Shown here in pieces: positions 1-64,000 of a stretch of DNA of 64,000 nucleotides. A program made the translations under genes and the position numbers. Within the stretch, counting starts at the first letter, position 1; each line of letters starts with the position of its first letter. The stretch is from Chloroflexus sp. Y-396-1. GTDB taxonomy: Bacteria; Chloroflexota; Chloroflexia; Chloroflexales; Chloroflexaceae. The notes beneath the pieces are model-generated. The model saw only the letters and a program-made list of their open reading frames with translations. It did not search any database and was not told where the DNA came from. The stretch covers positions 4,750,633-4,814,632 of the forward strand of contig NZ_KI911784.1 in NCBI RefSeq assembly GCF_000516515.1, written 5' to 3'.

Positions 1-234
1 GAGCGCGAGCAGGGGCCTGGAGGGTGATGAGGTGCTGATCCGCCATCCGATGGGTTCCGGCACAATGCGGGCCAGCGGCTCGCGCACCCAGATCGCGACG
101 TTCGCTAATGTCATTCTGTTTGGGAACTGTTCGGTCATCAAATGCAACCCGAAACTGAGAACTCTGAAAAGCCCTAGCTCAGTGTGGTATCATTACTTTC
201 AACACCACCGGTAGCAGCGCAAGGAGAAACCGCT
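1..234. repeat. Intergenic sequence with dispersed-repeat fragments
   Basis: No convincing gene. Positions 29-57, read on the minus strand, match the repeat piece also seen near 3913-3946 and 12114-12147 (ACCCATCGG-TGGCG-ATCAGCAC). A GC palindrome-like piece lies around 68-90. Positions 133-176 hold a copy of the element with core GAGAACTCTGAAAA that recurs at 24299, 30523 and 50161. It is followed by a -10-like TATCAT at 188-193, about 40 bases before the next start codon. Confidence 0.55.
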
Positions 235-1029
235 ATGCCTAGCCCGTTTCCTGGAATGGATCCGTATCTGGAGCAGCACTCCCTCTGGCCGGATGTCCAT
301 CAGCGGCTGATCACGTATAGTGCAGATGCTTTGCAGGTGCACCTGCGGCCACGCTACCATGCCCGGATTGGCGAGCGGTTGTACGTCATTCCCCCACAAC
401 GCCCCATCTATCCCGATGTGACCGTTACCCGACGGCCACCGGTCGATCTCCCGGCTACGATCCACCAGCGTTCTGTGCTCACCGCCGATCAGCCGGTGGT
501 GATTGTTGCGCCAGCCGACCCGGTACGCGAGCCGTTTATCGAAATCCTTGACCTGACCCAGGGTGGGCGAGTGGTGACGGTGATCGAGGTGCTCAGTCCC
601 GCGAACAAAACACCCGGCGAGACGCACGATATCTATCGGCGTAAGCAAGAAGAGGTGCTTGCCAGCAACGTGCATCTGGTTGAGATTGACCTGTTGCGCC
701 AAGGCGTCCATACGGTTGCAGTGCCCGCACCCTACTTGACACCGTACCAGCCGTGGCATTACGTGATTTGTGTTAGCCGGGCTACCGACCGCGAACGGTT
801 TGAAGTATATGTGCGCACGATGCGCCAACGGCTGCCACGGATTGCCATTCCGCTGCAAGCGCCCGATCCGGATGTGGTGTTAGACCTCCAGGCGGTCTTT
901 GAGCGCTGCTACGAGTATGGGGCGTATGACGATCTGATAGATTATCGTGCCCATCCTGAAATCAAGTTGTCGCCGGAAGATGCAGCCTGGGTGGATGAAC
1001 ACCTCCGCCAGCAGGGTCTGCGCCCCTGA
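235..1029 (+). CDS. DUF4058 family protein
   Basis: 264 residues. The N-terminus MPSPFPGMDPYLE is the hallmark of the DUF4058 family, which is common in Chloroflexota and cyanobacteria and has no established function. The ATG at 235 is chosen over an upstream in-frame ATG (184) because AAGGAGA lies at 221-227 and the conserved family N-terminus begins exactly there. Around residues 117-125 the segment IEVLSPANK, followed by a basic stretch and LVEIDLLRQG, resembles the core of PD-(D/E)XK nuclease-like folds. That is a family-level resemblance, not proof of nuclease activity. No signal peptide or membrane segment. It stands alone, preceded by a dispersed intergenic element that may carry its promoter. 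Confidence 0.85.
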   Translation: MPSPFPGMDPYLEQHSLWPDVHQRLITYSADALQVHLRPRYHARIGERLYVIPPQRPIYPDVTVTRRPPVDLPATIHQRSVLTADQPVVIVAPADPVREPFIEILDLTQGGRVVTVIEVLSPANKTPGETHDIYRRKQEEVLASNVHLVEIDLLRQGVHTVAVPAPYLTPYQPWHYVICVSRATDRERFEVYVRTMRQRLPRIAIPLQAPDPDVVLDLQAVFERCYEYGAYDDLIDYRAHPEIKLSPEDAAWVDEHLRQQGLRP

Positions 1030-1587
1030 GCACGGTCAGCGTTGATGGGTGCTCTGTTGGTGCGAGCTGGCCCCTCGTTGTTCCCCCCTGCCCCTAGCAT
1101 CGCTTCCTCGTCTACGAGCAAGTTGAGAACTCATCCCTCTCGATGTGTAACGGGTACAGGTCATCGGGAAACTCTATCTATCGCCCTGAAGAAGGTTTCA
1201 CGTATGAGTGAGAACGACGGAGTGCGATAATTGCACCGCATTATGTTTCATGCTCGATCTAAGTATCTATAATTCACTAACCTCACGTGGTAAGCTCGCG
1301 ACATGATAGCGATATATTCTCTACGAAAATAAAATATTATTTACACGCGACGGTTTTCTATTTTTATAGAGCGGTTTGGTTGATTGCGAAATTTTTAACT
1401 ATTTCCTGATAATTTTTAAAGTTTGTATAAATTTTCACAAAATATTTCTGCAAAATGGAAGATTTATCTATTACATATCACCTTGTTTTTATAAAATTTT
1501 AATGCTATTATCAGATGGATACAGGAACTGTACCGATTATAATGTCGTCCACAGGGTATATAACAACACTAACACAAGGAGGCGTCT
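1030..1587. other. AT-rich intergenic island upstream of secreted propeller gene
   Basis: No gene is supported. About 1235-1545 is strikingly AT-rich (runs such as AAAATAAAATATTATTT and TTTTTAAAGTTTG), unlike the GC-rich surroundings. The island ends at a -10-like TATAAT at 1538-1543 and the ribosome binding site AAGGAGG at 1576-1582. It may be a long promoter or protein-binding region, or a remnant of foreign DNA. The short frames inside it have no protein-like character. Confidence 0.5.
1538..1543 (+). promoter_or_regulatory. Putative -10 hexamer for the gene at 1588
   Basis: TATAAT, a perfect sigma70-type -10, lies 44 bases before the ATG at 1588. No good -35 match is visible at 16-18 bases upstream, so the AT-rich island may act as an UP element or activator site instead. 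Inference from sequence only. Confidence 0.4.
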
Positions 1588-3447
1588 ATGTACCGGCCGA
1601 GAGTTGTTTGGAGTTTGATTGCCCTGATCGGAGCCTTGCTGCTCAGTGGTACTGCCCCCCTGGCTGCTGCTCCTTTCTCTGGTCGCACCAGTTTTGTCGA
1701 TCCACGCTTTGCGACAGTCTGGAGCCGTACTGACAGTGAGGCGGTCCGAGGTGGACGCACCTGGTATTGGGGGCCAGGGCCGTGGTTTGACTACGGCGAA
1801 TTTTACCGGGAAAGCCCTAACTCAATACGTACCGTTCAATATTTCGACAAGGCGCGGATGGAGATTAACAATCCAAGTGACGGTATCGTCACCAACGGTC
1901 TGCTGGTCAAGGAGTTGATCAGTGGTCGCATGCAGACTGGCGATAATCCCTTCGACGTTCTAAGTCGTGATGGTTCTGATGTTCCGGTGGCCGGTAATCC
2001 GCGGGTTGCCAATACCATCGCTCCCGGTTATCGTGACTTTGTCGGTATTGCAACCATCGATAACGGTTACCGTGATCCATCGCGCCTCAACCAGCGGGTC
2101 AATACCACAATTGCGCGGGGTGGAAATATCGGTATCCGTGACGATCTGGCGCGTCCTGAAACAACGATTGTGCAGTACAATAGCGTGACCGGTCACAACA
2201 TTCCGCGAGTCTTCTGGGATTTTATGAATGCGCGTGGTCGCGTGGTCGAGAATGGACGGGTGGTTACGGCGACGATTGTGGATTGGCTATTTGCGATGGG
2301 TTATCCCATCACCGATCCCTACTGGGTGCGGGCAGTTGTTGGCGACACCGAGCGCGATGTCCTGGTGCAACTCTTTGAGCGACGGGTGTTGACCTACACG
2401 CCGGATAATCCGCCCGGCTACCAGGTCGAAATGGGGAATGTCGGTCAACACTACTTCCAGTGGCGTTATCCCCATTTGGGTGCACCGTGGGTTGCTCCTG
2501 ATCCGGTGACCCCGCTGATCTATGCCTCGAATATCGATACCGGTAGCCATTGGGAGCTGTACCGAGCGACGTTCAACGGTGGTGGTCGACGTTTGACCGT
2601 TAACAACGGTGAAACGGTCGCCTACTCGTGGCGGCGAAGCTGGGAACCAACGCAACAATTTCTGGTCGTCGATTCACGACGGAATAGTCCGCAGTACCGC
2701 CAGGTCTATCTACTCAATAACGTGGCCGCCGATGCGGGCGAGCAGGCAAGCGGCGCCAACGTGATTCGTATCAGCTACAGCAATAACGACGGCGCCTTCC
2801 CACCACCAGACAACGACTACGCGACAATTCCGGGCAGCGAGTATAACGCGGTCGTCTCACCCGATGGCAACCTGATGGTGTTTGTCTCTGAGCGCCAGGG
2901 CATTCCACAGCTCTACCTGCGCCGCTTGCATGTCCCACTACGGGGCTACGCCAGTCCAATTACGAACTATGATCGACCATGCAATGTTGAAACCCCATCC
3001 TGGTCGGCAGATGGCCGTAACCTCTTCTGGGTCACCAACTGTACCGGTAACTTCCAGATTTATCGGGCTAATATACAATTCTACCAAATTGATGATCTGT
3101 TTGCCTACGCTGAACTACGTAGCATTCGTAATCTGAGCAATAACACGGTCAACGACCGGTTTGCCCGCGTATCACCTGATGGGAAGACGATTGCCTTTGC
3201 TAGTGACCGCGATGGGAACTGGGAGATCTATGTTATGAACAGCGATGGCAGCAATGTACGTCGTCTGACCAATCATTCGGGGGTTGACGAGGCGCCGACC
3301 TGGTCGCCAGATGGCCGACAACTCGCGTTTGCCAGCGACCGTGATGGTGACTTTGAGATATACATTCTCAATGTCGGTGATGGAGTAATCGTCCAGCAGG
3401 TCACCCAAAACACGGCCCAAGATCGCTGGCCAATCTGGGCACAATGA
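1588..3447 (+). CDS. Secreted protein with C-terminal TolB-type (PD40) beta-propeller repeats
   Basis: 619 residues. A signal peptide is seen at residues 1-27 (basic MYRPR, hydrophobic core, ALA-like end), so the protein is exported. Residues ~30-310 form a Chloroflexota-type extracellular region containing VDPRFATVW and YFDKARMEIN; the same pattern occurs in the protein at 24395. The C-terminal third (~420-617) has at least four PD40/WD40-like blades with the motifs SPDG, FASDRDG and EIY, as in TolB. AAGGAGG just upstream supports the ATG. Such domains usually bind proteins or glycans at the cell surface; no catalytic residues can be assigned. It is monocistronic, behind an unusually AT-rich leader. 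Confidence 0.8.
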   Translation: MYRPRVVWSLIALIGALLLSGTAPLAAAPFSGRTSFVDPRFATVWSRTDSEAVRGGRTWYWGPGPWFDYGEFYRESPNSIRTVQYFDKARMEINNPSDGIVTNGLLVKELISGRMQTGDNPFDVLSRDGSDVPVAGNPRVANTIAPGYRDFVGIATIDNGYRDPSRLNQRVNTTIARGGNIGIRDDLARPETTIVQYNSVTGHNIPRVFWDFMNARGRVVENGRVVTATIVDWLFAMGYPITDPYWVRAVVGDTERDVLVQLFERRVLTYTPDNPPGYQVEMGNVGQHYFQWRYPHLGAPWVAPDPVTPLIYASNIDTGSHWELYRATFNGGGRRLTVNNGETVAYSWRRSWEPTQQFLVVDSRRNSPQYRQVYLLNNVAADAGEQASGANVIRISYSNNDGAFPPPDNDYATIPGSEYNAVVSPDGNLMVFVSERQGIPQLYLRRLHVPLRGYASPITNYDRPCNVETPSWSADGRNLFWVTNCTGNFQIYRANIQFYQIDDLFAYAELRSIRNLSNNTVNDRFARVSPDGKTIAFASDRDGNWEIYVMNSDGSNVRRLTNHSGVDEAPTWSPDGRQLAFASDRDGDFEIYILNVGDGVIVQQVTQNTAQDRWPIWAQ

Positions 3448-4072
3448 GGGGCTAACGCCCTCACCTTTCCCCAACCCCTTCCTCTTCTACCTGGGAAGAG
3501 GAAGGGGGAGAGGCTTCAGCCGCTTGCGCTATCCTCCTCTCCCTCACTTGCAACACATCTAGCCTCTCGCAAGCGGGGGTAAATCTGCGTCGACTAACAG
3601 GCTGTTACCTGAAAGCGTGGGCCAGCGGCCCGCATTGGGTTCCCTGGGTGCGCGGGCCTCCGGCCCGCTTCAGGCAAACATACTCGATACGGCAGACGGC
3701 TTGGGCGCCTACCCCGACACCAGTTGCCCTGGGTGCGCGGGCCTCTGACCCGCGTTGCACAGTGCCTGTCAAAAGCCTGAAGCTAGGGTGCGCGGGCCAG
3801 AGGCCCGCATCGAGCAGACATACTCGATACAGCAGACGGCTTGGGCGCCTACCCCGACACCAGTTGCCCTGGGTGCGCGGGCCTCTGACCCGCGTCGGGC
3901 AGGGATGGTCGAAACCCATCGGCTGGCGCATCAGCACTCTATCACCCTACCCTCGCCCCCGCAAGCGGGCTGGGAGGTGAAAGCACACCTACTATACCTT
4001 ACCAGGTAGGGTCAAAACATTGAAAAGCCTTGGAATCCATTACGCTCTTGGCGATGATAAACAATGGTAACG
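3448..4072. repeat. GC-rich palindromic repeat block with 78-bp direct repeat
   Basis: No gene. At 3461-3515 there is an imperfect palindrome of the CCTCACC...CCTTCCTCT / AGAGGAAGGGGGAG type that recurs at 29999, 49775 and in the 54-55.5 kb array; it could act as a terminator for the gene ending at 3447. Short palindromes of the form GCGCGGGCC-N3-GGCCCGC occur near 3653, 3734, 3790 and 3874. Positions 3678-3755 and 3818-3895 are direct repeats of 78 bp with one mismatch (3691 G, 3831 A). Positions 3913-3946 carry the ACCCATCGG-TGGCGCATCAGCAC repeat shared with three other places in the window. Confidence 0.8.
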
Positions 4073-5374
4073 TTACTCTGTTTTCAACTCACGTGAAATC
4101 AATACCTTGTCGACTCGTAAGCCATCCATATCGACCACCTCAAAGCGCCATCCGCCCCAATGCGTCACATCACCCGCGCGCGGAATCTGGCCGATGAGAC
4201 TGATCACCAGACCGGCCAATGTCTCGTAGCGGTAGGTCTCTTCATCGGGCAATTCATCAACTTCAAGCAAGGTACGGACCTCATCAATCGGCAAGGCACC
4301 TTCGACCAGGTAAGAACCATCTTCACGCCGTATGATGGGCGGCGGGGTTGCATCATCGTATTCATCATCAATTTCACCGACGATTTCTTCCAAAACGTCT
4401 TCCAAGGTAACAATGCCTTCAATCCCCCCTAATTCGCCCACAACGAGCGCCATGTGACGTCGGCTGCGCCGGAATGTGGTCAGCAATGCCGACGCTCGAC
4501 TATTTTCAGGGACGTACAACGGAGGTGAAACGGCTTCGCGCACCAGCGCGTGTTCACCTTTCTTCCGGTAGAGTAAGAGCAAGTCGCGCACGTGGAGAAT
4601 CCCTACAATCTGATCGGGTGTCTCTTCGTACACCGGAAAGCGCGAGTAACCACTGGCGAGCAATTCATCGATGACTTCGCCGAGGGTACGGTTGGCGGCA
4701 ACCATTTCCACTTCGTGGCGCGGTGTCATTATATGCCGCACTGCCCGATCACTGAAGCGAAAGACCCGCTCGATAAACTGCTGCTCTTGCAATTCAACTT
4801 CGCCCGTTTCCGCTCCTTCACGCACCAGCGCACGAATATCCTCTTCGGTCACTCGATCCTCAGCAACATTCGCCCGCCCTAACATCATCAATATCAAACG
4901 GGTTGAAGCGCTCAGCAACGCGATAATTGGCGTACTGATATGGGCGAGCAACAACATTGGTCGCGCCATCAAGGTGGCAATCGTTTCTGCACTTTGCAGC
5001 GCAATCCGTTTGGGAACCAATTCGCCTAACACCAGCGACAGATAGGTCACCAGTAACACGACCAGAAATTGGGCTAGTTGCGCAGCATAAGGCGCCAGCC
5101 ATTCATTACGAGCAATCCAGGGCGTAATCTGAATGGCAAGAGTCGCTCCGGCGAAGACACCATTAAGTGTTCCGATAAGAGTGATCCCGATCTGCACTGC
5201 CGCCAGAAAGCGATCAGGGTCTTCTTGTAATTGCAGTGCAATTGCTGCTCCGCGATGACCTTCTTCAGCGCGCTGTTCGAGACGTCCACGTCGTGCTGAA
5301 ACCACTGCCAACTCGGTAGCGGCAAAAAGACCGTTAGCCAGAGCTAGTGCGATAATAATTAAGAGTTCTTGCAT
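4073..5374 (-). CDS. CNNM/CorC-HlyC family membrane protein with CBS pair
   Basis: 433 residues, the usual size of the hemolysin-C/CorC family. The N-terminal DUF21 (CNNM) membrane domain (~1-190) starts MQELLIIIALALANGLFAA and contains several hydrophobic helices. Residues ~205-330 form a CBS pair (RVFRFSDRAVRHIMTPR and GILHVRDLLLL are typical), followed by a linker with GGIEGIVTLEDVLEEIVGEI and a C-terminal CorC_HlyC domain. Family members are implicated in Mg2+/Co2+ efflux or homeostasis at the cytoplasmic membrane, with CBS domains binding adenine nucleotides. I chose the ATG at 5374 because the family's first membrane helix begins there; the 41 extra residues of a longer frame look non-coding. 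It lies 199 bases downstream of tpiA on the same strand. Confidence 0.9.
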   Translation of the reverse strand: MQELLIIIALALANGLFAATELAVVSARRGRLEQRAEEGHRGAAIALQLQEDPDRFLAAVQIGITLIGTLNGVFAGATLAIQITPWIARNEWLAPYAAQLAQFLVVLLVTYLSLVLGELVPKRIALQSAETIATLMARPMLLLAHISTPIIALLSASTRLILMMLGRANVAEDRVTEEDIRALVREGAETGEVELQEQQFIERVFRFSDRAVRHIMTPRHEVEMVAANRTLGEVIDELLASGYSRFPVYEETPDQIVGILHVRDLLLLYRKKGEHALVREAVSPPLYVPENSRASALLTTFRRSRRHMALVVGELGGIEGIVTLEDVLEEIVGEIDDEYDDATPPPIIRREDGSYLVEGALPIDEVRTLLEVDELPDEETYRYETLAGLVISLIGQIPRAGDVTHWGGWRFEVVDMDGLRVDKVLISRELKTE

Positions 5375-5573
5375 AGGTTTTCTCAGGCGTGCCACCAGCC
5401 GCAGGCATTGCCCATTGCATGTTGGCATGATCAGCGGGCAATGTGATGTATGGATACCTTGAGTTGTGTAGAAGGGAAGGTAGATGAGGAATGGCAAGGC
5501 GCAAACACAAATGACGACGGTTACGGTACCGTCGCCTGCTTACCCGTTGTGTACAACTACGTTCAGGTTCCAT

Positions 5574-6326
5574 CTATCGATAGTGAATAATACGGAGAAA
5601 GCTGGCTGCCTGCAAAGAAGCGCCACCAACGAGCGCGCCATCAATGTCGGGCTGGGCCATCAATTCATCGATATTATCCGGTTTGACACTGCCGCCATAT
5701 TGAATACGTACTGCTGCTGCGATCTCTGCTCCGTACAACTCGTGCAATGTCGCTCGAATCGCGGCATGCATAGCCTGAGCATCGGCAGGAGTAGCGGTAT
5801 CGCCGGTGCCAATGGCCCAGATCGGCTCATAGGCAATCACCACATTAAGCATTTGCTCTGGCATCACATCAACCAGCGCTGCCCGAACCTGTGCGGTCAC
5901 AATTGGCTCTGCCTGGCCGGCATCACGCTGCGGCTTGCTCTCACCCACACATACGATTGGCCGCAGCCCATGAGCGAGAGCAGCGCGCAGTTTACGGTTT
6001 ACGAATGCGTCACTCTCGCCGAAGTACTGGCGACGTTCGCTGTGACCAACAATGACGTAGCGACAACCAATATCAACCAGCATCGGTGGTGAGACTTCGC
6101 CGGTAAAAGCTCCTTGAGCTTCAGGATAGAGATTCTGCGCCCCTAATCCCAGCGGGGTATTGGTCAGTAACGGTGCGACAGCGGCCAGTGCAGTGAACGG
6201 CGGACAAACAATCGCTTCACGGTCAGTCAGTTCACCGAGGCCAGCCAGTAATTCACGAACTAGGAGGGTTGCTTCACCAACCGTTTTGTACATCTTCCAA
6301 TTTCCGGCAATCAGCGGAGTACGCAT
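5574..6326 (-). CDS. tpiA: Triosephosphate isomerase
   Basis: 250 residues, full length for the family. It interconverts dihydroxyacetone phosphate and glyceraldehyde 3-phosphate in glycolysis and gluconeogenesis in the cytoplasm. Visible active-site signatures: GNWKMYK (substrate Asn/Lys) at residues ~8-14, IVGHSERRQYFGE (electrophilic His) near 90-103, AYEPIWAIGTG (catalytic Glu plus flexible loop) around 165-175, and the phosphate-binding YGGSVKPDN near 210. GAGGATGCA upstream supports the ATG. It starts 12 bases after the M50 protease gene ends, so the two are probably cotranscribed. Confidence 0.98.
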   Translation of the reverse strand: MRTPLIAGNWKMYKTVGEATLLVRELLAGLGELTDREAIVCPPFTALAAVAPLLTNTPLGLGAQNLYPEAQGAFTGEVSPPMLVDIGCRYVIVGHSERRQYFGESDAFVNRKLRAALAHGLRPIVCVGESKPQRDAGQAEPIVTAQVRAALVDVMPEQMLNVVIAYEPIWAIGTGDTATPADAQAMHAAIRATLHELYGAEIAAAVRIQYGGSVKPDNIDELMAQPDIDGALVGGASLQAASFLRIIHYR

Positions 6327-6338
6327 TGCATCCTCTTC

Positions 6339-7010
6339 TTAAAATGCCCGCAGAATCGTCTGTAAAACGTTGAACAACACTGTATCACTGATCAAAAAGG
6401 TTAGCCCCACCCCAACGGCCACAGTAACGGCAAATACCCGCCAATCCCAAGCCAGCACCTTTGCGCCATCAAATGGGCCGGCAGGTATCATATTGAACAG
6501 GCCAATCCAGGCGTTGAAGCGGAATCCGACATAACAAATGGTGATCAGAAGTTCCATGAATAGCGGACGCAATAACATAACCGGAATGAACAGCAAGAGA
6601 AATACCACCGCTAACACCAGGTTGGTGACCGGCCCGACCAGGGCAATGATCCCACTTTGGCGTACCGTTAACAGTCCGCGATGCCAGACGGCGCCCGGTG
6701 CTGCGATGAAGATACCAAGGAAACTGATCAGGATCGAGAGAATGAGCCAGCGATCGTTTGCAATAAAATGAGCCTGAGCACCATAACCACGGGCCACAAT
6801 CCGATGGGCCAGCTCGTGGAGAACAAAGCCGATGCCGGCAACCACTGCCGCAACGATCAGGTTGATCACGAACTCGCCACTGAGCAGATTCGTCGCCCCA
6901 GTCTGCATAATGGCGAAGGCAAGGGTCGTACCTGCCCACGCCTTCAACAGTTCGACATTGTCGTTACGGGGACGGCTGAAAATGTCATCAAAGGCGGTAA
7001 AGTCTCGCAC
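6339..7010 (-). CDS. Site-2 protease-like M50 family membrane metallopeptidase
   Basis: 223 residues. The HELAH zinc-binding motif (residues 65-69) sits in a predicted membrane helix, and NMIPAGPFDGAK near residue 190 supplies the expected third metal ligand (Asp), together defining the M50 fold. Most of the chain is hydrophobic (about 5-6 helices), consistent with intramembrane proteolysis. There is no PDZ or CBS domain, so this is the minimal membrane-core type; its substrate cannot be deduced. The start is GTG at 7010, preceded by AGGA. It is the first gene of a likely operon with tpiA. The long divergent region upstream separates it from the 16S rRNA gene. Confidence 0.85.
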   Translation of the reverse strand: MRDFTAFDDIFSRPRNDNVELLKAWAGTTLAFAIMQTGATNLLSGEFVINLIVAAVVAGIGFVLHELAHRIVARGYGAQAHFIANDRWLILSILISFLGIFIAAPGAVWHRGLLTVRQSGIIALVGPVTNLVLAVVFLLLFIPVMLLRPLFMELLITICYVGFRFNAWIGLFNMIPAGPFDGAKVLAWDWRVFAVTVAVGVGLTFLISDTVLFNVLQTILRAF

Positions 7011-7535
7011 GGAGTTTCCTACTCTGCTGTATCAAACACCTCTCGATATATTATAGCATACCGTACCGGTTGCTCTGCCCTGCACCGAGTCTCAGCGGTT
7101 TTCAAAGTTTTCAGTGAACGTGCTGCGAAGTACGCCTCTCACGCTCCCGTAGGGCTTTTGAAAGGTTTTATCGTATCCTCCCAGGAATGGCAAACACCAG
7201 GTTGGGCTGCGCGACAATCGCCCGATGTGCATTAGGAATCGACCGATAGCTCAGTTATATGTGATAGCACTAGTACGGATACTGCTTAGACAGACCCGAT
7301 CATGCGCACGAGCAAACGATCCTTATCATCTGTCGCCCTACGGTAGGGGTGAGCATCCAACCCGCCTCTCCCAGGCGCGAATCCCAGGCGCGAACGCACA
7401 TCATCAGGAAGCGACCAAAAACCCGACCGTCACCCACCGTCGGCGCGGGCAGCAGCGCGCCACTGCCCGCGCTACGGACTCCCTCCCTCCTGACGTCTGC
7501 CAGGGCGGCTGAGCCTGTCACCCCCCTTCCCACGC
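7011..7535. other. Intergenic region between M50 protease and 16S promoter
   Basis: No credible gene. It contains a short tandem duplication (CCCAGGCGCGAA twice around 7368-7395) and a strong inverted repeat GCGCGGGCAG ... CTGCCCGCGC within about 7443-7477, which could terminate transcription or be one of the dispersed GC palindromes. Near 7095-7125 there is a weak relative of the TCTGAAAA-type dispersed element. Confidence 0.4.
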
Positions 7536-7538
7536 CAC

Positions 7539-7567
7539 TTGACAAACGGCGCAAGTTCCGTTATACT
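7539..7567 (+). promoter_or_regulatory. Promoter of the 16S rRNA gene
   Basis: A near-consensus sigma70-type promoter: -35 TTGACA at 7539-7544, exactly 17 bases of spacer, and -10 TATACT at 7562-7567. It lies about 165 bases upstream of the mature 16S 5' end. A GC-rich stretch follows the -10, as is common for growth-rate-regulated rRNA promoters. Confidence 0.8.
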
Positions 7568-7638
7568 ACCCCGCGTTGCAAGCGCAACGGTCTCACCACT
7601 ACGGTAGACCCAACAAGCCATCGGGCGCGTCATCGCCA

Positions 7639-7668
7639 ACTAGCGTCACCTCGTGACACTAGTTTTTT
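7639..7668 (+). promoter_or_regulatory. Terminator-like hairpin in the 16S rRNA leader
   Basis: ACTAGCGTCA (7639-7648) pairs with TGACACTAGT (7654-7663) around a 5-base loop with a single C-A mismatch, and a six-T run lies at 7663-7668. It sits between the promoter and the mature 16S start, so it would be transcribed on every rRNA transcript. It may be an attenuator that needs antitermination, or a structural leader element. Inference only. Confidence 0.45.
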
Positions 7669-7700
7669 GTTCCCCCCGATGCGCAATGCACCTTGACAAG

Positions 7701-9271
<1,571 letters not shown>

Positions 9272-9285
9272 TCTGTTCAGGTGAC

Positions 9286-9320
9286 CACCCCCAGCGATAC
9301 CGCTGGGGGTGTGACTTTTT
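9286..9320 (+). terminator. Rho-independent terminator after 16S rRNA
   Basis: A perfect 11-bp stem, CACCCCCAGCG (9286-9296) with CGCTGGGGGTG (9301-9311) and loop ATAC, is followed closely by five T (9316-9320). This would end the transcript right after the 16S processing stem and confirms that the 23S/5S genes are not cotranscribed here. Confidence 0.9.
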
Positions 9321-9394
9321 AGAGGATAGGACGCGAGCGGGTGTATTTGGAGCAGACAATTACCGGCAAGAGAATATTCTTGTCGGGATGGCTT

Positions 9395-10723
9395 CTACAC
9401 AAATGCCGATATACCGGTAATAGCTCGCCCGACAATCAGCGTATTCATCTCATGGGTACCTTCGTAAGAGTAGAGTGCTTCTGCATCAGCGAAATAGCGA
9501 GCCACTTCATGTTCTAGCAGGATACCGTTACCACCAAGCACAGCACGGGCCAAGGCGACCGTTTCCCGCATCTTTTCACCACAAAAGACTTTCGCCAGCG
9601 AAGCTTGTTCTTGACTGATTTTTCCGTTGCGGGCAGCAATCTGGCTCATACGCAGGCACATCGTCTGCATTGCAGTTACATTTGCCAGCATCTGCACCAG
9701 ACTGTTTTGCACCAGTTGAAAACTACCAATTGGACGGCCAAACTGAATCCGCTGCTGCGCATACGCTAATGCCCGCTCGTAAGCACCCATTGCCACCCCA
9801 GTCATTGCCCAGGCGACAGCAGCACGGGTAATCGCTAATTGACGGGCAACACCACGAAACCCCCCCACGTTAGGTAAGCGGTTGGCTTCAGGTACTCGAC
9901 ATCCATTCAGGCGGATATTGGCGTTCTGTACAGTACGTAAGGCAATTTTGCCCTCTAACCGTTCGACTTCGTAACCAGCCATACCACGCTCGACAATGAA
10001 ACCCTGTACCTGGTTGCTGGAAACATCACGCGCCCAAATAATGTTGACATCGGCAATCGGTGCGTTGCCACTCCATTTCTTAGCGCCATCAAGCACCCAA
10101 AAGCCACGCTCGAAACGAGCAGTCGTTGTTAAACCGGCAGCAGTGGCCGAACCAACGTCGGGCTCGGTTAATGCCCACGATCCAATCAGCTCAAAACGTT
10201 GCAGCGGGGGTAACCAGCGCTGTTTTTGTTCGGGTGAGCCGAAGAGATCGATTGATCCCATGCAAAGACCCCAGTGTACACCAAAAAAGGTGTAGATAGA
10301 GGGATCGACTCTGGCCATTTCCATGCAGGCCACACCGGTTAGTACCGGACCAAGCGCATCAATCGTATACGGACGTGAACCGACAGTCTCGGCAATGAGA
10401 CGGGCAAAATCTGGTACGATTTCGTGAGGAAATTCACCCCGTTCCCAATAGTTGTTTGCCAATGGACGGATTCGCTCTTCCATGTATGTGCGAATCTTTT
10501 GCTGAATAGCCCGCTCTTCAGGAGAAAGTTCGGCCAGAATCTCGTAGAAATCACTGTTAATCGGTGGTACGCGCTTGGGTCGCCGTTTGGTTGTGATACT
10601 TTTCCACAACAGGCCAATCTCTTGTGGCGTGACACTACGTAAGGCACGAATGGTATCAAACAAGGGGACATTTACGTGATGAAACAGGCGCGTGAGGCTT
10701 GCGGGAAGAGTTACAAGCGCCAT
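9395..10723 (-). CDS. Acyl-CoA dehydrogenase (glutaryl-CoA dehydrogenase-like)
   Basis: 442 residues, with an N-terminal extension of ~50 residues before the usual FAD acyl-CoA dehydrogenase fold. The N-terminal helical domain ends around GSWALTEPDVGSATAAG (FAD-contacting loop), then the middle beta domain, then the C-terminal helical domain with QRIQFGRPIGSFQLVQ and YEGTHEMNTLIVGRAITG. The last motif, with Glu after Tyr and the GRAITGI ending, is closest to glutaryl-CoA dehydrogenase and plant short-chain acyl-CoA oxidase (ACX4) types. It catalyses flavin-dependent alpha,beta-desaturation of an acyl-CoA; the exact substrate is not deducible. AGGAGG precedes the ATG by 5 bases. It is monocistronic. 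Confidence 0.9.
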   Translation of the reverse strand: MALVTLPASLTRLFHHVNVPLFDTIRALRSVTPQEIGLLWKSITTKRRPKRVPPINSDFYEILAELSPEERAIQQKIRTYMEERIRPLANNYWERGEFPHEIVPDFARLIAETVGSRPYTIDALGPVLTGVACMEMARVDPSIYTFFGVHWGLCMGSIDLFGSPEQKQRWLPPLQRFELIGSWALTEPDVGSATAAGLTTTARFERGFWVLDGAKKWSGNAPIADVNIIWARDVSSNQVQGFIVERGMAGYEVERLEGKIALRTVQNANIRLNGCRVPEANRLPNVGGFRGVARQLAITRAAVAWAMTGVAMGAYERALAYAQQRIQFGRPIGSFQLVQNSLVQMLANVTAMQTMCLRMSQIAARNGKISQEQASLAKVFCGEKMRETVALARAVLGGNGILLEHEVARYFADAEALYSYEGTHEMNTLIVGRAITGISAFV

Positions 10724-11103
10724 AATTGCCTCCTATTCGTCGTTGACGTGATAAGCAACCTCATTGTTTTTGGAAATACATCTAATGAACAAAGAGAATG
10801 ACGCGGTGCGTCATTATGAGTGTAACATGGCAACACTATCTATGTCAATGACAATTCTGACATCACAGAGACTTTTCAATGTCTTCATCTTATTTGGCAA
10901 CGGTGGGGTGAGGAGAGCGGGAAGAGAAAAGAAAGGTGAGCAGAGAAGCGGGTTCATCACCGATCCGCTGTGCGTGCGGAGGTACACCTCTCATCATGTC
11001 CGTCACCGCAGCAGTAAGACGGTGAGGGGTATCAGCCACGCAACGCACAACGCGGGCGAGAGACCTGCGATCCCGGGCGATTGCACGGGGCAAGACTCTA
11101 ACT
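10724..11103. other. Intergenic region upstream of acyl-CoA dehydrogenase
   Basis: No gene is supported; a 139-codon plus-strand frame here has no protein-like signature. The purine-rich stretch around 10905-10960 followed by CGGGTTCATCACCGATCC resembles a degenerate dispersed motif seen near 25560-25630, 30190-30280 and 31240-31320. Confidence 0.35.
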
Positions 11104-11889
11104 TTATGGCAGATTCAGGCGCGCCAGCACCCACACAAATCGCTCAGCAGCCCAAAAACCAAGGGTGCGACAACCAAGAATAATATCATCATCGGTTGTT
11201 TCGACGAACAGGTACACCCGCGGCGCTAATCCGAAGCAAATACCGGTCAGGCTACTAATACAGACTTGTAGTGCTGACAACTGGGCTGGTTGCATTGCCC
11301 AACCAATCTCAACCACGTCACGAGTGGCAAAACAGGTTGCTGCGGCAGCCACAACCTGACCGTTCTCCGCTCGAATCCCGGACGCCGGACCATACACTGG
11401 GTGCCATGCCTGCCAGTCTGCCGTTATCGCCCGCAATGGCGTGAGATCGTCAGCAATATTGGCCGGCAAACGCTGTGCAATGACGTGAGCCACGGGACGA
11501 AACGTTTCTGGTTCGGCGACCATCTGATACAGCAATTGAACATTCTCAATCTTTACCAGTCTGTCCACAGATGACAGACTAGCTACCGGTAAGAGCATCC
11601 CAAACGTATGTTGCTGTAACTCCGGTTCAGCCGTGCTCAGTGCGTGCAGCAGAGGAGGAAGTGCACCAGGGAAGTCAACTGTAAAAGCTAGGCGCACGAG
11701 GGGGAGATCACGCCGGATCGAGACTACACCAACGACGGTGTCATTGCTGAATGCGACCAATGTGAACGAATGCGTTCGCAGATAGGTTATTTGCGCCAGA
11801 TTGATGGCGTTACGATACGGCGAACGACGTAAGAATGCCAGTACTGCAGGATAGTTTTCGGTGTCGAGCTGAGAAACTGACAATGGCAT
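11104..11889 (-). CDS. GNAT-fold acetyltransferase-like protein, function unknown
   Basis: 261 residues from the ATG at 11889; an upstream extension in the same frame looks non-coding. The sequence shows an N-terminal region (SQLDTENYPAVLAFLRRSP) and a strand pair ending in VVGVVSIRRDL, then a second half with SGIRAENGQVVAAAATCF and a C-terminal VEIGWAMQPAQ. This arrangement recalls two degenerate GNAT domains, as in some Chloroflexota N-acetyltransferase-like proteins. The acetyl-CoA P-loop consensus (Q/R-x-x-G-x-G/A) is not clear, so the enzyme may be divergent. No membrane segment. It is transcribed alone, divergent from alaS. Confidence 0.5.
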   Translation of the reverse strand: MPLSVSQLDTENYPAVLAFLRRSPYRNAINLAQITYLRTHSFTLVAFSNDTVVGVVSIRRDLPLVRLAFTVDFPGALPPLLHALSTAEPELQQHTFGMLLPVASLSSVDRLVKIENVQLLYQMVAEPETFRPVAHVIAQRLPANIADDLTPLRAITADWQAWHPVYGPASGIRAENGQVVAAAATCFATRDVVEIGWAMQPAQLSALQVCISSLTGICFGLAPRVYLFVETTDDDIILGCRTLGFWAAERFVWVLARLNLP

Positions 11890-12437
11890 ACTGTTCTCTG
11901 AATAAGGTAACCGGTCAGGTAGTTTCTCTACAGTGTTTGTTCTGTGTAACTTATCGCATATCATATCAAATTCTTTATTATCAACGAACACCACTAGTAA
12001 GAGCCTGGAACTCGCTCCAGATGGCGTGCTCCTAAGATGGGAGCAGGTTCCACCGCTACCACTGAAGCGCGCAGACCACTGGCCCGCGTTGTGTAGTACG
12101 CGGTTGGACATTATCGTTTGGCGTATCAGCACCCTACCCTCCACAAGCGAGGGGTGGGGTAGTGAACCCGACTGACAATGTAGTGACATGTATGATTGGT
12201 GAGACAACAGGAGAACCACTGTCGGAACGGGAAGTTGCACGGCCATCCACATACTGCGAATGGTCTGCGAATCGATCCATCTCTCTCTCCCTCCTCCCAC
12301 TGTCGGATAAAGTGAACGCACTGAATCGCCTAATCCGTGCATAGAATGGTTGACGGTCTGCGCTACAATCGTCTACAATAACGCAAGGAAGAACGTTTCT
12401 ACATTAAGGTATCGGCTGTTATCCAGGCCACACTCTT
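11890..12437. other. Intergenic region between GNAT-like gene and alaS
   Basis: No gene. Positions 12114-12147 carry the GGCGTATCAGCACCCTACCCTC repeat shared with 3925-3950, followed by a small palindrome (CCTCCACAAGCGAGGGG). I looked for a T-box leader upstream of alaS (AGGGTGG-ACCGCG) and found none. An alaS promoter probably lies near 12365-12385 (ACAATCGTCTACAATAACG). Confidence 0.4.
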
Positions 12438-15122
12438 ATGCAAAAACTAACTGCTGCTCAAATTCGCGAAACATTTATCTCGTTCTTTGTTCGTCATGGT
12501 CATACCCATGTTCCCAGCTCGTCGCTGGTCGTCGCCGACGATCCGACATTGCTGTTTACCAATTCAGGCATGGTGCAATTTAAAGATGTCTTCCTGGGTC
12601 GCGAGCAGCGGCCCTACCGCCGTGCTGTTACCGCCCAAAAATGCTTGCGGGTAAGTGGGAAGCACAACGATCTTGAAGAGGTAGGACCATCACCACGGCA
12701 CCACACCTTCTTTGAGATGTTAGGAAACTTTTCGTTCGGCGACTATTTCAAAGCTGAGGCGATTGCATTTGCGTGGAAATTATTAACTGAAGAGTTTAAA
12801 CTACCGGTTGAACGCCTCTGGTTTACCGTCTTCGCCGGGGATGATGAAGTACCACCCGACGATGAAGCGGCTGCACTGTGGATTGCTCAAGGTGTCGATC
12901 CGTCGCGTGTCTTGCGTTTTGGTCGCAAAGACAACTTCTGGGTAATGGGAGACACCGGTCCCTGTGGGCCTTGCTCGGAAATTACCATGTACATTGGCGA
13001 TGATCTGAGCCAGATGCGCGCCGAGGGCGTGAATTCCGATGATCCCAATTACGTCGAAATCTGGAATAACGTGTTTATGCAGTATGACCGCGCCACAATG
13101 CAGCCGCTCCCCCGTCCATCGGTTGATACCGGCATGGGACTAGAGCGGATGGCGATGGTGATGCAGGGTGTCCATAGCACGTATGAAACTGATCTGTTTG
13201 TAGCAATTATCAATCAGATTATCAAGACCCGTGGCAGCGATGAGCAGCACTATCAGGCTCACCGTAGCGCATATCGTGCGATTGCCGATCACGCACGAGC
13301 AATTGCCTTTCTGATCGCCGATGGCGTCTTGCCAGGCAATTTGGGCCGAGCGTATGTCTTACGGCGTATTCTCCGTCGGGCTGCATATCAGGGACGAACT
13401 ATCGGCTTCGAGCGACCTTTCCTGGCCGACATCATTACAACTGTCATTGAGCAGATGGGCGATGCCTACCCTGAACTGGTCAAGCGACGTGAATTTATTT
13501 TGAGTGCGGCAGACCAGGAAGAGCGCCAATTTTTACGCACCCTGAGCGGCGGTCTTGCGCGCTTGCACGGTGTCATCGAGCAGGTGCGGTTGCGCGGTGA
13601 GAAGGTTATTCCAGGCAATGATGCCTTTGTGCTGAAAGATACGTATGGGTTCCCCCTCGATCTAACTCAGAAGATCGCCGCTGAACACGGCTTGACCGTT
13701 GATGAAGCGGGCTATGAAGCGGCAATGGCAGAGCAACGGGCACGCTCACGAGCGGCTGCAACCAGTAAACGCAGTGGCGAGGCCGAACTGTGGGCCGAAC
13801 TTGATCTTCCTGCTACACATTTTGCTGGCTATGAGCGGCTGAGCGATCGGGCAACGGTAATTGGGATGCTGGTCGATGGCGAGGCATTACCCACTGTTAG
13901 CGCTGGCCGCCAGGTGCAGATTGTGCTTGATACCACACCCTTTTATGCCGAGAGTGGCGGTCAGGTAGGTGATACTGGCCTGCTTGTTGGGCCGGAAGGC
14001 TCAGTGCAAATCGAAGATACGCGCCGTCCGTTGCCAGGTCTTATTGTTCATTATGGGCGTGTTGTAAGTGGACAGATTCGTGTTGGCGATCAGGTACAAG
14101 CGACGGTCGATATAGTGCGGCGAGCTGATATTCAACGCAACCATACCGCTACGCATATGCTTCAGCGCGCTTTGCGTGACATTCTTGGGGAACATGCTGC
14201 ACAGGCAGGATCACTAGTCGCACCTGACCGGCTACGCTTTGACTTTACCCATACCAAAGCGGTTGATCCCGAAGAATTGCGCGAGGTTGAACGTCGGCTC
14301 AATATATGGGTACGGGCAAATACGACCGTCCGTTGGGAAATCACCGGCTATCAGGAAGCCATAGCACGTGGCGCGATTGCCTTGTTCGGCGAGAAATACG
14401 GTGATACCGTTCGCGTAGTAACCATCGAACGTGGTCAAGCATCTGCTGAGGGCGAGTACGCTTCACGCGATAGCCTGGAATTGTGTGGCGGTACGCACGT
14501 CACTCGCACCGGTGAGATCGGTTTTGTGCGGATCGTTAGCGAAGGAAGCATCGGGAGTGGTATCCGTCGTATTGAAGCACTTACCGGGCGTGGCGCCGAG
14601 CTGTGGGTCGAGCAACAGGCACAGGCACTGCGCGATCTGGCTGCCCGGATCAACGCGCAACCAGCGCAACTGGCTGAACGGATCGAGGCATTGCTGGCCG
14701 AGCATCGCCAGCGCAAGCAGGAACTTGAAGCACTGCGGAGTAAACTGGCTCGTGAGCAGCTCGATGTATTACTGGGTCGCGTACAACACATTGCCGGTGT
14801 ACCATTGCTGGCTGCCGAAGTAGAGGCGGATTCGGTTGATCGGTTACGTGAAATGGGTGAATATCTGCGTGACAAACTCGGTAGCGCAGTGGTCGTGTTG
14901 GGTACCCTGATCAATGGCAAACCGCAACTGCTCACTATCGTAACCCCTGATCTGGTACGCCGTGGGTTGAATGCGGTGCAACTGGTTAAGCCATTGGCTG
15001 CAATGGTAGGTGGCGGTGGTGGCGGTCGACCAGAGATAGCTCAAGCCGGTGGACGCAACCCTGAGCAACTGACCGCAGCTATCGGCGCTGCGGCTGACGT
15101 ATTGGCCGGACAAGCTGGCTAA
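12438..15122 (+). CDS. alaS: Alanyl-tRNA synthetase
   Basis: 894 residues, full length. It charges tRNA-Ala with alanine and edits mischarged Ser/Gly. The class II catalytic domain is at ~1-440 (FTNSGMVQFKDVFLG and RHHTFFEMLGNFSFGDYF are diagnostic). The editing domain carries the zinc signatures HTATHMLQ (~residue 570) and CGGTHV (~residue 680). The C-terminal DHHA1-like domain ends with GGGGGGRPEIAQAGG. The ATG at 12438 fits the conserved MQKLTAAQIRETFISFF start. It heads a probable cluster with the membrane protein at 15216, ruvX and a GNAT gene; alaS near ruvX is a conserved arrangement in several phyla. Confidence 0.98.
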   Translation: MQKLTAAQIRETFISFFVRHGHTHVPSSSLVVADDPTLLFTNSGMVQFKDVFLGREQRPYRRAVTAQKCLRVSGKHNDLEEVGPSPRHHTFFEMLGNFSFGDYFKAEAIAFAWKLLTEEFKLPVERLWFTVFAGDDEVPPDDEAAALWIAQGVDPSRVLRFGRKDNFWVMGDTGPCGPCSEITMYIGDDLSQMRAEGVNSDDPNYVEIWNNVFMQYDRATMQPLPRPSVDTGMGLERMAMVMQGVHSTYETDLFVAIINQIIKTRGSDEQHYQAHRSAYRAIADHARAIAFLIADGVLPGNLGRAYVLRRILRRAAYQGRTIGFERPFLADIITTVIEQMGDAYPELVKRREFILSAADQEERQFLRTLSGGLARLHGVIEQVRLRGEKVIPGNDAFVLKDTYGFPLDLTQKIAAEHGLTVDEAGYEAAMAEQRARSRAAATSKRSGEAELWAELDLPATHFAGYERLSDRATVIGMLVDGEALPTVSAGRQVQIVLDTTPFYAESGGQVGDTGLLVGPEGSVQIEDTRRPLPGLIVHYGRVVSGQIRVGDQVQATVDIVRRADIQRNHTATHMLQRALRDILGEHAAQAGSLVAPDRLRFDFTHTKAVDPEELREVERRLNIWVRANTTVRWEITGYQEAIARGAIALFGEKYGDTVRVVTIERGQASAEGEYASRDSLELCGGTHVTRTGEIGFVRIVSEGSIGSGIRRIEALTGRGAELWVEQQAQALRDLAARINAQPAQLAERIEALLAEHRQRKQELEALRSKLAREQLDVLLGRVQHIAGVPLLAAEVEADSVDRLREMGEYLRDKLGSAVVVLGTLINGKPQLLTIVTPDLVRRGLNAVQLVKPLAAMVGGGGGGRPEIAQAGGRNPEQLTAAIGAAADVLAGQAG

Positions 15123-15215
15123 CGATCGCGATGGTAAGGGATGCGGAGGCAGTGAGCGATCACACTGTCTAGACACGCAACTATAACTCTTGTGAGCGTA
15201 TAATCGGGAGAGGCT

Positions 15216-17273
15216 ATGATCACCGATGAAACGGCGCTGGTTTTTGCGCTACCAGACGACACAGCCGAGTCGTTGATGAAAAGGGTACGCGCTACCCACG
15301 CTGCGAACGTGCAAATTCTGGCCCCTGAAGGCACGGTGGCCCTGCAGCGAGTCGCCGAAACAGATACGTTACGAGATCTGGCACAGGCTGCTGGTATTGG
15401 ACTAACGATTATTAGTTCAGACCCGAAGATTCTCAAGGCCGCCCGCCAGAGCCAGTTAGCGACTATCGAAATAACCGGTGCGCACGTGCAAGCACCTTCG
15501 CCACCGCCTCCGCTATTGCCCGCTGAGGATGTGCCTGCTGAAGATTTAGAGTTTCTGGCTGCGCTCGACGAGTTGACAGCAGGCAGAAGGAATACTGATC
15601 TATTTGCATCATCCACTGCCCCGACGAAAGCTGCTGGGGCAGAGACGCGACCTGTCGCAGCTCCAGAAACGCGCCCCGTGTCGCTGACTTCTGAAGGACC
15701 AGCGGCAGCACCATCTGCGATGGGCGACGACGATCTCGAATTCTTCGATGCACTCGACGATCTGTCCGCAGCGTTTGAGCAGGAGCGTACCGGTACTCCG
15801 CCACCACCGATTCCAGCGACCTCTCGGGCAAGAGAACCATTATCACGGGTACGGCCAGAAGATATTCAGCTTTCTGATGAAGAGATCGCCCACGCTAGCC
15901 AGATCGGTCAACGCAGCAGTGCTGATCGGACCCAACGTACCACCGCTGCCACCCAGCGCGAACCGCGGCGCATGGCGACTCCTACGCCATCATCGGGTCG
16001 TACTGCAACACCATCACCGTCGCGACGCACGATCGCACCACTTGAATCGCGCCTCTTCAGAGTGCTGTTGGGGCTCCTGATAGTGATAGTAGTGTTGGCC
16101 GGTATCTTGCTGGTTGTAACCCAAAGTGTGACCATTGTTGTCCGCTTACCGGTGCAAGCCGAAACGCCTATCGTCGGTTTGGCTATCCCACTAGTGCCGG
16201 TTACTGCGACAACCTCCGGCGCAGTGGCTGCTGAACCCATTGAAACAACAGTTGCCATCAGTATTAGAGGAGAAGTAACCGAAGGTGTCTTGACACCAAT
16301 CAGCAGCGCTGCCGGTACCGTTACCCTCTTGAATCTGAATGCACAACCGATCACCATCCCAGCCGGTAGTGAATTCGTCGCTTTTGGCTCAAACAATCAG
16401 CCGATTCCGTTCATCAGCACAACGGATGTTACCATTCCTGGCGCTACAACGACCCGCAGCGGTAACCAGATTATTACCACCCTTGGCGAGGCATCGGTGC
16501 CAATTGAAGCTCGCTCGCCGGGTAGTGCTTCCAATATTGCAGCCAATACGATACGTGAATTGCGTATTCCTGGTGGCCCGACCATTGATCTCACCAGTGG
16601 CGTACTGACCATCAGGCACGATGCCATCGGCGGCGGCACCGACGAAGAAGTACGAGTGATCAAAGAGAGTGATGTTCGTCGTTACCTGGCCCAGGCGCTT
16701 ACCGACCTCGACCAGGAAGCTCGTCGGCAACTTGATGGCCTAGCAATCGCCCGCAATTTACGCCTGGAACCAACCACCGTCTCGCCAAGCCGGGCTGAAC
16801 TCGAACAATTGGCGGGATTCGAACTCATCGTTGATCCACCGGTTGGCACGTCGTTACCGCGTGATAATCCATTCTTCACTATCACTGTTCAATCACGTTA
16901 TAGTGGTCTGGCAGTTCGCAGTGATACAACATCGTTCCAACGTCAGTTGGCCGATGCGTTTAACGCCCAACTGATTCAGAATGGACAATTGCGACCGGGC
17001 ACCTGTCGGGCAGCTTTTGTACAAGGATGGCATTGGGACGGCGCTACGCTCCGCGTTGATGGTGGTATTGGCCCGGACCCAGCCTGCGACAACGAACTCG
17101 ATCCGGCAACCAGAGCAGCAATCCAAAACGCGGTATTGGGGCGTACCCGTGCTGAAGCTGAAGCAGCACTGCGAGAACTGGTAGCAAACGGGCGATTAGC
17201 CGGATTTGAATTGCCGGATGGAGTTGAGCGATTCCCCGGTTGGAGCTGGCAATTACGGATACGACATGAATGA
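15216..17273 (+). CDS. Membrane-anchored protein with baseplate-J-like extracellular domain
   Basis: 685 residues. Residues 1-~90 form a small soluble domain (MITDETALVFALPDD...) with segments resembling a DNA/RNA helicase- or nuclease-like cytoplasmic fold that I cannot name. Residues ~95-275 are low-complexity, Pro/Ala/Thr-rich, with repeated acidic motifs (DLEFLAALDEL, DLEFFDALDDL). One transmembrane helix lies at ~284-306. The remainder is extracellular and contains TVTLLNLNAQPITIPAG and SPGSASNIAANTI, which resemble the 'baseplate J-like' domain of many Chloroflexota and actinobacterial surface proteins. GGGAGAGG precedes the ATG. It overlaps ruvX by 8 bases, so it is translationally coupled to it. 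Its role is unknown. Confidence 0.65.
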   Translation: MITDETALVFALPDDTAESLMKRVRATHAANVQILAPEGTVALQRVAETDTLRDLAQAAGIGLTIISSDPKILKAARQSQLATIEITGAHVQAPSPPPPLLPAEDVPAEDLEFLAALDELTAGRRNTDLFASSTAPTKAAGAETRPVAAPETRPVSLTSEGPAAAPSAMGDDDLEFFDALDDLSAAFEQERTGTPPPPIPATSRAREPLSRVRPEDIQLSDEEIAHASQIGQRSSADRTQRTTAATQREPRRMATPTPSSGRTATPSPSRRTIAPLESRLFRVLLGLLIVIVVLAGILLVVTQSVTIVVRLPVQAETPIVGLAIPLVPVTATTSGAVAAEPIETTVAISIRGEVTEGVLTPISSAAGTVTLLNLNAQPITIPAGSEFVAFGSNNQPIPFISTTDVTIPGATTTRSGNQIITTLGEASVPIEARSPGSASNIAANTIRELRIPGGPTIDLTSGVLTIRHDAIGGGTDEEVRVIKESDVRRYLAQALTDLDQEARRQLDGLAIARNLRLEPTTVSPSRAELEQLAGFELIVDPPVGTSLPRDNPFFTITVQSRYSGLAVRSDTTSFQRQLADAFNAQLIQNGQLRPGTCRAAFVQGWHWDGATLRVDGGIGPDPACDNELDPATRAAIQNAVLGRTRAEAEAALRELVANGRLAGFELPDGVERFPGWSWQLRIRHE

Positions 17274-17727
17274 ACAAACAATTCTCGCCCTTGATGTCGG
17301 TGAACGGCGAATTGGTGTTGCGATTAGCAGCGTAGAAGCCGGCATTGCTGCACCACTAACGACCATTGCGGCCTATCCCCCCGAACGAGCAATCGCACAG
17401 ATTGCCCGGCTGGTTCACGAACGCAATGTCTGTCGGGTTGTCGTGGGGCTACCTTTGACAATGCGTGGCGAACGTGGCCCACAGGCGGAAGTCGTGCAGC
17501 GATTCGCCGATGCACTGCGCACCTGTTTACCCTGCCCGGTTGAGATGTTTGACGAACGCCTGACCAGTGTTGCTGCCGAGCAGATGCTGCGCAATTTGGG
17601 TCTGAAGCCAACCAAAATCAAAGCTCAGATAGATCAGGTAGCCGCATCAATCATCCTGCAAGATTATCTCGATGCTCAACGCACCAATGCAGATCAGACA
17701 TATGAAGCTCCGCATTCGTCAGATTGA
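17266..17727 (+). CDS. ruvX: Putative pre-16S rRNA nuclease / Holliday junction resolvase-like RuvX (YqgF)
   Basis: 153 residues, normal for YqgF/RuvX. The RNase H-like fold is marked by ILALDVGERRIGVAIS (first catalytic Asp), GLPLTMRGERGPQAE and FDERLTSVAAEQML, and ends with the conserved IDQVAASIILQDYL. YqgF proteins are implicated in 16S rRNA 5' maturation and in resolvase-like DNA activity. The ATG at 17266 overlaps the end of the upstream gene by 8 bases; a longer in-frame start at 17206 lies inside that gene and precedes no conserved sequence. The alaS-ruvX proximity matches other bacteria. Confidence 0.93.
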   Translation: MNEQTILALDVGERRIGVAISSVEAGIAAPLTTIAAYPPERAIAQIARLVHERNVCRVVVGLPLTMRGERGPQAEVVQRFADALRTCLPCPVEMFDERLTSVAAEQMLRNLGLKPTKIKAQIDQVAASIILQDYLDAQRTNADQTYEAPHSSD

Positions 17728-18145
17728 CGCAGCAGAAACTCGTCCCTTGCGCCAGCGTATTCTGCGCCCCCATCAAACCATCGCCGAATTGGTTTATCCT
17801 GGCGATGATCATCCACAGGCGCTGCACCTCGGTGCCTTCGTCGCCGAACAACTAACCGGTATTGCTTCGTTCACTCCCGAACCATGCCCTGATGTACCAG
17901 CCCGTGCAGCGTGGCGGTTACGTGGGATGGGTGTCTTACCGGACGTTCAACGACAGGGATACGGGACAGCACTATTAGATGTTGGAATTAATTATGTAAA
18001 ACAAAATGGCGGTGATCTGGTCTGGTGTCATGGACGCACGAGCGTGCTCCCGTTCTACCTGAGCTACGGTTTCGCAACGCATGGCAATGAGTTTGTTGTC
18101 CCCCACACCGGACCACACTACATGTTGTTGTATTGGATCAGGTGA
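17702..18145 (+). CDS. GNAT family N-acetyltransferase
   Basis: 147 residues from the ATG at 17702, overlapping ruvX by 26 bases. The GNAT motif A is clear: RGMGVLPDVQRQGYGTALL (acetyl-CoA pyrophosphate loop Q-x-x-G-Y-G), followed by FYLSYGF, the usual motif B ending. The small size and the plain fold fit an ElaA- or YitI-like protein. The acyl acceptor is unknown. An alternative start at 17687 would add five residues. It is the last gene of the alaS cluster, tail-to-tail with the DUF507 gene 15 bases away. Confidence 0.85.
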   Translation: MKLRIRQIDAAETRPLRQRILRPHQTIAELVYPGDDHPQALHLGAFVAEQLTGIASFTPEPCPDVPARAAWRLRGMGVLPDVQRQGYGTALLDVGINYVKQNGGDLVWCHGRTSVLPFYLSYGFATHGNEFVVPHTGPHYMLLYWIR

Positions 18146-18160
18146 GAGACAGAGTTCCAA

Positions 18161-18460
18161 TCACAAAATGTAGCCACGCTTGCGGGCTACTTCTTCTTTG
18201 TGTTTGCGGAATAGCACATCACGCTCAACCCCTTTTAGCTCACGACTGTAGGTAGACAGGATGCGTTCAACTTCCGCGTCGATCTCCTCTTCAATCTTGA
18301 GATCGGCTACAATCGCGTCGTAGATCGCTTTGACCCGCAATGCTCGCCCATCACTTGGACGTTGGCCGGGCTGATCACGGTAGACTAACAACCCACGTTC
18401 GGCCAGTTCATCGTGGAGTCGTTCGGCAATTCGACGTACTTTATCTTCGCTCAGCCGCAT
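18161..18460 (-). CDS. DUF507 family protein
   Basis: 99 residues, strongly charged and mostly helical: MRLSEDKVRRIAERLHDEL at the N-terminus and ERDVLFRKHKEEVARKRGY at the C-terminus. This matches DUF507, a small family of unknown function in deltaproteobacteria, Aquificae and Chloroflexota. No signal peptide or membrane segment. GAGGAG stands 4 bases before the ATG. It appears monocistronic; the ABC importer genes lie about 290 bases upstream on the same strand. Confidence 0.8.
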   Translation of the reverse strand: MRLSEDKVRRIAERLHDELAERGLLVYRDQPGQRPSDGRALRVKAIYDAIVADLKIEEEIDAEVERILSTYSRELKGVERDVLFRKHKEEVARKRGYIL

Positions 18461-18752
18461 AGCGCTCCTCTCAGCGGTGCGTATATCTCAACAGGCCAAT
18501 ATGATTCAGATTGCAAGTGTAGCATATCCTCAACATCATGGCTCGAACAAATACAAGTCTGTAGTCATGACGTTTAAGATACCATTATTTAGATCATCCG
18601 AACACGTCATTCCACACCAACCTGGAATATTTCGCATCCTCTTACGGAACCGGTAGAAGAGGTTCCCAGCCATACGCTGGGGTATGCGGTAGTGCCCCTA
18701 ATGTCACAGCAGGGATATGCCCCCTGTGTTCCGGCTGCTGCACCCCCGCTCA

Positions 18753-19739
18753 TTACGGTCGTTCAAATGGTTGCCCAAGTGCTGCTGGGGCAGTTGCCCG
18801 CAACCGATAAACGATGACCAGCAATGGACGTTGCCAGACAGAAGGTAGCGTTGCAATCCAGCGTGCCACTGTTGGTGACGAAGCTAGATTCACCAGGGCC
18901 AGTACCAGAATCATGAAAACGAATGGCGCCACCTGGATCATCTGCGTAGGGATCCCAGGCAACGCACTCTGCGAGCGAGTAGCGACAATCTCAAGCGCTG
19001 CGAAGAGGTAACAACCGAGTGCAACTCGCAATGGTCGCCAACCCCCGAAGATAACAATTGCCAACACAATCCAGCCCGAACCAAGCGTATGGCGATAGCT
19101 CCATCCCTGCTTGAGGTCGAGTGAAAAAGCAGCACCGGCAATCCCAACCAGTGCTCCGCCAAGGATCAGCATCGCGTAGCGCCAGCGGGTAACATCAATC
19201 CCACGCGCATACACTGCTGCTGGTCGTTCGCCCAATGCCCGAACGATCAGACCCAACCGCGTGCTGTAGAGCAGGTATGCAGTTGCAGGAACGAGAAGAA
19301 AACTGGCGTAGATCACCGGATCGTGCCGAAACAAGATCGGGCCAAGGATAGGAAGATCGGCCAGGCCAGGAATGGGCATGAAGGGCACTGCCGGCCCAGG
19401 CAGACGAACAAACGGTGCACCGAGAAACGATGAGAGATCGGTACAGAGTAACGCCAGTACAAAACCAACTGCCGTTTGTGATTGGCCTAGGGTCAGGCTG
19501 AACACCCCCAGGACGGCCGCCACCAACGCGCCAACCAAGGCTGCCGCAGCAAAGCCGAGGATCAGGTTTTGGGTGGTGAGCGCAACAGCGAAGCCCGTCA
19601 TCGCCGCCAACAGCATCGTCCCATCAAGCGAGAGGTTGATGACGCCAGCCCGCTCACTGAGGGTCTCACCCATTGCTGCAATCACCAGTGGTGCTGCTGC
19701 CGCCAATACCGCAGCGATGTCAATCCATAGTTGTTCCAT
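18753..19739 (-). CDS. BMP-type ABC importer, permease subunit 2
   Basis: 328 residues from the ATG at 19739 (an upstream start at 19787 would add 16 residues; neither has a strong ribosome binding site). The protein is strongly hydrophobic with about 8-9 helices. The segment AAMGETLSERAGVINLSLDG is the signature of the NupQ/YufQ-type permease of branched-chain/ribose-like importers linked to BMP lipoproteins, which carry purine nucleosides in characterised systems. It forms the membrane channel with the permease at 19797. It is last in the operon lipoprotein - ATPase - permease - permease. The substrate is inferred from the family only. Confidence 0.88.
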   Translation of the reverse strand: MEQLWIDIAAVLAAAAPLVIAAMGETLSERAGVINLSLDGTMLLAAMTGFAVALTTQNLILGFAAAALVGALVAAVLGVFSLTLGQSQTAVGFVLALLCTDLSSFLGAPFVRLPGPAVPFMPIPGLADLPILGPILFRHDPVIYASFLLVPATAYLLYSTRLGLIVRALGERPAAVYARGIDVTRWRYAMLILGGALVGIAGAAFSLDLKQGWSYRHTLGSGWIVLAIVIFGGWRPLRVALGCYLFAALEIVATRSQSALPGIPTQMIQVAPFVFMILVLALVNLASSPTVARWIATLPSVWQRPLLVIVYRLRATAPAALGQPFERP

Positions 19740-19796
19740 AGCAATTTGTACGTTACTACCAATATAACGGTACCGAACAATGACCATCGGGACAGA

Positions 19797-20801
19797 TCAC
19801 TGTCGGATACGAGTTGCCAACGCGAACAGCACCAGCGCCCCTTGAAGCACACCGGCAATGGCGCTATCAATCCCTAGCGTTAAGGGTAACTGAATACTGC
19901 CTACAGTAAAAGCGGCAAAAGCAACTGTAATTGGTAACAGCCAGCGCGGATTTGCACGCGCCAGGAGCGCGACCAACAAGCCTAGCAAGCCGATCCCGCT
20001 TGAAATATTAGGAATTAAGGCATGATGGACAGCAACCACTTGCAACATACCGGCAATTCCGGCCAATGCCCCACAGGCAGCGAAGGTTTCGGCCATACGT
20101 CGTGCAGTGGCTATGCCCAACCGTTCAGAAGCTGCCGGATTCAGCCCTACCGCCCGTACTTCCAGCCCCCAGCGGGTCTGAGTTAACGTCCACCAAACGA
20201 TAACCAGTGCCAGCAAAGCGATCACCGGTGCGGCCGGCGCCAGCCGTAGACGGTCAATGGTTGGCAACCAGAGTTCGCGGGGAAGCAGATCGGTTCCCGA
20301 CAACGAAGCCGAGGACTGACGTCGCCAGGGACCGAGCACCATGTAGAGAGCTAATCCGCCGGCAAGAAAATTCATACCCAGGCCGGCAAAAATTTCGCTC
20401 ACGCCAGCGTAGCGCCGCAAGATACCAATCATGAGCGCCCAGAGTGCTCCACCGGCAGCCCCGCTCAGCGCAGCAATCAGCCAGAGCAAGAGCGGCGGCC
20501 AATCAGGCCAGAGACGGAGCGGGACCATCGCGGCAATCGCCCCGACAATCATCTGACCCTCAACCCCAAGATTATAAAGTCCACCGGCAAAGGTAATACT
20601 GAGACCAACCGCACAGAGCAGCAAAGGTGCTGCCAGCATGATCATATCGCTTAGACGAACCGGGGTACTAAACGCGCCAAAGATGACCAATCGATATGCT
20701 TCAAGCGGCGAGACACCAGTACTTAGTAAAACCAGTGTCGTGAGCACAAAGGCTGCTACGAGCGCCAGTAGGGGTTGAGTCAGTACAGCAACCCGCTTCA
20801 T
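19797..20801 (-). CDS. BMP-type ABC importer, permease subunit 1
   Basis: 334 residues with about 9-10 hydrophobic helices. The stretch FAGGLYNLGVEGQMIVGAI is the signature of the NupP/YufP-type permease (BPD_transp_2 family). The ATG at 20801 overlaps the stop of the ATPase gene by 4 bases (ATGA), showing translational coupling, and GGAGGCGGT upstream supports the start. It pairs with the permease at 18753 in a heterodimeric channel for what is probably a nucleoside or similar purine compound. Confidence 0.9.
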   Translation of the reverse strand: MKRVAVLTQPLLALVAAFVLTTLVLLSTGVSPLEAYRLVIFGAFSTPVRLSDMIMLAAPLLLCAVGLSITFAGGLYNLGVEGQMIVGAIAAMVPLRLWPDWPPLLLWLIAALSGAAGGALWALMIGILRRYAGVSEIFAGLGMNFLAGGLALYMVLGPWRRQSSASLSGTDLLPRELWLPTIDRLRLAPAAPVIALLALVIVWWTLTQTRWGLEVRAVGLNPAASERLGIATARRMAETFAACGALAGIAGMLQVVAVHHALIPNISSGIGLLGLLVALLARANPRWLLPITVAFAAFTVGSIQLPLTLGIDSAIAGVLQGALVLFALATRIRQ

Positions 20802-22294
20802 ACCGCCTCCACCAGGGCCTCAAAGCCAACTCCGCCAATCAGCTCGGCTAACCGTCCCGCAGACAATAAAGCTCGCGGAATTGGCGGGCCAATACGACCG
20901 GCAAAACAGACAATTACCTCGTCACTATACTCCATAATCTCATCAAGATCGGGGGAAGCAAATACAATACAACATCCGGCATCACGCCGGGCCTGCAAAC
21001 GGCTCCAGATAGCACGTGCAGACGCAACATCCAATCCACGAGTTGGTTGCTCGGCGAGAATACCACGGGCGGTCGGCGGCACCAGGGCCAGCATTGCGCG
21101 CTGCTGATTACCACCCGATAACGCCGCAACTGGTGTCAGCGGAGTCGCCTTTATCTGATACTCGGCAATGGCCTGGCGGGCCAGTTCTTCAGCCGTGCGG
21201 CGGTCAACAATCACCCCTGTTCGTTGCAACAACGCAAAGTGTTCGGCCAGTGATAAAGCACCGATCAGACCATCACGCAACCGGTCGGCCGGCAAATACT
21301 CAATACCGGCCTCGCGAAAAGCAATCGCACCTGCTCCACTGAGATCACGACCATTCACCAATATCTGTCCACGATCAGGCATTAATCGACCGGCCAGTAA
21401 GCGTAATAAGACCTGTTGACCACTTCCATCTAGCCCGGCCAGCCCGATAATGCGTCCAGCAGCAAAGCGATGATTCAGATCGAGAAGATGAAGCGTGCCA
21501 CTACGCACTGTTACCTGGCGCAATTCCCATACCGGTGGACTATCGCTCGACGGTAATGGGCGATAGATTGGAGGTGCTGTACCGGCGTCACCGAACATCA
21601 ATGTTAACAAATACTCTTGCGGTTGAGGCATGACCAACTGACCTGGTGGTACCACCTCTCCATTCCGCAAGACGGTCACGGTATGACAAAGTTCAGCGAC
21701 TTCTTCCAGCTTATGTGACACAAACAAGACAGTACGACCTTCGGCAGCAATCTGACGCAATGCGGTAAACAGTGCGCGCGTTTGCGCAGCCGTAATGCCG
21801 GTAGTTGGCTCATCAAGAATGAGCACCTGCGCACCGCACAACAGCAACCGCATAATTTCGACCTGTTGCCGCTGACCTATCGTCAACTGATCGAGTCGGG
21901 ATCCCGAATCGACTGCAAAACCTAGACGTTCAGCTAATTCCTCTAATGCTCTTTGGGCAGCTCGCCATGAACGAAAGACCCCTGGCGGTGCAGCACAGAG
22001 CAGATTCTCCAGCACGGTAAAGGCAGGAATATCGAGTGGCTCCTGATGCACCATACCTACACCAGCAGCCAGTGCATCACCCGGCCCACGCAACTGACAG
22101 GGCTTGCCGTCAAACAGAATCTGTCCTTCGTCTGGACGAAGATAGCCAGACAACACCTTCATCAGTGTGCTCTTGCCGGCGCCATTCTCACCCAGCACAC
22201 CATGAATCTGACCGGCAGCAAACTCAATCGTGAGGCGGTTATTCGCCCACACGGTACCGAATCGTTTTGTTAGTTGTTCAACCGCAATCCGCAT
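20798..22294 (-). CDS. BMP-type ABC importer, double ATP-binding protein
   Basis: 498 residues with two ABC modules in tandem, as in NupO/YufO, RbsA and MglA. The N-terminal module has Walker A GENGAGKST, signature LTIGQRQQVEI and Walker [11 protein letters not shown]. The second half has a degenerate Walker A (GLDGSGQQV), signature ALSGGNQQRAM and AEQPTRGLD in place of a normal Walker B. The asymmetric second site is normal for this family. It energises import through the two downstream permeases. Between it and the lipoprotein gene lies a 294-base gap with a strong hairpin. Confidence 0.92.
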   Translation of the reverse strand: MRIAVEQLTKRFGTVWANNRLTIEFAAGQIHGVLGENGAGKSTLMKVLSGYLRPDEGQILFDGKPCQLRGPGDALAAGVGMVHQEPLDIPAFTVLENLLCAAPPGVFRSWRAAQRALEELAERLGFAVDSGSRLDQLTIGQRQQVEIMRLLLCGAQVLILDEPTTGITAAQTRALFTALRQIAAEGRTVLFVSHKLEEVAELCHTVTVLRNGEVVPPGQLVMPQPQEYLLTLMFGDAGTAPPIYRPLPSSDSPPVWELRQVTVRSGTLHLLDLNHRFAAGRIIGLAGLDGSGQQVLLRLLAGRLMPDRGQILVNGRDLSGAGAIAFREAGIEYLPADRLRDGLIGALSLAEHFALLQRTGVIVDRRTAEELARQAIAEYQIKATPLTPVAALSGGNQQRAMLALVPPTARGILAEQPTRGLDVASARAIWSRLQARRDAGCCIVFASPDLDEIMEYSDEVIVCFAGRIGPPIPRALLSAGRLAELIGGVGFEALVEAV

Positions 22295-22545
22295 GGGTTT
22301 TGTAAACTTATGTAGTGAACAGCGTGGGAATATAGATGGACACTCGACCGTTCACAACACCGACCACTGAACCTATCTGAAAACCCTTCTCTGCTTCCCC
22401 AACGTTACGCGCAGAAGGAGGCCTGGAAATGCAACGGATTTCACCCCCATGGTTCTGATACAGATCGAACGGTATAAGTTCCATCGCTCCTATCCACCCT
22501 CTTCTAAAAACGAAGGAAGTAGCAGTTGAGAGAGCATTCGGAACA

Positions 22546-22578
22546 GTTGAGACGGGCTCCGGTGCGACCCGTCTCAAC
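22546..22578 (-). promoter_or_regulatory. Intercistronic hairpin after the BMP lipoprotein gene
   Basis: A perfect 11-bp stem GTTGAGACGGG / CCCGTCTCAAC with an 11-base loop lies 10 bases beyond the lipoprotein stop codon. No T-run follows on the minus strand. It probably stabilises the lipoprotein mRNA or gives partial termination, so that the lipoprotein is made in excess over the transporter. The rest of 22295-22588 holds nothing I can identify. Confidence 0.55.
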
Positions 22579-22588
22579 TTCAGTATAG

Positions 22589-23821
22589 CTAAGGAGCGCT
22601 CTGCCCCTCGATACCGGCCAACAACTGAGAGGTATACCAGATGGTCTTGTCATCGGCAACCTGACCCTCTGGCACAAAGATACTCCCATCTTGATAGTAA
22701 AGCGGCCCGGTAAAGAGATTTAGGCTCCCGTCGGCCAGTTTAGCAATAAACTCATCGAGCTTCGCTGCGTTTTCCGCACTGAGGGCCGGACCCTTAACAA
22801 AACCGATCATGCTCGTATCAGGATCATTCAAATTACTCCAGTTCGGCCCTGTCCATTCCCAGGCTGGCTCCCATTTACCGGCACGGGCCAGTTCAACCAA
22901 ACGTTTGTAATCAGGCCCCCAGTTGAAGTAGGGCACACCGAGACAAACCGCCTCGCCCTGGGCACAGGCCCCTTTGAAGTCATAGGGTATAGCAAAGACC
23001 CGCTTCCCAGCTTGCGCTGCTTTATTTGCCTCAACCAGCGCTTCGGTCGTGTCAATACCAGAGAGAATAACGTCGTAACCTTCGTTAATGAAATCGTTTG
23101 CAACCTTGGTTGGATCGAGGGTAACGCCTGGAATGTTAAACCAGAAGCCGATCCAGGTCACTTTGAACGCCAGCTCCTCAACCGAACGACCGCGATAGGT
23201 TTCCCAGCAATACCGTGCGCCGAGATAAGATGAATTTACCAAGCGGCGTGTCTCCGGATCGATCAGTGGGCCAAGGTAGGCCAGACGACCGTTTTCTGTA
23301 GTTAAGGCCGCCGCACAACCTGCGATCATCTTACCGTACTCCATGCGCCCCATCAGATTTCGTACATTCGGCGGCGCCTCGCCAGTTAACACCTTATCGC
23401 CAGACGCATGGATAAAGGCCACATCAGGATGTGCCGCAGCGGCAACATTCGTTCCATCAGCAAACTCTGCCGAATTGGTGATAATCAGGCGCGCACCCTG
23501 GCCGATCAACTCTTCGATGGCCTGTTCGACTTTTACATTAGGACGATCTGCCGGATTCACCTTATCGATGTAAATAAATTTGACCCCTGGTACCTTCTCA
23601 ACCACATACTGGGCCGCCTCATAGTGAGCCTGATTCCAGCCACCATCATTAATCGGCCCAACCAAAACCATACCGAAGATGAACTCTTCACCGGCAGATG
23701 GTGTCGTTGGTTCGGTCGAAACAGCGGTTGGGCTGGTGGTTGGCTGTGAGCCACACGCTGCCAACACAAGACTGAACAGCGCAAGAACCAGCAATGACCA
23801 GCGAGCAAGACGGACATTCAT
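22589..23821 (-). CDS. BMP family ABC transporter substrate-binding lipoprotein
   Basis: 410 residues. A lipoprotein signal peptide ends in LAAC with the lipidated Cys at residue 23, followed by a Thr/Ser/Pro linker. The mature part is a BMP (PnrA-like) periplasmic-binding fold: GMVLVGPINDGGWNQAHYEA, LIITNSAEFADG, MGRMEYGKMIAG and a C-terminal YYQDGS. BMP proteins bind nucleosides in PnrA-like cases. The ATG at 23821 is preceded by AAGGAG at 7 bases, better than two upstream in-frame starts. It is the first gene of the importer operon and probably surface-exposed or anchored outside the membrane. Confidence 0.93.
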   Translation of the reverse strand: MNVRLARWSLLVLALFSLVLAACGSQPTTSPTAVSTEPTTPSAGEEFIFGMVLVGPINDGGWNQAHYEAAQYVVEKVPGVKFIYIDKVNPADRPNVKVEQAIEELIGQGARLIITNSAEFADGTNVAAAAHPDVAFIHASGDKVLTGEAPPNVRNLMGRMEYGKMIAGCAAALTTENGRLAYLGPLIDPETRRLVNSSYLGARYCWETYRGRSVEELAFKVTWIGFWFNIPGVTLDPTKVANDFINEGYDVILSGIDTTEALVEANKAAQAGKRVFAIPYDFKGACAQGEAVCLGVPYFNWGPDYKRLVELARAGKWEPAWEWTGPNWSNLNDPDTSMIGFVKGPALSAENAAKLDEFIAKLADGSLNLFTGPLYYQDGSIFVPEGQVADDKTIWYTSQLLAGIEGQSAP

Positions 23822-24298
23822 CGGTCGACTCCTTGTGAACATCTGCAAACCCTTAACACGAACAATGAAGCGGCGCAACAAATGAACGAGTCATTGCTGC
23901 GCCGGGACGGTTTTGCGCAGATTAACACCTCTAACGGGGAGGATTCCCTGATGGCATCATCGCCAATCAGGGCGCTATCGCGGAGCGCCCGATTACAGGG
24001 CGAGTATATCCGAGAGCAGCTAGACTGTCAATGTGTATCGTGGTACGATAGGGTTTTTCAGCATTCTCACCTTACGCGGTAGAGGTAACGGAAGGAGAGG
24101 AATGGAGAGCGCCCCAACTCGTCGGCAGAACAGGAAGCAAGGCATCTCCGCACGCGCTACAGGTGCACTGGGGATCGCTCCATTTCTTCTCAATGTTCAT
24201 TCCTCGCCTCAAATAACCTCTACCGCACATTGCAACTCACCGTGCTGCAACACGCGAGTTGGGCCACGGCTGCGGGTCACCCTGCTTGTGAATCGTCG
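23822..24298 (-). promoter_or_regulatory. Structured leader candidate upstream of the BMP lipoprotein, and intergenic spacer
   Basis: Two adjacent hairpins precede the lipoprotein gene: CCTGAT-GGC / GCC-ATCAGG (23947-23971) and GGGCGCT / AGCGCCC (23970-23990). They share their boundary bases, so they are mutually exclusive at the junction. No match to a riboswitch class I can recall. A -10-like TATACT on the minus strand lies just upstream (about 24003-24008). The rest, to 24298, holds no gene. Confidence 0.35.
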
Positions 24299-24354
24299 GG
24301 TCATTGAATTGCAACCCAAAGCTGCAAACTCTGAAAACCCTTATGTGATATACT
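24299..24354 (+). repeat. Dispersed TCTGAAAA element plus -10 hexamer
   Basis: 24299-24343 matches the element at 133-176 over most of its length (GGTCATNNAATGCAACCC, then AACTCTGAAAA). It is followed after 5 bases by a -10-like TATACT at 24349-24354, about 40 bases before the ATG at 24395. In this copy the element covers the -35 and spacer positions of the presumed promoter. Confidence 0.6.
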
Positions 24355-24394
24355 ATGCCTACTCTATATAAAATTTATGTCAAAAGGATCCGAT

Positions 24395-25417
24395 ATGTAT
24401 AAGAATATACTCTGCTCAGCGCTCCTGACCGTGACCTTCCTTATCTCCTCTTCCCCGATTCAGGGAGCGAGTGCCATCTGTTTCCCAAATCAGACGCAGT
24501 TCTGTGTTGATCCACGCTTTGCGGATTTCTGGCAGCGCAATGACCGCCACGCAATAACTGGTGAGACAGGCAATGCGCTTAGAGTCTTCGGTTATCCTAT
24601 TGGAGCGGCACGAATACAGGCAGTCGATGGTGAAGCCGTTCTTGCACAGCCCTTTGAGAACGTAATGATGCAGCAGCCACTCGATAATACTGACCCGATA
24701 CGAGTCACTCTTCAGCAAGTGGGATTGGAACGGCTCGATCAACTCGGCGCACCTCCCACACTCCCGGTCCAACCATCCGAATCGGCCAGATCAGGTTGTC
24801 GGCTTTTTCCCGAAACCGGATTTACCATCTGTGGGGAATTTCTTAATTTTTGGGAAAGCAATGGGCTAAATCTCGACAACGAACGAGGATATAGTGATCC
24901 TGAACGGATTGCGCTCTTCGGGCGACCGGTAAGTAGAGTGACATCTGATAACAAACTCCGAGTGCAGTGGTTTGAGCGAGCGCGAATGCAATATGATGCG
25001 ATTGCGTCTAAGATAAGCATTACCCCGCTCGGTTATGAAGTAACGATTCATCGACCCAATCCATCACCACTGCCCCAAAACAACGGTGTGCAGGTGAGCA
25101 ATACAACAGTGAACGCTGGTGGAATTATTTCAGCGCGTGGCAGTGGCTATAACGAAGACCGGTCAGCCAGAGTAGTTGTATTCCGAGCTGATGGTAGTAA
25201 ATTCACCGCAGAGGATATCGTTGAGATCAATTCTATCAGTATCACAGAGAAGTATTGTTTAAAAATACCCAGCGACGCCTTGACCGGTATCTGGGGAATT
25301 GCCTTTGAAGGCACTACTACTAATCGACGCACCATCGGTTTCTTTCGGGTTGTTACGAACAGTACTCCAAATAATACTTGCCCCGATCTGATTACACCGC
25401 TCCCTACTAGTCGCTAA
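24395..25417 (+). CDS. Secreted protein with two Chloroflexota-type VDPRF / FWE domains
   Basis: 340 residues from the ATG at 24395, chosen because AAAAGGAT lies 6 bases upstream and a clean signal peptide (MYKNILCSALLTVTFLISSS, cut near GASA) begins there. Two related segments follow: FCVDPRFADFWQRND with FGYPIG (~33-65) and TICGEFLNFWESNG with FGRPVS and RVQWFERARMQYD (~145-205). The same pattern occurs in the N-terminal half of the protein at 1588. The C-terminal ~100 residues look like a beta-sandwich (VVVFRADGSKFTAEDI). The function is unknown, but it is probably a cell-surface or secreted binding protein. The stand-alone gene has its own promoter. Confidence 0.7.
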   Translation: MYKNILCSALLTVTFLISSSPIQGASAICFPNQTQFCVDPRFADFWQRNDRHAITGETGNALRVFGYPIGAARIQAVDGEAVLAQPFENVMMQQPLDNTDPIRVTLQQVGLERLDQLGAPPTLPVQPSESARSGCRLFPETGFTICGEFLNFWESNGLNLDNERGYSDPERIALFGRPVSRVTSDNKLRVQWFERARMQYDAIASKISITPLGYEVTIHRPNPSPLPQNNGVQVSNTTVNAGGIISARGSGYNEDRSARVVVFRADGSKFTAEDIVEINSISITEKYCLKIPSDALTGIWGIAFEGTTTNRRTIGFFRVVTNSTPNNTCPDLITPLPTSR

Positions 25418-25997
25418 GGGATGGATAAAACATAAGGCTCCCACCCTCACCCTTTCACTCATGATGAAATCTCTGAAAACCTCTACATCTAAGGTCAAGT
25501 AAGGTCAAGGTTTTTCAACGCTCTTTCCCTGCCCGACAGTGGCAACAGAGCAAGAGAGTGGATAAGGAGTGATAAGAGAGAGTGGTCGTTTCTCAACCCG
25601 ACCTTAGCACATGCAGAAGCGTGCAGCTTCCCGTCCCAAGGCGGTCTACGGCTAACACCTGCCGGCTCGCTAATCATGCTCGTCACCTACCTGCCCCTAA
25701 GCAGAGGGATGCTTGCGATCGCCTGGGTGGAGTCATGGTATGCTGATGCGCCAACAGATGGGTTCCTGTTGCACACTACACGACACGGACTGGAAGTCCA
25801 CGCTCCCCAGCAAATGATACAGGTCAGGAAGTGTCGTGGGAGTGAAAGACATTCATTGCTAAACACGACCAAAAATTGAAAACGCTGACAACCTCTACCT
25901 CGCAACGTGCAACGTTCACCAATTGATTGCAACCACAACAATATGCTACAATACCGGCTAGTTTCTCGTGGCAAAGATCTCTGGCGGTGAATTATAG
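25418..25997. repeat. Intergenic region with degenerate dispersed repeats
   Basis: No gene. It contains TCTGAAAACCTCTAC (25470-25485), a short tandem AAGGTCAAGT/AAGGTCAAGG (25492-25508), a purine-rich tract ending in CGTTTCTCAACCCGACCTTAG near 25590-25607 that resembles 31292-31320, and at 25737-25766 an inverted copy of the repeat ACCCATCNGNTGGCGCATCAGCA. Confidence 0.5.
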
Positions 25998-27587
25998 ATG
26001 CGGAATGAATTGCTTATGAATACAGCTTCCAGCGCGCACGCGCAGTCTGCAACATTTGAACAACAGCGGGCAAGTGGGATTTTGCTACATCCTTCATCAC
26101 TACCCGGCCCCTGGGGAATTGGCGACTTGGGACCGATGGCGTATCGATTTGTTGATTTTCTGGTTGCAGCGGGACAATCCCTCTGGCAGGTGCTTCCACT
26201 GGGGCCAACTGGCTACGGAGATTCGCCGTACCAGTGTTTTTCGGCTTTCGCCGGTAATCCATTATTGATCAGCATTGACGATGTTATTGAACAGGGCTTG
26301 CTCACCGTTGATGAAGCGCGATCTGCACTTGGCAACCTTCCCACCGATCACGTTGACTATGGCGCTCTTATTCCTGCGAAATACGCTCTCCTCTGGCGCA
26401 GCTTTGAACGGTTTCAGAGCGGGTACAGTTCTCACCTCCAGAAAGATTACTGTCAGTTCTGCGAAGATAACAGTGAATGGCTCACCGATTATGCCACGTT
26501 TATGGCAATCAAAGAGTCTCAGGGTGGGGTAAGCTGGCACGATTGGCGGCCTGATCTCCGTGATCGCCGACCGACGGCTCTCGAACTAGCCCGCCAAGAA
26601 CTGGCAGTAACCATTGACTACCATCGGTATCTTCAGTTTCTCTTCTTTCGCCAATGGCAGGCGTTGAAAGCATATGCCAATCGTCACGGTGTCCTGATCA
26701 TCGGCGATGCCCCTATCTTCGTTGCCGATGATAGTGCTGATGTTTGGGCGAATCGTGATCTCTTTTTCGTCGATGAGCGAGGTATGCCCACGGTTGTTGC
26801 CGGTGTACCACCGGATTATTTCAGCGCTACCGGCCAGCGTTGGGGAAACCCACTGTACCGATGGGATCGCATGGCAAAGACCGGGTATCGATGGTGGGTA
26901 GCGCGTATGCGCCAATCATTAACGCTTTACGATATCTTACGTCTCGACCATTTTCGTGGTTTTGCAGCTTACTGGGAGGTGCCAGCAAGTTCACCAACTG
27001 CCATAGAAGGGCGCTGGGTACCAGGACCGGGTGCTGACCTGTTTCATGTCTTACAAGCTGAATTAGGCGCACTCCCGATTATCGCCGAAGACCTTGGGTT
27101 AATTACACCTGATGTTGAAGCACTACGGGTTACTTTCAACCTGCCTGGCATGAAGGTACTTCAGTTTGCTTTTGGTGATGATCCGACCAATCCTTACCTA
27201 CCTCACAATTACACGCCCAATTATGTGGTTTATACCGGCACACACGACAATGATACGACCGTTGGCTGGTTCGCTACCCTCGATCCAGCTACACGAACTG
27301 CTGTGCTTACGTACCTCGGTCGTGACGAACAGACGGTCGATATTGCGTGGGATTTAATGCGGTTGGGACTCATGTCGGTCGCCCAATACGCTATCACCCC
27401 ATTGCAAGATGTCTTGCGCCTAGGGACAGAAGCCCGCATGAACACCCCTGGGCGATTAGGTGGCAACTGGGCCTGGCGATGTCCGGCTGAGGCACTCAGT
27501 GCAGCATTAGCCGACACATTACGTCAACTAACGTTTATCTATGGCCGCCTTCAACCGGGGAACACGCGACCATCTTCGACCCGATAA
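25998..27587 (+). CDS. malQ: 4-alpha-glucanotransferase (amylomaltase)
   Basis: 529 residues, a standard GH77 enzyme. It transfers alpha-1,4-glucan segments between oligosaccharides in maltose and glycogen metabolism, in the cytoplasm. Signatures: [19 protein letters not shown] at the N-terminus, [17 protein letters not shown], the nucleophile region LRLDHFRGF, acid/base region IIAEDLG, and [13 protein letters not shown] (catalytic Asp of the third motif). ATG 25998 is used; ATG 26016 is equally possible, as neither has a strong ribosome binding site. It overlaps recF tail-to-tail by 37 bases. Confidence 0.97.
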
Positions 27588-28729
27588 CGCTGAGCTTTTG
27601 TCAGAAAATCGGCGTTAAAATCACTGAGATCGGTCGTTGTCAGCAAGGTTTGTTGATCAGGACGATACACCAGTTCGAGAAGATGAGCGCGGTGCTGAGC
27701 ATCCAGTTCGCTCAATACATCATCAAGCAACAGCACGGGTGCATCACCACCGCGCTGTCGCATCAGGCCAGCTTCACCGAGCTTTAGTGCCAGGGCAATC
27801 GACCGCTGTTGACCACGTGAACCATAGCGACCGAGGTTGACCCCGGCAACCGTAAAGATCAGGTCATCACGATGCGGGCCACAGAGCGTTTGCCCGCGGG
27901 CTAATTCATCGCTACGCAGAGCGGCGAAGGCAAGATGAAGACGCTCGGCCAAACTACCGGCATCGCGGGCCGAACCGAGATCACAACTAGCCGCATACTC
28001 TATGTGCAACGGATGTTCACCACCACTGATAGCGCGATAGAGCGGGCCAGCCACCTCGTTTAGTTCAACGATTGCCCGCAACCGTTCGGCCAGTAGATAA
28101 CCCCCAGCGGCAGCCAGCTCTTGATCCCAATACGCCAGCTCGGCATCAACATTCCGCGGCACGCGCCGTTGTTCACGCCATGCGCGCAGCAAACTATTGC
28201 GTTGCAACAGGAGCTTCTGATAGTGTGCCAGAGTACGAACATAATGCGCATCGAGCTGCGAGAGAGTAATATCGAGGTAGCGGCGTCGTTCGGTTGGCGC
28301 ACCATCAACGAGTGTCAAATCGGTAGGAGTAAAGAGCACGACACGCAGTTGGCCGATCAGATCAATTGCTCGTGCCGGTCGCTTATCGATTCGCACCAAC
28401 CTCTGTGCTCCATTCAGCGGCTGTCCATCATCATCGGCCCGTCGTTGTACCAACACTTCAAGCCGCACCGCTCCGATACGACGTTCTACCTCGGCAGCAA
28501 TACGGGCAAAAGGAGGCACTCCTGCCTCACCAACCGCATCCCAACGCACCAATTCACGATCACTACTAAGGCGAGGTGAGCGTGTTGTTGCCAGATAAAA
28601 GATAGCCTCCAGCAGACTCGTCTTACCGGCAGCATTCGGTCCGTAGAAAAGGATCGTACCCGGCGCCAGTGTGATCTCAAGTCGCCGATAATTACGAAAA
28701 TCCCGTAGAAAAAGGTGATGAACAAACAT
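27551..28729 (-). CDS. recF: DNA replication/repair protein RecF
   Basis: 392 residues. SMC-like ATPase that loads RecA at gaps with RecO and RecR. The Walker A region [17 protein letters not shown] is at residues ~29-45; the ABC-type signature region contains [19 protein letters not shown] (~300-320), and Walker B is [11 protein letters not shown] (~330-340). The N-terminus [19 protein letters not shown] is typical. It lies 20 bases downstream of fni and is likely cotranscribed with it, away from dnaA/dnaN; dnaN is 21 kb away. Its last 37 bases overlap the end of malQ on the opposite strand. Confidence 0.97.
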
Positions 28730-28749
28730 ACGCTGGCCGTTGCAGCAGG

Positions 28750-29790
28750 CTACGCACGTGCAACGAGACGCACATTACGCAGATCCTGCAAATCAGCGCA
28801 GCCACTACAGAACATTGCGACCCGCAGCTCGCGGATAAATGCACTCAACCCTTCAATAACTGCCTCAGCACCACGCTCATTAATGGCATCGAAGAGAGCA
28901 GGTCGGGCAGTCCCAGCGAGATCGGCTCCCAATGCAATCGCCTTCGCTACGTCAACACCACTACGCACGCCACCCGATGCGATCAAGGTAACATCCGGTA
29001 GAGCTGCACGTACCTCACGTATACACTCGGTCGTCGGCAATCCCCAATCGGCGAAGGCACCGGCCACACGCCGACCGGTATCATTGGGCTGCCGAAAACG
29101 CTCGACCTCACTCCAACTGGTGCCGCCCGCACCGGCAACATCGATAATCCGCACTCCCACTTCGTAGAGCCGCACGGCATCGGTAGCACCAATCCCATTG
29201 CCGACCTCTTTAACAATCACCGGCACTTCCAGATAGCGACAGACCTGTTCAATCTTTGCCAGCAATCCTTTAAAATTAACGTCGCCTTCAGGTTGTACAG
29301 CCTCTTGCAACGGATTGAGGTGTAAGATCAACGCATCAGCTTCAATCATCTCTACCGCACGGCGACAATGATCGACGGTAAACCCGTAGTTAAGCTGAAC
29401 CGCACCAACATTAGCTAACAACGGAATACGCGGCGCGACTCGTCGTACCTGATAGGTACTGGCCAGACGGGGGTCCATCACTGCTGCCCGCTGCGATCCA
29501 ACCCCCATTGGTAAACCGAGGTGTTCCGCAGCCTCAGCCAGGGCCAGATTAATCCGCTCGGCACTCGATGTACCACCCGTCATCGAACTGATCAAGATTG
29601 GTGCTGAAATTGGCTTCCCAAGAAAGGTCGTGCGGGTATCGATCTCATTCAGATCAAGTTCAGGCAATGCCCGGTGGGGTAAACGGTAAGCAGCAAAACC
29701 GGTGGCAACTCCCTTCGCAGCAACATCTTCGTTTAACACGATCCGAATATGATCAACTTTTCGTGACTCGGTTTTGTCGTCACCGGGCAT
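28750..29790 (-). CDS. fni: Type 2 isopentenyl-diphosphate delta-isomerase
   Basis: 346 residues, an FMN-dependent TIM barrel. It interconverts isopentenyl and dimethylallyl diphosphate, supplying isoprenoids such as carotenoids, bacteriochlorophyll tails and quinones. Family signatures: the N-terminal [45 protein letters not shown], and the FMN-phosphate loop [11 protein letters not shown] followed by [16 protein letters not shown] precedes the ATG by 6 bases. It is first in a probable fni-recF unit, an unexpected pairing of isoprenoid and repair genes. Confidence 0.97.
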
Positions 29791-30660
29791 AGAAAACTCC
29801 TGTTACAGACAAGGGAAGGCAAACCCTTGCTATCACCCCTTTAAAGCGATCATACCAACAAAAAGTGGGGGCGTCAAACCGAGGGCGCATTGTTTGAAAA
29901 GGAGGTACTATCAAATCTACGATGGTCAAAGAGCAGGCCTTAGAAATCTGGGATTTTTGGTCAAGCTCTCAGCGCCGGTGCTGCGGAGCACGCCCGACGC
30001 CCTCACCGTCCCCCTGGCCCTCTTTCTCTCCCACACGGGGAGAGGAAAGGGGATCGTGGGGGACTGATCACGTCGTAGTCGCACGAGCACGGTACGTGCC
30101 CAACGAGAAATCTGGGTTTTTGATCACGCTCTAAGGTCAATTCTTGATCATCAACTGGAGCTTTTTAACGTTTTTACCCTGCCCGGCAGCGGTGAGGGAG
30201 GCAAGAGGATGGAGGAAAGGAGAGAAAAAGAAACGGGTTCCAGACCGTTTGCAGCACGTGCAGAGGCGTACAAATGCTCATTCCAACAAAACGTCTGCGA
30301 CCAGCCCCGCGTTGGGTTGCCAATCATGCCCGTCGCCGCGTTGGTAGAGGCGGGTTTGGAACCGGCCCCCATGACGTGCTCCTGAGACGGGTACGGATTC
30401 CGCCGCTGCTACCGCAGGATGCAGGCCAGCAGCTCGTGCTTCTAGGGCTACCCGTGGGGCGGGGATCATCGTGAACGGATGCGTGATGGTTGTCGGTGTC
30501 CCTCCGCTTTTGCATCGGCTAGTCATTACAAATGACCCGAAGCTGAGAACTCCGAAAAGTCCTGGTCATCAACGTGAAGGATTTGCAAATTTGAACTTTA
30601 TATATTATTATATCCGATAACGATATTAGAAACAATTTTTTGTAGCAAAAGGTGTCAACG
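29791..30660. repeat. 870-base divergent spacer rich in dispersed repeats
   Basis: No gene. It contains two copies of the element AGAAATCTGGG-TTTTTG-TC--GCTCT (29942-29970 and 30106-30134), a palindrome of the CCCTCACC...CTCTCCCACACGGGGAGAGG type (29999-30055), a degenerate purine-rich/GGGTTCCAGACC segment (30190-30280), and the TCTGAAAA element copy at 30523-30565. The last 70 bases are AT-rich (TATATTATTATATCCG near 30600-30616) and probably hold the promoter of the regulator gene. Confidence 0.65.
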
Positions 30661-31221
30661 ATGCCACTTAAAAACTTCGCGGTGATCAACCACCCGGTAC
30701 GTATGCGCATTTTTCAGGCCCTTAACGGTGCCGAACTCTCGATCAATCAACTGGCAAAAGTCTTACCGGATGTGCCCAAACCTTCGCTGTATCGACACAT
30801 TCACAAGCTGCTCGATGCTGAGGTTATCCGCGTCGCCCGAATGCGGCTCGTCAACGGTATCGAGGAGCGATTTTTTACTGCGAACGAGGGGTTGATCGAC
30901 CCGGCAGACGTGTACCAACCAGGCGGTCTTGAGCAGTTTGCCGACCACGTTCGCCTGTACGGTACCTCTGTTGCCCAGGAATTGGCCGATTATGTATTGA
31001 AACGCGGTGATCCGGACCTGAACAATATTGCAGCCCGCGATCATGTCTTCTACGCTACCGAGGAAGAGTTCAAGCACGTGCGTGAGACTATCTACGAACT
31101 GCTACGGACGATGGAAGCTCTACAACCTGCCGAAGGGCGGAGCAAGCGTCGGATGTTTATTATGGGGCATCCGCTGCAAGCCGCTGAGATAGTTGAGTCG
31201 GCAGAGACAAACGATGATTGA
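30661..31221 (+). CDS. ArsR-like winged-helix transcriptional regulator
   Basis: 186 residues from the ATG at 30661; a GTG three codons earlier lies inside the ribosome binding site AAAGGTG. The N-terminal winged helix (~5-75) has INHPVRMRIFQALNG, LSINQLAKVLPDVPKPSLYRHIHKLLDAEVI (recognition helix around PSLYRHIHKL) and a wing. The C-terminal ~110 residues are helical, with ATEEEFKHVRETIYELLRTM, as in HTH_20/ArsR-type regulators of drug or metal response. No metal-binding cysteines are visible, so it is not a metal sensor of the classical type. Its target is unknown; the closest neighbour downstream is on the other strand. Confidence 0.8.
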   Translation: MPLKNFAVINHPVRMRIFQALNGAELSINQLAKVLPDVPKPSLYRHIHKLLDAEVIRVARMRLVNGIEERFFTANEGLIDPADVYQPGGLEQFADHVRLYGTSVAQELADYVLKRGDPDLNNIAARDHVFYATEEEFKHVRETIYELLRTMEALQPAEGRSKRRMFIMGHPLQAAEIVESAETNDD

Positions 31222-31424
31222 GATATGTCTGAATGGGTGACAGAGAAGGTAGAAAGGCAGAAGGGTGAGAGGTAAAGAGAGATTTCTCAATTCGCCCCTG
31301 GCACGTTCTCATGCAGTTTAGATTCTACCCGTTCACCTCTGGATCGGAGGTTGTTGGGGCGTATCGTCGTGCACCGGATTGTTTTTACGCTCTGGAAAGG
31401 CTTTATTAGTGCCTATGCCTAGCC

Positions 31425-32261
31425 TTACAAATACTCACGCTGATTCACGCGGCGGCGCCACTCTTCTTTAATCTCAATCGCCGTACCCTGCGAAACAAGA
31501 AAGTCGAGCAGCAACCGGCCAAAGGTGTTTGCCTGTTCGAGGAAGGGAAAATGGCTGGCTTTCGGCAGTACTAGCAACTGAATCGGTCGTTCGGCCAGCT
31601 CGTTGAGGAATGAAGCGTGCGCCGGATTGACAATCGGGTCTTTGCCACCGTAGACAGCCAGTAGCGGTGTTTGCAATGAGATAATGAGCGGGCGTAAATC
31701 GGTCTCTAACAGCGATTCGTGAACTTGAGAAAGAACCCGCTCATTCAGACTTGAGGTGTCTTCTTCAATTTCTTTCTGAATATCCGGATCGGCCACCTGG
31801 AGGGTGCGCACCATACGCGCCCAACCATTCTGACTGGTATTCATGCCCAGCAATCGCGACAGGGTGCCTGGCTTGATATGCTGGGCCAAGACTTGACCGT
31901 GGAGCGGGGTAGCAACTGTCAACAGACGGTTAAACCGGTCGGGATACTGATGCGCGGCCATGATTGCAACCATACCCCCCATCCCATGACCAACGAGCGT
32001 GGCACGGGCAATGCCAAGGCGGTTCATGAACTGAATCAGCATCTCGACATACGTTGGCACAGTGAACTGATCACCACGACGGTCACTTTCGCCGAACCCC
32101 CAGAAATCAAAGGCATAGGCGCGATGTCGTTCAGCGGCCAGATCCATGATCGGCACCCAGTACCGCCACGAGCCGAGCCAGCTATGCAGAAAAATAATTG
32201 GCTGACCGCGCCCGAAAACTTCGTAGTGCGCCAGACGGTTATCGAGGTGGATAACACTCAT
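31425..32261 (-). CDS. Alpha/beta-hydrolase fold protein lacking the nucleophile Ser
   Basis: 278 residues with the full alpha/beta-hydrolase core: oxyanion strand PIIFLHSWLGS (~21-31), the GFGESD loop, nucleophile elbow LVGHGMGG (~89-96), acid Asp in YGGKDPIV (Asp208) and His in ASHFPF (His237). The elbow residue that should be Ser, Asp or Cys is Gly93 (codon GGG), so the canonical mechanism cannot work. Asp and His are retained. It may be a binding or sensory protein rather than an enzyme. Its ATG overlaps the kinase stop codon by 4 bases (ATGA), which implies coexpression with the giant kinase. Confidence 0.85.
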   Translation of the reverse strand: MSVIHLDNRLAHYEVFGRGQPIIFLHSWLGSWRYWVPIMDLAAERHRAYAFDFWGFGESDRRGDQFTVPTYVEMLIQFMNRLGIARATLVGHGMGGMVAIMAAHQYPDRFNRLLTVATPLHGQVLAQHIKPGTLSRLLGMNTSQNGWARMVRTLQVADPDIQKEIEEDTSSLNERVLSQVHESLLETDLRPLIISLQTPLLAVYGGKDPIVNPAHASFLNELAERPIQLLVLPKASHFPFLEQANTFGRLLLDFLVSQGTAIEIKEEWRRRVNQREYL

Positions 32262-35200
32262 ACTTCCACCCCCTCATCAGAGGTACCGCTTACCGTTTGC
32301 TGCAACGGAATTGCAAAAGCAAAGGTACTACCCTTTCCTAACTCACTCGTTACCCAGATTTCACCGCCGTGCATCTCCACCAATTGCTTGGCGATGCTCA
32401 AGCCCAAGCCGGTACCGCCAGCAATATCGCGCAGCGGATTATCGGCGCGATAGAACGGGCGGAACAATTTCTTCAACTGTTCCGGCGACATTCCTACGCC
32501 GGTGTCTTCTACCTCGATTTGCATCATATTAGCCCGGTTGAGGAAGGCACGCACAGTGATTGACCCGCCTTCGTAAGTGTACTTCACTGCATTCGAGAAG
32601 AGGTTGAAGATAATTTGACTCACCCGCTTTTGATCTGCCGTAACCGGCGGCAATGACGGCGAAGCCTCAATGCGCACGTTCATTCCCTTACGCTCGTATT
32701 CGAGGCGTAGGGATTGCACCACCTCTTCAATCACGGTAGGAATATCAACCTGAGTAAAGGTTAGTTTCTTCTTTGAGTCGGGTCGAGAGAATTCAAGGAT
32801 ATCTTCAATGAGTGCCCGTAACCGATTGGTATTATTCTTGATAATCGTCAGATAACTGATTTGATCCGGCGTCAGATTCAGACTTGCCGTCAGCAACAAG
32901 ACATCAACATATCCCTTAATAGCGGTAAGCGGTGTCCGCAACTCGTGGCTAACGTCTGAAATGAACTGGCGCTTCTCTTTGTCAGCCTCGATTTCACGGG
33001 TAATATCGCGCAAAACGACCACTTCACCGTAATGTTGTCCATCAGGGCTGCGTACCGGCGCAATATTGACGGCAATGACCTGGCTTGGATCGGTAAGATC
33101 AATTGACGTACTGAAAATTTTTTGCGTTTCGCGCATTCGGCGCAGTCCCTGTACAATTCCGTTGTATATCGTTTGCGCCCGCCGACGACTAGCTTCATCG
33201 TGACCAATCTCGGCCAGGTGGCTGAGTGGTTGATGTAAGAGATCATCCGCTGCGATTTCCAGAACTTGCTCGGCAGCAGGATTGAACAGCGTAACGTGTT
33301 GTTGTGGATCGAGCACGATCACTCCTTCCGACATCGAGCGGAAGACCGCCGCACTCTTAGATGTCTCTTCGCGCTGCTCTTCAAGCAGGACCGCATTCCG
33401 TAGTGCCAGATCGTTGATATAGCTGTAGAGCTGAGCATTGTTCACAGCAGCAGCAACCACGCTGGCAATCGTGCCGAGCAGGTTCATCTGCGAGTCGCTG
33501 AAGTACTGCCGCTCTGGACTTGACAAGATCAAGACACCGATTGCGGTATCGCTGGTCTGGAGCGGAACACCGGCCACTGAACAAACCTTCTCAGCGCGAC
33601 CGGCTTCCTTTATCCAGCGCGGATCGCGCTCGACATCAGGAATATTGACCGGTTCCAGATGTTGGATAATCCAGCCAGCCAGGCCTTCAGTACCATCTGA
33701 AAAGCGGAGCGGGATATTTGCAATCTCTGCCTGGCCACGTCCTTTCAGGATAGCCCGACAAACCAGATCGTTAGTAGTCGGATCACGCAGCATGAGCGAG
33801 CCACGCTCAACACCAATGCTTTCGGAAGTGAGTTCGAGTGCGCGCTGGATGATCAGGTTGAGATCGAGCTGTGTCGTCAGTTCCAGGGTAATTCGGTTAA
33901 CGGCTTCCAGCCGTTCTTTTTCCTCTGAGAGCAACCGTGTCGCTTGCTCGAGTTCGGCAGTACGTTCTCGCACACGCATGTCGAGATCAGCAGCCAGATT
34001 GCTGATCTGATCAAACAATCGTGCATTCTGTATTGCCTGACTGGCTTGACTAGCAACGGTAAAGGCAACGGCCAGTGCCTCTTCATCATAACTATCTGGC
34101 TCTCTGGCGCTAATAGTAAGCACCCCGACCAATTCATTATCAACCAGCAGTGGTGCACCAATCCATGAGCCATCACGCCAACCTAGACGACGCAGTTCAT
34201 TGAAACGCGGATCGAGCCAGGTATTCGCGATAAATACCGGCTGTTGTTCAATGGCCATAGTCTGGAAGAGGCTGCTATCTTCCAGTGCAATCCTGCTGAC
34301 TAATGTTTGTTCGGCACCAAAACCCCGTGTTTCAACCACGCGCAGATCACCGTAACCCTCATCACGCAAGAGCATGGCTGCGTCATCATACGGTATGATC
34401 CGTTGCAACTGTGTCAACACCAACGTCTGAATTTCGTTCAGCGCCAGGGTTGAGGTAAACGACTGTGCAACTTCACGCAACATATCGGCCTGATGGCGCC
34501 GCTTTTGCTCGTTAGCAAAGAGTTGTGCACTCTTGAGGGCCTGGGCAGCCTGGTTGGCGAGAATCGATAGCAGCGAAATCTGGTGTGCTGTCCATTCATA
34601 CGGTCGGCGCATACCGACCCAAATAACCGCCAGCCGCTCTTCGAGAGGACCGACGGCAATGCCAAGCGCACTACGCACACCCCATTTCAGGGCGTGATGA
34701 TCACCATTCTCAAAATCCGCCAGATCGCTAATGGCAATCGGCTGGTCACGACGCAGAAGGGCAGCCGTCAAACCATCACGCCGAAAATCGATCTGTACAT
34801 CGTCGCGAAATTCAACCCCATCGATCAGCACCTGCCGTTCGATGTTCCTCCGGCGATCAAGCCGGAGAACGGCGCCAAGTTCAGCGCGCAGCAAGCGTAC
34901 CGCCGCATCAGCCAGCAACATCAGAATCGTATCCGGTTCGAGCGTACCCGACAGATTCTGAGACACCTCGAACAGCGTGCTCATCTCAGCGGCGTTCTGT
35001 CTGATTTCACTAAACAGGCGGGCATTATTCAACGCTACTGCGGCCTGATTGGTGACCGTTGTGACAAAGCGGAGATCATTTTCATCAAACGCATGGGGGG
35101 TATAGCTCTGAATGTTAATGACACCGAGAACCTGATCACCGTAGATAATCGGCACGACGAGGTACGACTCTTCAACGGCCTCTTCATCACCGATGCGGCC

Positions 35201-38200
35201 TTGATCAATTACCAATCCCATCGCCCGCGCCGCCGCAGCGGTGCTGAGTAACAGGGGACGCCGATTACGGATCACCCAACCATTCGTGCCACCACCTAGA
35301 GGTCTTGGTTCGAGCACGAGCCGTTTGCCGCGATCATAAGCTATCGGGTAGCTAATCGTATTGGTAACCTCGTCATACAATCCAATCAACGAGGTGCTGG
35401 TATCAATAATTTCGCCGATACCTTGATGGAGCCTCTCGATGAGTTCGTAAATATCTAGTGAAGCATTAACTGCGGCACTGATGCGATTGATAATCGAGAG
35501 TTCGGCAATTCGTTGCTCACGCTCTTCAAACAGGCGCGCATTTTCCAGCGCAATGGCTGCCTGATCGGCCAGACCAACCAGCAACAGCATCTCGTCGTTG
35601 GTAAACTGCCGTCGGTAGTTGGTCATCACGCTAAGCACACCAATAATTTGCTCGCGATAGATGACCGGTACGCCCATAAACGAAATCAAGTTATTGCGGC
35701 GCTGGTAGTTGGGATAGAGTGACCCACCCAACTCATTGACATCCTCAATAATCAGTGGTTGACCGGTTTCGGCAACACGTCCGGTAAAGCCTTGGCCGAT
35801 GGGAACCCTCATCGTGCGGGCCTGTTCAGCAGGGATACCATCAAGGGCAGCTGGCGTCAGTACGTTGCCTTCACTGATCGTCCACAGCGCCACAGTAGTG
35901 ACATTAAGCTGGCGACTTACCAGTTCCAGGAGCTTGTTCAGCACCTCTTGCGGGCGTAACAACGAGGATAGAATACGCGCCGCATCAAGTAGGGTGGAAA
36001 GTTCACGAACTTTCTGACGGGTCGCTTCGGCACTGCGCTGAGCCTCAGCCGTTGCCCGTGCACGAGCAATGGCTATACTGGTTTGATTAGCAATCGTCTG
36101 ACATAGCTCAAGAGCCTGGGGAGAGAAGGTACCGTGTCGTCCGACGAAGTCTAGCCCTACCGCGCCAATTACTTCGTCGTTCAAAATAATCGGAATGATC
36201 CCGATCGAGCGAATATCAAGCGCACGGAAGGTAGGATGTGATGGTGCAAAGAGTGGATCGTTCTGGGCATCTTCTGAAACGAGTGGGCGCTTCTCTCGAT
36301 CTAGCCAGTCAACCGATGGATTATCGAACAGTTGAATCCGTAATTGATCCAGGATCCCACTATGAACGTATTCAGCTACTGCTGGTGCATATCCGCTGGC
36401 GCGATCGTATATCACCATCCGCGCCTGATCGACTCCGGTAGCAGCGGCCATTGCGTTCACAATCTCTTGATAGATAGCTTTCAAATCGGTGAGAGCGTTG
36501 GTTGCTGCTGCTACCCGGTTCACGATGGCGAGCTGCTCAACTTGCGCTTGCGCCTGTTCGAGCAGACGTGCGTTCTGTACGCCTAGGGCCAGTTGGTTGG
36601 CAATCGTCGTTAGAAATGCGCGTTCACGCTCGCGGTAAAGGCCTGGAGTGTAGCTCATGACTGCGAGCACCCCAACCACCGTTTGCTCACCAATCAGTAA
36701 TGGTACCCCTAGCCAAGAGGCTGATCGGCGATTTGAACCAAATGAAATCGGTTGGAAGTGAAAACCAGCCTGTTCGCGCTCGGTGCTCAGATCGAAAAAT
36801 TGCAGTGGTTGGCGTGTTCGAATAATGTGTTCGGTCAGACTTCCCGGTACAGGTGGCTGACGGTACTCGGTAAACGATTCGACCCCTTCATCTACTTCGT
36901 AGCAAAGGGTCATCTCACCGTTTTCGGGATCGTACAGTATTGCCACAAAGGAATCGAGTGAAAGAAACGTTTGCAAATGCCGATGGACATCACGCAGCAT
37001 TTGCTTTGGATCAAGTGTCGAGGCGATGATCTGCCCAATGCGATTGATACTGTTTAGCTCAATGATCCGTCGTTCTCGTTCGGCAAACAGACGAGCATTT
37101 TCGAGCGCAATCGCCAACTGATTGGCCAGCGCGACCAGAAAGCGGAGGGTGCGATCGTGAAATGCCTTTGGCGTGTTACTCTGCACCGAAAGCACCCCGA
37201 TCACATGCCCCTGACTGATCAGAGGGATGCCAAGCCACGAGCGAACCTGTTGTGCTTCACTGACTAGTATGTGAGCCTGAGCACGAAACTCACTCACCAG
37301 CAGATCATCGATCCGTAACGGTTGGCTTTCATCAATCACCTTCGCGATCAATCCACTCTTCGGGATGACCTGCTTAACATATTCGCTAAGGTCTTCACCG
37401 TGCTGTTTGAACAGTTCAAAACGAACGGTCTCTTGTTCAGCGTCATAACTAGCAATATAGAAGAAATCCGGTGTGCCGAGAAAGGCGACAATTTCCTGAT
37501 AGACCCGTTGGAGCAGGGTATCGAAATCAACGGTTGAAGTCAGTGCAGCGCCAACGTGAAACAGAGCTGCCATCTCTTCGGCTCGATCACGCGCCTCACG
37601 TAACAGAAGGTGGTTTTCAATGGCAATTGCTGCCTGATTGGCAAAAATTTCCAGCGGTTCAATTTCACGAGCGGTTGGGCGCTGCCGATTTTCGGTATCA
37701 CTAGCAAAGATTATGCCTAGCAGCGTACCCTCGGTTGAGTAGAGGGGAATACACAACCGATCGTCGAGTTGCCATTCGCCGGCAGAGCGAGCCTCACTGA
37801 ATGGATGGTAGTCAAAGATACCGGTATCGAACCCCTGCTCCAGTTTGTGCGCCTCTTCTTCCGGGATAAAGTAGGCTCGACCCAAGCGGAAGCGCGGATC
37901 GAGATAGCGCGTTGCCAGGACAATATCGAGAGGGTGTGTTGCCAGTTGTGCCATTTCAGCCAATGGGATGCCGGCTGCTGCTTCCAGATAGAGGTGTTGC
38001 GGATCGTCGAGACGGATCAGGCAGAACAGCACCGTGCGCAGGCCAATAGCTTCGATGATACTATACCCGATCTGTTCCAGCAGGCTTGATAACGGTTGGT
38101 CAGCCCGCATAGCCTGCCCGATCTCGAGCACATCGTTCAGGATGTCGGCCCGCCGCTGTAGTATCTTGGCCATGTGCTCAAGTTCAAGATAATGTTGAGC

Positions 38201-40630
38201 ATTGCCAATCCCAATCGCCGCCTGATGCGTTAGTGCACGAATGAATTCACTCGCTGCAACATCAAAGTGGCGCGGCTGTTCAGCCAACAGTAGTACCAGA
38301 CCGTACACACTTCCCTGATAAAAAATTGGCGCAGCCAGCGCTGAGTTGGCATCAGGATAGTAGAGTGCCTCACGTTCGTGCTCGGTCAGACCGTCGCTCA
38401 GCGCAATCTCACGGCGAGTCAGAGCTTCCTGGGCAGTCAGGATTGTAAGATCAAGCAGGTTCCCCACCATCTTACTGCGGAGGGGTGGCGTGTAACCAAT
38501 CACTTCAACGATCAAAAAGCTGCTGTTTTCCCCTTCCAGATCGTCATCAGTAAGCTGCGGGAAATGCTCAATTGATACGCTACGGTTGCTGTTGAGCCAA
38601 TTTTGGTCAACCCGTAGCGCAATCAGGCCACGGCTGGCATCGGTTGCACGCAGGGCCTGTTCCAGAACAAACGCCAGAATTTCACTCTGGTTGAGCGTAA
38701 TTGCCAATTGACTGCTGATACGTTGTAGAGCGCGCAATTGCTCAATTCGTCGTCTTAGACTACTATCTACCTGACTAAACCGACTGGCATTCGCGATGGC
38801 ATGGGCTGATTGGTTAGCTAAGATTCCTAGTAACCGTTCATCTTCAGCATTGAAGTCACCTGGCCGGGTTGAAACAAGTTCCAGCGTGCCTAACAACGTA
38901 TCACCAATGCGTAACGGCATTCCCAGATAACTTCGGGCTGGCAGGTCATTGACCAAAGTCAGGCAACCAATATTGTCGAGGACACCGAGCCATGTCGGTG
39001 GTTGGGTAAGATCGTCGATCCGTAGCGGCCGTTGGTGGCGGACCAACCAGGAACTGAGTGCGTCACTTTCTGCACCTACCTGACAGGATAGCATGTGCTG
39101 ATACGCTACCCGCAGTTGCTGATAACGTTCGTCAAAGAGGGTGATGCGCCCACCGCTAAACTGGATCAGCTTTGCTGCACTGGTTAACGTTGCTTCAAAG
39201 GTTTCCTCGAGAGAAAGATCAGCAGCGAGAAGCTGGCTGATTTGTTGTAAACGCTCTAACTCACCCGCTCGTTGCTGAAGCGCATCGTAGAGTCGACGGT
39301 TCTGTACCGTCGTAGCAATCTGCGCACTCAGAACTTGCAACAGATTTCTTTCAATCTGATCAAGCACATACCCTGCCGTGGGGTAGCCGATGGTCATCAA
39401 GCCGACGAATTGTTCTTTTCCTCGTAAGGGAACGACCCACACACTGTGACAGCCGGCCGCAATAGCGTGACTGACAATGGGGTTATTGCCATCGGTATCC
39501 AAACCTTCAGCAACTGTCATCAGCGTTGGCTCATTGCGGGCACTTATCTGTTGCAGCTCTGGGGTAAGCGGTATGTGCGTCGAATGCAGTGAAGCCGCCT
39601 CGCGTTCGCTGTACACAGCAATGGTTTGCGCAGAATCAGGTCGTTCTGGATCGATCAGGTAGACGGCACCAAAATCAGCATTGAGCGCTATAGCGATATT
39701 TTCAATTGCGCGAGCGATCGTCTCTTCGATGACCAGCCCTGAACCAATTTCGAGACTGTTCTCATACAGCACAAACAGTTCACGAGCATGACGACTTTCA
39801 TGCTGCTGAAGGGCGGTAGCGTGCAGTAACAATGCCAGCGGTCGCGCCAATGAGTGAATAGTTTGCGCTGCTTCAGGACCGGGATGGACAAGAAGTAACA
39901 ATCCTACCAGTTCGATCCCAACTGTTAATGGTTCAACCAGCAGCGGCCATTCGCCCGCTGTGTTGCGCCGTTGCAGACGGCTGTACCAAACACCCTGCTG
40001 CGTCGTTTGGAATGTTATCGCCCGAACAATTGTTTCATTGTCGCTAATAGCTAATTGTGGTGGGAAAATCGTGTCACCAGCACTACTGACTGCTCTGACC
40101 AACAATTGCTCATTAAAGTTGAGCCAGTAGAGGGCAAGAGCTTTCGTCGGCAAGAGTGCACAGGCATCTCGGCATAACCGCTCGAGGACAACATTCGTAT
40201 CACCCACGCCGATATGTTCGAGCGTGGCGTAGCCAAGACTGCGCAACTGTTCAATCCGCTCGTTGATACGTGCACGGTACCAGATCGCCAGCAGCGTCGT
40301 AATTTGAGTGGTAAGTGCAGCCGTAAACCCCGCTTCAAACGTTGCTGATAGCGTCAGCCGACCATAAAGGTGGGTAGCATCGCGCAATTCAAGCCCATAT
40401 CCGTTTGCCGGCGCTTCGCCCCAGGTGATAGTGGCAAGTTCCTGTTCATCAGCCAGCAAGGTTAAGCGGCCTCCCACACCGAGATACCGTTCCAGAACTT
40501 CACCGATAAATCCGCCCAAGACGGTCGGCTCGGTCTGTCCCAAAGGTTGCTGGCTGTATAAGGCAAGTTGTGCAAGGAGTTCCCAACCTTGGGTTGGTGC
40601 TGCGGTAACTGTTGTCTCCATAGATGACAC
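32258..40630 (-). CDS. Giant multi-GAF sensor histidine kinase
   Basis: 2790 residues without transmembrane segments, so it is cytoplasmic. After a degenerate N-terminal region, about thirteen GAF modules follow in tandem (roughly residues 150-2410), each ending in an ANQ-type helix (ANQAAIAIEN, ANQLALGVQNARL and similar) and linked by short coiled coils. A longer coiled coil (DMRVRERTAELEQATRL) precedes the last GAF. Then come a PAS domain (~2415-2550), HisKA with phosphoacceptor His2562 in SHELRTPLTAIKGY, and a HATPase domain with NLFSNAVKYT (N box), VEDTGVGM (G1), FRPF (F) and GGTGLGLS (G2). All catalytic boxes are intact. GTG start at 40630 with AGGAG 5 bases upstream. The response regulator gene lies 87 bases upstream, the obvious partner. 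Confidence 0.95.
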   Translation of the reverse strand: MSSMETTVTAAPTQGWELLAQLALYSQQPLGQTEPTVLGGFIGEVLERYLGVGGRLTLLADEQELATITWGEAPANGYGLELRDATHLYGRLTLSATFEAGFTAALTTQITTLLAIWYRARINERIEQLRSLGYATLEHIGVGDTNVVLERLCRDACALLPTKALALYWLNFNEQLLVRAVSSAGDTIFPPQLAISDNETIVRAITFQTTQQGVWYSRLQRRNTAGEWPLLVEPLTVGIELVGLLLLVHPGPEAAQTIHSLARPLALLLHATALQQHESRHARELFVLYENSLEIGSGLVIEETIARAIENIAIALNADFGAVYLIDPERPDSAQTIAVYSEREAASLHSTHIPLTPELQQISARNEPTLMTVAEGLDTDGNNPIVSHAIAAGCHSVWVVPLRGKEQFVGLMTIGYPTAGYVLDQIERNLLQVLSAQIATTVQNRRLYDALQQRAGELERLQQISQLLAADLSLEETFEATLTSAAKLIQFSGGRITLFDERYQQLRVAYQHMLSCQVGAESDALSSWLVRHQRPLRIDDLTQPPTWLGVLDNIGCLTLVNDLPARSYLGMPLRIGDTLLGTLELVSTRPGDFNAEDERLLGILANQSAHAIANASRFSQVDSSLRRRIEQLRALQRISSQLAITLNQSEILAFVLEQALRATDASRGLIALRVDQNWLNSNRSVSIEHFPQLTDDDLEGENSSFLIVEVIGYTPPLRSKMVGNLLDLTILTAQEALTRREIALSDGLTEHEREALYYPDANSALAAPIFYQGSVYGLVLLLAEQPRHFDVAASEFIRALTHQAAIGIGNAQHYLELEHMAKILQRRADILNDVLEIGQAMRADQPLSSLLEQIGYSIIEAIGLRTVLFCLIRLDDPQHLYLEAAAGIPLAEMAQLATHPLDIVLATRYLDPRFRLGRAYFIPEEEAHKLEQGFDTGIFDYHPFSEARSAGEWQLDDRLCIPLYSTEGTLLGIIFASDTENRQRPTAREIEPLEIFANQAAIAIENHLLLREARDRAEEMAALFHVGAALTSTVDFDTLLQRVYQEIVAFLGTPDFFYIASYDAEQETVRFELFKQHGEDLSEYVKQVIPKSGLIAKVIDESQPLRIDDLLVSEFRAQAHILVSEAQQVRSWLGIPLISQGHVIGVLSVQSNTPKAFHDRTLRFLVALANQLAIALENARLFAERERRIIELNSINRIGQIIASTLDPKQMLRDVHRHLQTFLSLDSFVAILYDPENGEMTLCYEVDEGVESFTEYRQPPVPGSLTEHIIRTRQPLQFFDLSTEREQAGFHFQPISFGSNRRSASWLGVPLLIGEQTVVGVLAVMSYTPGLYRERERAFLTTIANQLALGVQNARLLEQAQAQVEQLAIVNRVAAATNALTDLKAIYQEIVNAMAAATGVDQARMVIYDRASGYAPAVAEYVHSGILDQLRIQLFDNPSVDWLDREKRPLVSEDAQNDPLFAPSHPTFRALDIRSIGIIPIILNDEVIGAVGLDFVGRHGTFSPQALELCQTIANQTSIAIARARATAEAQRSAEATRQKVRELSTLLDAARILSSLLRPQEVLNKLLELVSRQLNVTTVALWTISEGNVLTPAALDGIPAEQARTMRVPIGQGFTGRVAETGQPLIIEDVNELGGSLYPNYQRRNNLISFMGVPVIYREQIIGVLSVMTNYRRQFTNDEMLLLVGLADQAAIALENARLFEEREQRIAELSIINRISAAVNASLDIYELIERLHQGIGEIIDTSTSLIGLYDEVTNTISYPIAYDRGKRLVLEPRPLGGGTNGWVIRNRRPLLLSTAAAARAMGLVIDQGRIGDEEAVEESYLVVPIIYGDQVLGVINIQSYTPHAFDENDLRFVTTVTNQAAVALNNARLFSEIRQNAAEMSTLFEVSQNLSGTLEPDTILMLLADAAVRLLRAELGAVLRLDRRRNIERQVLIDGVEFRDDVQIDFRRDGLTAALLRRDQPIAISDLADFENGDHHALKWGVRSALGIAVGPLEERLAVIWVGMRRPYEWTAHQISLLSILANQAAQALKSAQLFANEQKRRHQADMLREVAQSFTSTLALNEIQTLVLTQLQRIIPYDDAAMLLRDEGYGDLRVVETRGFGAEQTLVSRIALEDSSLFQTMAIEQQPVFIANTWLDPRFNELRRLGWRDGSWIGAPLLVDNELVGVLTISAREPDSYDEEALAVAFTVASQASQAIQNARLFDQISNLAADLDMRVRERTAELEQATRLLSEEKERLEAVNRITLELTTQLDLNLIIQRALELTSESIGVERGSLMLRDPTTNDLVCRAILKGRGQAEIANIPLRFSDGTEGLAGWIIQHLEPVNIPDVERDPRWIKEAGRAEKVCSVAGVPLQTSDTAIGVLILSSPERQYFSDSQMNLLGTIASVVAAAVNNAQLYSYINDLALRNAVLLEEQREETSKSAAVFRSMSEGVIVLDPQQHVTLFNPAAEQVLEIAADDLLHQPLSHLAEIGHDEASRRRAQTIYNGIVQGLRRMRETQKIFSTSIDLTDPSQVIAVNIAPVRSPDGQHYGEVVVLRDITREIEADKEKRQFISDVSHELRTPLTAIKGYVDVLLLTASLNLTPDQISYLTIIKNNTNRLRALIEDILEFSRPDSKKKLTFTQVDIPTVIEEVVQSLRLEYERKGMNVRIEASPSLPPVTADQKRVSQIIFNLFSNAVKYTYEGGSITVRAFLNRANMMQIEVEDTGVGMSPEQLKKLFRPFYRADNPLRDIAGGTGLGLSIAKQLVEMHGGEIWVTSELGKGSTFAFAIPLQQTVSGTSDEGVEV

Positions 40631-40717
40631 TATCGCTCCTGCCAGCGTGTCTGTACTGCACTGGTGACTACGTAAGCATAAACGAAACGCAGAACGACAT
40701 TTGGTAATGAAAACAGG

Positions 40718-41668
40718 CTAGCCAGCAGAGCGACCGTAGACGGCAAAACTACGTTTGCCTTGCTCACGCGCCTGAATGAGTGCTCGTTGACGCACCTCTT
40801 CAGAAATCTCGCTCAGCTCACGAATATCGGCAAAGGGACCATCATCCTGCGTCAGCACACCAATTGAGAGCGACATCAGTGGTGCCTGCCGGGTCTCGCC
40901 GGTATCATCAACAAACTCAATGTAGCCCTGTTTCCGGTGGCGATAGTTATAGTGCAGACCTATTTCCTCGTCAAAACGAGTAATGATCCGCTCACAGATC
41001 GCACGACTGCGCTCAGGGATGGTAGTGATGAGGAACGATTGACCAACCGACTGCTGGCCGATGAACTCTTCATTTCCCCCCAGTTCACTCACCACTTCGT
41101 TGAGCATAAGGGCAACGAAGCGCAGAACATCTTCGCCAACGACTGAACCGTACACACCGGTAAATGTTTCAAAGCCGTTAATATGGACATTGATCAACGC
41201 CCAGCTTGATGCTGTCAGCAACTGTCGAAGCTGTTCGTTTAGTAATTCAGCCGTTGGCAAGTTGGTCACCGGATGGAGTTGGTTACGACGACGAGCTTCT
41301 TCGAGCTGATTCCTGACGATAGTATGAACCTCTTCAATGTCAAAGGGCTTGACGATGTAGTATTGAGCCTGTACTTCGCCAAGGCCAATCAGCCGATCAC
41401 GTCGCTCACCACGTGCCGTTAGAAAGATGATTGGAATGTGACGGGTTCGTGGACTGGCGCGCAGAGCACGACCAACATCATAGCCTTCCATATCAGGGAG
41501 ATTGACGTCGAGCAGAGCCAGATTGGGAGGTGTTTTACTACAAATCTCAAGCGCCTGCTGCCCACGAAGCGCTGTATAGACTTCATACCCTTGCGCGGTG
41601 AAGTAGATCTTTAGCAAGCTAGAGATGTCTGGCTGGTCCTCAACAACGAGGATGCGTTCTTTGCTCAC
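40718..41668 (-). CDS. Response regulator with degenerate GGDEF-like output domain
   Basis: 316 residues. The receiver domain (~1-120) is complete: acidic pocket VVEDQPD, phosphoacceptor Asp54 in ALLDVNLPDMEGYD, conserved Thr in FLTARG and Lys107 in IVKPFD. Residues ~130-310 have the layout of a GGDEF domain (HPVTNLPTAELLNEQL where DxLTGLPNR would be), but the GGDEF signature itself is replaced by a VGQSFLI segment, so diguanylate cyclase activity is not expected. GTG start with AGGAGA 7 bases upstream. It sits between the hexapeptide-repeat protein and the giant kinase, all on the same strand; it is the likely phosphoacceptor of that kinase. Confidence 0.9.
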   Translation of the reverse strand: MSKERILVVEDQPDISSLLKIYFTAQGYEVYTALRGQQALEICSKTPPNLALLDVNLPDMEGYDVGRALRASPRTRHIPIIFLTARGERRDRLIGLGEVQAQYYIVKPFDIEEVHTIVRNQLEEARRRNQLHPVTNLPTAELLNEQLRQLLTASSWALINVHINGFETFTGVYGSVVGEDVLRFVALMLNEVVSELGGNEEFIGQQSVGQSFLITTIPERSRAICERIITRFDEEIGLHYNYRHRKQGYIEFVDDTGETRQAPLMSLSIGVLTQDDGPFADIRELSEISEEVRQRALIQAREQGKRSFAVYGRSAG

Positions 41669-41694
41669 AGCGATTTCTCCTCGCGAAGTGGCGG

Positions 41695-43185
41695 TTACAA
41701 CCGCTGACTCGCACTGATATGCTCGGATAGGCGACTGTTTTCATGTTTTGTGCGAATAGTCATCATTGATCGCGATGTTTCACCTTCTGCTGATGGACTA
41801 ACATCCGGTCGCGCCGGATCGTAGTAGACATTCGGCCAGTGATAGATGATTCGACGTGGCTCGCCAGTTGTCTCATCAATATCGTTTAGATCGTGGCCGG
41901 GCACCGTCTTCCGAATCAGATTCTGTTCGTTGTCAAAGATTATAACAGCATTTGATTCTATCATGCGACCAGGGTAGACGACAAATCCACTACCCAACTT
42001 CACGTTATGCCCCACTGCTGAGCCGAGCACCGGCATATTGACTTCGACCGGTACACCCTCGTGAATAATTTTAATCGGTTCACCCTGCAAGTTGAAGTCA
42101 GTAAAGACGTTGTTGGCGCCGATGAAGGTGTTCCGTCCCACCACACAGAGCTGCAAAGTGCTGTTTTGGGCGACCATGCTGTTTTCCATCAACACCGTCA
42201 TAAAAAGACCGGCATTAAACGGGAGGAAGCAGCGATCGCTTACCACACTGAGCATGATTTGTGATCCCTGCATGATATTGACATTGTTTCCAATATAGCT
42301 GTTAGCTATTACCACACCTGGACCAATGTAGACATCATCACCGATCACGGTAGGGCCGTGAATGATAGCAGTGGGATCAATCGAGCAGCGTTTCCCAACT
42401 TTCACTAGTGCTCGCGACGCAAGAAAATGGTTACGCCATTGCTCTTCCAAGGGATTAATCTTCTCCCAGAAGGCTTTGAGCGCGAAAGCTATTTTACCTG
42501 GAAACAGCCGCCAGTCTTCAGCCGTCCACCGCAAAATATTTTGCAAGCGAGCTTTGCTCATCCGCACATCGAGTGCGGCGGCCCATGAAAAGACCCCCAT
42601 CAAGATGTTGGCCATCAAGACGTGGAGCCAGCTCTCGATGGAAACGAAAGCGCGGATCGGGATTTGATAGGTCAGATCGCCCTTATGGGCCATGTAGCTT
42701 GGGATACGGTAATAGCCCATCTCGTGGCTTAGCGTGTCGATGACGAGCGGCTGAACCTGCGAGAGATCGTTACATCCAGCGGGCAGATAGTACAGATCGG
42801 CAACGTAATAATCGCCTACCCGGCGAATATGGCGTGAGAGCTGCGTAGCGTGACGCTCAATACTGGGATCCCCCTTCTGGCCGGTTGCCGGATTGGTAGC
42901 CTTAAATGCGATTTGAGCTGGCGTACCACGCATGCGAGCTTCACGGATGAAGGTATCGATCAGCTCTGCGTTGAAAAAAAGGTTATCACGATAGACGATG
43001 CGTTCATCTACCGCCGCTATCTCGGCTACCTCACTCAGATGATCGATTTCAGTCGCACCTTTGCCATACGTCTTCAACAAATCGCGCTGCAAAAGCCAGA
43101 GTGGCTTATTGAGAATGCGCAGATCACGAGCAGGCTCAGCGAAGGGCGGTATGATCGTTGGATCGCGTAGAATAATCCGCTCCAT
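41695..43185 (-). CDS. Hexapeptide-repeat (LbH) protein, multidomain, function unknown
   Basis: 496 residues from the ATG at 43185, supported by AAAGGA 8 bases upstream. The N-terminal ~280 residues have no family I recognise; a hydrophobic stretch near residues 195-220 (SWLHVLMANILMGVFSW) may anchor the protein to the membrane. Residues ~280-420 form a left-handed beta-helix with hexapeptide repeats (IHGPTVIGDDVYIGPGVVIA, NSYIGNNVNIMQGSQI, GSAVGHNVKLGSGFVVYPG), as in acyl- or nucleotidyl-transferases and gamma-carbonic anhydrases. Acyl- or sugar-transferase activity is possible but not shown. It is the first gene of the likely unit LbH - response regulator - kinase - hydrolase; the regulator starts 26 bases after its stop. 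Confidence 0.7.
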   Translation of the reverse strand: MERIILRDPTIIPPFAEPARDLRILNKPLWLLQRDLLKTYGKGATEIDHLSEVAEIAAVDERIVYRDNLFFNAELIDTFIREARMRGTPAQIAFKATNPATGQKGDPSIERHATQLSRHIRRVGDYYVADLYYLPAGCNDLSQVQPLVIDTLSHEMGYYRIPSYMAHKGDLTYQIPIRAFVSIESWLHVLMANILMGVFSWAAALDVRMSKARLQNILRWTAEDWRLFPGKIAFALKAFWEKINPLEEQWRNHFLASRALVKVGKRCSIDPTAIIHGPTVIGDDVYIGPGVVIANSYIGNNVNIMQGSQIMLSVVSDRCFLPFNAGLFMTVLMENSMVAQNSTLQLCVVGRNTFIGANNVFTDFNLQGEPIKIIHEGVPVEVNMPVLGSAVGHNVKLGSGFVVYPGRMIESNAVIIFDNEQNLIRKTVPGHDLNDIDETTGEPRRIIYHWPNVYYDPARPDVSPSAEGETSRSMMTIRTKHENSRLSEHISASQRL

Positions 43186-43319
43186 CGAACGAGTCCTTTC
43201 TGCCATTGTCGGCACGGAGTGAGTGTATCGTCTGTTGGTACTATAGGTTGTAGCTCCGCTAGACTCAAGGCGGACAGATTACAGTCGGATTACCGCATTT
43301 ACCGCATTAGAATGCCGAC

Positions 43320-46160
43320 TCACTGCAATGGTTTGTTACGCAGACGCTGCCGTAAATAGGTGCCAGTCGGTGAGTCAGGCTGTGCTGCGATAGTTTCCGG
43401 TGATCCGGTACCGATCACATACCCCCCCTTCTCGCCACCTTCTGGGCCTAGTTCAATCACCCAGTCGGCGGCAGCGATCAGATCGAGATGGTGTTCGATA
43501 ACTAGCACCGTATTTCCGGCATCAACTAGTCGTTGTAAGACACCTAGCAATCGTTCGATGTCAGCACTATGGAGACCGGTCGTTGGCTCGTCAAGAATGT
43601 AGAGTGTGTGACCATTTCCCCGTCGACCGAGTTCGGTAGCCAGTTTGATACGCTGGGCTTCGCCACCACTTAAGGTTGGAGCCGGTTGCCCCAATTTGAG
43701 ATAATCAAGCCCAACGTCGTGTAATGCCTGTAATCGTTCGGCTATTGACGGCACACGGGCGAAGAATTCAAGCGCTTCGGCAACCGTTAGATCGAGCACC
43801 TCTGCAATATTGAGTCCACGATAACGAATATCCAACGTCTCTCTATTGTACCGTGTTCCACCGCAAACGTCACATGGAACAAACAGATCGGGCAAAAATT
43901 GCATCTCAACTTGAATCAACCCTTCACCGGCACAGTGTTCGCAGCGTCCGCCTTTAACGTTGAAACTGAAGCGAGTCGCATCATAACCGCGCGCTTTTGC
44001 CTCGTTGGTAGCAGCAAACAGTTGTCTGATTTGATCAAAAATACGACTGTACGTAGCTGGATTTGAGCGTGGAGTGCGCCCAATCGGACTCTGATCCACC
44101 ACAATCATCCGTTCGAGATGTTCGTAACCGAGCAGAGCATCGTGTTCGCCGGCCCGCATGTGACTGTTGTGCAGCAACTGACTCAAGCGTGGGGCTAGGG
44201 TGTCCATCACTAGGGTGCTTTTACCACTACCGCTCACGCCACTGAAAACGACGAAACAGCCAAGAGGAATGCGCACATCGATATTCTTGAGATTGTTGGC
44301 ACGACAACCACGCAATTCAAGCCAGCGTCCCTGCGTCGGTCGTCGTTGGGCAGGGATCGGTATGCGCCGCTGCCCCCCGAGATACTGACCGGTTAACGAG
44401 CGGGGGCATGCTATCACGTCGTTCAGGCTACCGCTTACCAACACTTCACCACCATGCGGTCCGGCTCCTGGGCCAATGTCAACGATCCAATCAGCAGCAC
44501 GGATGGTCGCTTCATCGTGTTCGACGACAATCACAGTATTGCCGAGGTCGCGTAATTGCAGCAGCGTGTTTAGCAGGCGGTCGTGATCGCGTGGATGGAG
44601 ACCACTACTGGGTTCGTCGAGCACGTACAGAACCCCTGACAAGCCGGCTCCAAGCTGGGTCGCCAGGCGTACTCGTTGCAGTTCACCACCGCTGAGCGTC
44701 ATAACCGTGCGGTCGAGAGTCAGATATGCCAGCCCCACTTCTTGCAAAAAGCGCAAACGCTGCGTAATCTCGTGCACGATAGGGCGCGCAATTGTTTGCT
44801 CGTGCGGACGAAGCTGCGCTTGTTCGTGGAGCTGGTTTGCCCATTGCAAAGCTGCACCGATAGTCATGTGGTGAATGTCGGCGATGGAGTGACCGGCGAT
44901 CAAAACCGAGCGTACTTCTGGACGCAGACGGGTGCCGTTACAGGTCGGACAGGTGCGGGGTGTCGTGTACTGCTCGAGTGGCGATGACTCACCGGTGGCA
45001 CGTTGCTCGGTTAAACGACGCCGCAGGTTTGGGATGACGCCCTCGAAATCGGTCTCGATACTACGCATTTGACCACGGAGGTGATACTGTAAGGTCATCG
45101 GTTCACCACCGGTACCGTACAACAGAGCGCCAAGGAGTTCAGGGCGAAGAGTACGCACCGGTGTATTCGGGTCAATGTTAAAATGAGCAGCAAAGGAGCG
45201 CAAGACATCACGATAATACTCGCTCTCACGCCAGGGGACGATTGCTTCAAGCAGCGGTTGATCACGATCAGGGATCACCAGTGCTGGATCGATCTCCGGC
45301 ACGACTCCAAGACCATGACAGGCGGCACAGGCTCCCTGGGGGGTGTTAAACGAAAAGTCACGCGGCTCAAGCTTGCTCAGTTCAAGCGGGCCGTGTTGGG
45401 GGCAAGTGTAGTGTTCACTGAGAAACTGCTCTTCCCCATCAACGACGTGAATGATTAATTGACCACCGCTCAATTTCAGCGCGGTCTCTACCGAATCGGC
45501 AACCCGCACCCGATCAAGCGCCGGTGTCCCGTCGGCAGTTTGGCGAATGATTAGTCGATCAACAACGGCTTCAATCGTATGCGAGCGATATTTCTCTAGC
45601 CGGATTGGTTCATCGAGATCGTGGACAACACCGTCGATGCGGGCGCGCACGAAACCGCGCCGACGAATATCGTTTAGCACTGCCTCACTCTCGCCAGGCA
45701 CCGGCGCCAGTAACAACAGACGCTGCCCTGCCGGTCGATTGACAATCAGATCGACCATCTGTTGCGGGGTATAACGGCGCAACGGGGTCTGACAATGTGG
45801 ACAATGAGGCTGTCCGATTCGGGCAAAGAGGAGGCGTAAAAAGTCGTAGATCTCAGTGATGGTGCCAACCGTAGAGCGCGGATTGCGCGCACCACCTTTT
45901 TGATCAATAGCTATAGCCGGTGATAATCCTTCGATCAGATCGACATCGGGTTTCTCAAGTTGCCCAAGCAATTGACGGGCATACACCGACAGGCTTTCGA
46001 CATAGCGACGTTGCCCTTCGGCGAAGATGGTGTCGAATGCCAGTGAACTTTTACCGGAACCAGAAACTCCAGTGATAACCACGAATTTGCCACGCGGAAT
46101 ATCAAGATCGATCTGTTTCAGGTTATGAGTGCGGGCGCCGCGGATACGAATCCAGCTCAT
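43320..46160 (-). CDS. uvrA: Excinuclease ABC subunit A
   Basis: 946 residues, full length. DNA damage sensor of nucleotide excision repair. Two ABC ATPase halves are seen: Walker [15 protein letters not shown] (~32-45) and [14 protein letters not shown], signatures [16 protein letters not shown] and [16 protein letters not shown], Walker [15 protein letters not shown] and [14 protein letters not shown]. Zinc-finger cysteines are intact ([16 protein letters not shown] ... CDVCGGTRY). The conserved N-terminus [20 protein letters not shown] sets the start at 46160; a longer frame adds 28 non-conserved residues. Flanked upstream by tRNA-Thr. Confidence 0.98.
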
Positions 46161-46261
46161 TGCAGAAATGTACCACCAAACGAGGATACAACGTAAAAAG
46201 CCTGAGACCCACGGGATGACGGACATCACCATGGGTCTCCGCACTGTACAAGCGCGATAAC

Positions 46262-46337
46262 TGGAGCCAATGGCCGGACTCGAACCGGCGACCGGCTGTT
46301 TACGAAACAGCTGCTCTACCGACTGAGCTACATTGGC
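46262..46337 (-). tRNA. tRNA-Thr (anticodon CGU)
   Basis: 76 bases with the 3' CCA encoded in the gene. Acceptor stem GCCAATG / CATTGGC, D arm GCTC...GAGC, anticodon stem GCTGT / ACAGC with loop TTCGTAA (anticodon CGU, reading ACG), T arm GCCGG-TTCGAGT-CCGGC, discriminator U. All stems pair. It lies between uvrA and the SDR gene, on the same strand as both, with its own promoter. Confidence 0.97.
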
Positions 46338-46351
46338 TCATTGCCTCTACG

Positions 46352-46380
46352 ATTCTAGTCGAAGAGCAGTGGTTTGTCAA
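46352..46380 (-). promoter_or_regulatory. Promoter of tRNA-Thr
   Basis: On the minus strand, -35 TTGACA (46375-46380) and -10 TAGAAT (46352-46357) are separated by exactly 17 bases, and the tRNA starts 14 bases after the -10. Strong sigma70-type match. Confidence 0.8.
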
Positions 46381-46747
46381 GCAATTGACAGGTTTCATAG
46401 GGTTTTTAGAAATTTTAGTTGAAGGCGCCATGGCGGTGAACGACTGGCCTGCCACAAACAATGAACACCATTTAGCGCCTCTGCATACCCATGTCTCACG
46501 CAGGTGTCGGAAGTACCAGGCCGCTGGCTCGTATTGTGTGGCGTGCAACGGGGCGTCCTCGACGCCTCCTAAGAGCCTAACCGGAATACCCTGTCGCAGA
46601 AGAGGATTCGGTTGGGGCGCAGCGCTGCTGTGCCCGTACATCTATCAGGTTTCATCCGCCGTACCGTGAAGAAAGGAGGCCGGGGAAAGGCGAAGAAACA
46701 CACCTGTTGCGGCACAGACACTGAAAGCGTTGAACGCCCCTAACGTT
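46381..46747. other. Intergenic region between tRNA-Thr promoter and SDR gene
   Basis: No gene is supported on either strand. Fragments GGGTTTTTAGAAATTTTAG (46400-46418) and a purine-rich GAAAGGAGGCCGGGGAAAGGCG stretch near 46670 are reminiscent of the dispersed intergenic repeats elsewhere in the window, but they are too degenerate to assign. Confidence 0.3.
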
Positions 46748-47443
46748 TCACAACCGACCTGCGACATGACCGATAGTCAAATCTTCGACCGTTACATAAG
46801 GTGGCAAAGCAACGATAGCTGCAATTACCGCTGCAACATCGGTTGGTTGCAACATATTGCTACGTGACCAATTGCCGGGAATGGTATCCCAAATTGCGGT
46901 GTCAGTAGCCGCAGGCAAAATCGAACACACTCGAATACCACGTGGTCGCAGTTCTTCACGGATGGCAGCCGCAAAGCCTAGCGCACCGTGTTTGGCAGCT
47001 ACGTAGGCCGACCAACCGGGAAATGCCTGTCTGGCAGCCACTGAGGCGATGTTGATAATCAATCCGCCTTGATCCATCCGAGCACTCGCCGCCTGGGCCA
47101 CCAGGAAGAAACTGGTGAGCTGGGTCCGTAGATGGGACTCCCATTCATCAATGCTGATCGCCGACAGTGGCGCAACCAGCGCACCACCTACGCTATGTAC
47201 GACCACGTCGAGACGTCCTGCACAGGCAGCCTGAGCAACGGTTTTGGAAACTTGATCTGGATCGGTTACATCGCATGGAACCACTAAACAATCGGCGCCA
47301 GCAGTAATTGCCTGATCGGCGATCGTTTCGAGGGCCGCCCGATTGCGGGCAGCCAAGGTCAATCGGGTACCAGGTCTGGCCAAAGCTAAAGCTGTAGCAG
47401 CGCCAATACCGCGTGAGGCACCGGTTATCAGAATCGAACGCAT
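46748..47443 (-). CDS. SDR family NAD(P)-dependent oxidoreductase
   Basis: 231 residues, classical short-chain dehydrogenase. Cofactor motif TGASRGIGAATALAL at residues 7-21; active-site Ser in INIASVAARQ; catalytic Tyr and Lys in WSAYVAAKHG. The basic residues near the glycine motif (ASRG, AARNRAAL) favour NADP(H). Closest in appearance to FabG-like 3-oxoacyl reductases and related carbonyl reductases, but the substrate cannot be told from the sequence. AAAGGATGATTGT precedes the ATG. Monocistronic. Confidence 0.9.
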   Translation of the reverse strand: MRSILITGASRGIGAATALALARPGTRLTLAARNRAALETIADQAITAGADCLVVPCDVTDPDQVSKTVAQAACAGRLDVVVHSVGGALVAPLSAISIDEWESHLRTQLTSFFLVAQAASARMDQGGLIINIASVAARQAFPGWSAYVAAKHGALGFAAAIREELRPRGIRVCSILPAATDTAIWDTIPGNWSRSNMLQPTDVAAVIAAIVALPPYVTVEDLTIGHVAGRL

Positions 47444-47987
47444 ACAATCATCCTTTGCGGTTATAGAGTAAAGATACCCTTCCGATTGTACGCCAATACT
47501 GTTTGTCGTTATCGAGTCAGTAGTGTACAGGAATTGTGACGACGATGGGTGACGAAGGAGTAATTTCTTAACTCGCCTATCTGGCTGTCGTGATCATCGT
47601 CAGGGTGCGTCTGATTATTCTCGCATCCTCATCTATCTCTCGTCGTGGAAGTTGAAGAACATCGTCAGATACCGGCTCCAACCGGATTCCACCCGTTCAC
47701 GTTGGGACTCACGCCTAGCAATGGGAATACGCTTCAAACATACGCTTGAAAAGAATTTCTCTGTGCTGACCGAGAAGGGGCAGACAGACAACACACTGTT
47801 GTTGAAAGCAGCTACACAGATGGTCAGGCAACAGCTCAAAGCGAAGTCCACTTGTTCCCGTTAATGCACGTATCGGTAAAGCGACTCTCAGGCGAACGGG
47901 GATGGTTCACAAATCTTTCAGCGCAGACTTTCCGGGTAGATGAAGGCATAGCCTTCGCCTACCCATCGTTCGCTTTACGCACACGTT
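47444..47987. other. Intergenic region upstream of SDR gene
   Basis: No gene I can support. A 70-codon plus-strand frame (47652-47864, TTG start) ends in a basic, fairly protein-like stretch (RFKHTLEKNFSVLTEKGQT), but it has no ribosome binding site and no family match I know; it may be a remnant of a larger gene. Around 47545-47600 lies a degenerate purine-rich dispersed motif. Confidence 0.35.
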
Positions 47988-48668
47988 TTAATCCTGCCGA
48001 TTACGAGAGCGGTTGATGTGCGCCATAAATTCAGCCCGCGTCTTAGAGTCTTCGCGGAACACACCACGCATCGCCGAGGTCACCATACGCGCATTCGCTT
48101 TTTTCACCCCGCGCATCACTCCGCACATATGAACGCCTTCGGCAACCACAGCAACGCCAGCAGGTTCCAGTGCCTCATTGATGAAATCAGCGATCTGTAC
48201 TGTCATTCGTTCCTGAACTTGCAGACGTCGGGCAAACATCTCGACGATACGCGGAATCTTGCTTAGACCGACAACCTTGCCGTTTGGAATGTAGGCCACA
48301 TGGACCTGACCAAAGAATGGCAACATATGGTGCTCGCAGAGACTATAATAGTCAATGTTGGTGACCAGCACCATCTCATCATAAGCGACACTGAAGATGG
48401 CGCCGTTGATCAACGCTTGGGGATCAATATGATAACCGGCTGTTAGCTCAGCGTACATTTTGGCAACCCGTGAAGGGGTCTTCTGTAACCCCTCACGATC
48501 CGGAACCTCGCCGATGGCCGTAAGAATAGTACGGACTGCCTCTTCGATGCGGGGATCGGAAACAAATGACATTCCCTCCAGTTTACCACGACCAGGAACG
48601 ATCAGACTTTCGTAGTGTTCCTCATCAATATCAGGGGTGGGATGATAACCGTTACCATTGCTAGACAT
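47988..48668 (-). CDS. folE: GTP cyclohydrolase I
   Basis: 226 residues, type I (zinc-dependent). It converts GTP to 7,8-dihydroneopterin triphosphate, the first step to folate, biopterin-type cofactors and queuosine. Signatures: zinc ligands in [19 protein letters not shown] and [11 protein letters not shown], plus the conserved [23 protein letters not shown] region around residue 145. An N-terminal extension of ~40 residues precedes the core. Its start lies 69 bases after the tandem PTPS gene, so GTP cyclohydrolase and the next pathway enzyme are cotranscribed. Confidence 0.97.
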
Positions 48669-48737
48669 ACTAGATACTCTCCATTACACATACGAACTGC
48701 GCAATATGCGCATGAGCGGGCGAAAGACCACTTGCAA

Positions 48738-49562
48738 TCAGACTTGAACAGGAGACGGACCAGCGTAGCTGAAGATATTCTTGCGCGTTTCCCACAAGCG
48801 GAGAAGGGCAAGACGACCTTCAAGCAAAGGCGCTAGCTCGTTCCAGAGATAGACAATAATATTTTCGGCGGTTGATGGCCGGTCAGCAAAGGCCGGAATT
48901 TCACGATCAAGATGACGTAGGTGAAGTTGATCGATCACCGAATGGACGGTTCGGTCAAGCCATTCAAGGTCAACCAACATTCCGGTTGCCGGATCAATCG
49001 GCCCTTGCACTGTTACCTCCAGGGTATAGTTGTGGCCGTGGCCGTTGGGATTGTTACACTTACCGTAAATAAGGCGGTTTTCTTCATTGCTGAGTGTAGG
49101 TGCGTGGAGGCGATGTGCTGACGCGAAAGTATAGAGACGGCTAAATTGTGTCTCACCTGTGCCGTCATAATCGGCCCACAAATCGGGCTGTTCGTAGAGA
49201 CGTAAATGTACCAGGCGAGCATGAGCTGGCAAGCGCGCCGCGATCAGTCGCCAGAGCACCCGCACCAGATTTTCGGTCGTTGGTACCTGATCCCGAAAGT
49301 AAGGCGTGTCAAAATTGAGGTGTTTGTGATCAAACTCCTCAAGGACGTCGTTGACAATCGCCTTCAATTCGGTCATATTCATAACCATCCCAGTGCGTTC
49401 ATCCAGTGCACCGGTGATGCTGACATCGAGTGTATAATTGTGCCCGTGACCATACGGGCTGGTGTACGGCCCAAAGACACGCTCGTTTTCTTCGGCGCTC
49501 CAATCATCTCGCCAGTAGCGATGAGCAGCCGAAAATTCAAAGCGACGAGTAGCGACAACCAC
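48738..49562 (-). CDS. Tandem-domain 6-pyruvoyl-tetrahydropterin synthase / QueD family protein
   Basis: 274 residues made of two fused PTPS/QueD domains (~1-130 and ~138-270); normal members have one of ~120-140. Zinc His ligands are present in both: His14, His39, His41 and His150, His175, His177. The catalytic Cys is present only in domain 2 (Cys169 in GKCNNPNGHGH); the equivalent position in domain 1 is Tyr33 (GPYTSPYGHGH). The DHKHLN and TTEN / STAEN elements are conserved. GTG start at 49562 with AAAGGA upstream. With folE it would process 7,8-dihydroneopterin triphosphate, either to 6-pyruvoyl-tetrahydropterin (biopterin-like cofactors) or to 6-carboxytetrahydropterin (queuosine); the sequence does not decide. 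Confidence 0.9.
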   Translation of the reverse strand: MVVATRRFEFSAAHRYWRDDWSAEENERVFGPYTSPYGHGHNYTLDVSITGALDERTGMVMNMTELKAIVNDVLEEFDHKHLNFDTPYFRDQVPTTENLVRVLWRLIAARLPAHARLVHLRLYEQPDLWADYDGTGETQFSRLYTFASAHRLHAPTLSNEENRLIYGKCNNPNGHGHNYTLEVTVQGPIDPATGMLVDLEWLDRTVHSVIDQLHLRHLDREIPAFADRPSTAENIIVYLWNELAPLLEGRLALLRLWETRKNIFSYAGPSPVQV

Positions 49563-49836
49563 AATCTAATCCTTTCTTTCTGTTAACCATCGCGTTATCA
49601 ATTATCTCGGTTTAAAAACTCTTCCCTTATGAACGGTACCACACCTTTGCCAAAAGTCAAGGTCTTTGCCAGCGAAATGCACACTATCTGCACGGTTATG
49701 TTCTGTTAGCCACAAGGAAACGGTAAAACGTCACCAGCATCGGCCAGGGAAAGGAGGTTGAAAACGGCTGGCGCACCCTCACCTTCCCCCCCAGCCCCCG
49801 TCCGCTCCCACACGGCGAGAGGAAGGGGGAGGTTAA
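49563..49836. repeat. Intergenic spacer with a CCTCACC/AGAGGAAGG palindrome
   Basis: No gene. Positions about 49770-49833 hold one copy of the genome-dispersed imperfect palindrome (CCCTCACCTTCCCCCC ... GAGAGGAAGGGGGAGG), directly abutting the inverted-repeat-bounded segment at 49837. Confidence 0.55.
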
Positions 49837-50156
49837 GAGCCTATCCGAAATATCTCGTTCCAGAATCTGACGGTCAGCGTCGGTCGTCCCTCGCCATCCT
49901 GATGAGAGCTCAGCAGTGTCGGGGTATGCCGACGGCCAATGAGCCAGGGTGGAATGCAGCGGTCACCATGCGGGATGCCGACGCGATGCACCGCTAGCCA
50001 GAATGCGTCTGATGGCCGCGATGCGAGGTGAACAGCGTGGGCACGGTCGATACGCTGGTGGGCGGATCCCACCGGTTGGGATGCCCGGTCGTCTATCGTA
50101 TGGAAACTCATAGGGCGCATTCATCGTGGACGTGACGACACGACATTCGGATAGGC
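49837..50156. mobile_element. Possible IS remnant or MITE bounded by GCCTATCCGAA inverted repeats
   Basis: GCCTATCCGAA at 49839-49849 is the exact reverse complement of TTCGGATAGGC at 50146-50156. The left end, extended outward, reads GAGCCTATCCGAA, which resembles the termini of IS5-family elements as I remember them. The 318-base interior has no transposase; a 95-codon minus-strand frame inside has no recognisable motif. The right end (50126-50163) also resembles 56885-56919. A non-autonomous or decayed element is the simplest reading. Confidence 0.4.
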
Positions 50157-50160
50157 ACTA

Positions 50161-50231
50161 AAGCTGAGAACTCTGAAAACCCCTACGGATCACTTTCGTT
50201 GCTGTCACTGCCTGGTGCGATATGCTATAAT
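50161..50231 (+). promoter_or_regulatory. Dispersed element and promoter upstream of dnaN
   Basis: AAGCTGAGAACTCTGAAAAC (50161-50180) is another copy of the TCTGAAAA element. A -10 TATAAT lies at 50226-50231, with a partial -35 CTGTCA at 50202-50207 (18-base spacer). The dnaN ATG follows 67 bases later. Confidence 0.55.
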
Positions 50232-50298
50232 GCGCTTCACCCGGATCAGGTGCGGCATTAATATGCCGCGATTGAGATTGTCTCTTTGAGGAGCGACG

Positions 50299-51432
50299 AT
50301 GAAGCTCGTATGTATGCAGGAAGATTTAAAGCGTGGTCTCGCCGCAGTAGGCCATGCCGTTGCCACTAAGAGCACATTGCCGGTATTGGCGAATGTCCTG
50401 CTTGCCACAGATGAAGGCCGGCTGAAATTGACTGCTACCAATCTGGAAGTAGGAATTAATCGTTGGATTAATGCTCAGGTTGTCCGTGATGGGGCAGTTG
50501 CCGTTCCGGCCAAACTGCTGACCGATGTGGTTGGCGGTCTGCCCAATGATGCTGTCTCGTTAAGTCTTGACCAGAAAACGCAAACCTTGCGCGTTGAGTG
50601 TGGCAAATTTGTAAGTAACATTAAAGGGGTTGATCCCGACGAGTTTCCGACCCTGCCGACGGTTAGCTCACGTGCACCATTAGTATCGTTATCCGCAGAG
50701 CTATGGCGCGAGGCGATTGAGCAGGTTGCCTTTGCTGCTGCTTCTGACGAATCGCGTCCGATTTTGACCGGTGTCCTAGTGCGTACCCGTGATCAGATAT
50801 TGACCCTGGTCGCTGCCGATGGATTCCGGCTGGCGATGCGAACCATACAGTTGGCTACGCCAGTGTCACATGCGGTCGATTGTCTGATTCCGGCCCGCAC
50901 GTTGAGCGAATTGGCTCGCATCATCGGGGATACAGACGGGGATGTGGCTATGGTCTACACACCGGGCAGCAGCCACGTCCTCTTCCATACAGAAAATGTT
51001 GAGGTTGTCTCTCGTTTAATTGAAGGAAGATTCCCTGATTTCGAGCGGATTATTCCTCAGCAATATCTGACTCGAATGGTACTCGACAGTGGTGAGTTGG
51101 CAAAAGCAGTCAAGCTGGCCTCATTCTTCGCTAGCAGTAGTCAGAATGTGGTCAAGCTAAAGATCGAGCCAGGCAATGAGGCAGGGCCAGGACGAGTGGT
51201 GCTCAGCGCCAATGCTGCTGAATTGGGCGATAACACCAGTGAACTCGATGGTAGTGTTACCGGTGAAGGTGGAGCAATTGCGCTGAACGTCAAGTTCCTG
51301 GCTGATGCAATTGGTGCAGTACGATCCAATCAGATTGCTTTTGAAATGCAAAGTGCGCAGAGTCCGGCAGTATTCAAACCAGTTGGTCATGATGGCTACA
51401 TCCATATCGTCATGCCGATGAGCATGCGGTAA
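50299..51432 (+). CDS. dnaN: DNA polymerase III beta subunit (sliding clamp)
   Basis: 377 residues, full length. Forms the ring-shaped dimer that holds the polymerase on DNA. The start MKLVCMQEDLKRGLAAVGHAV is typical, as are KSTLPVLANVLL, DEFPTLP, the central ESRPILTGVLV and VAADGFRLA, RFPDFERIIP, and the C-terminal HDGYIHIVMPM ending. AGGAG stands 5 bases before the ATG. It is not next to dnaA, gyrB or recF here. A LuxR-type regulator follows 39 bases later and may be cotranscribed. Confidence 0.98.
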   Translation: MKLVCMQEDLKRGLAAVGHAVATKSTLPVLANVLLATDEGRLKLTATNLEVGINRWINAQVVRDGAVAVPAKLLTDVVGGLPNDAVSLSLDQKTQTLRVECGKFVSNIKGVDPDEFPTLPTVSSRAPLVSLSAELWREAIEQVAFAAASDESRPILTGVLVRTRDQILTLVAADGFRLAMRTIQLATPVSHAVDCLIPARTLSELARIIGDTDGDVAMVYTPGSSHVLFHTENVEVVSRLIEGRFPDFERIIPQQYLTRMVLDSGELAKAVKLASFFASSSQNVVKLKIEPGNEAGPGRVVLSANAAELGDNTSELDGSVTGEGGAIALNVKFLADAIGAVRSNQIAFEMQSAQSPAVFKPVGHDGYIHIVMPMSMR

Positions 51433-51471
51433 GGTAACGGTATCGCAGTATACCTGTATCAGGAGTGGACT

Positions 51472-52158
51472 GTGAGTGTGACTACGCTGATTATCGTGCA
51501 TGCTGTCTCGTTGTTCCGAGATGGTCTGCGCCTTGCGCTATCAGCAAGACCCGAATTTACGGTGGTTGGTGAAGCCAGTAACGGTCAGCAAGCGATCCAA
51601 TTGGTTGATCAGGCTGACCCTGATCTGGTACTGATGGATATTGATCTGCCGGGTGTGAATGGGCTTGAAGTAGCACGGGTGATTAAGCGTAGTCATCCTC
51701 ATGTCGCAGTGGTATTGTTTGGCCCGGTGAATGATGGGGCATCAGTGGTAAAAGCGATTCGGGCCGGCGTTTCGGCGTGCGTACCACCAAATGTGGAGTT
51801 TGTCGATCTGCTTGAGACGCTACAGCAAGTACGGCGAGGGGAGTATCCGATTAACGATCTGGTGCTCTCTTCGCCGGAAGTGGCGGCAACCGTGTTGGAA
51901 GCATTTCGGCAGATGGTTGGTGATGACGAAATCCAGACCGTTTTTTCACCATTATCGACACGTGAACTCGAGGTGCTTGAGTTAGTGGCAAGCGGATACA
52001 CGAATCGCGAGATAGCCGCTCGATTGGACATCAGCAATCAGACGGTCAAAAACCACATCTCGTCGATTTTGCGGAAACTGGCAGTGAATGATCGTACTCA
52101 GGCAGTTGTTTACGCACTTCGACGGGGTTGGATCAAAGTTATGTTGCCAGATGAGTGA
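51472..52158 (+). CDS. LuxR/NarL-type regulator with atypical receiver domain
   Basis: 228 residues, GTG start with AGGAG 6 bases upstream. The C-terminal HTH_LuxR domain is textbook (LSTRELEVLELVASGYTNREIA, DISNQTVKNHISSILRKL, residues ~160-215). The N-terminal receiver keeps Asp56 (LMDIDLPGVNGLEVA), but the acidic pocket residues are His10-Ala11 instead of Asp/Glu, the Thr/Ser position is Phe83-Gly84 and the conserved Lys is Pro105. Phosphorylation-dependent switching is therefore doubtful; it may act constitutively or bind another signal. No kinase gene is adjacent. It lies between dnaN and the propeller lipoprotein. Confidence 0.92.
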   Translation: MSVTTLIIVHAVSLFRDGLRLALSARPEFTVVGEASNGQQAIQLVDQADPDLVLMDIDLPGVNGLEVARVIKRSHPHVAVVLFGPVNDGASVVKAIRAGVSACVPPNVEFVDLLETLQQVRRGEYPINDLVLSSPEVAATVLEAFRQMVGDDEIQTVFSPLSTRELEVLELVASGYTNREIAARLDISNQTVKNHISSILRKLAVNDRTQAVVYALRRGWIKVMLPDE

Positions 52159-52230
52159 TGAAACATCTCTTGCCGGATCGGTTCAGCGCTCCATCCGGTC
52201 AATGTTCGGGTGGAGTACGAGGAGACGTTT

Positions 52231-54267
52231 GTGAGGCGTTTCCGTCTTGAGCGTGCTTTTCTGAGCGTCATTCTCCTGGGCGTCTTGCTAGCAGGATGTA
52301 CGTTCGTTCCGGTTGGTGAAGACGAACAGATCGCGAATATTCAGACAATTGTTGCCGGTACACCATCGGCAACACCAACAGCGACGGCTACCGCAACGGC
52401 GACAGCGACCGCAACAGCGACGCCAACATTTGGGCCATCGCCAACTGCCACCGCAACGGCGACGGCAACGGCTACTCCCTTACCTCCTACACCAACGCCG
52501 AATCCGGCCCTGGCCGGGTTTGGCTACTGTACCCAAACCGTCGGTGTGCCGACCGGTCGCTTCTCAGCCACACTGCAAGAGCTACGAACGGTGGGAAATC
52601 CGGCATTCGAGCAACTTGATGTGCTCTTTGAATTAAGCCCTGGTTCGGCGCCACTGAGCGCAATGGTGAGCTGTCTGACGCTGGCCGATGCACGAATAGG
52701 AGCAGCTCCGTCTGCACTCGCGACACCGTATGTAGTGCGCATTGAGCTTTCCGGCTGGTTGCGTGACGATCGGTTTGCCGCTTCGTTACCGGCACAGACA
52801 CTCACATTTACCACGACCCGTACCATCTCACAGGCAATCATACTGGTTGATCCCCAGGCAGATGTAGGGGCAACGATCTTACTTCCGCTCGCCGAACCGG
52901 TTCCGTTCCGGGTCACGTTGACCGACAATCGTCTGTCGATTGCCGTGGCGCGCACGCCAACTTTCGGTGTGGCGAGTGATACGTTACGAGTGCCGGCTGG
53001 CAGCTCTCCTGCGACGTTGGAACCATTGTTCTTCTTGTTCGATGGTGATGTCTGGAAACTCGATGCCAATACGACAGCGGTTGGTGAGGGGATGACGCGC
53101 CGCCTGGCAGGGGCCGTCAATCTGACCGCTTCGGCTGAAACCGAAACTCACCTTGCTGTCAGTCCAAATGGTGATTATCTGGCGTTCTGTCGATCTGAAG
53201 CAGGCCTTGATCCGGCTGATGCTGCGCTAGCTGTGCCGTCGACTCTCTGGTTGCTCCCGCTCGCCGGCGGTGAAGCACAACCATTGGCCCAGGTAGGGGT
53301 GAGTTGCGCCGATCCAGTGTTCAGTCCTGATGGTGCAACGATTGCGTTTGCAGTTGATGAAACCGGTGCGCTGCCAACGCAGTGGATGATCTACACGATT
53401 CCGGTGAGAGGCGGTGAACCGACCCGGATCGAGACGGTGTTCGATGAATGGAGTCGCTTTGCGCCACAATGGTTAAGTGGGAACCGCTTGTTGTACCGTG
53501 CAGAAGCGCCGGATGGGCGAAGTTCACTTTTCTTACGGCTGCCAACCGGTGAGGTACGTGATGTAGGAGCTGCACTCCTCACCGATGAGCGATTAGTTGT
53601 GCGGTATCGTGGTTTCGGAACATTGCTGGCCAGTCCTAACGGTGAGTATGTGGCGGTCGAAGCCTTGCGTGCCGATGACCCCGGCGCCGATCTGCTCATC
53701 CTCGATAACGCCGGTCAGCTTGTCGAGCGGATCGGTACCCAGCGCGTCACGTTACCACCACCTACACCAACACCCACTGCAAGTCCAACGGCGACACCGA
53801 CACCAACGCCAACCGTGACACCAACCGGGACAGTTACCCCGCAGCCACCAACGGCAACGCCTACTGCGACTGCGCTACCGACGGCAACACCGGAAGGAAT
53901 ACCGCCCCAACCGATACGCGAAGGGCCTTTCTGGAGTCGTCCGTTAGGATGGGATGCTGAGGGACGCTTGCTGTACCTCACCACACTATGCGCCAGTGAT
54001 CTGGTACAAGATTATCAGCTCTACCGCTGGCGCGGTCTCCGGCGCAGCGAGTTGTTGGCAACCGGACAGAGCACGGGAGGTATCGGATCGACTATCGTGC
54101 ACAACCAACAATTGTTCTACGCCGCAGTAGCCGGTGCTGATCTTGGCCCACGTGGGCCACAGACGCAGAGCCAGCGTTACGCAACGGCCCTATGGGTTTG
54201 GGATGTAGAGCGTGGTGATCGGCAGATACTACTCGATCTGGTACGTGGCGTGCGCGCGCTGCGGTGA
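52231..54267 (+). CDS. Lipoprotein with Ala/Thr/Pro linkers and PD40 beta-propeller
   Basis: 678 residues from GTG 52231, which has GAGGAG 6 bases upstream; a longer in-frame start at 52210 would place the signal peptide too far in. The signal peptide ends in the lipobox LAGC (Cys23). A simple-sequence ATATAT/PTPTP linker occupies ~43-92 and a second one ~505-560. Between and after them are PD40-type propeller blades (AVSPNGDYLAFC, VFSPDGATIAFAVD, LASPNGEYVAVEA). The linkers are encoded by near-microsatellite DNA (ACCGCAACGGCGACA repeats) prone to slippage. Probably an outward-facing binding protein. Ends 94 bases before the tandem repeat array. Confidence 0.82.
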   Translation: MRRFRLERAFLSVILLGVLLAGCTFVPVGEDEQIANIQTIVAGTPSATPTATATATATATATATPTFGPSPTATATATATATPLPPTPTPNPALAGFGYCTQTVGVPTGRFSATLQELRTVGNPAFEQLDVLFELSPGSAPLSAMVSCLTLADARIGAAPSALATPYVVRIELSGWLRDDRFAASLPAQTLTFTTTRTISQAIILVDPQADVGATILLPLAEPVPFRVTLTDNRLSIAVARTPTFGVASDTLRVPAGSSPATLEPLFFLFDGDVWKLDANTTAVGEGMTRRLAGAVNLTASAETETHLAVSPNGDYLAFCRSEAGLDPADAALAVPSTLWLLPLAGGEAQPLAQVGVSCADPVFSPDGATIAFAVDETGALPTQWMIYTIPVRGGEPTRIETVFDEWSRFAPQWLSGNRLLYRAEAPDGRSSLFLRLPTGEVRDVGAALLTDERLVVRYRGFGTLLASPNGEYVAVEALRADDPGADLLILDNAGQLVERIGTQRVTLPPPTPTPTASPTATPTPTPTVTPTGTVTPQPPTATPTATALPTATPEGIPPQPIREGPFWSRPLGWDAEGRLLYLTTLCASDLVQDYQLYRWRGLRRSELLATGQSTGGIGSTIVHNQQLFYAAVAGADLGPRGPQTQSQRYATALWVWDVERGDRQILLDLVRGVRALR

Positions 54268-54360
54268 AGCGCGTGCGTGCAACAATAATGTCGGCGGGCA
54301 ATGTTGTCCGGTCTGCGGTTGTGTTTGTGACAAGGATGGCGGAACAGAAGCCTGGTTGAG

Positions 54361-55560
54361 CACATTACGGCTGGCTCCCTCACCTTCCCCCCGACCCCCT
54401 TCCTCTCCCGCGCTGCGGACGAGGAAGGGGGAGGTGAGCGGAGCGATGGCGATCCTGCGCCTGTGTCTTGCAATGATGCCGAGGCCACCAACCAGATCAC
54501 CCCGCTCCCGCAGTGCAGGAGCGGGGCTGGGGGTGAGGGCAGCTCCCTCACCTTCCCCCCGGCCCCCTTCCTCTCCCGCGCTGCGGGCGAGGAAGGGGGA
54601 GGAGAGCGGAGCGGTCGTCACTTGGGTTCTTTATTGCTCCCCTCCGACCTGCGGGCGAGGAAGGGGGAGGTGAGCGGAGCGGTCGTCACTTGGGTTCTTT
54701 ATTGCTCCCCTCCGACCTGCGGACGAGGAAGGGGGAGGTGAGCGGAGCAGGGGTGATCCTGCGCCTGTGTCTTGCAACGATGCCGCGTCTACACACCACA
54801 TCACCCCTCTCCCGCAGTGTGGGAGCGGGGCTGGGGGGTGAGGGCAGCTCCCTCACCTTCCCCCCGGCCCCCTTCCTCTCCCGCGCTGCGGACGAGGAAG
54901 GGGGAGGTGAGCGGAGCGATGGCGATCCTGCGCCTGTGTCTTGCAATGATGCCGAGGCCACCAACCAGATCACCCCGCTCCCGCAGTGCAGGAGCGGGGC
55001 TGGGGGTGAGGGCAGCTCCCTCACCTTCCCCCCGGCCCCCTTCCTCTCCCGCGCTGCGGACGAGGAAGGGGAGGTGAGCGGAGCGATGGCGATCCTGCGC
55101 CTGTGTCTGGCAACGATGCCGAGGCCACCAACCAGATCACCCCGCTCCCGCAGCGCAGGAGCGGGGCTGGGGGTGAGGGCAGCTCCCTCACCTTCCCCCC
55201 GGCCCCCTTCCTCTCCCGCGCTGCGGGCGAGGAAGGGGGAGGTGAGCGGAGTGGTCGTCACTTGGGTGCTTCATTGCTCCCCTCCGACCTGCGGGCGAGG
55301 AAGGGGGAGGTGAGCGGAGCGGTCGTCACTTGGGTGCTTCATCGCTCCCCTCCAACCTGCGGGCGAGGAAGGGGGAGGTGAGCGGAGCAGTGGCGATCCT
55401 GCGCCTGTGTCTTGCAATGATGCCGAGGCCACCAACCAGATCACCCCGCTCCCGCAGTGTGGGAGCGGGGCTGGGGGTGAGGGCAGCTCCCTCACCTTCC
55501 CCCCGGCCCCCTTCCTCTCCCGCGCTGCGGGCGAGGAAGGGGGAGGTGAGCGGAGCGGGG
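54361..55560. repeat. Composite GC-rich tandem repeat array
   Basis: About 1.2 kb of nested repeats, each built around the palindrome CCTCACCTTCCCCCC..CCCCCTTCCTCTCCCGC / GCGAGGAAGGGGGAGGTGAG. The marker GATCCTGCGCCTGTGTCT occurs at 54451, 54755, 54924, 55091 and 55395, giving spacings of 304, 169, 167 and 304 bases. The two long units each contain an extra 68-base tandem pair starting GTCGTCACTTGGGT (54614 and 54682; 55254 and 55322). Uninterrupted frames run through it on several strands only because the repeat is GC-rich. Probably expanded by slippage or unequal exchange from the dispersed palindrome family. Confidence 0.9.
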
Positions 55561-56124
55561 TGAACCTCGCTCTCCCAACCCGTTACGCGCAGCGTCTGGT
55601 GCTGCCCACTCGGCAGCAGGAACGTGCAGCGGATGGTGGAACAGAACGTTGGTCCCCAACGCAGTGGTTGCATGGGTACGGTACATTTCTGATAAGAAAT
55701 TCGGGTTTTGATCCGGCTCTTAAAACGTGGAAAAGCCTCCTAACCAGCGTAGAAGCCTGGATCAAGTAACCGGAGATCGTTCTGATGTGCGATACCACTC
55801 CTGAACTGTCAGTTGACGTTCATCGAGTATCAGTCTACACTTTTTGCATAATTGAGAGTGTGTCTGACGAATGCTCCTATGACCTGGGATTACGGGCCTC
55901 TGGGCCACGTCCTGACGTGAGCGAGTGGAACCGCGTCTGCGTCGGTTTCTGATGGTGTTCTGCGGCATATCAGGTGGAAGTCCACTCCGGCACCAGCCCT
56001 TCTCCCAGCGCTCTCCCTCTCCCAAGATGAAAGAGGGCGAGAGAGGAGATACGTATCGGGAAGAGAATTATTCAGACGCACTCTGAGGAACGGTCACTTT
56101 TACTTGAACGTGGAATATTTCAGT
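55561..56124. other. Intergenic region after the array
   Basis: No gene. Positions 55695-55722 carry AGAAATTCGGGTTTTGATCCGGCTCTTAAA, a copy of the element seen twice at 29.9-30.1 kb and inverted at 58046. Positions 55990-56045 hold a degenerate CTCTCCC/GAGAGG palindrome. The stretch 55830-55960 may be a decayed element, but nothing recognisable remains. Confidence 0.4.
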
Positions 56125-56700
56125 ATGAACCAACCCTCTCTTGGTACTGAGCCAACGCTGCGACTATTTATCGCTCTCGATCTACCGCAAATTGTGCGTC
56201 AAGAATTGCATAATATTCAAAGGCGCTTATATGCCCACAATCGAGCAGTGCGCTGGAGTGACCCGGCCGGCATGCATTTAACCCTCCATTTTCTCGGTGA
56301 AACTCCAGAACGGTTTGTCGCTCCACTCCTAGCCGGTCTGCATGCGATCACGGTATCACCACTACGCTTGCGCCTCAATCAGGTGGGTTGTTTTCCAACG
56401 AACGGCTCGTTGCGTGTTGTTTGGGCTGGTCTCGATGGTGACCTGGATGGTCTGGCCTCCTTACACCGGGCTGTCGGTCGCGTCATCGAGTCGGTAGGGT
56501 TAGCAGTTGATCAGCGCCCCTTTACACCACATATTACCCTCGCCCGTGCTCGTGCGAACGCAACACCGACTGAGCTTCGTTCGTTGCGGGCAACTCTGGC
56601 AACGATGAAACCGAACTCTCTTGAATGGCAGACCGAGCGACCAATCCTGTTCCGCAGTCAACTGACAGCTCGCGGCGCAATCTATACAGCGCTAGGGTAA
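56125..56700 (+). CDS. thpR: RNA 2',3'-cyclic phosphodiesterase
   Basis: 191 residues from the ATG at 56125 (a TTG seven codons earlier is less likely). 2H phosphoesterase family (LigT/ThpR). Both His-x-Thr motifs are present: HLTLHF near residue 50 and HITLAR near residue 133, within a duplicated fold; LRLFIALDLP starts the domain. The family hydrolyses 2',3'-cyclic phosphates of RNA and can reversibly make 2'-5' RNA linkages. Monocistronic; the dispersed inverted-repeat segment starts right after its stop codon. Confidence 0.92.
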   Translation: MNQPSLGTEPTLRLFIALDLPQIVRQELHNIQRRLYAHNRAVRWSDPAGMHLTLHFLGETPERFVAPLLAGLHAITVSPLRLRLNQVGCFPTNGSLRVVWAGLDGDLDGLASLHRAVGRVIESVGLAVDQRPFTPHITLARARANATPTELRSLRATLATMKPNSLEWQTERPILFRSQLTARGAIYTALG

Positions 56701-57015
56701 GAACCTATCCCATCCGCGAAGGAGGGACGGTTCGTGAACCGCTCCTTCAGCAATATCGAGTACCAGCGGAGTGCAGCGGCGCTACGTCGGGCTGTTGAGG
56801 TTCACTCGCAGAGAGAAGACGTCATCTTGCCCGACCATGCGGCTCTATCGGCATCACGCTGATTATCACTCAAGGTCATCCGTTGTGACGTGACGACAAG
56901 TATTCGGATAAGCGCTAAGTTGTCCGATTCTTGCTGATCGGTAGTGGTTTTGCGCTACGCAGTGGTCATTACAGCCGATACGATGGATTATGAGGTAAAC
57001 GAAAGTGAGGTTGTT
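56701..57015. repeat. Intergenic region with a relative of the GCCTATCCGAA element
   Basis: No gene. 56885-56919 (GTGACGTGACGACAAG-ATTCGGATAAGCGCTAA) aligns with the right end of the element at 49837-50163. The left border GAACCTATCC (56701-56710), immediately after the thpR stop, is a partial match to the left inverted repeat. It is shorter (about 215 bases) and more decayed than the copy upstream of dnaN. Confidence 0.4.
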
Positions 57016-58047
57016 ATGACCCTGCGACGCATATGCTTGACGCTCATCAGTGTACCGTTGCTGTTCGGAATCTTGCTCGTGCCAGTACGCGCCCAAGATG
57101 CGATAGCGCATGCCGTTCTGTTTTATTCACCAGCATGCCCACATTGTCACGTTGTTCTGAGTGAGGTGTTGCCACCGCTGCAGGCACGCTATGCGGATCG
57201 GCTACAAATCTTGACCATCGATGTTTCAACGCCCGACGGATTAGCGCTGTACGAAACGGCAATGAGGGTGTTTCAAATACCCGCTCATCGTCAGGGGGTG
57301 CCGGCCCTCTTCTTCAGTCAGACCCATCTAGTTGGCAGCGTAGAAATCCCTAGGTATTTACCCACTTTAATCGAGGATGCATTAGCAGCCGGTGGGAACG
57401 GGTGGCCAGCTATTCCTGGTTTAGAGGCACTGACCGCATCGTTCGACGATCACGCAACAGTGCCAACTCAACCTACCACAGCGCCGTTTAGTCGCGATCC
57501 GCTGGCGAATACGGTTGCTCTGTTCGTGCTGACCGGTATGGTCGTTGTTACCTTTATCGCAATCCGTCGTCTGCGCTGGCCGTTTGACCAGCCGCTACCG
57601 GCAACCAGCGTTCGCTTCATTCCAATCTTCGCTGTCGTTGGTCTTGTGTTAGCCAGTTACCTGGCCTTCATTGAGACACATCAGCAGAGTGCGGTATGTG
57701 GTCCTATCGGTGATTGTAATCTGGTACACCAGAGTCCCTACGCCCGTATTGTGGGGATTCCGGTTGGCGTATTGGGTGTGATAGGCTATCTGGCGATCCT
57801 CGGCGTATGGATTATCGACCGCGTTGGCAGCATACGGCTTGCTCGCCAAATGTTAGTGGTGATGGTGTTAGGAGGAACGTTTTTCTCGCTGTATCTCACC
57901 TTCCTTGAGCCATTTGTGATTGGGGCGACATGTCTGTGGTGTTTGCTCTCGGCAATAACGATGACTGCGCTTTTGTGGATGGTTGCGGCGCCGGTGATAC
58001 AACCGCCACTGCGGGGACGGCGATCACCGGCAGCGGCAAGACGGTAG
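57016..58047 (+). CDS. Thioredoxin-like domain fused to vitamin K epoxide reductase (VKOR) domain
   Basis: 343 residues from ATG 57016 (GTGAGG 5 bases upstream). Order: signal anchor (~7-25), an extracytoplasmic thioredoxin/glutaredoxin-like domain with Cys41-Pro-His-Cys44 and a cis-Pro region (QGVPALFF), then ~5 membrane helices forming VKOR (~165-325) with the loop pair Cys228/Cys234 (VCGPIGDC) and quinone-site Cys306-Leu-Trp-Cys309. All redox cysteines are intact. It should make disulfide bonds in exported proteins and pass electrons to quinone, replacing DsbB. The thioredoxin domain precedes VKOR, the reverse of the well-known cyanobacterial fusion. Confidence 0.92.
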   Translation: MTLRRICLTLISVPLLFGILLVPVRAQDAIAHAVLFYSPACPHCHVVLSEVLPPLQARYADRLQILTIDVSTPDGLALYETAMRVFQIPAHRQGVPALFFSQTHLVGSVEIPRYLPTLIEDALAAGGNGWPAIPGLEALTASFDDHATVPTQPTTAPFSRDPLANTVALFVLTGMVVVTFIAIRRLRWPFDQPLPATSVRFIPIFAVVGLVLASYLAFIETHQQSAVCGPIGDCNLVHQSPYARIVGIPVGVLGVIGYLAILGVWIIDRVGSIRLARQMLVVMVLGGTFFSLYLTFLEPFVIGATCLWCLLSAITMTALLWMVAAPVIQPPLRGRRSPAAARR

Positions 58048-58480
58048 AACTCGATCAAAAACCCGAATTTCTGAAGGCCATCCCGTACACGAGGTACCTT
58101 CGCGTCGGAATGAAGATGAAGTAGCAGATCACGCTGACCATACGGTGCCGTGCCTCGGAAGGTGACAGAGGCGATGCCGCCGATCCCGGCGAGGGGGTGA
58201 ATACGATCCATGGCGTTGCCACGGTTAATGCGGGCAATGCACTGGGAACGATTGAAATTGACTGTGGCGATCCGATCCGCGTCCAATTGGCGTGGCGTAG
58301 GACGTACATCACCCAGTTCAGCCCACCATCGTCCTCTCACAAGCGGGGAACCCGCCCCTACGGGCGCGGTGTACACTAGTGATGCGTTCTGCCGCTACGT
58401 AGGGTGTAACCTCCGTCTAAGATTTTGCATCTTATGGGCAAACGGTCAAAATAGTATTTTCAGAAGGAGGTTACACGTCC
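58048..58480. other. Intergenic region with an inverted dispersed element
   Basis: 58046-58072 is an inverted copy of the AGAAATYYGGGTTTTTGATC element. A palindromic stretch with CTCACAAGCGGGGAACCCGCCCCTACGGGCGCG lies at about 58335-58370. AGGAGG at 58463-58468 serves the next gene. A 196-codon minus-strand frame that runs into the VKOR gene is judged a shadow, although its central part here is fairly protein-like. Confidence 0.4.
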
Positions 58481-59716
58481 ATGAGTTTGTCGTTAGGTCG
58501 TCTCACAGGATTACGCACACTTGGCGAGCGGTACACGCCGACCTACTTTCTGGCGGCGCTTGGTAATGGCGGAATGGCTGTTACCTTCTTCATCTGGCTC
58601 AACTTTCTCGTTCCTCACCCGAAGACACCCATCGTCACCTTTGACAGCATTGCGGCACTGTGGGCAAAATCGGATTTGATCGGGCAAATCCTCTTGCTGG
58701 TCGCGCTGGCCGGAATTGCGATCTTTGCTTTGCGCCATCTCCAATCGCTGATCTGGAATCTGAGCGAGTTCTCTCGTTTCCGCCGCAGCAGTGCTTATGT
58801 GCAGTTACGTGAAACGAACGGGGCGGTTTCGCTGATGGCGCTGCCGCTTACGCTCGCGATGACCATCAATGTGTTGTTCGTGAGCGGTGCGGTCTTTGTG
58901 CCCGGTCTCTGGAACGTGGTTGAATATCTCTTCCCGTTTGCGATGGCCGCATTTTTTGCCGTGGGAGCGCTGGCATTGCGCACCTTTGCCGATATTTTCG
59001 GGCGAGCCATCAGCAACGGTCATTTTGATTGTGCACGCAATAACAACCTGACACAAATGCTGGCTGCCTTTGCCTTCGCTATGGTTGGCGTCGGTCTGGC
59101 AGCACCGGCGGCGATGAGCACGGTGAAATTGACGATTGGTCTCTCGATTCTCGGCGCAATCTTCTTTATCACCTCAGCAGTAGTCATTGCGCTCATTATG
59201 CTGGTGCTGGGTGTGCGCGCCATGCTGACCAGCGGACTAGCAACTGAGGCAGGAGCGAGTCTGTGGCTACCAATCCCCTTGCTGACCCTGATCGGTATTG
59301 CAGTGTTGCGTATCAGCCATGGGCTGCACAACGGATTTGAGCTGCATATTGATGCACCACACCGCCTTGTCATCACGGCTATCTTCTTCAGCCTGCAACT
59401 ACTTTCCGGTCTGTTTGGTTGGTCGGTTCTACAACGGGTGGGCTACTTCCGTACTTATCTCAACGGGCCGGCCCGTAACCCCAGCACTTACGGCTTGATT
59501 TGTCCGGCGGTTGGGTTATTCGTGTTCGGGATGTTCTTCCTGCATGTTGGGTTAGTGCAGAATGGCCTGATCGAGAAGTTCTCGCCGATCTACTTTGTGG
59601 CGCTGGCAGCGCTTGCTACGGTGCAGGTGTTAGGTATTATTACGATGCTCCGGATTGATCGTCGGCTGCTCGCTCAGCCCGTCAAGTCACGGGCCGAAGC
59701 CGAAGGTGTGGCTTGA
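58481..59716 (+). CDS. Polytopic membrane protein, TsoY-like
   Basis: 411 residues with about 10 hydrophobic helices. The N-terminus has RYTPTYFLAALGNGGMAV followed by FFIWLNFLVPHP, and a late segment reads STYGLICPAVGLFVFGMFF. From memory this resembles proteins annotated as the TsoY family, in which some members carry selenocysteine; here the only candidate position in that motif is Cys (LICPAV). The biochemical role of the family is not established to my knowledge. AGGAGG lies 12 bases before the ATG. Stand-alone gene, convergent with serA, ending at a strong hairpin. Confidence 0.55.
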   Translation: MSLSLGRLTGLRTLGERYTPTYFLAALGNGGMAVTFFIWLNFLVPHPKTPIVTFDSIAALWAKSDLIGQILLLVALAGIAIFALRHLQSLIWNLSEFSRFRRSSAYVQLRETNGAVSLMALPLTLAMTINVLFVSGAVFVPGLWNVVEYLFPFAMAAFFAVGALALRTFADIFGRAISNGHFDCARNNNLTQMLAAFAFAMVGVGLAAPAAMSTVKLTIGLSILGAIFFITSAVVIALIMLVLGVRAMLTSGLATEAGASLWLPIPLLTLIGIAVLRISHGLHNGFELHIDAPHRLVITAIFFSLQLLSGLFGWSVLQRVGYFRTYLNGPARNPSTYGLICPAVGLFVFGMFFLHVGLVQNGLIEKFSPIYFVALAALATVQVLGIITMLRIDRRLLAQPVKSRAEAEGVA

Positions 59717-59802
59717 GATCGATTTTCAATTGGGGGTGGAAACAATCCGCTCCCGAATGATGTCGTTCCCTCCGAATAACGAGATGGGTGTCCAGCGACG
59801 GC

Positions 59803-59841
59803 GTGGGGGCGAAAATAACCCGCCCCCACCTGATATTATTT
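59803..59841 (+). terminator. Terminator between the TsoY-like gene and serA
   Basis: A perfect 9-bp stem GTGGGGGCG (59803-59811) with CGCCCCCAC (59821-59829) and a 9-base loop, followed by T-rich sequence (TTATTTTCTTTTA, 59835-59847). It should end the plus-strand transcript just short of the convergent serA gene. Confidence 0.7.
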
Positions 59842-59845
59842 TCTT

Positions 59846-61423
59846 TTATAGTTGCACACTGAACGCTGCCTGGATACCAGGGATCGCTGCGATCTGCTCC
59901 ATCACGTGTGGCGGAGCCGGTTCATCAAGGGTCAACACCATTACTGCTCGCTCACGTGGGGCACGTCGTCCGACGTACATTCCCGAAATATTTACATCTG
60001 CCGCGCCGAGCAACTGGCCGACCTTACCGATCATGCCTGGTTGGTCGTGGTGATAGGTGATCAACAAAGACCCCTGCGGCACAAAATCAACGAAGTAACC
60101 GTCCATCTGGACAATATGCGGTTCGCCACGTAAGACGGTACCACTAAATGTACGGGTACGTTCGCTAGTCTGGATATGTAACGTGATCAGGCCGGCGTAA
60201 TTTTCCGCTTCTGGAGTCACTCGTTCGGTCATCCGAACTCCACGCTCACGAGCAATAATCGGTGCATTCACCGGAGTAATACGCTCCACACTGCTAGCCG
60301 CCAGCAAGCCCTGTAACACAGCCAGCCGTACCGGTTGTGTATCCATGTCGGCCAGCTCACCGCCCAATTCAAGATCGTAACTGCGTACCGGCTCTTGTAC
60401 CAGTTGCATAACCAGTGTGCCGAGTAATCGCCCCAGGTTGAGGTATGGCTGGAGAATATTCCATGCTTCAGGCGCGACAAAAGGTGCATTGACCGCGTAG
60501 CGTGGTGTACCACCATTCAGCGCGACTACAACACCTTCGGCCATTTCGGTACCGGCGCTCAGTTGCGCTTCTGCGGTAGACGCACCAATGTGGGGAACGG
60601 TAATAACCTTCGGGTGGCCGAGCAGCGGACTATCCGCTGGTGGTGGTTCCTGCGCATACACATCGAGGGCAGCACCGGCCAGATGACCACTGTTCAGGGC
60701 CTCGACCAGTGCCGCTTCATCGACAATCCCTCCGCGACTGGCGTTGATCAGATATGCACCGCGTTTCATCTGCATGATCCGGTGCTGATCAAACATATTG
60801 CGTGTGCTTTCGATCAACGGTACATGCAGTGAAATAACATCGCTGCGCTGAACCAACTCATCGAGCGTCACCAGCGCCACACCCAACTGTTCGGCCCGAT
60901 CAAAAGAGACGACCGGATCATACGCCAACACTTCCATCTCCATTGCCCGGGCCCGTCGTGCCACCTCTGATCCGATCCGGCCTAAACCAACCAGACCGAG
61001 CGTCTTGCCACGTACTTCCCAACCCACAAATTCGTTGCGCGCCCAGCGCCCACTTTGCACTGAGGCATGGGCTTGCGGAATGTGACGGGCCAGACACAGA
61101 AGCAAGCCAATCGTTAGCTCGGCAACGGCCACGTTATTCGAGGCCGGCGCATTAACGACGATAATGCCACGCCGGGTGGCCGCTTCTACGTCAATATTAT
61201 CGACGCCGGTACCGGCCCGTCCGATCACACGCAACCGCTCGCCAGCAGCGATGACTTCAGCGGTCACTTTGGTCGCCGAACGAACAACCAACGCATCGTA
61301 TTCACCGATCACCGACAACAGTGTCGGTTTGTCGAGATCAAGCCGGACATCAACCATACCGGCCTGGCGTAGCACTTCGAGACCTTCAGCAGCGATCTTT
61401 TCGGTGACGAGAATGCGATTCAT
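59846..61423 (-). CDS. serA: D-3-phosphoglycerate dehydrogenase
   Basis: 525 residues, the long form with intervening (ASB) and C-terminal ACT domains. First step of serine synthesis: oxidation of 3-phosphoglycerate with NAD+. The N-terminus RILVTEKIAAEGLEVL, GRAGTGVDNIDVEAA (substrate Arg region), NAD motif GLVGLGRIGSEVA (~145-157), NASRGGIVDE and the catalytic His in VPHIGAST are all present. The ACT domain starts near residue 455 (LLITYHHDQPGMIGKVGQLL) and may bind serine. GGGAGG precedes the ATG, which overlaps the gmhA stop by 4 bases. Confidence 0.97.
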   Translation of the reverse strand: MNRILVTEKIAAEGLEVLRQAGMVDVRLDLDKPTLLSVIGEYDALVVRSATKVTAEVIAAGERLRVIGRAGTGVDNIDVEAATRRGIIVVNAPASNNVAVAELTIGLLLCLARHIPQAHASVQSGRWARNEFVGWEVRGKTLGLVGLGRIGSEVARRARAMEMEVLAYDPVVSFDRAEQLGVALVTLDELVQRSDVISLHVPLIESTRNMFDQHRIMQMKRGAYLINASRGGIVDEAALVEALNSGHLAGAALDVYAQEPPPADSPLLGHPKVITVPHIGASTAEAQLSAGTEMAEGVVVALNGGTPRYAVNAPFVAPEAWNILQPYLNLGRLLGTLVMQLVQEPVRSYDLELGGELADMDTQPVRLAVLQGLLAASSVERITPVNAPIIARERGVRMTERVTPEAENYAGLITLHIQTSERTRTFSGTVLRGEPHIVQMDGYFVDFVPQGSLLITYHHDQPGMIGKVGQLLGAADVNISGMYVGRRAPRERAVMVLTLDEPAPPHVMEQIAAIPGIQAAFSVQL

Positions 61424-62010
61424 ACCTCCCTCTCAACATGTGATTCAAGCGAACTGGCGAGACGTTGTTCAACCTGCTCGCAAATCGCGTGCAGGATGAG
61501 CGTGTGAACTTCTTGAATGCGTGCAGTGTTGTTACTCGGTACGATCAGAGCATGATCGGCCAGATTCCGGGCCATGCCACCATCTTTACCCAATAAGGCA
61601 ATGTTGATCATGCCTCTGGCCCGCGCCGTACTCAAGGCATTGATAATATTCGGCGACTGACCACTGGTGCTGAATACAATCAGCACATCACCAGGCTTGC
61701 CTAGGGCAGCAAGTTGACGAGCAAAGATTTCCTCGTAACCAAAGTCGTTGGCAATGCACGTGAGTGCGCCAACATCCGCGTTGAGGCAAATAGCAGGCAG
61801 TGGACGCCGATTGTACCGGTAACGACCGACCAGTTCTTCAGCCAGATGCATGGCATCGGCCGCACTGCCACCATTTCCGGCGGTATACAGCGTATGTCCG
61901 GCCAACAGTGCTTCGGCAGTGCAGGCGGTGATTTGGTCGATTGCCGGCGCGAGCGTCATGCATGCCTCTAGTACCGCAATCGCTTCGGCGAGTTGTTGTT
62001 GGAATCCCAT
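61420..62010 (-). CDS. gmhA: D-sedoheptulose 7-phosphate isomerase (SIS domain)
   Basis: 196 residues from ATG 62010 (GGAG 5 bases upstream; a longer frame adds 24 unsupported residues). Single SIS domain with the GmhA signature TAGNGGSAADAMHLAEELVGRY, VFSTSGQSPNI and a C-terminal EVHTLILHAICEQVE containing the metal/active-site His. Converts sedoheptulose 7-phosphate to D-glycero-D-manno-heptose 7-phosphate, the entry to ADP- or GDP-heptose. Chloroflexus is thought to lack LPS, so the heptose may serve glycans or glycoproteins; other heptose genes are not in the window. Its stop overlaps the serA start (ATGA), so the two are translationally coupled. Confidence 0.88.
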   Translation of the reverse strand: MGFQQQLAEAIAVLEACMTLAPAIDQITACTAEALLAGHTLYTAGNGGSAADAMHLAEELVGRYRYNRRPLPAICLNADVGALTCIANDFGYEEIFARQLAALGKPGDVLIVFSTSGQSPNIINALSTARARGMINIALLGKDGGMARNLADHALIVPSNNTARIQEVHTLILHAICEQVEQRLASSLESHVEREV

Positions 62011-62141
62011 AGGCGCTCCATAGGCTATGATTACGCGCTTATTATACGTGCTAGCGTTACGTTGTATGTTGATGGAAAACAAACGCGAAGCCCTGGTAGG
62101 TTGGGCTTCGCAGAAGAAGAGTTTATCTGCGCCAGGTAGCT

Positions 62142-63128
62142 CTATGACACCGGCAATGAACGATAGCTATGCGCCAGATCGTTGTAATTGGCCAGCAGTG
62201 ATCGATATGGCTCCAGCAGACTGTATTCCAAATGGATCGGCTTACCCTTGTTCTCGATCAGGTGTAAAACATTTTCTACCTGTTTCAGTTCATCAATGAG
62301 TGAGGTCGCAAACTCGACTTCAGTTTTGCTTGCCATCGCCAAAACCAATTCTAACCGCCAACCCAACTCGATCAGGACGGGGTAGGGCAACATTTTGTGC
62401 AGTTCCTGCTCTAGGCGCTGTTGTTCGCTTTGAATTGCCCAATTAACAGGCTGTTGGATTAACCTTTCAATATGCTCTTTGATAGGGAGATTCTTGTAGA
62501 AAGGATTACTACGAAGCTCGTTAACCCACGATAGTTGTACCTCTAGCTGCTTTATCTCCCTCTCCCACTCACGGCGCAGAACGGCTCGTAGCTCGCGCAG
62601 TTCATCGCGCATCCGACGTAATTCCATCTGTTCGCGCTCACCAATGGGCCGCATACAGCGTTCACGTGCAGCAACGAAGATTCGCTCATATTTGGCTGAC
62701 TGATCGATCCGGCGCATAGCAACAAGCCAGTCTATTTTCTTGTCAATGTTTTTAATTCTCTCGACCAGATCGGCAGTCGAAATGAAGTGGGCAACACTCA
62801 CCACCAGTGTCACCAGCGATGTGGCAACCAGTCCCAAATTTTTACTGATCTGCCCCATTTCGACAATTTTGCCGGTTGCATCAACCAGCATCGGACGTGT
62901 CCCATTGCCCATAATGCTAAGTTGGCCTAGATGAAGCAAGCGTTGGCCTTCAGGTGAAAAGGTGACGATATAGGTATTATAGGCAGCGTCAATGTTTACT
63001 GCTTGAATCAGAATGGTCGTACCATCACCGATCCCCATACTCCAAAGACGCCGGTTGAGATTGTCTTTCGGTGTGTCATGAAGAGCGGCGAACGAAGCTG
63101 ACTGCTGAAGGAAATCGTCAAAGCTCAT
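62142..63128 (-). CDS. Coiled-coil protein with one membrane-like segment, function unknown
   Basis: 328 residues if it starts at ATG 63128, which overlaps the upstream gene by 11 bases (ATGAGCTTTGA); a TTG at 63215 would add 29. I do not recognise the family. Residues ~1-95 look globular; a hydrophobic stretch around LGLVATSLVTLVVSVAHFIS (~97-116) may span or dip into the membrane; thereafter comes a long charged helix likely to form a coiled coil (MELRRMRDELRELRAVLRRE). It is last in the apparent unit Hsp70-like - small membrane protein - this gene, so a link to chaperone function at the membrane is possible. Confidence 0.65.
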   Translation of the reverse strand: MSFDDFLQQSASFAALHDTPKDNLNRRLWSMGIGDGTTILIQAVNIDAAYNTYIVTFSPEGQRLLHLGQLSIMGNGTRPMLVDATGKIVEMGQISKNLGLVATSLVTLVVSVAHFISTADLVERIKNIDKKIDWLVAMRRIDQSAKYERIFVAARERCMRPIGEREQMELRRMRDELRELRAVLRREWEREIKQLEVQLSWVNELRSNPFYKNLPIKEHIERLIQQPVNWAIQSEQQRLEQELHKMLPYPVLIELGWRLELVLAMASKTEVEFATSLIDELKQVENVLHLIENKGKPIHLEYSLLEPYRSLLANYNDLAHSYRSLPVS

Positions 63129-63327
63129 GTCGCCGAAAGGCCATTGAAACTGGTATACTGCTGCTGGAGATACCAGCGGTGCCGGTATTGTCTTGAGGAT
63201 CAGGGTGAGGTGCAAGAGGATTTTTGCTGCCTGATTTAGAATATTCGTAGAACAACCAGCTCGCCAGGATGCCTGCGACGATCACCCCAATTACAAACAG
63301 GCTGGAGAGTAATCCTAAACCATCCAT
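63118..63327 (-). CDS. Small single-span membrane protein
   Basis: 69 residues: one strong transmembrane helix at ~7-27 (LLSSLFVIGVIVAGILASWL), then a short polar tail (Pro/Asp/Ser-rich). GGAGG lies 9 bases before the ATG at 63327, which argues that it is a real gene. Its stop codon overlaps the start of the coiled-coil gene (11-base overlap), suggesting coupled translation and a membrane partner role. No family recognised. Confidence 0.6.
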   Translation of the reverse strand: MDGLGLLSSLFVIGVIVAGILASWLFYEYSKSGSKNPLAPHPDPQDNTGTAGISSSSIPVSMAFRRHEL

Positions 63328-63573
63328 ACAGGGTAGCCTCCATTACAGTTAAGGTTGCTTTGAGCATACTATAGCTGATGGTTGAAACTAATCTGTAACT
63401 GCTACCCTTGCCTTGCGAGGAAAATGGGTAGAACCGGTTGCAACCTGGATCAGCGCACCGGTACGGACGGTTTGGAAAGCCGAGCCAAATGGTGTTCTGG
63501 CAAAAGGTTTGGCTCAAGCGCCTGATAAGGCGGGCCGGCGGCCCGCGCTCCCAGGAAAGAGAACAATACACTA
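63328..63573. repeat. Spacer with GC palindrome between Hsp70-like gene and small membrane protein
   Basis: Holds a palindromic GGCGGGCCGGCGGCCCGC element (63530-63547), related to those at 3.6-3.9 kb, close to the end of the Hsp70-like gene. No coding sequence seen. Confidence 0.5.
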
Positions 63574-64000
63574 TTACGATTGATACGCCTGTATCGCCAA
63601 ACCAGCCGCAACACTGGTAAACACATCTATCTCCTGCAATTTCTCGGCGCCGAACTTTTCACTCAACATACGGATGAAGCGCGGAACGCGGGAACTCCCG
63701 CCGGTACGCAGCACGACATCGATTTGATCGGGCCGCAAGCCGGCTGCTGCTAGCGCCCGATCGATACAACGTTCGACTGCCCGTACATCAGGGCCAATCA
63801 GTCGCTCGAAATCCCAACGTGGTATCTCATCGCGTACCGTCTGCTCACCCATGTCGAGGATGAAGGTGGCGCGATCAGCCTGAGATAACGCCACTTTAGT
63901 GCGCTCGACCGCTTCATACATTGGTAAACCATAATTCTTACGAACCAGGGTGCGCAGAGCCTTCAGTTCGTGGGGACGATCACCAATCGCGACCGCTTCA
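63574..64000 (-). CDS. Hsp70-family protein (partial, 5' end beyond the window)
   Basis: The last ~141 codons of an Hsp70/actin-fold ATPase; the reading frame stays open to the right edge. The visible part has YEAVERTKVALSQAD, then RCIDRALAAAGLRPDQIDVVLRTGGSSRVPRFIRML, the typical phosphate-2/adenosine region of DnaK and YegD-type proteins (usually GGSSRIP), and ends soon after SVAAGLAIQAY. It stops right after the nucleotide-binding domain, so there is no classic substrate-binding domain and no EEVD-type tail: it is a short Hsp70-like/YegD-like protein, not DnaK. Upstream of the small membrane and coiled-coil genes. Confidence 0.85.
   Translation of the reverse strand, partial: EAVAIGDRPHELKALRTLVRKNYGLPMYEAVERTKVALSQADRATFILDMGEQTVRDEIPRWDFERLIGPDVRAVERCIDRALAAAGLRPDQIDVVLRTGGSSRVPRFIRMLSEKFGAEKLQEIDVFTSVAAGLAIQAYQS

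Follow-up and report, generated by a model that had tools for sequence, protein, structure and literature searches.

A giant histidine kinase with a long GAF array and its gene neighbourhood in Chloroflexus and its relatives

The kinase locus and its domains

The DNA analysed here (the window) is a stretch of 64,000 nucleotides from Chloroflexus sp. Y-396-1. On one strand it carries, in this order, genes for a hexapeptide protein, a response regulator (RR), a giant histidine kinase and an alpha/beta hydrolase (Table 1). A preliminary description of the same DNA had placed here a soluble kinase of 2790 residues with about thirteen tandem GAF domains, one PAS domain and an intact HisKA/HATPase core; its coordinates, strand and length agree with our check of the open reading frame. 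Pfam scores twelve stretches each of GAF_2 (PF13185, E 1.1e-166) and GAF (PF01590, E 8.7e-162) in the kinase, near the number described and clear of the fewer than eight that were to count against it, and an HMM built from the kinase's own modules likewise places 12 GAFs between residues 281 and 2403.

Table 1. Features of the kinase locus. Positions are those of the window, residue numbers (in brackets or after "residues") those of the kinase; f8 is a family of another Chloroflexota class.
Feature	Position	Strand	Basis or remark
Hexapeptide (left-handed beta helix) protein, first gene of the order-conserved run	41695..43215	-	Pfam, loci comparison
Response regulator (RR), intact receiver and degenerate GGDEF	40718..41668	-	Pfam, alignment
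Giant multi-GAF histidine kinase	32258..40630	-	2790 aa, GTG start, single frame
Short GAF-like unit, residues ~35-138	40217..40528	-	AlphaFold2 model; no Pfam match
GAF0, divergent 13th GAF, residues ~145-295	39746..40198	-	AlphaFold2 model; weak HMM matches in some relatives
GAF1 (281-449)	39284..39790	-	Pfam and own-module HMM
GAF2 (454-619)	38774..39271	-	Pfam and own-module HMM; clade with f8 modules
GAF3 (628-815)	38186..38749	-	Pfam and own-module HMM
GAF4 (827-1011)	37598..38152	-	Pfam and own-module HMM; clade with f8 modules, support 1.0
GAF5 (1016-1183)	37082..37585	-	Pfam and own-module HMM
GAF6 (1188-1358)	36557..37069	-	Pfam and own-module HMM
GAF7 (1363-1528)	36047..36544	-	Pfam and own-module HMM; in GAF7-9 model
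GAF8 (1540-1702), most conserved GAF	35525..36013	-	Identity 0.936 to six congeners; Lcd1 cAMP-GAF 5w10 among PDB relatives
GAF9 (1707-1874)	35009..35512	-	Pfam and own-module HMM; in GAF7-9 model
GAF10 (1879-2039)	34514..34996	-	Pfam and own-module HMM
GAF11 (2044-2207)	34010..34501	-	Pfam and own-module HMM
GAF12 (2237-2403), preceded by longest linker	33422..33922	-	Pfam and own-module HMM
PAS (2428-2543)	33002..33349	-	Pfam
HisKA (2553-2619), SHELRTP H-box	32774..32974	-	Pfam, 68.4 bits
HATPase_c (2666-2777)	32300..32635	-	Pfam
Alpha/beta pseudo-hydrolase, GHGMG for GxSxG	31425..32261	-	Overlaps kinase stop by 4 bases

The first 280 residues of the window kinase give no Pfam match. Upstream of GAF1 the own-module HMM detects a weak extra GAF in the relatives L008, L010-L013 and L016 (18-43 bits) and fragments only in L014 (6 bits); it finds none in the window kinase, the congeners L002-L007 or L009. 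In an AlphaFold2 model of residues 2-469 (mean pLDDT 83), the chain folds like a GAF between about 145 and 295, and a shorter stretch, about 35-138, makes a further GAF-like unit, which is barely covered by fold comparison, since this spans mostly residues 173-468. A fair count is thus 12 GAFs by sequence, 13 with the divergent GAF0 and 14 with the short unit. The absence of a membrane helix is as described: over 19 residues, hydrophobicity is highest from residue 230 on (mean 2.19), and this stretch is beta strand in the model. The N-terminus of the L031 kinase is hydrophobic (residues ~5-27, mean 2.56 over 19), so that this relative, unlike the window kinase, is possibly membrane-bound.

PAS domain and catalytic core match Pfam, and the window kinase has its H-box and all three ATP-binding boxes, N, G1 and G2. 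Among the 47 kinases compared, the H-box SHE(L/I/F/M)R(T/S)P with its His is universal, as is the G1 box by pattern; the G2 pattern is found in 46, L028 reading GTGLGLL. A strict N-box pattern recovers 22 of the 47 and a looser one 34; outside the latter, the region reads NLYSNALKY in L014 and NLASNAVKY in L021, and the search found no N box in L031 and L042. By these motifs the window protein is a HisKA/HATPase_c sensor histidine kinase.

Six of seven congeners have a full-length orthologue of 79-84% identity; in the seventh (G002) the match ends at residue 1378, at the start of a contig. Six other genomes of the family also have full-length orthologues (50-60% identity), and each of the 41 genomes sampled from the order has some match, in part generic kinase or GAF similarity. 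That separate genes have been fused by assembly, a danger named in the preliminary description, or by a missed frameshift is hardly credible, and nothing was found in its favour: the same frame, of nearly the same length and with no internal stop, recurs in the six congeners, two of which (G003 and G005) are single-contig genomes, and the same is true of family members such as G011, G012 and G017-G019. We therefore reject an assembly artefact; the giant GAF-array kinase is genuine and old. A search of a plasmid collection with the kinase end gave no match.

Age, spacing and number of the GAF modules

The preliminary description had suggested that the array might be a site of internal duplication. 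Compared by BLAST (4 of 333 modules, shorter than 110 residues, being left out), modules of the window kinase share at most 40% local identity with one another (19-40% over BLAST-alignable stretches), as against 64-97% between each module and its own counterpart within the genus. Recent tandem duplication is thereby rejected. In a midpoint-rooted FastTree phylogeny of 236 modules from 22 proteins (6 of 242 modules, with fewer than 115 match states, dropped), most modules form clades of their own: support is 1.0 for GAF4, GAF5 and GAF8, 0.987 for GAF1, 0.914 for GAF10, 0.897 for GAF2, 0.852 for GAF6, 0.833 for GAF11 and 0.796 for GAF7, and poor for GAF12 (0.61), whose clade also contains the N-terminal GAF0 modules of relatives, GAF3 (0.544) and GAF9 (0.167). 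These clades span families, and those of GAF2 and GAF4 span classes, including as they do modules from f8.

The number of modules is far less constant. Complete frames of relatives have 4 to 17 GAFs detected by the own-module HMM, which weak modules may escape. Most loci of the window's own family, f1, have 11-13, with 6-7 in L027 and L028; the f4 loci L018-L021 have 13, 9, 10 and 9, the f2 loci L022-L024 and L029 have 9, 9, 7 and 7, all four f3 loci have 17, all eleven f8 loci 11, and the f41 locus L042 has 10. Among further complete frames the fewest are 4 (L060) and then 5 (L049, L053 and L068), and Herpetosiphon giganteus (L050), among the best 80 of 570 matches, resembles the f3 loci both in its 17 GAFs and in its linkers. 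The extra modules of the 17-GAF f3 kinases are GAF6-like and GAF9-like. A kinase of 2765 residues in family f14 (L043, genome G049) has 14 GAFs, and shortened or split forms occur in L030, L024 and L049; that of L030 consists of two frames of 1199 and 1226 residues, of which the C-terminal one alone was counted. Measured against its own genome, its relatives and the literature, the array is as unusual as first supposed: the next GAF-richest frame of the genome has 5 PF01590 matches (6 by the own-module HMM), and an excerpt of PMC6696110 gives cyanobacteriochromes "up to seven" GAFs.

Spacing between neighbouring GAFs was measured from a fixed point in the last helix of one to the first helix of the next. 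After setting aside 15 junctions without an anchor and one of more than 90 residues, 473 of 489 remained, from 47 proteins. The spacing is 34, 38, 41, 52 or 59 residues in 458 of them, that is, 34 plus 0, 4, 7, 18 or 25, and 463 fall in only two of the seven classes modulo 7 (classes 6 and 3); as a control, spacings inside GAFs (122-178 residues) occupy all seven. The 15 junctions of other lengths, all in f8 loci, measure 33 (eight), 40 (two), 66 (one) and 76 residues (four), and even there the spacings mostly follow one another along the chain as elsewhere (34, 38, 41, ... 41, ... 52 or 59). Heptad-periodic linkers are already established, in the portion of PMC6798134 available to us; with a four-residue stutter counted, after the same source, as a second permitted class, the present linkers follow the heptad-multiple rule of YF1-type proteins. 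The array is thus an accordion, in which GAF number changes while the linkers keep two heptad phases. Related receptors that share a kinase core and differ in their sensor modules, of which 4 to 17 are detected, thus form a natural series, and the reach and summation of signals along coiled-coil spines become testable by comparison.

Other tandem-GAF proteins of the same genome obey the same rule. A set of 13 stretches with 14 proteins supplied 26 junctions, of which three had no anchor and one of 148 residues was dropped; all 22 countable ones lie in the same two phase classes. The rule is therefore general here, the argument for a lever is not special to the giant kinase, and the latter is an extreme case of the tandem-GAF linker rule, not an exception. 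In a model of GAF7-9, continuous helices of 51 and 45 residues are predicted across the GAF7-8 and GAF8-9 junctions, with block pLDDT of 79-93 at the junction helices; the pTM of 0.52 makes the domain arrangement uncertain. The earlier proposal of signal integration, or of a long helical lever, gains from these two predicted helices and from the two linker phases, and loses from the occurrence of the same phases in ordinary tandem GAFs.

Mean identity to the six congeners is 0.966 for HisKA, 0.936 for GAF8, 0.914 for HATPase, 0.909 for GAF7 and 0.884 for GAF9, and is lowest for the N-terminus (0.716) and GAF1 (0.672); since dS was saturated or undefined in most comparisons, selection on single modules is judged by identity alone. 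The best PDB sequence match of GAF8 is the Lcd1 GAF in its cAMP complex (5w10, E 8e-10; 24% identity, Z 19.8), ahead of DevS-type and other GAFs. This likeness is one of sequence and fold, and GAF8 may or may not bind a cyclic nucleotide. As modelled, GAF8-9 superposes on GAF-A/B of PDE5A (Z 23.9, 316 residues, rmsd 3.1), and the GAF pair of a cyanobacterial adenylyl cyclase (1ykd) is the top Foldseek match; the helix-joined pair would thus resemble the tandem GAFs of PDE2A, PDE5A, PDE6 and 1ykd, which differ from the giant kinase in having two GAFs and an enzyme output. Aligned with the DevS-type chain 2vzw, GAF8, the one module so compared, has no His opposite that chain's HH site, whose His, ahead of the GVPV strand of DevS-type GAFs, we take to be the haem ligand. 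Phytochromes and cyanobacteriochromes carry a conserved Cys for bilin in the GAF pocket. There are 11 Cys in the 2790 residues of the kinase, with none in GAF3, GAF5 or GAF8-GAF11, and one Cys-His pair, at residues 394-395 of GAF1, two residues before a predicted strand. Neither haem nor bilin appears supported for GAF8 by its residues; other modules could still bind either. The Cys at 394 is nearly invariant in the alignment of GAF1; in the window kinase His is next to it.

Partner genes

Homologues of the RR and the hydrolase flank the kinase on the same strand in 30 of 30 order loci, no more than 1.1 kb away except in L030, where the kinase is split and the distance reaches 4.8 kb; the L009 locus ends within the RR, with only 82 of its residues inside. 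The hexapeptide gene is present in all 29 order loci that reach far enough and, given enough flank, stands upstream of the RR in all 25 loci of the order and in 27 of 37 loci elsewhere. In the other class, RR and hydrolase accompany the kinase in all twelve f8 and f41 loci (L031-L042). No match to either was found in the stretch examined around L043, the 14-GAF kinase; the contig does encode an RR-type domain, some few kb further upstream. When 251 Chloroflexota genomes were searched with the C-terminal domain of the RR, 45 matched below the chosen cut-off of E 1e-34: 25 of 26 from the order, none of six others from the class and 20 of 219 from elsewhere in the phylum. Among named records, the best 80 of 570 matches include Oscillochloris, Kouleothrix, Herpetosiphon, Anaerolineae, Thermoflexus and Ardenticatenia; from about L093 onward the receiver alone matches, and L052, labelled Gracilibacteria, may be misbinned. 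In L077 and L082 the hydrolase follows the RR and no giant kinase was found between them. Identity of the f8 RR to that of L074 (Chloroflexota) is 79-90%, with Anaerolineales records at a similar level, which suggests that f8 is Anaerolineae-like. A gene for a single-domain receiver stands between kinase and pseudo-hydrolase in L022, L025, L026, L044, L046 and L031-L042; none was seen there in the window.

An operon common to Chloroflexales and a second Chloroflexota class is new here; the preliminary description had missed it, although it tells more than the array itself. A word search of one library of open papers found none describing the giant GAF-array kinase or its operon, and the Deinococcus protein in the part of PMC11219805 at hand has two GAFs. 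Systems of this overall kind are known; the size range, the two-class operon and the pseudo-enzyme partners are new.

Both partners look like enzymes that have lost their chemistry. In the 17 RRs aligned, the receiver residues E10, D11, D54, T84 and K107 are invariant, and by that sequence evidence the protein is a two-component response regulator. The GG[DE]EF signature is found in none of the 17 (five f8 and f41 RRs read GGDNF at the site, order members VGPDF-like letters), and Pfam GGDEF scores 22.4 bits on the window RR, below its cut-off of 23.8; membership of the diguanylate cyclases is accordingly rejected. PleD, the best PDB match of the RR, also combines a receiver with a GGDEF-related domain; unlike PleD-type REC-GGDEF proteins, however, the RR lacks the signature and probably acts by protein contact.

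The hydrolase next to the kinase has lost its nucleophile. The slot holds Gly in 42 of 46 loci and Asp in four (L031-L033 and L038), and in 24 further copies downstream of an RR it holds Gly (16), Ala (3), Asp (2), Ser (2; L067 and L068) or Thr (1), so that Ser is missing from 68 of 70 copies, among which the same genome may occur twice, since the genome sets may overlap. In 20 further loci another hydrolase gene precedes the RR, and all 20 of the copies read keep Ser; the upstream copy of L054 is unreadable by the HMM, the L066 copy, cut at the end of the locus, was unread, and in L059 the upstream genes face the other way. Some distance off, L030 encodes one more Ser-hydrolase (74 bits). All seven hydrolases aligned end in a KxEW tail with R/K residues, which is recovered by pattern in 38 of 46 (missed in L008, L015, L022-L024, L027, L028 and L036). 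RsbQ (1wom) and D14/KAI2 are among the PDB matches (E about 3e-10 to 4e-11), outranked by meta-cleavage hydrolases and esterases. Proteins like RsbQ and D14/KAI2 serve elsewhere as small-molecule receptors. The probable role of the pseudo-hydrolase is to bind, either a ligand or the kinase, and not to hydrolyse a substrate.

In some relatives these genes are part of a longer run. That of L074 (4676-19568) comprises ten genes, for DUF4388, a Ras-like GTPase, a Ser-hydrolase, a V4R protein, the hexapeptide protein and an acyl-ACP-reductase-like protein (its score below curated cut-offs), then RR, giant kinase, single receiver and pseudo-hydrolase; L058, L063, L069, L070 and L088 are similar. DUF4388, presumably the domain named PATAN, and the GTPase both occur in the run in 17 of 30 outside-order loci with enough flank, a set in which L048-L051 are grouped with the order, everything else above L030 except L044-L047 counts as outside, and L085 (labelled Chloroflexales) and the divergent RR loci L083, L084, L086 and L087 are included; among order loci with enough flank, DUF4388 was found in 0 of 2 and the GTPase in 0 of 3. 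The V4R gene is present in 10 of 18 loci of the order and in 14 of 34 elsewhere. In the window genome a GTPase gene (64% identity) directly follows a DUF4388 gene (L131:7763-9134), unlinked to the kinase: on a contig of 4.89 Mb (G000:C1) the pair lies at about 390 kb and the kinase at 4.79 Mb. Among the PDB relatives of this GTPase are Arf GTPases and the GTPase of gliding motility, MglA. In cyanobacteria, pilus motility is a process on which PATAN proteins act. Because GTPase and PATAN share the run in many outside-order relatives, and the GTPase resembles MglA, control of cell polarity or gliding through them is a reasoned guess at the output. At L132:2293-5219 a protein of 711 residues with an acyl-ACP-reductase-like C-terminal part is followed at once by an alpha/beta hydrolase.

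A sensor that may add up several signals

Since the kinase is real and old, and its partner genes have stayed with it in two classes, it probably serves in earnest to integrate signals. The reading we favour, with some confidence though far from certainty, is that of a cytosolic, presumably dimeric kinase of lever type that integrates signals and acts on the pseudo-GGDEF RR. Twelve to thirteen ancient GAFs, each conserved in its own right, would sit along an unbroken helical spine of fixed phase, with one PAS domain and the HisKA/HATPase core below them. A small molecule or protein binding to some of them, perhaps to the most constrained, GAF7-9, would twist or shift the spine, whose summed state would reach HisKA and set the phosphorylation of the RR encoded alongside; having no GGDEF signature, the RR would then work through protein contact. 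The output, perhaps polarity or gliding, is hypothetical and the weakest step. All2699, with three GAFs and a histidine kinase at its end, as here, and the seven-GAF PtxD likewise carry tandem GAFs on one chain, as described in the excerpted texts of PMC6696110 and PMC5812497.

A more elaborate version, which we think unlikely as a whole, would make the pseudo-hydrolase a small-molecule receptor docking on the GAF spine by its C-terminal KxEWxRRV-type tail, the RR the steersman of a Ras-like GTPase/PATAN polarity module, and GAF number a quantity tuned by gain and loss of whole modules with helical phase intact, in a Chloroflexota system that crosses classes.

Alternatively, most of the GAFs may bind nothing and form a ruler or dimerisation spine that sets how far an N-terminal docking point lies from the kinase, with one or two modules sensing. 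A detected module number that varies between 4 and 17 among relatives with complete frames, linker phases that are kept, and the much weaker conservation of GAF1 (0.672) and the N-terminus (0.716) than of GAF7-9 (0.884-0.936) would all suit such a spacer, and we regard it as a serious but clearly less likely candidate; the separate orthologous identity that modules keep over families would, however, be needless in a plain spacer. The hydrolase gene directly downstream of the kinase invites comparison with RsbQ-RsbP, where an alpha/beta hydrolase is likewise encoded beside a PAS-bearing signalling protein, and RsbQ-PAS modules whose output is a kinase have been described (PMC3183031, in the part accessible to us). 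A hydrolase product read as a small molecule by the PAS or GAFs would then be the signal, and RsbQ and D14/KAI2 are among the PDB matches, though others rank higher. Yet RsbQ requires its catalytic triad, according to the same part of PMC3183031, and the present system differs in having a GAF array, a histidine kinase with RR and a hydrolase with Gly for the nucleophile Ser in the window and Ser in 2 of 70 copies. Membership of the RsbQ-like enzymes is therefore rejected, the likeness being kept as an analogy, and the scheme as a whole is improbable; in the Anaerolineae type the upstream paralogue, which keeps its Ser, could serve as an RsbQ-like enzyme. A light sensor with an array of bilins, in the manner of the cyanobacteriochrome PtxD, is more improbable still. 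The fold resembles that of phytochrome GAFs, the window lineage is phototrophic, and a seven-GAF photoreceptor is on record (PMC5812497, in excerpt). Against this, the Cys content is low, GAF8 having none. Moreover, the best 80 of 570 matches include relatives from Herpetosiphon giganteus, with 17 GAFs, and from Anaerolineae records, lineages that are not known as phototrophs. The kinase also differs from the multi-GAF cyanobacteriochromes in its 12-14 GAF-like units, with up to 17 in relatives.

The conserved set of pseudo-enzyme genes, a signature-less GGDEF and a nucleophile-less hydrolase, is likely to be a control system in gliding bacteria, whose gliding mechanism is called obscure in the excerpt of PMC5812497. 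Elsewhere in the window (47988-49562), Pfam identifies a GTP cyclohydrolase I gene adjoining one for 6-pyruvoyl tetrahydropterin synthase.
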